A DNA stretch of 34,872 nucleotides from Sphingomonadales bacterium (GTDB lineage Bacteria; Pseudomonadota; Alphaproteobacteria; Sphingomonadales; Sphingomonadaceae), in the NCBI GenBank assembly GCA_027489695.1, contig JAIXZK010000022.1, positions 1 to 34,872 on the forward strand, written 5' to 3'. Below the pieces are notes generated by a model that was given only the letters and a program-made list of their open reading frames with translations, did no database searches and was not told the DNA's origin. The translations under genes and the position numbers were made by a program. This document shows, one piece after another, positions 1 to 34,872 of the stretch; positions within the stretch are counted from its first letter, which is position 1; each line of letters starts with the position of its first letter.

Positions 1-125
1 GCCCTGGCGGCCAGGTGAGCGCGCACGGCCTCGCGGACCTCGGCAGCACGCGATCGCCGGTTCTGCCTGGCCAGCGCGTCGAGGGCGGCAAGGTCGGTCG
101 CGGGAATGTCGATCAAGGCTCGCAT
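1..125 (-). CDS. Ribbon-helix-helix (CopG/VapB-like) antitoxin, partial (runs off the left edge)
   Basis: Manual minus-strand translation MRALIDIPATDLAALDALARQNRRSRAAEVREAVRAHLAARA: N-terminal beta strand plus two helices typical of RHH antitoxins. Operator-like repeats lie immediately upstream. Confidence 0.6.
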   Translation of the reverse strand, partial: MRALIDIPATDLAALDALARQNRRSRAAEVREAVRAHLAAR

Positions 126-130
126 GTCGC

Positions 131-154
131 GATGATATAGGGGGATGATATCAT
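131..154. promoter_or_regulatory. Operator-like repeat upstream of the RHH gene
   Basis: Direct repeat GATGATAT (131-138) / GATGATAT (144-151) with 13-bp period, overlapping the perfect palindrome ATGATATCAT (145-154), 6 bp upstream of the RHH start codon. Confidence 0.45.
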
Positions 155-195
155 GGCGCAAGCATTCGGCAGGTAGAAGGGCCGCCGGCGGCAGA

Positions 196-1560
196 TCACC
201 CCCGCTTGCGCGCCGCCATAGCGGCGCGGAAACGTGCCGCCCAGCCCGGCTTGTTGGCTTGTGGTGGCCGCACCAGCGCCAGCGCTTCGGCCGGGACATC
301 GGCGGTGATGGTCGAGCCGGCGCCGACGATGGCGCCCTCCCCGATCGTCACTGGCGCCACCAGCGCGCTGTTCGATCCGATGAAGGCGCCGGCGCCGATC
401 ACGGTCCGGTATTTGAAGAAACCGTCGTAATTGCAGGTGATGGTGCCGGCGCCGATGTTGGCTTCCGCGCCGATGGTGACGTCCCCGAGATAGGTCAGGT
501 GGCTGGCCTTGGCGCCGGCACCGATGTCGGCGGCCTTCACTTCGACGAAATTGCCGATCTTGGCGCCCGCGCCGAGCTTCGTTCCCGGCCGCAATCGCGC
601 GAATGGCCCGACACTGGCGCCAGCGCCGATATGCGCACCTTCGACATGGCTGTGGGAATGGATGACGGCGCCGCTTTCGATGCTGACGCCGGGCCCGAAG
701 ACCACGAAAGGCTCGATCGTCACGTCCGGCGCGACGCGCGTGTCGTGGGCAAAGAAGACGCTGGCGGGATCGACCAGCGTCACCCCTGCCGCCATCATTT
801 CGGCGCGGCGCCCGGCCTGCCAGCGCGCCTCGACCGCGGCGAGTTCGGCGCGGCTGTTGACGCCGGCGACCTCGTCGGCCGCCGTTTCGATGACGGTGCA
901 GCGCCGGCCGTCGGCGATGGCGAGGCCGACGATATCGGGCAGATAATATTCGCCTGCCGCATTGGCGTTGCCGATCCGCGCCAGCAACGGCCAGAGATCG
1001 CTGCTGCGCACCGCCAGCACGCCCGAATTGCACAGGGTGACGGCGCGTTCCTCGGCGCTGGCATCCTTGAACTCGACCATCTTCGCGATCTCGCCGTCCG
1101 CCGCGATGATGCGGCCATAGGCGGCCGGATCGGCGGGGCGGAAGCCGAGCACCGCCACCGCGACATCGGCGGTGAGCGCGGCGCGCAGCCTGTCGATGGT
1201 GGCGGCCTGCACCAGCGGCGTATCGCCGAACAGCACGACGACGACGCCATCGAAGCCGGCCAGCGCCGCTTGCGCGCAGCGCACGGCGTGGCCGGTGCCG
1301 AGCTGTTCTTCCTGCACGGCAAAGGCGATGTCCCGGCCTGCCAGCGCCGCCTCGACCTGTTCGCGGCCCTTGCCGACCACGACGACGATCTTTTGCGGCG
1401 CGCCACCGCCCGCCGCATTTCCGGCGAGGCTGTCGAGAAGATGCAACATCATCGCTTTACCAGCAATCGGATGCAGCACCTTGTGCAGAGACGATTTCAT
1501 CCGCGTACCCTGCCCGGCGGCGAGCAGGACGGCGGCGAACGGCGGCACGACATCGGACAT
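196..1560 (-). CDS. glmU: Bifunctional UDP-N-acetylglucosamine pyrophosphorylase / glucosamine-1-phosphate N-acetyltransferase
   Basis: MSDVVPPFAAVLLAAGQGTRMKSSLHKVLHPIAGK... nucleotidyltransferase motif followed by left-handed beta-helix hexapeptide repeats and GNFVEVK...NYDG motifs. Confidence 0.96.
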   Translation of the reverse strand: MSDVVPPFAAVLLAAGQGTRMKSSLHKVLHPIAGKAMMLHLLDSLAGNAAGGGAPQKIVVVVGKGREQVEAALAGRDIAFAVQEEQLGTGHAVRCAQAALAGFDGVVVVLFGDTPLVQAATIDRLRAALTADVAVAVLGFRPADPAAYGRIIAADGEIAKMVEFKDASAEERAVTLCNSGVLAVRSSDLWPLLARIGNANAAGEYYLPDIVGLAIADGRRCTVIETAADEVAGVNSRAELAAVEARWQAGRRAEMMAAGVTLVDPASVFFAHDTRVAPDVTIEPFVVFGPGVSIESGAVIHSHSHVEGAHIGAGASVGPFARLRPGTKLGAGAKIGNFVEVKAADIGAGAKASHLTYLGDVTIGAEANIGAGTITCNYDGFFKYRTVIGAGAFIGSNSALVAPVTIGEGAIVGAGSTITADVPAEALALVRPPQANKPGWAARFRAAMAARKRG

Positions 1561-1683
1561 GGTGGGAAGCGGCAAGCCCCTCTGGCCCCGGCAACCGGCC
1601 AGGACAGCCCGGGCTGTGCCACAGCGCCGGGCTGCGCCACAAGGGCCTTGCCATGGAAAGCCGGCGCGGCGCATCACCATGGC

Positions 1684-2376
1684 ATGGACCCGTCCCGAAC
1701 CTTGGCCAAAGACCTGCCGGGCACGGTGGTGTTCGATCTCGACGGCACGCTGGTCGATACCGCGCCGGACCTGACCGCCGCGCTCAACCATGCGCTGGCG
1801 GCACTGGGCCGGCCGCCGGTGCCGGCCGAGGATGTGCGCCACATGGTCGGCCATGGTGCGCGCCGGCTGCTCGAACGCGGCCTGGCCGCCAGCGGCGAAA
1901 CGACGCCGGACCTGGTCGAGGCGGGCGTGCCGCATTTCCTCGCCTTTTATGCCGATCACATCGCCGATGGCTCGCGGCCCTATCCCGGCGTCGAAGCGGC
2001 GCTCGATGCGCTGGCGGCGGCGGGCTGCCGGCTGGCGATCTGCACCAACAAGCCACAGGCACTGGCCGACGCGCTCGTCGCGGCGCTCGGCTGGAGCGGG
2101 CGCTTCGCCGCCACCATCGGCTTCGACGCTGTGCCGCGGCCGAAGCCCGATCCTGCCCACCTCGCCGCCGCCGTTGCCGCTGCCGGGGGTGACATGGCGG
2201 ACCTGGTGTTCGTCGGCGATTCGATCACCGATACCGATACGGCGCGCGCCGCCGGGGTGCCGGTGGTGGCGGTCGCCTTCGGCTTTTCGGATCGGCCGGT
2301 GGCCGAGCTCGGCGCCGACATCGTCATCGACGATTATGCCGGGCTGCTGCCGGCGCTGCGGCAGCTGGCGGCGTGA
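1684..2376 (+). CDS. gph: Phosphoglycolate phosphatase (HAD family)
   Basis: VVFDLDGTLVDTAPDLTAALNHAL... HAD motif I, motif II CTNK, motif IV GDSITD; Gph-like. Confidence 0.9.
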   Translation: MDPSRTLAKDLPGTVVFDLDGTLVDTAPDLTAALNHALAALGRPPVPAEDVRHMVGHGARRLLERGLAASGETTPDLVEAGVPHFLAFYADHIADGSRPYPGVEAALDALAAAGCRLAICTNKPQALADALVAALGWSGRFAATIGFDAVPRPKPDPAHLAAAVAAAGGDMADLVFVGDSITDTDTARAAGVPVVAVAFGFSDRPVAELGADIVIDDYAGLLPALRQLAA

Positions 2377-3578
2377 CCATGGGCGGCACCGTTCTTGCCG
2401 GGGTCGCCGTCATTTTCGCCATGATGCTCGGCTGGTGGCTGGGGCGGCGCACCCCGGAGACGATTCCGCTGCCGGTGATCGCCGCGCCGCCACCGCCGCC
2501 GCCGGTGCCGACGCGCATCGGCATCGAATCGCTCGCCGATCCGGCGTTGCTGATCCTTGGCGACATGACCATCGCCGCCAATGACGAGGCGCGCCGGCTG
2601 TTCGGCGAGCGCGTGTCCGGCAGCGACCCACGGCTGACCATCCGCCATCCGGTGGTGCTCGATGCCGTCGCCGAGGCGCGGCGCAGCGGGCTCACGGTGG
2701 AGCGCGAAGTCGCCGGCCTCGCCAGCACCAACAGCGCCTATCGCATCCGCGCCGTCGATGCCGGCGAAGGGCGGACGCTGGTCACTTTCGACGACATCAC
2801 CCAGGCGCGGCTGACCGAGCGGATGCGCGTCGATTTCGTCGCCAATGCCAGCCACGAGCTGCGCACGCCGCTGGCGACGCTGACCGGCTTCATCGAGACG
2901 CTGCAGGGGCCGGCCGCCGAGGACGAGCCGGCGCGGCGGCGCTTCCTCGACATCATGGCGCGTGAATCGGCGCGGATGAGCCGGCTGATCGACGACCTGC
3001 TGTCGCTGTCGCGCATCGAGCTCGACAAGCATGTGCGGCCGGTGACGGTGCTCGATCTCGATGGGATCATCCCCGATGTCGCGAAAACCCTGGCGATGCG
3101 GCTGGAGGCGGACGAGCGCCAGCTGCTGATCGACGAGCAGCGGCCGCTGCCGCCGGTGATCGCCGATCGCGACCAGGTGCTGCAGGTGCTGCACAATCTC
3201 GTCTCGAACGCGCTGAAATATGGCCGCAGCGGCACGCCGATCACCGTTTCGGCCAGTGCCGAGCCGGCGCAGGGCGGGCAGCCGGCGCTGGTTCGCATGA
3301 CGGTCAGCGATGTTTCGGAAGGCATCCAGCCCGAACATATCCCGCGGCTGACCGAGCGCTTCTACCGCGTCGATTCGCTGCGTAGCCGCAAGATGGGCGG
3401 GACCGGACTGGGTCTTGCCATCGTCAAGCATATCGTCGAGCGCCACCGCGGCCGGCTGGAGATCGAAAGCCGCGCCGGGGAGGGCACGCGCGTGTCGTTC
3501 ACCCTGCCGCAGGCGGTGGCGACGATCGATGCCGCGGCGCTGGCGCGCGCCGATGCTTCGGCGACGGGGGCCGGTTGA
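2373..3578 (+). CDS. phoR: Phosphate regulon sensor histidine kinase PhoR-like
   Basis: One N-terminal TM, PAS-like region, H-box FVANASHELRTPLATLTGFIETL, N-box LHNLVSNALKYG, G2 GGTGLGLAIVKHI; followed by phoU and phoB. GTG start overlaps the gph stop (ATG alternative at 2379). Confidence 0.9.
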   Translation: MTMGGTVLAGVAVIFAMMLGWWLGRRTPETIPLPVIAAPPPPPPVPTRIGIESLADPALLILGDMTIAANDEARRLFGERVSGSDPRLTIRHPVVLDAVAEARRSGLTVEREVAGLASTNSAYRIRAVDAGEGRTLVTFDDITQARLTERMRVDFVANASHELRTPLATLTGFIETLQGPAAEDEPARRRFLDIMARESARMSRLIDDLLSLSRIELDKHVRPVTVLDLDGIIPDVAKTLAMRLEADERQLLIDEQRPLPPVIADRDQVLQVLHNLVSNALKYGRSGTPITVSASAEPAQGGQPALVRMTVSDVSEGIQPEHIPRLTERFYRVDSLRSRKMGGTGLGLAIVKHIVERHRGRLEIESRAGEGTRVSFTLPQAVATIDAAALARADASATGAG

Positions 3579-3590
3579 GACAGCTCGAAC

Positions 3591-3645
3591 CAGTCGGATT
3601 ACAGTCGCAAAAGCCACTGTCGTAAAAACGTAAAATATCTGTCAC
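3591..3645 (+). promoter_or_regulatory. Candidate Pho box cluster upstream of phoU-phoB
   Basis: CAGTCGG (3591) / CAGTCGC (3602) at 11-bp spacing, and CTGTCGT (3617) / CTGTCAC (3639) at 22-bp spacing. PhoB sites are CTGTCAT-like repeats in 11-bp phase. Confidence 0.5.
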
Positions 3646-3797
3646 AATCTACTCACCGGTTCCGCGTAGGGGCAGGCTCACGCGACGCATCCCGGGCTTG
3701 GTCCCGGTGGGGGAACCGGTTTTGGCGGGGGCTGCTTGTTTGACAGGACGGATGGCGCGCGTGGCGCGTTGTTGCCGTCTTGCCGAAAGGAAGCTGC

Positions 3798-4517
3798 ATG
3801 GTTGAAACCACCGCCCATACCCACAAGGTCTTCGACGAGGATCTCGCCGAACTGCGATCGGTCATCAGCCGCATGGGCGGGCTGTGCGAGGCGCTGATTG
3901 CCGGCGCTGTCGATGCCCTCGCCACCCGCAATGTCGATGCCGCCATCCAGTGCGTCGCCGACGATGCCCGCATCGATGCGCTGGAGGCCGAGGCCGAAAC
4001 CCTGGCGGTGCGCATCATCGCGCTGCGGGCGCCGCTCGCCGATGATCTGCGCGAGATCGTCGCTGCGCTGAAGATTGCCGGCACGCTCGAACGCATCGGC
4101 GACTATGCCAAGAACATCGCCAAGCGCGCGTCCGCCATGGCGCAGGCGCACCCGATCGAACCCGTCATCATCGTGCCCGAAATGGCGCGGGTGGTGACCG
4201 GCATGATCAAGGACGTGCTCGACGCCTTTGTCGATCGCGATCCCGAACTCGCCCGCCGGGTCTGCGAACGCGATACGGTCGTCGATGATTTCTACAACAG
4301 CCTGTTCCGCACGCTGCTGACCTTCATGATGGAAAACCCGCATTACATCACGCCATCGACGCATCTGCTGTTCGTCGCCAAGAATCTGGAACGGATCGGC
4401 GACCATGCGACGTCGGTCGGCGAAATGGTTTTCTACACCGTGACCGGCGAACACCTGACCGATCGCCCGAAAAGCGATGACACCTCGACCTATCTAGCCC
4501 GACCCGACGGAGACTGA
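3798..4517 (+). CDS. phoU: Phosphate signaling complex protein PhoU
   Basis: LRAPLADDLREIVAALKIAGTLERIGDYAKNIAKRA and LLFVAKNLERIGDHATSVGEMVFYTVTGEH: PhoU repeats. RBS gaaaggaag upstream. Confidence 0.96.
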   Translation: MVETTAHTHKVFDEDLAELRSVISRMGGLCEALIAGAVDALATRNVDAAIQCVADDARIDALEAEAETLAVRIIALRAPLADDLREIVAALKIAGTLERIGDYAKNIAKRASAMAQAHPIEPVIIVPEMARVVTGMIKDVLDAFVDRDPELARRVCERDTVVDDFYNSLFRTLLTFMMENPHYITPSTHLLFVAKNLERIGDHATSVGEMVFYTVTGEHLTDRPKSDDTSTYLARPDGD

Positions 4518-4521
4518 AGCG

Positions 4522-5238
4522 ATGCGGCCCAAGATCCTGCTTGTCGAAGACGACGCCAACCTCATCGAGCTTGTCACCTACAATCTCGAAAAAGAGGGTT
4601 TCGACACGGTCCGCACCGGCGATGGCGAGGAAGCCCTGGTGCTGGCGCAGGAGGAAAAGCCCGATCTCGTCATCCTCGACTGGATGATCGCCAATCTTTC
4701 AGGGATCGAGGTCTGCCGTCGCCTGCGCCGGGCACCGGCCACCGCCAATCTGCCGATCGTCATGCTGACGGCGCGCGCCGAGGAGGCCGATCGTATCCGC
4801 GGCCTTGAAACCGGCGCCGACGATTATGTGACGAAGCCCTTTTCGCCGCGCGAGCTTGTCGCTCGCGTCCGCGCTGTGCTGCGCCGGCTGCGGCCGGCGC
4901 TTTCGGGCGGCAACCTCGATTATGCCGGCATCGTCATGGACACTTCGGCGCACAAGGTGACGCGCGATGGCCGGGTGGTGCAGCTGGGGCCGACGGAATT
5001 CCGCCTGCTGCGGCATTTCCTCGAACATCCCGGCCGGGTGTTCAGCCGGGAGCAACTGCTCGATGCCGTCTGGGGCCGCGATGTCTATGTCGAGCAGCGC
5101 ACTGTCGACGTCCATATCCGTCGGCTGCGCAAGGCGGTGAACAGCAACAGCGGCGCCGAGGAACTGCCCGATGTCATCCGCACCGTCCGTTCGGCGGGCT
5201 ATGCGCTCGATGCCGAACTGGTGCCGGTAGGGCGCTGA
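4522..5238 (+). CDS. phoB: Phosphate regulon response regulator PhoB
   Basis: Receiver domain (KILLVEDDANLIELVTYNLEKEGF, VILDWMIANLSGIEVCRRLR) plus OmpR-type winged helix; adjacent to phoR/phoU. Confidence 0.95.
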   Translation: MRPKILLVEDDANLIELVTYNLEKEGFDTVRTGDGEEALVLAQEEKPDLVILDWMIANLSGIEVCRRLRRAPATANLPIVMLTARAEEADRIRGLETGADDYVTKPFSPRELVARVRAVLRRLRPALSGGNLDYAGIVMDTSAHKVTRDGRVVQLGPTEFRLLRHFLEHPGRVFSREQLLDAVWGRDVYVEQRTVDVHIRRLRKAVNSNSGAEELPDVIRTVRSAGYALDAELVPVGR

Positions 5239-5286
5239 ATCCGATACCGATCCGGTGCAACCTCACCGCTGATGTCGAGGGAAGTA

Positions 5287-5317
5287 GAGGCACGCCCGGG
5301 CGCTCGCGGCGTGCCTC
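5287..5317. terminator. Stem-loop downstream of phoB, possible terminator
   Basis: GAGGCACGCC (5287-5296) / GGCGTGCCTC (5308-5317): perfect 10-bp inverted repeat. No clear U tract. Confidence 0.4.
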
Positions 5318-5489
5318 GGCTTCGCGTAGGCTGAGCGGGGTTCCAGCATCGGGCGGGATCAAGGTCGAATTTGGCAGCCTCTCGGTGTCGAACCACGCTC
5401 GCCCGCGAACCTCCCTGTCGCATGGGCTTGGCGATCGCCGGCCTCGCCGCTAGACGGGCGGGGTTTGGATATTGAGGGGCTGATCCGCC

Positions 5490-6383
5490 ATGACGTTGCG
5501 TTTCGATAATCGTGTTGCCATCGTTACCGGTGCTGGCGGCGGCCTGGGCCGTGCCTATGCGCTGGAACTGGCGCGCCGCGGTGCCAAGGTGGTGGTCAAC
5601 GATCTCGGCGGTGCCCGCGATGGCTCCGGTGCCTCGCTGTCGGCGGCGCAGGGCGTTGTCGACGAGATCGTCGCTGCCGGCGGCGAAGCCATGGCCAATG
5701 GCGCCAGCGTCACCGATGCCGCCGCCGTCGAGCACATGATCGCCGTCGTCAAGGAACGCTGGGGCCGCGTCGATGTGCTGGTCAACAACGCCGGCATCCT
5801 GCGTGACAAGACCTTCGTCAAGATGACCCAGGACGATTTCCGCCAGGTGCTCGACGTGCACCTGATGGGCAGCGTCATCTGCACCAAGGCGGTGTGGGAA
5901 TTGATGCGCGAACAGGCCTATGGCCGCATCCTGATGACGACCTCGTCGACCGGCCTTTACGGCAATTTCGGCCAGGCCAATTATGGCGCGGCGAAGCTTG
6001 GCCTTGTCGGGCTGATGAAGACGCTGGCGCTGGAAGGCGCCAAGTACAACGTCAAGATCAACACCATCGCACCGCTGGCGGCGACCCGGATGACGGAAGA
6101 CCTGATGCCGCCGGCGCTGCTCGAGAAGATGGGGCCGGAGACGGTCGTTCCCGCCGCCGTCTACCTCGTCAGCGAAGATGCGCCGTCGAACGCCATCATC
6201 AACGCCGGCGGTGGCGGTTTCGAGCGCGCCTATGTGACGCTGACCCGCGGCATCCATGTCGCCGCCGAAGACATGACCGCCGAAACCGTGGCGGCGCGCT
6301 TCGACGAGATCAGCGACCGCACCGGCGAGATCGTCCCCGACACCGGCGCCGCCCAGGCCCAGACCGCCCTCGCCGGCGGCTGA
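5490..6383 (+). CDS. SDR family oxidoreductase (17-beta-HSD type 4 / multifunctional enzyme dehydrogenase-like)
   Basis: VAIVTGAGGGLGRAYALELARRGAKVVVNDLGG cofactor motif, NNAGILRD, YGAAK active site (YxxxK). Confidence 0.92.
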   Translation: MTLRFDNRVAIVTGAGGGLGRAYALELARRGAKVVVNDLGGARDGSGASLSAAQGVVDEIVAAGGEAMANGASVTDAAAVEHMIAVVKERWGRVDVLVNNAGILRDKTFVKMTQDDFRQVLDVHLMGSVICTKAVWELMREQAYGRILMTTSSTGLYGNFGQANYGAAKLGLVGLMKTLALEGAKYNVKINTIAPLAATRMTEDLMPPALLEKMGPETVVPAAVYLVSEDAPSNAIINAGGGGFERAYVTLTRGIHVAAEDMTAETVAARFDEISDRTGEIVPDTGAAQAQTALAGG

Positions 6384-6393
6384 TCCAGGGCCG

Positions 6394-7554
6394 ATGGCGC
6401 ACCCGCCGCTCGACGAACGCGCGCTCGACGCGGCGGTGGCGGCCGGCGTCGTCGATGCCGAAACGCGCGAGCGGCTGGTCGATTTCGCCGCGGCATGGCG
6501 TGATGGCCGCGGCGCCGCGGTGGCGGGCGCGGCGGCAGGCGGTGCCGACGAGGAGCAGTTCCGGCTGCTCAGCGGCTTCAACGATGTTTTCGTCGCGATT
6601 GCTATTGCCATCCTGCTCTGGGCGGTTGGCGCGCTCGGCGTCGCGGCCAGCCCGGTGGCGCGCGGCGAAGCGCTGGCCGGCGGGCTGGCGGTGGCGGCGG
6701 CCTCGTGGGTGCTGGCCGAATATTTCACGCGGAAGCGCCGCATGTCGCTTCCCAGCATCGAATTGCTCACGACCTTTGTGGGCGGGGTGTACACGGCCGC
6801 CTTCGGCCTGTTGGTCACGGTTTTCGGCAGGGCGACGGGCAGCAACCCGCTTATCGAAGGCGAGACGAACCCGCACTCCGCTGCCAACGTGCTAGGTATC
6901 GGAGCGCCGGAGGCGATCGGCAGCGCAATGGCCTTTGCGGTGCTCCTGCTCCCGACCGGCATCGCCATCGCTGCCGCTTTTGCGCATTGGCGGCGGTTCC
7001 GCGTTCCGATCACGCTCGCCGCCGGCTGCGCCGTCATCATCCTGCCGGTGATGGCGCTGCTCGGCAGCCAGCTCGGTGGCACCGCGGCGCTGATCGCCGG
7101 TTTCCTCGGCGGCATCGCTGTCTTCCTGCTCGCCATGCGCATCGATGCCAGCGACCGCGCCCGGCTGACGCGGCGCACCGACATGGCGTTCTGGCTGCAC
7201 CTGCTGGCGGCGCCGCTGATCGTGCACCCCGTGCTGTCGCAACTGCAGTCCCCGGCCAATCCGAGCCTGGCATTGGTCGCAGCTGCCGGCACCATCCTGA
7301 TCTATCTGGTCCTCGCCTTCATCGCGCTTGCCGTCGATCGCCGGGCGCTGCTGGTCTCGGGGCTGGCCTATGTGATCTATGCGCTCGGCGTCGTCGTCCA
7401 GTCGGGCGCCGATCCCGGCACTGGCTTCACCGTCACCGCGCTCATCGTCGGCGGCTCGCTGGTGCTGCTGGCGGCGGCCTGGGCGAAGGCGCGCCGCTCG
7501 GTCGTCGGAGTGCTGCCGGCCGATGTGCAGGCACTGGTGCCACCGGCGGTTTGA
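6394..7554 (+). CDS. Conserved multi-TM membrane protein (DUF2157-like)
   Basis: 386 aa with multiple hydrophobic segments after a short cytoplasmic N-terminus (LDERALDAAVAAGVVDAETRERLVDF). Confidence 0.7.
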   Translation: MAHPPLDERALDAAVAAGVVDAETRERLVDFAAAWRDGRGAAVAGAAAGGADEEQFRLLSGFNDVFVAIAIAILLWAVGALGVAASPVARGEALAGGLAVAAASWVLAEYFTRKRRMSLPSIELLTTFVGGVYTAAFGLLVTVFGRATGSNPLIEGETNPHSAANVLGIGAPEAIGSAMAFAVLLLPTGIAIAAAFAHWRRFRVPITLAAGCAVIILPVMALLGSQLGGTAALIAGFLGGIAVFLLAMRIDASDRARLTRRTDMAFWLHLLAAPLIVHPVLSQLQSPANPSLALVAAAGTILIYLVLAFIALAVDRRALLVSGLAYVIYALGVVVQSGADPGTGFTVTALIVGGSLVLLAAAWAKARRSVVGVLPADVQALVPPAV

Positions 7555-7642
7555 GGCGGCTTCAGCCGAAGTCGAGGGATACTGCGTTGAAATCTCCTCC
7601 CTCTAGGGGGGGGCGGTTAACCGGCCTGGCGCCCGCTTTCGT

Positions 7643-8047
7643 TCAACCCGGTAACGTCCCGTCGGGCGATCGCGGCAGATCATCGGCAATCTCGAACCAG
7701 CACAGCTGGTCGGCGGTGAAGATGTGCAGGCCCGGGCGCAGCGCCGGCGCCTCGGGATCGTCGAAGACCGTGGCGTTGATGGTGACAAAGCTGCCGTCGT
7801 CGGGCGCGTACCAGAGCTGGCTGCCGCAGTTCGGGCAAAAGGCGCGGCGGCCGTGCGGCGAGGATCGATACCAGCTCGGCGCGCCTTCCACCGCGAGCGC
7901 GGCCGGATCGGCCGCCACCCAGGCATTGACCGGCGCGCCCGACAGGCGGCGGCAGATCGAGCAATGGCAATAGCCGGCGCCGAGCAGCGCCTCCGCCGCC
8001 ACGGACAAGCGGACGCCGCCGCAATGGCAATGGCCGGCGAGCGGCAT
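7643..8047 (-). CDS. GFA family protein (glutathione-dependent formaldehyde-activating-like, CENP-V/GFA fold)
   Basis: GHCHCGGVRL...GYCHCSICRRLSGAPVNAWV...FCPNCGSQLWY zinc-binding cysteines. Confidence 0.92.
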   Translation of the reverse strand: MPLAGHCHCGGVRLSVAAEALLGAGYCHCSICRRLSGAPVNAWVAADPAALAVEGAPSWYRSSPHGRRAFCPNCGSQLWYAPDDGSFVTINATVFDDPEAPALRPGLHIFTADQLCWFEIADDLPRSPDGTLPG

Positions 8048-8049
8048 GC

Positions 8050-8382
8050 TCAGCTTTCCACCAGCTTCATCAGCCGCCGCTCGATCGGTGCCAGCACGCT
8101 GGCCAGTTCCGCCCCACGCTTCAGCACGACACCGCCTTCGCCATAAAGGATCCATTCGCCCTGTTTCAGGCGCAGCGCCGGGTCCTTGACGATGCGCGCT
8201 TCCGGGTTTTCGGCGGCGCGGCGGAAGGCGGAAAAGCTTGCCTGTTTGGCGCCCAGTTCCATCGCATAGTCGCGCCAATGGCCGGCGGCGACCATGCGGC
8301 CATAGAGCGACAGGATGCGATCGAGTTCGAGCCGGGTGAAGGCGACCTGGCGCGGCGCCGGCAGCGGGGCGATATTGTCCAA
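8050..8382 (-). CDS. DUF2794 domain-containing protein
   Basis: FTRLELDRILSLYGRMVAAGHWRDYAMELGAKQASFSAFRRAAENPEARIVKDP..KQGEWIL matches DUF2794 as I recall it. Confidence 0.85.
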   Translation of the reverse strand: MDNIAPLPAPRQVAFTRLELDRILSLYGRMVAAGHWRDYAMELGAKQASFSAFRRAAENPEARIVKDPALRLKQGEWILYGEGGVVLKRGAELASVLAPIERRLMKLVES

Positions 8383-8390
8383 GTTCGCGC

Positions 8391-9059
8391 TCAGCCCGCC
8401 GCCCGGCGCTGTTCCTCGGTCAGCGCGTCGAGGCGGGCGCGCAGCGTGTCGATCTCGCAGCGCAGCAGCTCGAGCTTCTGCGTCTCGGGATCATATTTCT
8501 GCGAGCATGGCGTGCCATAGGGCAGGAACGGCTTCTGGTAATCGCCGGCGTCGACGGGCACCGGCTTTGCCGGAATGCCGACCATGGTGGCGCCTTCCGG
8601 CACGTCGCGGGTGACAACGGCATTGGCGCCGACGCGGGCGCGCCGGCCGACGGTGATCGGCCCCAGCACCTGGGCGCCCGACCCGATGATGACGCCGTCT
8701 TCCAGGGTCGGGTGGCGTTTGCCGGCAATGCCATTGGCGGGATCGGTGCCGCCCAGGGTCACGCACTGGTAGATGGTGACATCATTGCCGATCACCGCGG
8801 TCTCGCCGATGACGACGAAACCGTGATCGATGAAGAAGTTGCGGCCGATGGTGGCGCCGGGATGGATGTCGATCGCGGTCAGGAAGCGCGACAGGTGATT
8901 GACGATGCGGGCGAGCAGATAGAGCCGCATGCCGAACAGGCCGTGCGCGACCTTGTGCAGGCCGAGCGCCCAGACTCCCGGGTAGGTCAGGATTTCCCAG
9001 CGCGAGCGCGGCGCCGGATCGCGCGATTTCACCGAATCGAGATAGGCGAGCAACGCCAT
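8391..9059 (-). CDS. cysE: Serine O-acetyltransferase (EpsC/CysE family)
   Basis: [43 protein letters not shown]...[26 protein letters not shown] hexapeptide acyltransferase. Confidence 0.93.
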
Positions 9060-9176
9060 CTTCAGCCTCCGCCATCAGCCCGCCGCGGTGCCGGGTTTGC
9101 CCGTGTCGATCCTGCGGCGACAGGAACTTGAGTCCGACTCTACCGCGCTTGGCAAGCGCTGGCCAGTCTCGGGGTG

Positions 9177-9203
9177 GGAACGGTGCCCCAAGAAAACCGT
9201 TCC
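9177..9203. promoter_or_regulatory. Symmetric divergent EcfG-type (general stress sigma factor) promoter pair
   Basis: + strand: GGAAC (9177-9181)-N16-CGTT (9198-9201). - strand: GGAAC (9203-9199)-N16-CGTT (9182-9179). The unit is GGAACGGT-N11-ACCGTTCC. Confidence 0.6.
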
Positions 9204-9230
9204 ACCGGTGCAGCAGAAGTTGGGACAGCC

Positions 9231-9434
9231 ATGGCAGACGAACGCGCGCCCGCACCATCGGCCGGCAAGCCGGGCACCGCGGCGGGCGAAGGCAAGCCAT
9301 CCGAAGCCGGCACCGCCGGGGCGGCCCGCGCGGCCGCGCAGGACGGCCCGGACAAGGATCGCGACCGCTGGCATGCGTTCGATGAGGCTGCCGCGCGCAA
9401 GACCCGGCGGGAACAGCCGGACCCGGCGCGGTAA
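9231..9434 (+). CDS. Small hydrophilic, probably disordered hypothetical protein (67 aa)
   Basis: ATG at 9231: MADERAPAPSAGKPGTAAGEGKPSEAGTAGAARAAAQDGPDKDRDRWHAFDEAAARKTRREQPDPAR. Sits about 30 bp downstream of a consensus EcfG-type promoter and ends before a hairpin. Confidence 0.5.
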   Translation: MADERAPAPSAGKPGTAAGEGKPSEAGTAGAARAAAQDGPDKDRDRWHAFDEAAARKTRREQPDPAR

Positions 9435-9438
9435 GCTT

Positions 9439-9462
9439 CCCTCTCCCGCTTGCGGGAGAGGG
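9439..9462. repeat. Intergenic palindrome (CCCTCTCCCGC-TT-GCGGGAGAGGG), possible bidirectional terminator
   Basis: Perfect 11-bp inverted repeat with a TT loop between a + ORF and the - strand ahpD. Confidence 0.7.
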
Positions 9463-9516
9463 GGGTGTCGGCTCCGTTTGGCCTCAGCGCGCGGGCGCCC
9501 GCGAGCGGGAGCTATT

Positions 9517-10035
9517 TCAAATCGCCTGCAGCGTCCGCGCCACCGCATGGACGACCGACGCGATACGCACCGCGGCCTGGATCTTCTCGATCGCCATGCC
9601 GTGATTGGCCAGCACCTTGTCATGCGCATCGATGCACATGCCGCAGCCGTTGACCGCCGAGACGGCGAGGCTGAACAGCTCGAAATCGGCCTTGTCGATG
9701 CCCGGCGCGCCGATGACGTTCATGCGCAGCTTGGCCGGCATGGTGCGGTAATCCGGCCGCGAGGCGAGGTGGGTGAAGCGATAATAGATGTTGTTCATCG
9801 CCATGATGCTGGCGGCGGCCTTGGCGGCGGTCATCGCTTCCGGGCTCAGCTTGGTCGCCGCCTCTGCCTCGACGGCGTCGATCACCGGCTTGTAGGCGCA
9901 GGCATGGGCGACGGCGACGAAGGTGCCCCATTTCTGCTGATCGGTCAGCAGCTGTTCGGTGACCAGGCTGGAAACGTTGAGGCGCAGGTCCTTGGCGTAA
10001 TCGGGCAGCGTCTTGGCGAGTTCGGTGAAGATCAT
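9517..10035 (-). CDS. ahpD: Alkyl hydroperoxide reductase AhpD / carboxymuconolactone decarboxylase family
   Basis: AVSAVNGCGMCIDAHDKVL CxxC-H motif; next to ahpC. Confidence 0.93.
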   Translation of the reverse strand: MIFTELAKTLPDYAKDLRLNVSSLVTEQLLTDQQKWGTFVAVAHACAYKPVIDAVEAEAATKLSPEAMTAAKAAASIMAMNNIYYRFTHLASRPDYRTMPAKLRMNVIGAPGIDKADFELFSLAVSAVNGCGMCIDAHDKVLANHGMAIEKIQAAVRIASVVHAVARTLQAI

Positions 10036-10219
10036 GGCAGATCCTTTCCCCTCGGCGGCGCGCAGAGGGTGGCAGTTCGATAGGCAGGAAGGAAGAGGAA
10101 GCAGGAAGGCGCGCGGGCAAAGCCCGCGCCGTCGGACGGGTCCGGCGAGGGAAGGCCCCGCCGCCCCGCCGTCCGGCCTCTGACGAGTCGGCGGCCAAGC
10201 TGCGCTTGGCCGCTCGCCG

Positions 10220-10768
10220 TCAAGCGGCCGGCTTCAGCACGTCCTGGCCTTCGGTCCAGTTGCACGGGCACAGCTCGTCGGTCTGCAGCGCGTCGAGGAT
10301 GCGCAGCGTCTCGGCCGGGTTGCGGCCGACGTTGAGGCCGTTGATCGTGACATGCTGGATGATGTTGTCCGGATCGATGATGAAGGTGGCGCGCAGGGCA
10401 ACGCCGGCTTCCTTCACCACAATGCCGAGCGCATCGGCGAGGTGCTTCGAATTGTCGGCCAGCCAGGGGAAATCGGCGGCGGCGAGGCGCTCGTCCGACT
10501 TGCGCCAGGCGAAGTGGACGAAATCGGTGTCGGTCGACGCGCCGATCAGCACGGCGTCACGATCCTCGAAATCACCCTTCAGATCGCCATAGCCGATGAT
10601 CTCGGTCGGGCAGACGAAGGTGAAATCCTTCGGCCAGTAGAACAGCACCTTCCACTTGCCGGGATAGGCAGTGGTGATGTCGAGCGTTTCGCCGGCCGGC
10701 AGGGCGGCGACGCCCTGCTGCACGGGCAGGGCGAACGAGGGGACGGTATCACCAACGGTAAGGGCCAT
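10220..10768 (-). CDS. ahpC: Peroxiredoxin AhpC
   Basis: YWPKDFTFVCPTEI peroxidatic Cys; C-terminal ELCPCNWTEGQDVLKP resolving Cys region; adjacent to ahpD and oxyR. Confidence 0.93.
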   Translation of the reverse strand: MALTVGDTVPSFALPVQQGVAALPAGETLDITTAYPGKWKVLFYWPKDFTFVCPTEIIGYGDLKGDFEDRDAVLIGASTDTDFVHFAWRKSDERLAAADFPWLADNSKHLADALGIVVKEAGVALRATFIIDPDNIIQHVTINGLNVGRNPAETLRILDALQTDELCPCNWTEGQDVLKPAA

Positions 10769-10905
10769 GTCACTCTCCTGAGCTTGCAGTCTTGTTGCGA
10801 ATCTTGCGGCGCGCTGTCGCTTGTCACCGGCCACGCATTGCGACATGGCGGCTCTCCGGCTAGAAATCCAATCGATAATCTCTTCGTGACAAATCGAGCC
10901 AGTCG

Positions 10906-11811
10906 ATGAACTTCCTGCCCACCCTGAAGCAGCTGCAGTATCTGACCGCGCTCCACATCCATGGCCATTTTGGCCGCGCCGCCGATGCCTGTTTCGTCAC
11001 CCAGAGCACGCTTTCCGCCGGGCTGCGCGAGCTGGAATCGCTGCTGGGCGCGCAACTTGTCGAGCGCAACCGCCGCGTCGTGCGCTTCTCGCCGCTGGGC
11101 GAGCGCGTCGTCGCCAAGGCCTATGACGTGCTGCGCGAGGCCGATGCGCTGGCGGCGCTCACCCGCGACGCCGGCGCGCCGCTGGCCGGGCCGCTGCGCC
11201 TCGGCGTCATCCCGACCATCGCGCCCTATCTGCTGCCGCGCCTTGCGCCGGCGATCCGCGCCGCCTGGCCGGAACTGCAACTCTATCTGCGCGAGGAGAT
11301 GAGCGGCGCCGCCTGCGAGGCGCTGGCGCGCGGCACGCTCGACGCCGTGCTGCTGGCGCTGCCCTGGGATTGCGGCCCGGTCACATCGATCGCGCTGTTC
11401 GACGATCCTTTCTGCCTCGTCTTCCGCGCTGGCGACCTGCCCGATCCGCCGCCCGCCGTGGCGCCGGACAGTATCGACGACACCACCCTGCTGCTGCTCG
11501 AGGACGGTCATTGCCTGAAGGACCAGGCACTCGCCGTTTGCGGCCGGCCGGAACTGCGCGCCGATTCTACCCACCGCGGCACGTCCTTGGTGACCCTGGT
11601 GCAGATGGTCGCCGGCGGCCTTGGCCAGACTTTGGTGCCGCAAATGGCGCTGGACGCCGGGCTGATCGACGGCACCGGCCTGATCGCCCGGCCGCTGACC
11701 GGCGGTGCGGCGCGGACGATCGCGCTGGTCTGGCGCCAGGGCTCGCTGCGGGCGAGCGAGTTTGCGCTGCTGGCGGGAACGATACGCGAGGCCGTGTCGG
11801 GGGAGGGCTGA
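10906..11811 (+). CDS. oxyR: Hydrogen peroxide-sensing LysR-type regulator OxyR
   Basis: LysR HTH (FGRAADACFVTQSTLSAGLRELESLLGAQLVER) plus the redox motif LLLEDGHCLKDQALAVC, with two cysteines 9 residues apart as in OxyR C199/C208; divergent from ahpC. Confidence 0.95.
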   Translation: MNFLPTLKQLQYLTALHIHGHFGRAADACFVTQSTLSAGLRELESLLGAQLVERNRRVVRFSPLGERVVAKAYDVLREADALAALTRDAGAPLAGPLRLGVIPTIAPYLLPRLAPAIRAAWPELQLYLREEMSGAACEALARGTLDAVLLALPWDCGPVTSIALFDDPFCLVFRAGDLPDPPPAVAPDSIDDTTLLLLEDGHCLKDQALAVCGRPELRADSTHRGTSLVTLVQMVAGGLGQTLVPQMALDAGLIDGTGLIARPLTGGAARTIALVWRQGSLRASEFALLAGTIREAVSGEG

Positions 11812-11815
11812 AACA

Positions 11816-11956
11816 CCTCCCCCTGGAGGGGGAGGCGAGAGGCGCCCGCAGGGGGGCCCGGGAGGGGGGGGTCGTCACACGCCCTAGCCTTTGCAGGCTG
11901 AGACCACCCCCACCCGCCGCCCTGCGGGCGAGTCGCCTCCCCCCTCCAGGGGGAGG
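11816..11956. repeat. Composite palindromic intergenic repeat (about 141 bp)
   Basis: CCTCCCCCTGGAGGGGGAGGCGA (11816-11838) pairs with TCGCCTCCCCCCTCCAGGGGGAGG (11933-11956, one bulge); inner arms CGCCCGCAGGG (11843-11853) / CCCTGCGGGCG (11920-11930). Confidence 0.8.
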
Positions 11957-12102
11957 AGCGCGTCACTCTCGCCGACATCGGGTGCGACGGACGCTCCGAA
12001 GCGTGGGGGCTCCCTTTATCCCTAGGCACCGCCGCCGCCGCTTCCATGGCTGCGTTTTCGACCCTAGGGTGCCGGCCGAATTGCCATTGGGGAGATATTG
12101 CC

Positions 12103-13077
12103 ATGAAGGCCGTGCTTTGCGTCGAACATGGGCCGCCGGAGAAGCTGGTGGTGCAGGACATTGCCGTGCCGGAGCCGGGCCGCGGGCAGTTGCGCATCCG
12201 CGTCCATGCCGCCGGGGTGAATTTCCCCGATACGCTGATCATCCAGAACCTGTACCAGTTCAAGCCGGCGCTGCCCTTCTCGCCGGGCGGCGAAGCGGCC
12301 GGTGTCGTCGATGCCGTCGGCGAGGGTGTCGAGGACCTGAAGGTCGGCGACCGCGTCGTCGCGATGACCGGCCATGGCTGCTATGCCGAATATGTCATCG
12401 CCAATCGGGCGCAACTGGTGCCGATCCCCGATGGCATGCCCGACGATCTCGCCAGTGGTTTCACCATGACCTATGGCACCTCGCACCATGCCCTGAAGCA
12501 ACGGGCGCGGCTGCAGCCGGGCGAGACGCTGCTGGTGCTGGGCGCCGCCGGCGGTGTCGGCCTGACTGCGGTCGAACTGGGCAAGGTCATGGGCGCGCGC
12601 GTCATCGCCGCGGCTTCGAGCGACGAGAAGCTGGCGCTGTGCCGGGAGTATGGCGCCGACGAGACGATCAACTATGCGACCGAGGATCTGAAGGACCGCA
12701 TCAAGGCGCTGACCGGCGGCAAGGGCGTCGATGTCGTCTATGATCCGGTCGGTGATCGTTTCGCCGAGCCGGCGTTCCGCGGCATCGCCTGGAACGGCCG
12801 CTATCTGGTGGTCGGCTTTGCCGGTGGGGCGATCCCGTCGCTGCCGCTCAACCTGCCGCTGATCAAGGGCGCCTCGATCGTCGGCGTCTTCTGGGGCGCC
12901 TTCACCCAGGCCGAACCGGCGCTGCACCGCGAGAACATGGCGGAACTGCTCGCCTGGTATCGCGAGGGCAAGTTGAAGCCGCACGTCTCCCGCCATTTCA
13001 AGCTGGAGGAGGGCGCCGAGGCGATCCGCTGGATGATGGACCGCAAGGCAACCGGCAAGGTCGTGCTGATGGTTTGA
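12103..13077 (+). CDS. NADPH:quinone oxidoreductase family protein (MDR superfamily)
   Basis: AAGVNFPDTLIIQNLYQFKPALPFSPGGEAAGVV; LGAAGGVGLTAVELGK cofactor motif. Confidence 0.92.
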   Translation: MKAVLCVEHGPPEKLVVQDIAVPEPGRGQLRIRVHAAGVNFPDTLIIQNLYQFKPALPFSPGGEAAGVVDAVGEGVEDLKVGDRVVAMTGHGCYAEYVIANRAQLVPIPDGMPDDLASGFTMTYGTSHHALKQRARLQPGETLLVLGAAGGVGLTAVELGKVMGARVIAAASSDEKLALCREYGADETINYATEDLKDRIKALTGGKGVDVVYDPVGDRFAEPAFRGIAWNGRYLVVGFAGGAIPSLPLNLPLIKGASIVGVFWGAFTQAEPALHRENMAELLAWYREGKLKPHVSRHFKLEEGAEAIRWMMDRKATGKVVLMV

Positions 13078-13083
13078 AATCCT

Positions 13084-13104
13084 CCTCCCCCTTGCGGGGG
13101 GAGG
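13084..13104. repeat. Short intergenic palindrome related to the CCTCCCCC repeat family
   Basis: CCTCCCCC (13084-13091) / GGGGGAGG (13097-13104), followed by a G-rich tract resembling the 11816-11956 element. Confidence 0.6.
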
Positions 13105-13171
13105 CGTCTCGCACGCAGCGCGGCGGGTGGGGGTGGGGCAGGCAGGACCTGCCCCGTGTGCGGGGGTGGCC

Positions 13172-13987
13172 TCAGCCCCGCGTAACCACCACCTTCAGAT
13201 AGATCGCCGGGATTTCCGTCCGTTCCGGCCCGCCGCGGTTCTGCGCCTCGAACAGCGCGCGCAGCTCGTCGGCGAGCGCTTCGGCCCGGCCGCTGGCGGC
13301 GGCGGCGTCGAAGGCATTCATCGTCGGGCCGTAAAAGGCCCGGAACGTTTCGAAGAATTCGGCCGGCGGCATGTCGGCCACGAAGACATAGCTCGCCGGT
13401 TCGCAGGCGATGTGCGCGGCATCGATGCCGGCGGCGCCGAAGCGCTCGACCACATTGGCGGCGATGCCCCAGCTCACCGGACTGACGAAGCCTTCCGGCG
13501 GCGGCGGCGCATAAGCGGCGCTGATGCGCAGCACCTGCGCCACCAGCGTCGGATCGCCGGGGATCCAGTTGCCCATCACGATGCGGCCGCCGGGCCGGGT
13601 GACGCGCACCAGTTCGCGCGCCACCTCGAAAGGCCGCGGCGCGAACATGGCGCCGAAGATGCTGACGACCAGGTCGAAACTGCCATCGGCGAGGCCGGCA
13701 AGGTTGCTCGCGTCGCCCTGTTCGAAGCGCAGATTGCCAAGTCCCGCGGCGGCGGCGCGGGCATTGCCGGCGGCAACGAGATTTTCGGCAATGTCGACGC
13801 CCAGCACCTCGGCGCCGCGCTGCGCCGCCGGCAGTGCCGTGGTGCCATCACCGCAGCCGACATCGAGCACCGCCATGCCCGGGCCGACGCCCAGGCTTTC
13901 GACCAGCGCATCGCCGCTTTCGCGCATCGCAGCGGCGATGCGGGTGAAATCGCCCTTTTCCCAAAGTGCCTTGTTCGGATTGGTCAT
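13172..13987 (-). CDS. Class I SAM-dependent methyltransferase
   Basis: MAVLDVGCGDGTTALPAAQRGAEVLGVDIAENLV motif I; VTRPGGRIVMGNW. Confidence 0.92.
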   Translation of the reverse strand: MTNPNKALWEKGDFTRIAAAMRESGDALVESLGVGPGMAVLDVGCGDGTTALPAAQRGAEVLGVDIAENLVAAGNARAAAAGLGNLRFEQGDASNLAGLADGSFDLVVSIFGAMFAPRPFEVARELVRVTRPGGRIVMGNWIPGDPTLVAQVLRISAAYAPPPPEGFVSPVSWGIAANVVERFGAAGIDAAHIACEPASYVFVADMPPAEFFETFRAFYGPTMNAFDAAAASGRAEALADELRALFEAQNRGGPERTEIPAIYLKVVVTRG

Positions 13988-14116
13988 GACGGCGTTCCCC
14001 CTTTCGCGATGCTGGACCTCGCGCCGGCGGCTGGCAAGCGTGCCCGGTCGGCGTATAGACGGCAGGCGAAACCCACCGACCCCGCCTGGCCGCGGGCGGG
14101 GAGAAGGAACAGGCTC

Positions 14117-15559
14117 ATGGCACTGCGCGAAATCTACCCGCTCTATCTTGCCAACAAGGCGGAGCAGCCAAACACCGACCTCGAGGTTACCGACAAGTTC
14201 ACTGGCGCGGTCGCCACCCGCGTCGCCATGGCCGATGCCGCCACCATCGATCGCGGCATCGCTGCCGCTGTCGCCGCCGCCGAACCGATGGCGCGGATGG
14301 CGGCCTATGAACGCCAGGCCGTGCTTGCCCATTGCGTGCGCCGCTTCACCGAACGCCAGGACGAGCTCGCCCACGCCCTGTGCATCGAGGCCGGCAAGCC
14401 GATCCGCGATTCGCGCGGCGAAGTCGGCCGGTTGATCGACACCTTCCGCATCGCCGCCGAGGAAAGCGTGCGGATGACCGGCGAAGTCCAGCCGCTCGAC
14501 ATTTCGGCGCGTGCCCGCGGCTATCAGGGCATGTGGAAGCGCGTGCCGATCGGCCCGTGCAGCTTCGTCTCGCCGTTCAACTTCCCGCTCAATCTCGCCG
14601 CCCACAAGATCGCCCCGGCGCTCGCCGTCGGCTGCCCCTTCGTGATGAAGCCGGCGTCGCGCACGCCCTTGGGCGCCATCATCATCGGCGAGGTGCTCGC
14701 CGAGACCGACCTGCCGCCCGGCGCCTTCTCGATCCTGCCGGCGCACCGCGAGGGCGCCGACCTGTTCACCACCGACGATCGGCTGAAGCTCTTGTCCTTC
14801 ACCGGTTCGCCGGCGGTCGGCTGGGATTTGAAGGCGCGCGCCGGCAAGAAGAAGGTGGTGCTCGAACTCGGCGGCAATGCCGCGGTGATCATCGACCGCG
14901 ACGCCGATCTCGAGGATGCCGCCGAACGGACCGTGTTCGGCGCCTTCTACCAGTCCGGCCAGTCGTGCATCGGCGTGCAGCGCATCATCGTCCATGACGA
15001 GATCTACGACGCCTTCCGCGACCTGCTGGTGGCCAAGACGCGCAAGCTGATCGCCGGCAATCCGGCCGACGAAGCGACCTTCATCGGCCCGATGATCGAC
15101 GTGAAGGAGGCAACGCGGCTCGACAACTGGATCGCCGAAGCCCACGCCGCCGGTGCCACGCTGCTCTGCGGCGGCGAGCGCCAGGGCGCCATGCTGGCGG
15201 CGACGCTGCTCGAAAACGTGCCGCGTGCGACCTCGCTCTACCAGGAAGAGGCCTTCGGTCCGGTCGCCTTCTTCTCGCGTTTCAGCGATTTCGATGCGGC
15301 GCTCGACGAGGTCAACGACAGCAAGTTCGGCCTGCAGGCCGGCATCTTCACCCGTGACCTGTTCAAGATGCTGAAGGCCTGGGACCGGCTCGACGTCGGC
15401 GGCGTCGTCATCAACGACGTGCCGAGCTACCGCGTCGACAACATGCCTTATGGCGGGGTGAAGGATTCCGGCCTCGGCCGCGAGGGCATCCGCTTCGCGA
15501 TGGAAGACATGACCGAGATCCGCAATCTGGTGATCCGCCGCCGGCCGGGGGACATGTAA
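14117..15559 (+). CDS. Aldehyde dehydrogenase family protein
   Basis: SPFNFPLNLAAHKIAPALAVGCPFVMKPASRTPLGA, LELGGNAAVI, FYQSGQSCIGVQRI catalytic Cys. Confidence 0.95.
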   Translation: MALREIYPLYLANKAEQPNTDLEVTDKFTGAVATRVAMADAATIDRGIAAAVAAAEPMARMAAYERQAVLAHCVRRFTERQDELAHALCIEAGKPIRDSRGEVGRLIDTFRIAAEESVRMTGEVQPLDISARARGYQGMWKRVPIGPCSFVSPFNFPLNLAAHKIAPALAVGCPFVMKPASRTPLGAIIIGEVLAETDLPPGAFSILPAHREGADLFTTDDRLKLLSFTGSPAVGWDLKARAGKKKVVLELGGNAAVIIDRDADLEDAAERTVFGAFYQSGQSCIGVQRIIVHDEIYDAFRDLLVAKTRKLIAGNPADEATFIGPMIDVKEATRLDNWIAEAHAAGATLLCGGERQGAMLAATLLENVPRATSLYQEEAFGPVAFFSRFSDFDAALDEVNDSKFGLQAGIFTRDLFKMLKAWDRLDVGGVVINDVPSYRVDNMPYGGVKDSGLGREGIRFAMEDMTEIRNLVIRRRPGDM

Positions 15560-15563
15560 GGGG

Positions 15564-16097
15564 TTGCCACTGGAGCCGAATTTGCTCGATCCCCGCCCGC
15601 TCATCCTGACCGCTCTGCTCGAACCCGCCGTCATGGCGAAGCTCGAAGCGCTGCGTCGCCACTGGTATCCGCCGGAGCGCAACCAGGTGCCGGCGCATGC
15701 CTCGCTGTTCCACCAGCTGCCGGGGCGCGAGTTCGACGCGGTGAAACGGCGGCTGAAGGCGATTGCCGCCGAATGTCCGCCGCCGCCGGTGACGGTCGCG
15801 GGGGTGAAGTCGCTGGGGCAGGGGGTGGCGCTGCGGCTGGCGTCGCCGGACCTGGTCGCGCTGCGTGGGGAGCTGGCCGACGGTTGGGACACGCTGCTGA
15901 TCCCCCAGGATCGCGCCGGTTTCGATCCGCATGTGACGATCCAGAACAAGGCGAGCCCGGCGCAGGCGCGCGCCTGTTTCCAGGCCCTGTCGGCGAGCTT
16001 TGTGCCGTACGAGACACGGGCGGTGGCGCTGGCGGTGTGGCGTTATCTGGACGGGCCGTGGCAGCCGCTCGCCGAGATCGGTTTTCGTGGTCGCTGA
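15564..16097 (+). CDS. 2'-5' RNA ligase family protein (2H phosphoesterase)
   Basis: Two H-x-T/S motifs (HASLFHQL and HVTIQNK). TTG start. Confidence 0.85.
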   Translation: MPLEPNLLDPRPLILTALLEPAVMAKLEALRRHWYPPERNQVPAHASLFHQLPGREFDAVKRRLKAIAAECPPPPVTVAGVKSLGQGVALRLASPDLVALRGELADGWDTLLIPQDRAGFDPHVTIQNKASPAQARACFQALSASFVPYETRAVALAVWRYLDGPWQPLAEIGFRGR

Positions 16098-16149
16098 AGC
16101 GTTGGGGAAGGGCTTGGGATTCGCTGGCGACTGGGGTAGGGATCGCGTC

Positions 16150-16953
16150 ATGGTCACGTCTCGCGTGTTTCGCGGTCCCGCTCTCGTCCTTTGTGCCGCC
16201 CTGGCGTTGTCGGCGTGCGGCGGTGGTCCCAAGATCAAGAAGGATCGCGCCTATATCGCGCGCGACGTCGAAACGCTGTATCGCGTCGCCAAGGAAACGC
16301 TCGACAAGCGCAACTACAAGCTCGCCGCGGCGCAGTTCGACGAGGTCGAGCGCCAGCATCCCTATTCGGTCTGGGCCCGCCGCGCCCAGCTGATGAGCGC
16401 CTTCAGCTATTATGTCTCCGGCCAGTATCAGGAGGCCATCGGTTCGGCGCAGCGCTTCCTGTCGCTGCACCCCGGCAGCCGCGAGGCGCCCTATGCCTAT
16501 TACATGATCGCGGTCAGCTATTATGAGCAGATCTCGGCGGTCGAGCGTGACCAGCGCATCACCCAACAGGCACTGGATGCACTGGGCGAGCTGATCCGCC
16601 GCTATCCGAACAGCGATTATGCCGCGGACGCACGGCTGAAGGTCGATCTGACGCGCGATCACCTCGCCGGCAAGGAAATGGAAATCGGCCGCTTCTACCA
16701 GAAGCAGGCACTGTATCTGGCCGCGATCACCCGTTTCCGCACCGAAATCGACCGCTACGACACCACCAGCCACACGCCCGAGGCGCTGCACCGGCTGGTC
16801 GAATGCTATCTGGCGCTCGGCATTCCGGAGGAAGCCCGCAAGGCCGCCGCGGTGCTCGGCCGCAACTATCCGGAATCGGAATGGTACAATCGCAGCTACA
16901 AGCTGCTCGCCGAAAAGGCGCCCAAATACGGCCCGGCGGCCACCGGCAGCTGA
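16150..16953 (+). CDS. bamD: Outer membrane protein assembly factor BamD
   Basis: Lipobox LALSACGGG; TPR lipoprotein YKLAAAQFDEVERQHPYSVWARRAQLMSAFSYY typical of BamD. Confidence 0.93.
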   Translation: MVTSRVFRGPALVLCAALALSACGGGPKIKKDRAYIARDVETLYRVAKETLDKRNYKLAAAQFDEVERQHPYSVWARRAQLMSAFSYYVSGQYQEAIGSAQRFLSLHPGSREAPYAYYMIAVSYYEQISAVERDQRITQQALDALGELIRRYPNSDYAADARLKVDLTRDHLAGKEMEIGRFYQKQALYLAAITRFRTEIDRYDTTSHTPEALHRLVECYLALGIPEEARKAAAVLGRNYPESEWYNRSYKLLAEKAPKYGPAATGS

Positions 16954-16966
16954 TCCCGGCATGAAA

Positions 16967-16999
16967 TCGCCGGCGGAGAGAGATTCTCCCCGCCGGCGA
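16967..16999. terminator. Stem-loop between convergent bamD and csbD, probable bidirectional terminator
   Basis: TCGCCGGCGG (16967-16976) / CCGCCGGCGA (16990-16999), perfect 10-bp arms. Confidence 0.65.
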
Positions 17000-17025
17000 C
17001 CGTCGTTCCGACTTGGGTGGTCGGA

Positions 17026-17223
17026 TCAGCGCGGATCGGCGGCGCGATCTCCGGCGTCGCGGATGGCATCCTGGGCACCACCGATGCTGTTCTGCACCTT
17101 GCCCTTGACCTGATCGATCTTGCCTTCGGTTTCGAGCTTGGTGTCGCCGATCAGCTTGCCGACGCCTTCCTTGATCTTGCCGCCGATGTTGGTGGCGGCG
17201 CCTTCGATACGATCCTTGTCCAT
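17026..17223 (-). CDS. CsbD family protein
   Basis: MDKDRIEGAATNIGGKIKEGVGKLIGDTKLETEGKIDQVKGKVQNSIGGAQDAIRD. Confidence 0.95.
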   Translation of the reverse strand: MDKDRIEGAATNIGGKIKEGVGKLIGDTKLETEGKIDQVKGKVQNSIGGAQDAIRDAGDRAADPR

Positions 17224-17246
17224 GCTGTATCTCCTTCGGGGGAGCC

Positions 17247-17271
17247 AACGGACAAAGGCGCCGTCGGTTGC
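17247..17271 (-). promoter_or_regulatory. Candidate EcfG-type promoter for csbD
   Basis: Minus strand GCAAC (17271-17267)-N16-CGTT (17250-17247), one mismatch to GGAAC-N16/17-CGTT, about 24 bp upstream of the csbD start. Confidence 0.45.
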
Positions 17272-17357
17272 AGCGCAGCCGGCAGATCGGTGGCGGGTAC
17301 TGCCCGGACGGGAATCGCCTCCGGCGCCGGCTTGCCGGTCGGCAATCGCGGCGCCGC

Positions 17358-18680
17358 CTATTCGGCCGCGTCGAAGGCGAAAGCGGGATCGGTGTCGCTG
17401 CTGGTGCGATCGCGACCGTTGCCCTTGGCGGCGAACAGGGCGCGATCGGCGGCGCGATAGGCGGAGAGGAACGCGCGCGGCCGGCTGGCGGCGGAAACGC
17501 CGGCGCTGGCGGTAATCGCGATGGCGCCATCGCCGATGCGCGCGGCGGCGATGGCCCGGCGCAGTCGGTCGGCGGCGGCCTCGGTATCGCCCTCGGCGGG
17601 CAGCACGGCGGCGAATTCCTCGCCGCCGAGGCGGCCGAGCAGGGCGCCCTCGCCAGCGGCGCGCAGGGCGTCCCCGATGGCGCCGAGCAGCCGGTCGCCG
17701 ACATCATGGCCATGGGTGTCATTGATCGTCTTGAAGCGATCGAGGTCGAGCAGCACCAGGCTGGCGCCCTGGGCACGACCGAGCAGGGCATCGGCGCGGC
17801 GCACGAAGCCGCGGCGGTTGTAGAGGCCAGTCAATGCGTCCTGTTCGGCGAGTTCGGTCAGGGCATTGTGCTGCGACAGCGCCGCGTCACGTTCTCGATA
17901 GGCCAGCAGCAGGCGCCGGGCACCGATCAGCATCAGGCAGAAGGTCTGCATGGCGCAGGCCAGCAGCACGAGGAAATTGCCACTGGCGGCGGGCAGCTTG
18001 GGCAGGAAAGGCGCATCGAAGGTGCCGATCATGGCGAGGGTCGGGATGGTGAACGAGAGCGCGAAGTCGCGTGCCGCCTCGTTGCGGTCCCAGGCGATCC
18101 GGCAGGCGACGGCGGCGAGGGCGGCGGCGATCAGGACGGCGAACTCGCGCGGCAGCTCCAGCTGCGCCGCGAGCGGCCCGGTGGCGGCGCCATGGGCGAT
18201 GCCGATCACCAGCAGCACGGCGGCGGCGCAACGCAATGCCGTGGCAAGGCGTGCTGGCACGTCGTTGCGGATCGCCTCGGTCAGGCCGATGCCGGCGGCG
18301 ACGACAGCGAGCACCGCCAGCAGGCTGGCGATGCTGCTGTTCTGCGCTGACGTCAGGCCGGGGAAGAGCAGTTCCGACAGCTGCACCTCGAAAAACGCCC
18401 AGCCGGGGACCAGCGCCGCCCAGGCGGCGTACCAGATGAAGCTGACCTGGCGGGTGCTGGCGGCCAGCAGGAGATTGCCGAACAGCGCGAACAGCAGCAG
18501 CGCCGTGGAAGCGCCGATCATGAATCCCGGCAGCAGGCCGGGCCCGAACGCCATCGCCGGCGCCGGTGTGCCGGGCGCGACGAACAGGCCGTCGAGCGAC
18601 AAAAGCCCCCAGATCGCCGGCGCTGCCGCAAGCAGGGACAGCGCCACGCCCCAACGTCGCTTCAGCATCGGCTTCAGCAC
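17358..18680 (-). CDS. GGDEF-domain diguanylate cyclase with N-terminal multi-TM region
   Basis: LTGLYNRRGFVRRADALL, LLDLDRFKTINDTHGHDVGDRLL, GRLGGEEFAAVLP. Confidence 0.92.
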   Translation of the reverse strand: MLKPMLKRRWGVALSLLAAAPAIWGLLSLDGLFVAPGTPAPAMAFGPGLLPGFMIGASTALLLFALFGNLLLAASTRQVSFIWYAAWAALVPGWAFFEVQLSELLFPGLTSAQNSSIASLLAVLAVVAAGIGLTEAIRNDVPARLATALRCAAAVLLVIGIAHGAATGPLAAQLELPREFAVLIAAALAAVACRIAWDRNEAARDFALSFTIPTLAMIGTFDAPFLPKLPAASGNFLVLLACAMQTFCLMLIGARRLLLAYRERDAALSQHNALTELAEQDALTGLYNRRGFVRRADALLGRAQGASLVLLDLDRFKTINDTHGHDVGDRLLGAIGDALRAAGEGALLGRLGGEEFAAVLPAEGDTEAAADRLRRAIAAARIGDGAIAITASAGVSAASRPRAFLSAYRAADRALFAAKGNGRDRTSSDTDPAFAFDAAE

Positions 18681-18689
18681 GCGGCGATC

Positions 18690-19352
18690 TCAGGCCAGCA
18701 TCGCATCGGCGACAAAGGCATTGCGCGCGCGCTCCTGCCCGAATGTCGACATCGGGCCATGGCCCGGGACAAAGGCGGTCTGATGGCCCAGCGGCCAAAG
18801 CCGCTCGGTAATCGACCGGATCAGCGTCTGATGATCGCCGCGCGGAAAATCGGTGCGGCCGATCGAGCCCTGGAACAGCACGTCGCCGACGATGGCGAGG
18901 TCCGACGGCGCATGGTGGAAGACGACATGGCCCGGCGTGTGGCCGGGGCAGTGCAGCACGTCGAGCACCAGATTGCCGACGGTGACCTGGTCGCCATGCT
19001 GCAGCCAGCGATCGGGGGTGAAGGCGGTGGCGCCAGCAATGCCATATTGGGCACCGACATCGGGCGCCATGTCGATCCAGAATTTGTCGTCGGGATGCGG
19101 CCCCTCGATCGGCACGCCGAGGCGCTGCGCCAGCACGCCGGCCAGGCCGCAATGATCGATATGGCCATGGGTTATCAGCAGCTTTTCGATGGTGACGCCA
19201 TGCTGCTTTGCCACCGCCAGCAGCCGGTCGAGATCGCCACCCGGATCGGTGAAGGCGCCGCGCATCGTCGCTGTGCACCACAGCAGCGTGCAGTTCTGCG
19301 CAAGCGGGGTGACCGGGATGATGACGGCCTGGAGCGGCGGCGTTGCTGACAT
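18690..19352 (-). CDS. MBL-fold metallo-hydrolase (glyoxalase II-like)
   Basis: THGHIDHCG, CPGHTPGHVVFHH, VGDVLFQGSIGRTDFPRGD, VPGHGPMSTFGQE. Confidence 0.93.
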   Translation of the reverse strand: MSATPPLQAVIIPVTPLAQNCTLLWCTATMRGAFTDPGGDLDRLLAVAKQHGVTIEKLLITHGHIDHCGLAGVLAQRLGVPIEGPHPDDKFWIDMAPDVGAQYGIAGATAFTPDRWLQHGDQVTVGNLVLDVLHCPGHTPGHVVFHHAPSDLAIVGDVLFQGSIGRTDFPRGDHQTLIRSITERLWPLGHQTAFVPGHGPMSTFGQERARNAFVADAMLA

Positions 19353-19539
19353 GACGCTATTCTTGCCCGCGACGCGGCGCGTCTGCAAGTCGGAGACGTT
19401 GGCCGGCCAAGCTGAGTGTAAAGCCAGCCGACACTTTCACGCCCGAAATCAACATCGCCATGAACATCAAAGAGTTTACGTTTGAGCAATTATAGTGAAT
19501 TTTCAGTATATTGCCCCGCGCTTCCCGTGTTAACGAATA

Positions 19540-19555
19540 TGGTCCGGAAATTGCT
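19540..19555 (+). promoter_or_regulatory. Candidate sigma54 (-24/-12) promoter for the PEP-CTERM gene
   Basis: TGGTCCGGAAATTGCT vs consensus TGGCACG-N4-TTGCW: 2 mismatches, GG and GC correctly spaced. About 78 bp upstream of ATG 19633. Confidence 0.5.
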
Positions 19556-19632
19556 TGGTGTTCGCCGTGTCCGGGGACGCGCTGCCGCAAGGCGGACGCC
19601 GCCTGGACATGTTAAAGCCAGGGGACCCTTTC

Positions 19633-20409
19633 ATGAACTTCGGATCATTCGTCGGCGCAGCAGTGCTCGCCATCGCCATCGCCGGCAGCGCTTCCGCGGC
19701 GACCAACCTTGTCGTCAACGGCGACTTCGAATCGACCACCAACGGCGCCGACAAGGGCCTGCGCGGTGAACTGACCATGGTGACCGGCTGGACGTTGCAA
19801 AACCCGAACTCGGCCTATGGCTTCGTCTATGCCGCGGGTTCGGCCGACACCACCGGTGCGATCGATCCCGAGCGGCTCGATACCGTCGCCCAGCTCTGGG
19901 GTCCGGGCAATGGCACCAACAACGGCCTCGTCAACGTCAGCCCGACCGGCGGCAACTTCCTCGCCATCGATGCCGACCCGCCCTATGCGCCGCACCTCAC
20001 TCAGGACCTGACTGGGCTGACCGTCGGCAAGAGCTATGACGTCAGCTTCTACTGGGCCGCCGCGCAGTTCCGCGTTTACGACGGCGCCGAATGGCATGGC
20101 GCCACCAATGAACAGCTGACGGTCGGTTTCGGCAACCAGAGCCAGTCGACTGCCGTCGTCAACATCGATTCCCACGGCTTTGCGCCCTGGGCGCAGGTCA
20201 CTTTCCGTTTCGTCGCCGACTCCGCGACCCAGACCCTGTCGTTCCTCGCCAACGGCGGCCCGGGCGGCCTGCCGCCGGCGGTGCTGCTTGACGGCGTTTC
20301 GGTCAACGCGGTCGTGCCGGAACCGCAGACCTGGGCGATGCTGATCGCCGGCTTCGGCCTCGTCGGTGCGACCGCGCGTCGCCGCCGTGCGAAGGCGGTT
20401 GCCGCCTGA
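19633..20409 (+). CDS. PEPxxWA-CTERM sorting domain-containing secreted protein
   Basis: Signal peptide MNFGSFVGAAVLAIAIAGSASA; C-terminus VPEPQTWAMLIAGFGLVGATARRRRAKAVAA. Confidence 0.95.
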   Translation: MNFGSFVGAAVLAIAIAGSASAATNLVVNGDFESTTNGADKGLRGELTMVTGWTLQNPNSAYGFVYAAGSADTTGAIDPERLDTVAQLWGPGNGTNNGLVNVSPTGGNFLAIDADPPYAPHLTQDLTGLTVGKSYDVSFYWAAAQFRVYDGAEWHGATNEQLTVGFGNQSQSTAVVNIDSHGFAPWAQVTFRFVADSATQTLSFLANGGPGGLPPAVLLDGVSVNAVVPEPQTWAMLIAGFGLVGATARRRRAKAVAA

Positions 20410-20427
20410 ACGTATTGGCAACTAAGG

Positions 20428-20457
20428 AATGCCGGCGGGGGAAACCCCGCCGGCATT
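20428..20457 (+). terminator. Rho-independent-like terminator after the PEP-CTERM gene
   Basis: AATGCCGGCGGGG-GAAA-CCCCGCCGGCATT, perfect 13-bp stem with GAAA loop; only a short T run (TTT) at its 3' end. Confidence 0.75.
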
Positions 20458-20476
20458 TGCTTTGCGGGGATTGAAG

Positions 20477-21316
20477 GTGGACGCGATTGCCAGCCTGATC
20501 GGCCCATTGCAGGCGTTTGCGGTGTCGGTGGCGCGCCTTGTCCTCTGGCTGGTCATCCTCAGCGTCATCTTCGTGCCGCTCGAACGGGCGTTCGCGCGCA
20601 CGCCCTCGCCATGGCGACGACCGCAGATTGGCAACGACCTCTTCTATTATTTCTTCACCAGCCTGGTCCCGGCGGCACTGCTGGCGCTGCCGCTGGCGCT
20701 TGTCGCCAAGCTTGTCGCGCTGGTCGTCCCCGCCGGTCTTCATGCCTGGGTGCACCAGCTGCCGCTCTGGGCGGCCATCGCCGCCGGGCTGGTGGTCGCC
20801 GACATCGGCTCCTATTGGGGTCATCGCCTCAGCCATGAATGGCCGCTGCTGTGGCGCTTCCATGCGCTGCACCACAGCGCGGAGCATATCGATTATCTCG
20901 TCAACGGCCGCGCCCATCCGCTCGATATCATCTGGGTGCGGATGTGCGGGTTGGTGCCGGTCTACATCCTCGGGCTGGGCAGCACGGCGGGGGCAGGGCC
21001 GGTGGTTCCCGCCATCATCGCCATCGTCGGTACGCTGGCCAGCTTCTTCGTCCACGCCAATGTCCGCTGGCGTTTCGGCGCGCTGGAATGGTTGGTGGCA
21101 ACGCCGGCCTTTCACCATTGGCATCACAGCAAGCACGATCACATCAACCACAATTATGCCGCGACCTTCCCGTGGATCGACGCGATTTTCGGCACGCTTT
21201 ACCTGCCACGGCAGTTCCCCGCCGAATATGGCATCCCCGAGCCGGTGCCGACGACGATCGTCGGCCAGATGATCGCGCCTTTTGCCGGCGCGCCGGTAAG
21301 CGAGCGGTCGCGATAG
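20477..21316 (+). CDS. Sterol desaturase family protein (fatty acid hydroxylase superfamily)
   Basis: Histidine boxes HRLSH, HALHH, HHWHH with multi-TM segments. GTG start at 20477 (TTG alternative at 20471). Confidence 0.92.
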   Translation: MDAIASLIGPLQAFAVSVARLVLWLVILSVIFVPLERAFARTPSPWRRPQIGNDLFYYFFTSLVPAALLALPLALVAKLVALVVPAGLHAWVHQLPLWAAIAAGLVVADIGSYWGHRLSHEWPLLWRFHALHHSAEHIDYLVNGRAHPLDIIWVRMCGLVPVYILGLGSTAGAGPVVPAIIAIVGTLASFFVHANVRWRFGALEWLVATPAFHHWHHSKHDHINHNYAATFPWIDAIFGTLYLPRQFPAEYGIPEPVPTTIVGQMIAPFAGAPVSERSR

Positions 21317-21365
21317 CCACCCCGCCATCGCCGGCGGGACGGAACATTTCCATCACCCACGACTT

Positions 21366-22982
21366 GTGGCAAACGTTGAAACTAACATTGACGTAAGGTT
21401 GGTCGTGGGACGAGACGCAGCGCAAATGGGTTGGCGGGCTGATGTGCCGTCGTCGATCGTCGTCGCGCTGGTGGCCCTGCCGCTGTGCCTTGGCATCGCG
21501 CTGGCGTCCGGCGCGCCGCTGTTCGCCGGGCTGGTGGCGGGCGTCGTCGGCGGCATCGTTGTCGGCGCGCTCAGCCGATCGCCGCTGTCGGTGTCGGGAC
21601 CGGCGGCCGGCCTGTCGGCGATCGTGCTTACCGCCATCGGCAATCTGCCGACCTATGAGGCCTTTCTGCTCGCCGTGTGTATCGCCGGCGCGCTGCAGAT
21701 CCTCCTGTCGATCAGCCGCGCCGGCGTGCTCGCCGAATTCGTGCCGTCGTCGGTGATCACCGGCATGCTCGCGGCGATCGGCCTGTTGCTGATCCTCAAG
21801 CAATTGCCGCACGCCGTCGGCTATGATGGCGACCCCGAAGGCGATTTCAGCTTCAACCAGCCGGGCGGCGGCAACACCTTCACCGCGCTTGCCGACATGG
21901 TCACCAACGATATCCAGCTGGGCGCCATCCTGATCGCCGCGATCAGCCTCGTCTTCCTGTTCTGGTGGGACAAGGCCAGGCCCAAGCAGGGCCCGCTGAA
22001 ACTGCTGCCGGGGCCGCTGGTCGTCGTCGTCTTCGGCGTCAGCGCCAATGCGGCGTTCCAGGCCTTTGCCCCCGATCTCGCCATCGCCGCCAGCCATCTC
22101 GTCGCCGTGCCGATCGCCGGCTCGGCATCGGGTCTGGTCGCGCTGCTGCGCCTGCCGGACTTCGGCGCCGCGGTGCAGCCGGCGGTGTGGACCACCGCGA
22201 TCACGCTCGCCATCGTCGCCAGCCTCGAATCGCTGCTCAGCGTCAAGGCGGTTGACGAGATCGACCCGGAGCGTCGGGTGACCGACAAGAACCGCGAACT
22301 GCTGGCGCAGGGCGGCGGCAACCTCATTTCGGGCCTGCTCGGCGGCATTCCGGTCACCTCGGTGATCGTTCGTTCGTCGGCGAACGTCGATGCCGGCGCG
22401 ACCTCGCGGCTGTCGGCGGTGCTGCACGGCGTCTGGCTGTTGCTGAGCGTGCTGCTGATCCCGGCGATCCTCAACCTCATCCCGCTGTCGGCGCTGGCCG
22501 CGGTGCTGATCGCCACCGGCTACAAGCTCGCCAAGCCGGCGCTGTTCATCGAGCGCTGGCGCCAGGGCTGGACGCAGTTCATCCCGTTCGTCGCCACGGT
22601 TGGCGCCATCCTGTTCACCGATCTGCTGATCGGCATCTGCGTCGGCATCGCCATCGGCCTGGCCTTTGTCATCCGCCGCAACATCGCCGATGCGCTGACC
22701 GTGGTCGAAAGCGGCGATGCGGTGATGGTGCGGGCGCGGCGCAACCTCTATTTCGTTCACAAGCCGCAATTGCAGGCGGCATTGGCCGGGGTGCCCGATG
22801 GCCGCACCGTGCTGATCGACTTGTCGGCGACGAACTATGTCGATCTCGACAATATCGACATCATCAACGCCTTTGTGAAAGCCGCGCCGTTCCGCAGGCT
22901 GCGCGTCGTCATCAAGGGCGATCCCAGCGGCCGCAGCGCGGCGTTGATCCACGCGCCGCTTACCCGCGCCCGCGCGACCTGA
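21366..22982 (+). CDS. SulP family inorganic anion transporter (ATG alternative at 21426)
   Basis: LVALPLCLGIALASGAPLFAGLVAGVVGGIVVGALSRSPLSVSGPAAGLSAIV SulP signature; C-terminal STAS-like segment RTVLIDLSATNYVDLDNIDII. Confidence 0.93.
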   Translation: MANVETNIDVRLVVGRDAAQMGWRADVPSSIVVALVALPLCLGIALASGAPLFAGLVAGVVGGIVVGALSRSPLSVSGPAAGLSAIVLTAIGNLPTYEAFLLAVCIAGALQILLSISRAGVLAEFVPSSVITGMLAAIGLLLILKQLPHAVGYDGDPEGDFSFNQPGGGNTFTALADMVTNDIQLGAILIAAISLVFLFWWDKARPKQGPLKLLPGPLVVVVFGVSANAAFQAFAPDLAIAASHLVAVPIAGSASGLVALLRLPDFGAAVQPAVWTTAITLAIVASLESLLSVKAVDEIDPERRVTDKNRELLAQGGGNLISGLLGGIPVTSVIVRSSANVDAGATSRLSAVLHGVWLLLSVLLIPAILNLIPLSALAAVLIATGYKLAKPALFIERWRQGWTQFIPFVATVGAILFTDLLIGICVGIAIGLAFVIRRNIADALTVVESGDAVMVRARRNLYFVHKPQLQAALAGVPDGRTVLIDLSATNYVDLDNIDIINAFVKAAPFRRLRVVIKGDPSGRSAALIHAPLTRARAT

Positions 22983-22992
22983 GGCCAGTCAC

Positions 22993-23631
22993 ATGCAGGA
23001 AGTCGATCAGCTCCTTCTCCACAATCGCGCCTGGGCGGCCGAGCAACTGGCGGAGGACCCGACGGTGTTCACCCGCCATGTCGACGGCCAGAAGCCGGCC
23101 TTCCTGTGGATCGGATGTTCCGACAGCCGGGTGGCGCCCGACCAGTTCACCCAGGCCCAGCCCGGCGGCCTGTTCGTCCACCGCAACATCGCCAACCTCG
23201 TCCAGCATGACGACGCCAATCTGATGGCGGTGATCGATTTCGCGGTCGGCACGCTTGGGGTCGATCAGCTCGTCGTCTGCGGCCATTATGGTTGCGGTGG
23301 TGTCAAGGCGGCGCTCGATGGCCCGCCGCCGGGGCCGGTCGGCGACTGGCTCGCCCATGCCCGCCATGTCTATGATGCCCATGCCGCCGAAATCGACGGG
23401 ATCGGCGATGCCGAGGCGCGCCACAACCGTTTGGTCGAATGCAATGTCCGCGACCAGCTGCTGCATCTGGCGCGCACGCCCACGGTCAGCCGCGCCTTCG
23501 CCGCCGGCCGCGACCTGAAGCTGCACGGCTGGGTCTATGATCTGCGCGACGGCCTGATCAAGCCGTTGCTGGAACTCGATCGCGATACCGTGCTCGAAAT
23601 GGTCGGCGCGCCGGGACGGGTGCTGGTCTAG
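22993..23631 (+). CDS. Beta-carbonic anhydrase
   Basis: FLWIGCSDSRVAPDQF, HRNIANLV, VVCGHYGCGGVKAAL: Zn ligands CxDxR...HxxC. Confidence 0.96.
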   Translation: MQEVDQLLLHNRAWAAEQLAEDPTVFTRHVDGQKPAFLWIGCSDSRVAPDQFTQAQPGGLFVHRNIANLVQHDDANLMAVIDFAVGTLGVDQLVVCGHYGCGGVKAALDGPPPGPVGDWLAHARHVYDAHAAEIDGIGDAEARHNRLVECNVRDQLLHLARTPTVSRAFAAGRDLKLHGWVYDLRDGLIKPLLELDRDTVLEMVGAPGRVLV

Positions 23632-23639
23632 CGCCGCCG

Positions 23640-25544
23640 CTACTTCAGCAGCGTCGCTTTCCAGAAGGTCACCGTCGCCAGGAACTGATAGTCGAGGTTT
23701 TCCTTCTTCTGGAAACCATGGCCTTCGTTGGCGGCGATGACGTGCCAGACGGGCACGCCGTTCTTCCGCACGGCTTCCGCCATCTGATAGCTTTCGGATG
23801 GCTTCACCCGCGGATCGTTGCTGCCGGTCACCAGCATCAGCGGGATGCGCAGCTCGCCGGCGCGGGTCAGCGGCGAAATCTCGGTCAGCTTGGCGCGGCT
23901 CTTCGGGTCGCGTTCGTCGCCATACTCGACCCTGCGCAGGTCACGGCGATAGCTTTCGGTGTTCTCGAGCAACGTCACGAAGTTCGAGATGGCGCGCAGG
24001 CACAGCGCCGACTTCAGCCGCGCGCCATAGGCGATGGCGACGGCGTTGCACATGTAACCGCCATAGCTGGCGCCGGTTTCGGCGACGCGGCTGGCGTCGA
24101 TATCGGACCTGGCGGTCAGCGCATCGAGGAAGGCGCCGATGTCCTTCACCGTATTTTCGCGCTGCCATGGCCCGTTATCGAGGCCGACGAACTTGCGGCC
24201 ATAGCCGGTCGAACCGCGGACATTGGGGTAGAAGACCGCGATCCCCAGCTCATTGACGAGATAATTGGCCCGGCCGATGAAGCCCGGCCGGGTCTGGCCC
24301 TCGGGGCCGCCATGGATATCGAGCAGCAGCGGCCGCTTGCCCGGGAAGCGCGCCGGATCGGGGCTGTAGAGAAAGCCCGAAACTTCGACGCCGTCGAAGG
24401 ACTTGACCCGCACCAGCTCAGGCTCGCGATTCAGCGTCGCGTCGAGCCCGCCGGTTTCGCTGTTCGTCCAGCGGGTCGCGGCGAGCGTGACGGGATCGAC
24501 GCTCCAGGCGTCGGCCGGCGAAGTGGCGCTGGCCAGGCTGAACCCGATCGCGCCCCAGGGTGCGATCTTCAGCCCGGTGATGACGCCGGCGGGCAGCTTC
24601 GCCTCGCCGCGCAACGCACCCGTCGCCGTATCGAGGATGCGCAGTTTCGAGGCGCCGGCTTCGTTGACGGTGATGGCGACAAAGCTGCCATCGGCCGAAA
24701 TGTCGAATTCCTCGACATCCCAGCGCCCGCCATATTTCACGGTGAAGCCGCCGCGGCCATCGAGCGTCACCAGCCGCTGCGTGTCGCTGCCCTGGTCGGA
24801 AAGCGCCCAGATCGTGCCATCGGGGGCATGGGCGACCTTGGCCAGCGAAACCGGCGCGCCCGGCTTGTCGAGCCGGGTCAGGGTGCCGCTGGCGAGATCG
24901 AGGCGGTACAGCTCGCTGCGCTCCACCGACAGCCGCTGGCTGACCAGCGCGCTGCGGCCATCGGGGGCGAAATCCTCGAAGCCCCAGCCGCCGCCGCTGC
25001 GTATCGCGACGCGCCGGTCGCTGGCCGGATCGCGCGGATCGACGACATACAGATCGCCGTCGCTGCCGTTGCGGCGGGTGGAGGTATAGCCGACCAGCCG
25101 GCCGTCCTTCGACCAGACGGCGCCGGTGTTGCGGCTCTTGCCGTCGCTGAGCAGGGTCAGCCGGCCGCTGTCGAGCCGGTAGAGCTGGAAAAATTCGCCG
25201 CCGCCGATATCCTTGGTCAGCACCAGCGCATCGCCGGATTTCGACAGGCCGGCGGCGCCGATCGGCTCATTCTCGAAACTGATCTGGCGGCGATCGCCGC
25301 CGGGCACCAGCACCCTGGCGAGCTGCGCCGCATCGCCGAAGCGGGTGGCGATGATCATGCCGCGCGATACCGGATCCCAGTCGCGGAACGCCGCGGTGCG
25401 ATATTCGAGATAGGGCCGCACTGCAGCAGCCAGGCTGAGGGGGATGGCGGGGACGTTTTCGGCGGTGATCGCCGCGGGCGGGGTGACCGTCTGCGCGGTG
25501 AGCGGGGCGGTGGCCAGCAGGGCGACGGCGATGATGCGGTGCAT
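23640..25544 (-). CDS. S9 family peptidase (prolyl oligopeptidase family)
   Basis: Signal peptide MHRIIAVALLATAPLTAQ; LLLDIHGGPEGQTRPGF, nucleophile TGASYGGYMC, GSNDPRVKPSES, ANEGHGF. Confidence 0.93.
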   Translation of the reverse strand: MHRIIAVALLATAPLTAQTVTPPAAITAENVPAIPLSLAAAVRPYLEYRTAAFRDWDPVSRGMIIATRFGDAAQLARVLVPGGDRRQISFENEPIGAAGLSKSGDALVLTKDIGGGEFFQLYRLDSGRLTLLSDGKSRNTGAVWSKDGRLVGYTSTRRNGSDGDLYVVDPRDPASDRRVAIRSGGGWGFEDFAPDGRSALVSQRLSVERSELYRLDLASGTLTRLDKPGAPVSLAKVAHAPDGTIWALSDQGSDTQRLVTLDGRGGFTVKYGGRWDVEEFDISADGSFVAITVNEAGASKLRILDTATGALRGEAKLPAGVITGLKIAPWGAIGFSLASATSPADAWSVDPVTLAATRWTNSETGGLDATLNREPELVRVKSFDGVEVSGFLYSPDPARFPGKRPLLLDIHGGPEGQTRPGFIGRANYLVNELGIAVFYPNVRGSTGYGRKFVGLDNGPWQRENTVKDIGAFLDALTARSDIDASRVAETGASYGGYMCNAVAIAYGARLKSALCLRAISNFVTLLENTESYRRDLRRVEYGDERDPKSRAKLTEISPLTRAGELRIPLMLVTGSNDPRVKPSESYQMAEAVRKNGVPVWHVIAANEGHGFQKKENLDYQFLATVTFWKATLLK

Positions 25545-25670
25545 GGGCTTCCTTGTGGCGTGGTGTGGGTGCATCTGAACCGGCGGTCGGCGATTCAGCA
25601 AGGGGCGTGCGCGCTTGGCTGGCGATGCATGCGCTTGTCGGCGGTCAGAAGCGCAAGCGCCAACGCCCTG

Positions 25671-25754
25671 TCATCCCGGGCTTGACCCGGGACCCAGCTT
25701 CCCTCGTACCGATACGCCAGAAGCAAGCTGGGCCCCGGGTCAAGCCCGGGGTGA
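25671..25754. repeat. Long palindromic intergenic element (30-bp arms)
   Basis: TCATCCCGGGCTTGACCCGGGACCCAGCTT (25671-25700) / AAGCTGGGCCCCGGGTCAAGCCCGGGGTGA (25725-25754), 2 mismatches, 24-bp loop. Confidence 0.85.
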
Positions 25755-25770
25755 CCCGCGCGGTTCGGGC

Positions 25771-26439
25771 CTAACCCCGCAGCCATTCGACCACCGCCGC
25801 CAGGTCCGGCATCACCGCCAGCGCCAGCGCGCGCATCTCGTCGGTTGGCGGCAGCAGGTCGGGCACCATGATCACCGGCACGCCGGCGGCATGGGCGGCG
25901 CGGACGCCGTTGTAACTGTCTTCCAGCGCCAGGCCGTCGGCGGGCGGCACGCCCAGGCGGCGGGCGGCTTCCAGGTAGAGATCGGGAAAGGGCTTGCCGC
26001 GCGCCGCCTCGTCGCGCGGCACCAGCGTTTCGAGCAGCGGCAGGATGCCGACCGCGGCGAGTTCCGGTTCGGCGTAGCGGCGGGCGGTCGAGGTGGCGAC
26101 GGCGGCGGGCAGGCCGAGCGCCCGCACCGCCTGCACCGCCGCCAGCGCCCCCGGCTTCATCGGCAGCCGGTCGCCATAGAGCGCCTCGCGGCGGGCGTGA
26201 TAACCGGCGCGCAAGGCGTCGTAATCGAAGCCCGGGCCGAAGGCAGCGTGCAGGGTCAGGCGATTGCCATCCTCCGGCACGCCGATCAGCGTCGCGAACA
26301 GATCGTCCGACATCGGATAGCCCATGTCGGCGCTGGTCGCCTGGATCAGGTCGCGCGCGACGCGCTCGCTGTCGAGCAGCAGCCCATCCATGTCGAAGAT
26401 GACCGCGCGCGGGCGGAAGCGATCGGGGAGGGGCGTCAT
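25771..26439 (-). CDS. HAD family hydrolase (beta-phosphoglucomutase/phosphatase-like)
   Basis: AVIFDMDGLLLDSERVARD, TSTARR, GKPFPDLYLEAARRLGVPPADGLALEDSYNG. Confidence 0.93.
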   Translation of the reverse strand: MTPLPDRFRPRAVIFDMDGLLLDSERVARDLIQATSADMGYPMSDDLFATLIGVPEDGNRLTLHAAFGPGFDYDALRAGYHARREALYGDRLPMKPGALAAVQAVRALGLPAAVATSTARRYAEPELAAVGILPLLETLVPRDEAARGKPFPDLYLEAARRLGVPPADGLALEDSYNGVRAAHAAGVPVIMVPDLLPPTDEMRALALAVMPDLAAVVEWLRG

Positions 26440-26504
26440 GTCCGCCCCAGCACATGATTTGCGGGCGGCTGGCAAGGGCCCCCGTGTCGGACCGGCGCCG
26501 CGCG

Positions 26505-27248
26505 TCAGCCGTCGCGGTGCCGCCATCCGGTCAGCAGCAGCCAGAGCGTCAGGCCGAGGAAACCGGCGATCGTGGCGGACGTGAACGCCGGCACGGCGGC
26601 ACCGAGCGCCAGCGCCGGGCCTTCCAGGGAGCCGACCAACAAGGCGCCGGCCGTGGTCAGCCCGATGCCCGCCTGCAGCGGCCTGGCTTCGTCATGCTGG
26701 AGCAGGGCCAATTGGCCGACGAACAGCGCAAGCAGGATCTGGCCGAGATGCTCGCCGATGGCCACCCCGCCCCAGAGGTTGAGCACCTCATGGACGAGGG
26801 TCGCGGCGCGCCCGGCCAATGGATCGGCATCGGCCGCGAGCCGGGCCTGCGCGAGCATCGGCACCGCAAAAACCCAGCGCAACAGCCCGATTGCCTGGAC
26901 GAGGCCGCTGAGAGCGCCGGCAATGGCGGCGCCGATCGCCAGCGCCGGCCGCGTGGCGAGCCGCCGCGGCGTGATCGCCAACGCGATGGCAATCGGTATG
27001 AGCGCGATCGCGGCAACGGCAAAGCCGTACCAGGTGGCGATCAGCGCCGGGCCGCCGGCGGCGAACAGCGCCAGCGCTTCGCTCGCGGGGCGGCGCAGCA
27101 CGCCAGGATAATCGAAGTTCATCGTGAGCAGCGCATAGGGAATGTTGAACCCGATACCGATCGCGATTGCGGCAAAGCCGGGGCCGGTCAACCGGTGAGG
27201 CCGGGCGGAAACGTCGGTTGGGAAGGCGGGAAGCACATTCATGAGCAT
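26505..27248 (-). CDS. Multi-TM protein, DUF4386-like
   Basis: MLMNVLPAFPTD...TGPGFAAIAIGIGFNIPYALL...QAIGLLRWVFAVPMLAQA; several hydrophobic segments. Start could be 27242 or 27248. Confidence 0.75.
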   Translation of the reverse strand: MLMNVLPAFPTDVSARPHRLTGPGFAAIAIGIGFNIPYALLTMNFDYPGVLRRPASEALALFAAGGPALIATWYGFAVAAIALIPIAIALAITPRRLATRPALAIGAAIAGALSGLVQAIGLLRWVFAVPMLAQARLAADADPLAGRAATLVHEVLNLWGGVAIGEHLGQILLALFVGQLALLQHDEARPLQAGIGLTTAGALLVGSLEGPALALGAAVPAFTSATIAGFLGLTLWLLLTGWRHRDG

Positions 27249-27266
27249 GTCTCCATTCGGTGACAT
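27247..27266. promoter_or_regulatory. Inverted-repeat operator A
   Basis: ATGTCTCC-ATTC-GGTGACAT, 7/8 arm complementarity; overlaps the DUF4386-like start codon. Confidence 0.55.
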
Positions 27267-27303
27267 CGCTGTTAACGCGCGCCGCAACGATCTGCAAGCC
27301 CAA

Positions 27304-27323
27304 ATATCACCAGTTGGTGACAT
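27304..27323. promoter_or_regulatory. Inverted-repeat operator B
   Basis: ATATCACC-AGTT-GGTGACAT, 7/8 arm complementarity; same consensus and spacer as operator A. Confidence 0.55.
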
Positions 27324-27549
27324 TTTGTCTCGACAGTCGCGGGGACGGATTTTATGGTTCGAAATCAATCGGCATCGGGGCGGACATGGGACGACAAGCC
27401 AAGATCGGCAGACCTAGGCGGCGGGCAGGGCAGGGCGGCGGCGGATGCCGCGCGTCCCGCCGCGATTGTGCCGGCGCTTTGCCGCAGGTGGCGGCTCGTA
27501 ACCTGGCCGTACCTGCCGTCCGGCGTCGGGTCGCAGGACGCCCTCTGCC

Positions 27550-28176
27550 ATGAACGACACCCTGACGCCCGACCCGCGCCCGCGCGATCGTGCGCGCACC
27601 GAGGCGGCCCTGGTCGCCGCGGCGCGCGACCTGCTGGCCGAAAGCGGCTTCCAGAATTTCGGGATCAATGCCGTCGCGCGTCGAGCGGGATGCGACAAGC
27701 AATTGATCTATCGCTATTTCGGCGGCCTCGACGGGTTGATCGATGCCATCGGCGGCGAACTTGCCGATTGGATCGTCGATCGCCTGGCCACCGATGCCGC
27801 CCCGCCCGCCAGCTATCGCCAGCTCGCCGAACGGCTGATTTTCGGCTTTATGGCGGCGCTGCGTGCCGACATGCTGGTCCAGAAGATCATGACCTGGGAA
27901 ATCGCCGATCCGTCGCCGATGGTGATGAGGCTGGCGCAGGCCCGCAGCAAGGCGCTGACCGGCTGGATGTTGCGCCAGCGCGGCGATCTCGCGCCGCCGG
28001 ATGGTTGCGACGCCGCCGTTGTGAATGCCGCGCTGATCGCCGCCGTGCAGATGATGGTGCTTTCGGCCAGCGCCAGCGGCGCCTTCGCGGGCATGCCGCT
28101 GCGCGCCGACGCGGATTGGCAGCGCCTCGCCGCCGCGCTCGGCACGATGCTCGACGCCGTCTACGGACCCGGCTGA
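27550..28176 (+). CDS. TetR/AcrR family transcriptional regulator
   Basis: ARTEAALVAAARDLLAESGFQNFGINAVARRAGCDKQLIYRYFGGLDGLIDAIGG TetR HTH. Confidence 0.94.
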   Translation: MNDTLTPDPRPRDRARTEAALVAAARDLLAESGFQNFGINAVARRAGCDKQLIYRYFGGLDGLIDAIGGELADWIVDRLATDAAPPASYRQLAERLIFGFMAALRADMLVQKIMTWEIADPSPMVMRLAQARSKALTGWMLRQRGDLAPPDGCDAAVVNAALIAAVQMMVLSASASGAFAGMPLRADADWQRLAAALGTMLDAVYGPG

Positions 28177-28213
28177 TCGCGACCCGCGATTCTCGCGCCG
28201 GGCGGCAGCCGTT

Positions 28214-28765
28214 TCAGCGCGACGGTGCTGGCCGGCGCCCCAACAGCGTCGGCAGCACCGCGGCGGCCAGCCGGGGCAGGGCATCGGCTTCGGCGGCGAT
28301 GGCATCGCCGGCGATCGAGGCCGCGGCGGCGCAGAAGCGCGGCGACCCGGCGATGCTGCCATAATGATTGTAGATGCGGGTCATTTCACTGTCCTGCACC
28401 CGCTGCCAGGCGGCGCCATGCTGCCGGCGATAGCGATCCTGTTCGGCGGCATAGGCAATGGCCAGCGCGGCGCGGTGGTGGCGCAGTAGCTGGTTGTAGC
28501 GCGGCACCAATTGCGTATCGCCGGCCAGCCGGCAGCTCAATGCCGCGGCGTTCAGCACCGTGCGCAGCCGCCACACCGGCGCCATCGCCGGCACCGGTTC
28601 GGGCGCCGCGGGTGTCGCTGCCTCGCCCGGCCCGGGCGGTGGCGGTGCCGCCGGCACGCTAGGCGCGGCGCTGCCGACGCCAAGGCCACGCTGTGCCACC
28701 GGCGCGGCGCATGACGCCAGCAGCAGCAATGTCGCTGTTCCGATGAATGCAACGATCCGGGTCAT
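28214..28765 (-). CDS. Hypothetical lipoprotein, proline/alanine-rich N-terminus
   Basis: MTRIVAFIGTATLLLLASCAAP lipobox; rest unrecognised. Confidence 0.65.
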   Translation of the reverse strand: MTRIVAFIGTATLLLLASCAAPVAQRGLGVGSAAPSVPAAPPPPGPGEAATPAAPEPVPAMAPVWRLRTVLNAAALSCRLAGDTQLVPRYNQLLRHHRAALAIAYAAEQDRYRRQHGAAWQRVQDSEMTRIYNHYGSIAGSPRFCAAAASIAGDAIAAEADALPRLAAAVLPTLLGRRPAPSR

Positions 28766-28958
28766 ATGTCCCTCCTCCCGGCAAAAGCTGCATCGCGCGC
28801 CCTGCATGCGGAATGAACACCGGTGCCGTCGGCGAGGACAAACAAATTGAATCAATCTGCGGTTCTGGCACGCCGATGCGCATCCAGACTGGGGCGGCAG
28901 CGGCAAGCGCACGTCAGTTGCACTGGATCGACGGCGCGGACGCAGCAGTCACCCTTGC

Positions 28959-29528
28959 TCACTCGGGTGGGTAAACGAGGTACGCCCACAGGTCCCGGAA
29001 CAGTTTCTGCACGGCCCGATCCGTCTTGAAATCATGGGCCGCCGGCGACGGCCGCTTGCCGAACGGGCCAAACAGCACCGGCGGAATCTCGAATGGCGGG
29101 ACATGATCGGGGAATTTGCTGCGATACGTGCGGATATTGCTGATCTCATGGGACATATGTTCAAATGTCGGGCACCAGGAGCAGGAGTATCGCCCGGCAG
29201 CGGCATGGATCAAGATCTGCCGAAGCAGCGCTTCATCCTCCCAGCGCGGCTCGCCCTCCCATCGGCTGCACATCTCTGGGTGCGACAGTTCGGACGGATT
29301 GCCGAGCCAGAAGATGTTTGCGGCGACGGCAAGATCGCACTGCGGCTGATCGATCATCCAGTGCATCACCCTCACCGAATCCACCCAGTTGAAACACTCG
29401 GAGGCGACGACCCACACCTCCTGCGGCTGGGTGCGGAGCCAGTCGATCATGGCGATTTCCCGCCACGCCTCTCGATGGTCGATCCGGACCGGATGGTAGG
29501 GCGAGATGGGTTGTTCGGGACCGTTCAT
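28959..29528 (-). CDS. DUF4274-like protein, copy 1
   Basis: WLRTQPQEVWVVASECFNWVDSVRVMHWMIDQPQCDLAVAANIFWLGNP matches DUF4274 as I recall it; paralogous to the next gene. Confidence 0.75.
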   Translation of the reverse strand: MNGPEQPISPYHPVRIDHREAWREIAMIDWLRTQPQEVWVVASECFNWVDSVRVMHWMIDQPQCDLAVAANIFWLGNPSELSHPEMCSRWEGEPRWEDEALLRQILIHAAAGRYSCSWCPTFEHMSHEISNIRTYRSKFPDHVPPFEIPPVLFGPFGKRPSPAAHDFKTDRAVQKLFRDLWAYLVYPPE

Positions 29529-29574
29529 ATTCGTGCTGTGTCACGTCGGTTGCGGCGCCTGGCAAGCGAGGTTA

Positions 29575-29625
29575 GCCGGCAGGGGCGGGACCGTGAAGCG
29601 GGACAACACATCCCGCCCTGCCGGC
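29575..29625. terminator. Stem-loop between the two DUF4274-like genes
   Basis: GCCGGCAGGGGCGGGA (29575-29590) / TCCCGCCCTGCCGGC (29611-29625), one bulged G. Confidence 0.6.
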
Positions 29626-29627
29626 AA

Positions 29628-30161
29628 TCAGCCGAAATCGGTACCGAGCGCGGAAAACAGCGCACGCACGGCCGGGTCGGTTCGAAATGCCAAGGCCCCG
29701 GCCGTTGGCGAGGCGCCAAATGGGCCGAGCAGCGCCGGTGCCACCGTAAAGGGCAGGACATGGTCGGGATAGGCATGGCGCAATCGCCCGAACTGCCGCA
29801 TTTCGAAGGCAACATCCTCGCTGCACGGTGCCAGCCGGCAGTCGCGATACTGGCCGGCGGCGGCGTTGCGCGCGATGGCGCGCACCAGATCATGGTTTTC
29901 GTCGCCGTCATCGTCGCGCCAGGTGTCGCGCGGATCCGCGACCTCGGACGGGTTGCCCAGCCAGAAGATCTGCGCCGCGACGCCAAGGTCGCACTGCGGC
30001 TGCGCGATAACCCACTGCAGCAACGGCACTGCAAAGCCCCAGTTGATGTCCGCGGTCGCCGCCAGCCACACGTTCTGGGACTGGCCACGCAGCCAGTCGG
30101 CCATCGCCAGCATTGCCGGGCCGTAGTGGCTGGCGGGATCGATGGGTGGATAGCGCGACAT
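29628..30161 (-). CDS. DUF4274-like protein, copy 2
   Basis: WLRGQSQNVWLAATADINWGFAVPLLQWVIAQPQCDLGVAAQIFWLGNPSEV, colinear with copy 1. Confidence 0.75.
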   Translation of the reverse strand: MSRYPPIDPASHYGPAMLAMADWLRGQSQNVWLAATADINWGFAVPLLQWVIAQPQCDLGVAAQIFWLGNPSEVADPRDTWRDDDGDENHDLVRAIARNAAAGQYRDCRLAPCSEDVAFEMRQFGRLRHAYPDHVLPFTVAPALLGPFGASPTAGALAFRTDPAVRALFSALGTDFG

Positions 30162-30177
30162 CAGCGGGTGCTTGGGG

Positions 30178-31701
30178 TCAGACCCTCTCCAGCGCCCGCT
30201 GCTTCGCAATCTTTTCCCGCCATACCAGCGGCCCGGTTGCGTGGACGCTCTCGCCCGTCGCATCGACCGCCACCGTCACCGGCATGTCGCGCACGGTGAA
30301 TTCGTAGATCGCCTCCATGCCCAGATCCTCGAACGCCAGCACCTTCGAAGCCTTGATCGCCTTGGAGACGAGATAGGCCGCACCGCCGACCGCCATCAGA
30401 TAGGCGGCCTTGTGCCGCGCGATGGCGTCGATGCCGGCGGGGCCGCGTTCGGCCTTGCCGACCATGGCGATCAGGCCGGTCTGCGCCAGCATGGCTTCGG
30501 TGAACTTGTCCATGCGGGTGGCGGTGGTCGGGCCGGCCGGGCCGACGACTTCATCGCGCACCGGATCGACCGGGCCGACATAATAGATGACTCGGTTGGT
30601 GAAATCGACGGGCAGCGCTTCGCCGCGCGCCAGCATGTCGGTCATTCGTTTGTGCGCGGCATCGCGGCCGGTGAGCATCTTGCCGTTCAGGAGCAGCCGG
30701 TCGCCGGGCTTCCAAGACGCGACGATTTCCGGCGTCAGCGTGTCGAGATCGACCGGAATCGCCTCCTTCGACGGCTTCCAGTCGACCTTGGGCCAATCGG
30801 CAAGCTTCGGCGGTTCGAGATAGGCCGGGCCCGAACCATCGAGGACGAAATGCGCATGACGGGTGGCGGCGCAATTGGGGATCATCGCGATCGGTTTCGA
30901 CGCCGCATGCGTCGGCGCGTCGAGGATCTTGACGTCAAGCACCGTCGCCAGCCCGCCCAGCCCCTGCGCGCCGATGCCGAGATCGTTGACCGCGTCGTGG
31001 AGCTCGATGCGCAGTTCCTCCAGCTTCGACGCCGGGCCGCGGGCCTTCAGTTCGGCCATGTCGATCGGCAGCATCAGCGATTCCTTCGCCAGCAGCATCG
31101 CCTTTTCGGCCGAGCCGCCGATGCCGATGCCCAGCATTCCCGGCGGGCACCAGCCGGCGCCCATCTTCGGTACCATCTCCAGCACCCAGTCGCGGATCGA
31201 ATCCGACGGGTTGAGCATGGCGAACTTGGTCTTGTTCTCGGAGCCGCCGCCCTTGGCCGCCACCGTGATGTCGATGGTATCGCCCGGCACGAGCTCGACA
31301 TGGGTGACCGCCGGCGTGTTGTCGCGGGTGTTGGCGCGGCCGAACGCTGGGTCCGACACGATCGAAGCGCGCAGGCGATTCTCCGGGTGAAGATAGGCCC
31401 GGCGCACGCCCTCGTCGATCATCGCGGCCAGGCCCATCGTCGCGTCGGCGATGCGCACGTTCATGCCGACCTTCACAAAGGCAACGACGATGCCGGTATC
31501 CTGGCAGATCGGGCGGTGCCCTTCGGCGCACATGCGGCTGTTGGTCAGGATCTGGGCGATGGCGTCCTTGGCCGCCGGCCCCTGCTCCAGATCATAGGCA
31601 CGCCCCAGCGCCCGGATGTAATCCATCGGATGATAGTAGCTGATGAATTGCAGCGCGTCGGCGACCGAGTCGATGATGTCGGTCTGGCGGATCAGCGTCA
31701 T
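30178..31701 (-). CDS. Class I fumarate hydratase (Fe-S)
   Basis: CQDTGIVVAFVKVG, GGGSENKTKFAMLNPSDS, GIGIGGSAEKAMLLAKESL, GPTTATRMDKFTEAML. Confidence 0.96.
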   Translation of the reverse strand: MTLIRQTDIIDSVADALQFISYYHPMDYIRALGRAYDLEQGPAAKDAIAQILTNSRMCAEGHRPICQDTGIVVAFVKVGMNVRIADATMGLAAMIDEGVRRAYLHPENRLRASIVSDPAFGRANTRDNTPAVTHVELVPGDTIDITVAAKGGGSENKTKFAMLNPSDSIRDWVLEMVPKMGAGWCPPGMLGIGIGGSAEKAMLLAKESLMLPIDMAELKARGPASKLEELRIELHDAVNDLGIGAQGLGGLATVLDVKILDAPTHAASKPIAMIPNCAATRHAHFVLDGSGPAYLEPPKLADWPKVDWKPSKEAIPVDLDTLTPEIVASWKPGDRLLLNGKMLTGRDAAHKRMTDMLARGEALPVDFTNRVIYYVGPVDPVRDEVVGPAGPTTATRMDKFTEAMLAQTGLIAMVGKAERGPAGIDAIARHKAAYLMAVGGAAYLVSKAIKASKVLAFEDLGMEAIYEFTVRDMPVTVAVDATGESVHATGPLVWREKIAKQRALERV

Positions 31702-31887
31702 TCTGGTGCCCCGAAAAAAGCGTCTGCGCGCCCATAGCGGATGCCGGCGCGGAAGCAAAAGCCGGCCGGCACCGGAACGACGTCCGGGGCAGCCCATCGC
31801 CGCTCCCGCCAAGATATTGACCTTGTTGGCAAGCCCTGAAATCCCCCGCCGCGACAGAAAAGTCGCTTGCGTCCGCCGCCGGGATAG

Positions 31888-31934
31888 GCACAATCTATAG
31901 CCCGAGGACGAAGCCATGGCACAACAGTTTGTGG
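31888..31934 (+). promoter_or_regulatory. Candidate tandem NrdR boxes upstream of nrdA
   Basis: GCACAATCTATAGCCC (31888-31903) and GCACAACAGTTTGTGG (31919-31934), each 11/16 to ACACWATATATWGTGT, 15-bp gap. Confidence 0.5.
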
Positions 31935-32108
31935 CTTCGGACGAAGGGAGGGCAGGCCGCCGATCGATCATCGGCTGTGGATTGCGGGGATAATTCACGT
32001 CGCTGGCAACTTGGTGCGTGATCCCGGTTTGTTCTCATTCTATTCTGTCAGGCCCGACTCGGCAACGAGACCAGAAGGTGGGGGCTGACGTCAGGGGTCG
32101 GGAGTGAA

Positions 32109-34037
32109 TTGGTGAACGATTTTCAGGCAGGTGGCAGCATGGGCGAGACGGCGGTTCTCGAAGCGATGGAAAGCCTTGCCAGCGGCATGGCGGCAACACC
32201 CGCGCCGGCCCCCGCGGCGCGGCGTGCTTCCAACGAAGTGATGCCTTGGAAATTCCCGGTCACCGTCGATCGCAGCCGCGACGCGCTGCTCACCGACTTC
32301 GGCAAGGAAACATTGGACGATCGCTATCTCCTGCCCGGCGAAAGCTATCAGGACCTGTTCGCCCGCGTCGCCGCTGCCTATGCCGATGACGCGCCGCACG
32401 CCCAGCGCCTCTATGACCATATCTCGCGCCTGTGGTTCATGCCGGCGACTCCCGTCCTGTCGAACGGCGGCACCGGCCGCGGCCTGCCGATCTCCTGCTA
32501 CCTCAACTCGGTCAGCGACAGCCTCGAAGGCATCGTCGGCACCTGGAACGAGAATGTCTGGCTGGCGTCGCGCGGCGGCGGCATCGGCACCTATTGGGGC
32601 CGGGTGCGCGGCATCGGCGAGCCGGTCGGCCTCAACGGCAAGACCAGCGGCATCATCCCCTTCGTCCGCGTCATGGATTCGCACACCCTGGACATCAGCC
32701 AGGGTTCGCTGCGCCGCGGCTCGGCCGCCTGCTACCTCGACATCTCGCACCCGGAGATCGAGGAGTTCCTCGAAATCCGCAAGCCGTCCGGCGATTTCAA
32801 CCGCAAGGCGCTGAACCTCCACCATGGCGTGCTGGTCACCGACGCCTTCATGGCCGCCGTGCGCGACGGCACGACCTTCGACCTCGTCAGCCCCAAGACC
32901 GGCGAACGCCGCGGCCAGGTCGATGCCCGCGCCCTGTTCACCAAGCTCGTCGAGACGCGCCTCGCCACCGGCGAGCCCTATATCGTCTTCATCGATCATG
33001 TGAACGACACCATGCCCAAGCACCAGCGCGACCTGGGGCTGAAGGTCTCGACCTCGAATCTCTGCTCCGAAATCACCCTGCCGACCGGCCCCGATCACCA
33101 CGGCGTCGATCGCACCGCGGTGTGCTGCCTGTCGTCCTTGAACCTCGAAACCTGGGACCAGTGGCACGGCGAGCCGCAGTTCATCGAGGATTGCATGCGC
33201 TTCCTCGACAATGTCCTGCAGGATTACATTGATCGCGCCGAGCCCGAGATGGAGCGCGCCCGCTATGCCGCGATGCGCGAACGCTCGGTCGGCCTTGGCG
33301 TCATGGGGCTGCACAGCTTCTTCCAGGCGCGCGGGATTGCCTTCGAAGGCGCCATGGCGAAGTCGTGGAACCTCAAGATCTTCAAGCACATCCGCTCGGG
33401 CGTCGACCAGGCGTCGATGGCCCTCGCCGTCGAGCGCGGGCCGTGCCCCGATGCCGCCGACATGGGCGTCATGGAGCGCTTCTCCTGCAAGATGGCGATC
33501 GCGCCGACCGCCAGCATCAGCATCATCGCCGGCGGCACCTCGGCCTGTGTCGAGCCGATCCCCGCCAACGTCTATACCCACAAGACGCTGTCGGGCAGCT
33601 TCGTCGTCCGCAATCCCTATCTCGAGCGGCTGCTGATCGAAAAGGCCAAGAACAGCGAGACGGTGTGGAGTTCGATCCTCGAAATGGGCGGCTCCGTCCA
33701 GCATCTGGATTTCCTCACCCCCGATGAAAAGGCAGTGTTCCGCACGGCGTTCGAAATCGATCAGCGCTGGCTGCTCGAACTCGCCGGCGATCGCACGCCC
33801 TATATCGATCAGGCCCAGTCGCTGAACCTGTTCATCCCGGCCGATGTCGAAAAATGGGATCTGCTGATGCTGCACTATCGCGCCTGGGAACTCGGCATCA
33901 AGTCGCTCTATTATCTGCGCTCCATGTCGATCCAGCGCGCCGGTTTCGCCGGCGGGGTCGAGGCGGACAACACGGTGGAGCGCCCGGTAATGCGCGCCGA
34001 AGCCAAGGATTATGACGAATGCCTTGCCTGTCAGTAG
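32109..34037 (+). CDS. nrdA: Ribonucleoside-diphosphate reductase alpha subunit (class I), no N-terminal ATP-cone
   Basis: FMPATPVLSNGGTGRGLPISCYLNSVSDSLEGI, NLCSEI, YYLRS, C-terminal redox DECLACQ. Start uncertain (TTG 32109, GTG 32112, ATG 32139). Confidence 0.93.
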   Translation: MVNDFQAGGSMGETAVLEAMESLASGMAATPAPAPAARRASNEVMPWKFPVTVDRSRDALLTDFGKETLDDRYLLPGESYQDLFARVAAAYADDAPHAQRLYDHISRLWFMPATPVLSNGGTGRGLPISCYLNSVSDSLEGIVGTWNENVWLASRGGGIGTYWGRVRGIGEPVGLNGKTSGIIPFVRVMDSHTLDISQGSLRRGSAACYLDISHPEIEEFLEIRKPSGDFNRKALNLHHGVLVTDAFMAAVRDGTTFDLVSPKTGERRGQVDARALFTKLVETRLATGEPYIVFIDHVNDTMPKHQRDLGLKVSTSNLCSEITLPTGPDHHGVDRTAVCCLSSLNLETWDQWHGEPQFIEDCMRFLDNVLQDYIDRAEPEMERARYAAMRERSVGLGVMGLHSFFQARGIAFEGAMAKSWNLKIFKHIRSGVDQASMALAVERGPCPDAADMGVMERFSCKMAIAPTASISIIAGGTSACVEPIPANVYTHKTLSGSFVVRNPYLERLLIEKAKNSETVWSSILEMGGSVQHLDFLTPDEKAVFRTAFEIDQRWLLELAGDRTPYIDQAQSLNLFIPADVEKWDLLMLHYRAWELGIKSLYYLRSMSIQRAGFAGGVEADNTVERPVMRAEAKDYDECLACQ

Positions 34038-34056
34038 GGCATGACCGCCGGGCCGG

Positions 34057-34113
34057 CTCGCCGACCCGCGGGACCCGCACGGCCCCGGCCGCGCGGGACG
34101 GCGAGGGGGCCGT
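34057..34113 (+). other. Overlapping stem-loops (potential pseudoknot or alternative hairpins) after nrdA
   Basis: Stem 1 CTCGCCGACCCGCG (34057-34070) / CGCGGGACGGCGAG (34092-34105), 1 mismatch. Stem 2 ACGGCCCC (34079-34086) / GGGGCCGT (34106-34113). The stems interleave. Confidence 0.45.
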
Positions 34114-34579
34114 GGGCGTGACTTCCACGACTTGCGCGCACGACCCCCTCCCAACCGTTTTTGAAGGGAAAAGAGCCTCCGGCGGCTGGGGCCTTGGGCC
34201 CCAGACCCCATCTCGTGGGCGTCTTGCCAAAACAAGATGGGGTCTGGGGCCTAAGGCCCCAGCCGCCGGAGGCCTCCTTCTTCTCCTCGCCGCCGCCGCC
34301 CCGGCCATCGTCGAACCCAAGCTGGTCAGCGTCACTTATCCCGCGCTGCAGCTGGCGGCGGGCGAGGCCGGTACGGCCCGGGTCCGCCTCACCATCGCCG
34401 CCGATGGTTCGGCGAAGGATTGCAAGGTCATAGCGAGCAGCGGTTTTGCGCGGCTCGATACTGCCGCCTGCCATGCGTTGCTGACGCGGGCGACCTTCAC
34501 CCCGGCCAGCCGCGATGGCGTGGCCGTCCCCTGGTATCTCGAAACCGCTGTCGGTTTCGGCCCCGAAGTCTCGAAGTAG
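34112..34579 (+). CDS. TonB C-terminal-domain-like small protein; start codon unclear
   Basis: LLLLLAAAAPAIVEPKLVSVTYPALQLAAGEAGTARVRLTIAADGSAKDCKVIASSGFARLDTAACHALLTRATFTPAS: TonB_C-like. The frame stays open upstream through a palindrome. GTG at 34112 is one possible start. Confidence 0.6.
   Translation: MGVTSTTCAHDPLPTVFEGKRASGGWGLGPQTPSRGRLAKTRWGLGPKAPAAGGLLLLLAAAAPAIVEPKLVSVTYPALQLAAGEAGTARVRLTIAADGSAKDCKVIASSGFARLDTAACHALLTRATFTPASRDGVAVPWYLETAVGFGPEVSK
34175..34273. repeat. Long palindromic element with 39-bp arms
   Basis: GCCTCCGGCGGCTGGGGCCTTGGGCCCCAGACCCCATCT (34175-34213) / AGATGGGGTCTGGGGCCTAAGGCCCCAGCCGCCGGAGGC (34235-34273), 1 mismatch, 21-bp loop. Confidence 0.9.
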
Positions 34580-34587
34580 GAACTGCC

Positions 34588-34872
34588 ATGTCGCTTCTGA
34601 AAGCCTCCAAGTCTTACAAGCCCTTCGAATATCCCTGGGCCTATGACTTCTGGAAACGCCAGCAGCAGGTCCATTGGATGCCGGAGGAAGTGCCGCTGGG
34701 CGAGGATTGCCGTGACTGGGCGCAGAAGCTGACCGATCACGAGCGCAATCTGCTCACCCAGATCTTCCGCTTCTTCACCCAGGCCGATGTGGCAGTGCAG
34801 GATTGCTACCACGAGAAGTACGGCCGCGTGTTCAAGCCGACCGAGGTGAAGATGATGCTCACCGCCTTCTCC
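34588..34872 (+). CDS. nrdB: Ribonucleoside-diphosphate reductase beta subunit, partial (runs off the right edge)
   Basis: Manual translation MSLLKASKSYKPFEYPWAYDFWKRQQQVHWMPEEVPLGEDCRDWAQKLTDHERNLLTQIFRFFTQADVAVQDCYHEKY. Confidence 0.93.
   Translation, partial: MSLLKASKSYKPFEYPWAYDFWKRQQQVHWMPEEVPLGEDCRDWAQKLTDHERNLLTQIFRFFTQADVAVQDCYHEKYGRVFKPTEVKMMLTAFS

Follow-up and report, generated by a model that had tools for sequence, protein, structure and literature searches.

Described promoter classes and the locus

Promoters of the alphaproteobacterial EcfG sigma factors (sigma-EcfG/SigT/RpoE2) have the form GGAAC-N16/17-CGTT. The N16 version is the GSR motif of the Sphingopyxis granuli regulon (PMC7083833), and in Sphingomonas melonis the motifs cluster less than 100 bp from the start codon (PMC6599016). 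Two other described arrangements are relevant here. The bidirectional promoters characterized in E. coli by Warman, Grainger and colleagues have a pseudo-symmetry by which the polymerase could bind facing either way, though not both ways at once; they share one symmetric -10, and their starts are commonly separated by 18 bp, with 10 and 23 bp also occurring (PMC12825309). In ordinary back-to-back divergent promoters using different sigma factors, divergent genes are each served by a promoter of their own; the arrangement predicted here is of this kind, with 8-16 nt between the -35 boxes.

The locus belongs to a Sandarakinorhabdus/Polymorphobacter-type sphingomonad, and the closest named relatives of its cysE are from Alpha proteobacterium AAP81b and from Polymorphobacter/Sandarakinorhabdus records. 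In the window (i.e. the whole 34.9-kb stretch of DNA analysed), the gene order is cysE (-), a 27-bp block, a 67-aa ORF (+), ahpD, ahpC and then a divergent LysR-type gene. The features of interest are the following:

8391-9059, minus strand: cysE, serine O-acetyltransferase, a hexapeptide-repeat protein (Pfam Hexapep) with orthologues throughout the order
9137-9165, minus strand: cysE promoter-like element (-35-like TGGCCA at 9165-9160, N17, -10-like TAGAGT at 9142-9137)
9177-9201, plus strand: predicted EcfG-type promoter of the small ORF (-35 GGAAC at 9177-9181, N16, -10 CGTT at 9198-9201)
9179-9203, minus strand: mirror GGAAC-N16-CGTT aimed at cysE, probably incidental (-35 at 9203-9199, -10 at 9182-9179)
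9231-9434, plus strand: 67-aa ORF (MADERAPAP...DPAR), beginning 29 nt past the -10
9439-9462, no strand assigned: perfect hairpin, CCCTCTCCCGC-TT-GCGGGAGAGGG, between the small ORF and ahpD
9517-10035, minus strand: ahpD-like gene of the carboxymuconolactone decarboxylase family (Pfam CMD), the right-hand neighbour

The block, at 9177-9203, reads GGAACGGTGCCCCAAGAAAACCGTTCC and consists of two perfect 8-bp arms on either side of an 11-nt spacer. Its description in an earlier note on this DNA was accurate: exact matching finds GGAAC-N16-CGTT at 9177-9201 on the plus strand and at 9203-9179 on the minus strand, each -35 shares 3 bp (AAC/GTT) with the -10 of the other strand, and the whole lies between cysE on the minus strand and the 67-aa ORF on the plus strand. 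These are the only two matches to the motif in the window, spacers of 15 to 18 being allowed. The same note proposed that the block is a built-in switch, i.e. a palindromic EcfG promoter that fires in both directions with a single polymerase at any moment, which would couple cysE to the small protein. We consider the two directions separately.

The rightward site and the general stress system

Conservation was assessed on the cysE upstream regions of 110 loci, of which 107 were long enough for testing. Of the 12 closest loci, eight carry a further gene in the cysE-ahpD interval; in the other four (L003, L007, L010 and L012) ahpD abuts cysE. The plus-strand site, aimed at the intervening gene, is exact (GGAAC-N16/17-CGTT) in six of the eight gene-bearing loci (L001, L004, L005, L008, L009 and L011). 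The other two have variants, GGAAC-N16-GGTT in L002 and GCAAC-N16-GGTT in L006; in the Sphingopyxis granuli regulon, GGTT is also used as -10 and GCAAC as -35 (PMC7083833). None of the four close relatives without the gene has the site. In the whole set, strict EcfG sites aimed away from cysE were found at 7 of 107 loci, against 0.07 expected. The distance from the -10 to the start codon is 29 nt in the window and 26-34 nt across the six exact loci, in keeping with the 24-60 nt seen at other EcfG targets of this genome, and the transcript would be expected to start around 9207-9210.

The genome also encodes the corresponding sigma factor system. On contig C193, phyR stands divergent to nepR, ecfG and a gene for a HisKA_2/HWE kinase; Pfam confirmed all four. 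A GGAAC-N17-CGTT motif is found 60 nt before nepR, and GGAAC-N16/17-CGTT motifs lie 24-49 nt before DUF1328, DUF3309, ferritin/Dps-like and pyridoxamine-oxidase-like general stress genes, and others; none of these sites is palindromic. From this gene content we infer that the organism uses EcfG promoters. The loose EcfG pattern is not enriched genome-wide (67 matches versus 124 for the reversed control). The bare motif is therefore uninformative, and it is only its position and its conservation that carry weight.

On both counts the plus-strand site resembles known EcfG promoters. It has the boxes, the 16-17 nt spacing and a place within ~100 bp of a start codon, it is conserved together with the gene downstream, and the PhyR-NepR-EcfG locus and stress-type downstream genes typical of the class are found in the same genome. 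It differs from the class by its mirror copy on the opposite strand and by the nature of the downstream gene, which is small and clade-restricted. The link proposed earlier between an EcfG-type promoter and the small ORF is thus supported by the conservation of the sequence and of the start-codon distance, and by the co-occurrence of site and gene; very probably, the block contains a real general-stress promoter driving a small stress protein.

The 67-aa ORF and its replacements

The 67-aa protein is rich in Gly, Ala, Arg and Asp, with a core of the type G-x-A-(G/V)...R...A / D-x-D-R-W. Between L001 and L002 the differences number 15, 18 and 34 at codon positions 1, 2 and 3, respectively, which indicates that the ORF is coding. 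No Pfam family matched the protein. Relatives exist in L002 and L005 and, more distant and recognizable by the D-x-D-R-W core, in L004, L006 and L011. A family-wide search with a profile of the small protein gave only chance-level matches beyond the genus; two of these, on inspection by eye, fall in an aspartate-carbamoyltransferase-like coding sequence.

In L009 (Pfam) and L071 (by eye), a PRC-barrel-type protein takes the place of the small ORF in the cysE-ahpD interval. In S. melonis, the top EcfG-dependent genes include one for a PRC-barrel protein (PMC6599016). At these two loci the EcfG-type promoter is kept though the gene that it would drive is different: the promoter persists and the gene changes. 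L006 has another arrangement, a 112-aa protein whose ORF lies 159 nt upstream of the cysE start and which resembles a fusion of an L008-type N-terminus (RPAYEIADY) with an L004-type DxDRW part.

The leftward mirror site

The conservation of the block in close relatives had been set beforehand as a test, and its outcome was split: the plus-strand promoter is kept, the palindrome is not. The mirror site has perfect GGAAC-N16/17-CGTT boxes. It is exact in two of the eight gene-bearing loci (L001 and L005) and degenerate in two others (TGTT in L008, GCAAC...TGTT in L006), and is missing in the nearest relative, L002, as well as in L004, L009 and L011, where the plus half alone is kept. Over the 107 loci, a strict EcfG site aimed at cysE was found at three (L001, L005 and L120). 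Conservation upstream of cysE in relatives, as expected of a cysE promoter, is thus not observed. The site is also 119 nt from cysE, beyond the usual, though not absolute, limit of ~100 bp from the start codon.

How easily such a mirror arises was estimated by dinucleotide shuffling of the 171 nt that separate cysE and the small ORF. A comparable inverted repeat with 8-bp arms appeared in 6% of the shuffles and the double motif in 1 of 20,000. Once a first EcfG site is present, a second, reciprocal one is cheap (~4% at 67.5% GC), because three more bases suffice, namely G after GGAAC and CC after CGTT; that these bases follow the two boxes of the plus-strand site is what makes the mirror perfect. 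A count over 24 genomes of the genus, for spacers 15 and 16 only, showed no enrichment of the palindromic form (9 occurrences versus 47 for the reversed control). Two of the six exact plus-strand sites are reciprocal, which is slightly above the 4% per site expected (P ~0.02 in a post hoc comparison).

Two other reciprocal sites were noted. One, GGAACGAAACACAATTGTTGCTCGTTCC, is a second intergenic reciprocal motif at G000:C295:5830-5857 (L172, ~1330-1358), flanked by an aminopeptidase-like gene and a MarR-like ORF which have the same direction. The other, in Rhizorhabdus histidinilytica (L120), is a GGAAC-N17-CGTT pair at 35-62 nt before cysE, where no divergent gene is present; it is possibly a true EcfG promoter of cysE in that lineage. 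Since each of these sites has a single possible target, the symmetry does not track divergent gene pairs. The mirror motif is probably a sequence accident, and not an evolved switch.

These data bear on whether anything is transcribed leftward from the block. Its minus-strand consensus is a perfect match, so that leftward firing by EcfG is possible, and divergent transcription arising from symmetry is widespread among bacteria (PMC12825309). An occasional leftward start at the mirror site, yielding a minor, unselected stress-inducible cysE transcript, can be entertained tentatively, as the less likely case: the mirror is unconserved, and the same symmetry occurs at the single-target sites of L172, in this genome, and of L120.

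A dyad may also be read as an operator bound by a dimeric regulator, such as one of the LysR or MarR type, rather than as a promoter. If one bulge is allowed, the arms of the block dyad lengthen to 11 bp (GGTGG(G)AACGGT / ACCGTTCCACC), and at L172 a similar dyad precedes the MarR-like gene. Across relatives, however, it is the promoter boxes that are conserved and not the dyad, for which reason we reject the operator reading as highly improbable.

Least probable of all, to the point of being nearly negligible, is that the palindrome terminates leftward read-through from ahpCD. The block is an inverted repeat, and there is a weak terminator-like call on the minus strand at 9218-9200. Yet the called stem is a different one, with only 3 GC pairs, and a better hairpin is available at 9439-9462; we rejected this reading because the 8-bp stem of the palindrome is followed by no T-run on either strand. 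The 9439-9462 hairpin has 11-bp arms, with one more exact copy of the stem in the genome (C264:3146) and a similar hairpin in L002. No Rfam match to a structured RNA was obtained within 8900-9700.

The promoter-like element of cysE

Alignment of the minus strand revealed TGGC-N19-TAAR upstream of cysE in nearly all loci of the genus, whether or not an EcfG site is present. The form TGGC-N18-20-TAnn occurs in 35 of the 107 cysE upstream regions, against 2.9 expected. From the EcfG -35 to the TGGC element there are 11 nt in the window, 8-11 nt in seven of the eight loci, and 16 in L011. The element matches sigma-70 poorly, so its housekeeping label is an inference; a standard sigma-70 scan called nothing there. 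A sigma-54 reading was dismissed on inspection: the TTGC stands nearer than it should by one base, and most relatives lack it.

One oddity concerns the Sandarakinorhabdus-like half of the genus (L013-L023), where an ahp-side terminator-like hairpin, AAAGGYCAG...CTGGCCTTTTT, includes the TGGC box. In that half, the ahp terminator-like hairpin and the cysE promoter may overlap, and the hairpin offers an alternative reason for the conservation of the box.

The earlier view of cysE as a second output of the same sigma factor is not borne out. Besides the distance and the patchy occurrence of the mirror, cysE has its own conserved promoter-like element, which is closer to it; judged from the sequences, the mirror motif would not be the main cysE promoter.

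Interpretation

From the above, the arrangement is quite probably that of a one-way EcfG promoter, directed rightward at the small gene, back-to-back with a separate promoter of cysE. Stress would free EcfG from NepR; the EcfG-RNA polymerase would then bind the plus-strand site and transcribe rightward into a stress-induced small protein of 67 aa (9231-9434). cysE would be transcribed leftward from its own element, presumably a housekeeping promoter, by a sigma-70-type polymerase. The footprints of the two polymerases would overlap, so that each could hinder the other and cysE might be held back at times of stress; any such interference would be between different sigma factors. Compared with ordinary back-to-back divergent promoters nothing is clearly different, the use of both promoters being here a prediction. 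An occasional leftward EcfG start is compatible with this one-way arrangement, which is why our confidences in the two overlap.

The switch proposed in the earlier note appears very unlikely. Apart from the perfect consensus on both strands, it could draw on the reciprocal site of L005, on its TGTT variant in L008 and on the E. coli bidirectional promoters, where one direction can be repressed when the other fires strongly (PMC12825309). Against it, the four relatives keeping only the plus half include the nearest one, the palindromic form is not enriched genome-wide, and cysE is 119 nt away with an element of its own. In addition, basal firing of the E. coli bidirectional promoters tested was too weak for polymerase competition (PMC12825309), and a shared sigma factor would be expected to raise both outputs together, not to choose between them. 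The likeness to these promoters is limited to a pseudo-symmetry that could let the polymerase bind facing one way or the other, but not both together. In the block, it is the -35 and -10 that overlap reciprocally, each direction has a -10 element of its own (9179-9182 and 9198-9201), the starts would be ~36 bp apart, the sigma factor is of the ECF type and the symmetry is unconserved; the shared symmetric -10 and the starts commonly 10-23 bp apart of the Warman/Grainger class are not found.

Similarly unlikely is a three-way interference node, in which the EcfG promoter, overlapping its own mirror and abutting the cysE housekeeping promoter, would set cysteine synthesis against the small stress protein under general stress. 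The block is better regarded as a predicted member of a known promoter class that happens to have a non-conserved mirror image, and as ordinary overall.

What the locus adds is a further predicted EcfG target, well conserved, in a sphingomonad genus that has been little studied, together with a small protein family named for testing. It illustrates that, in a GC-rich genome, symmetry can mimic a divergent switch. Two sigma factors may interfere here, and the conserved 8-16 nt that separate the EcfG site from the cysE element make this a modest case open to testing.
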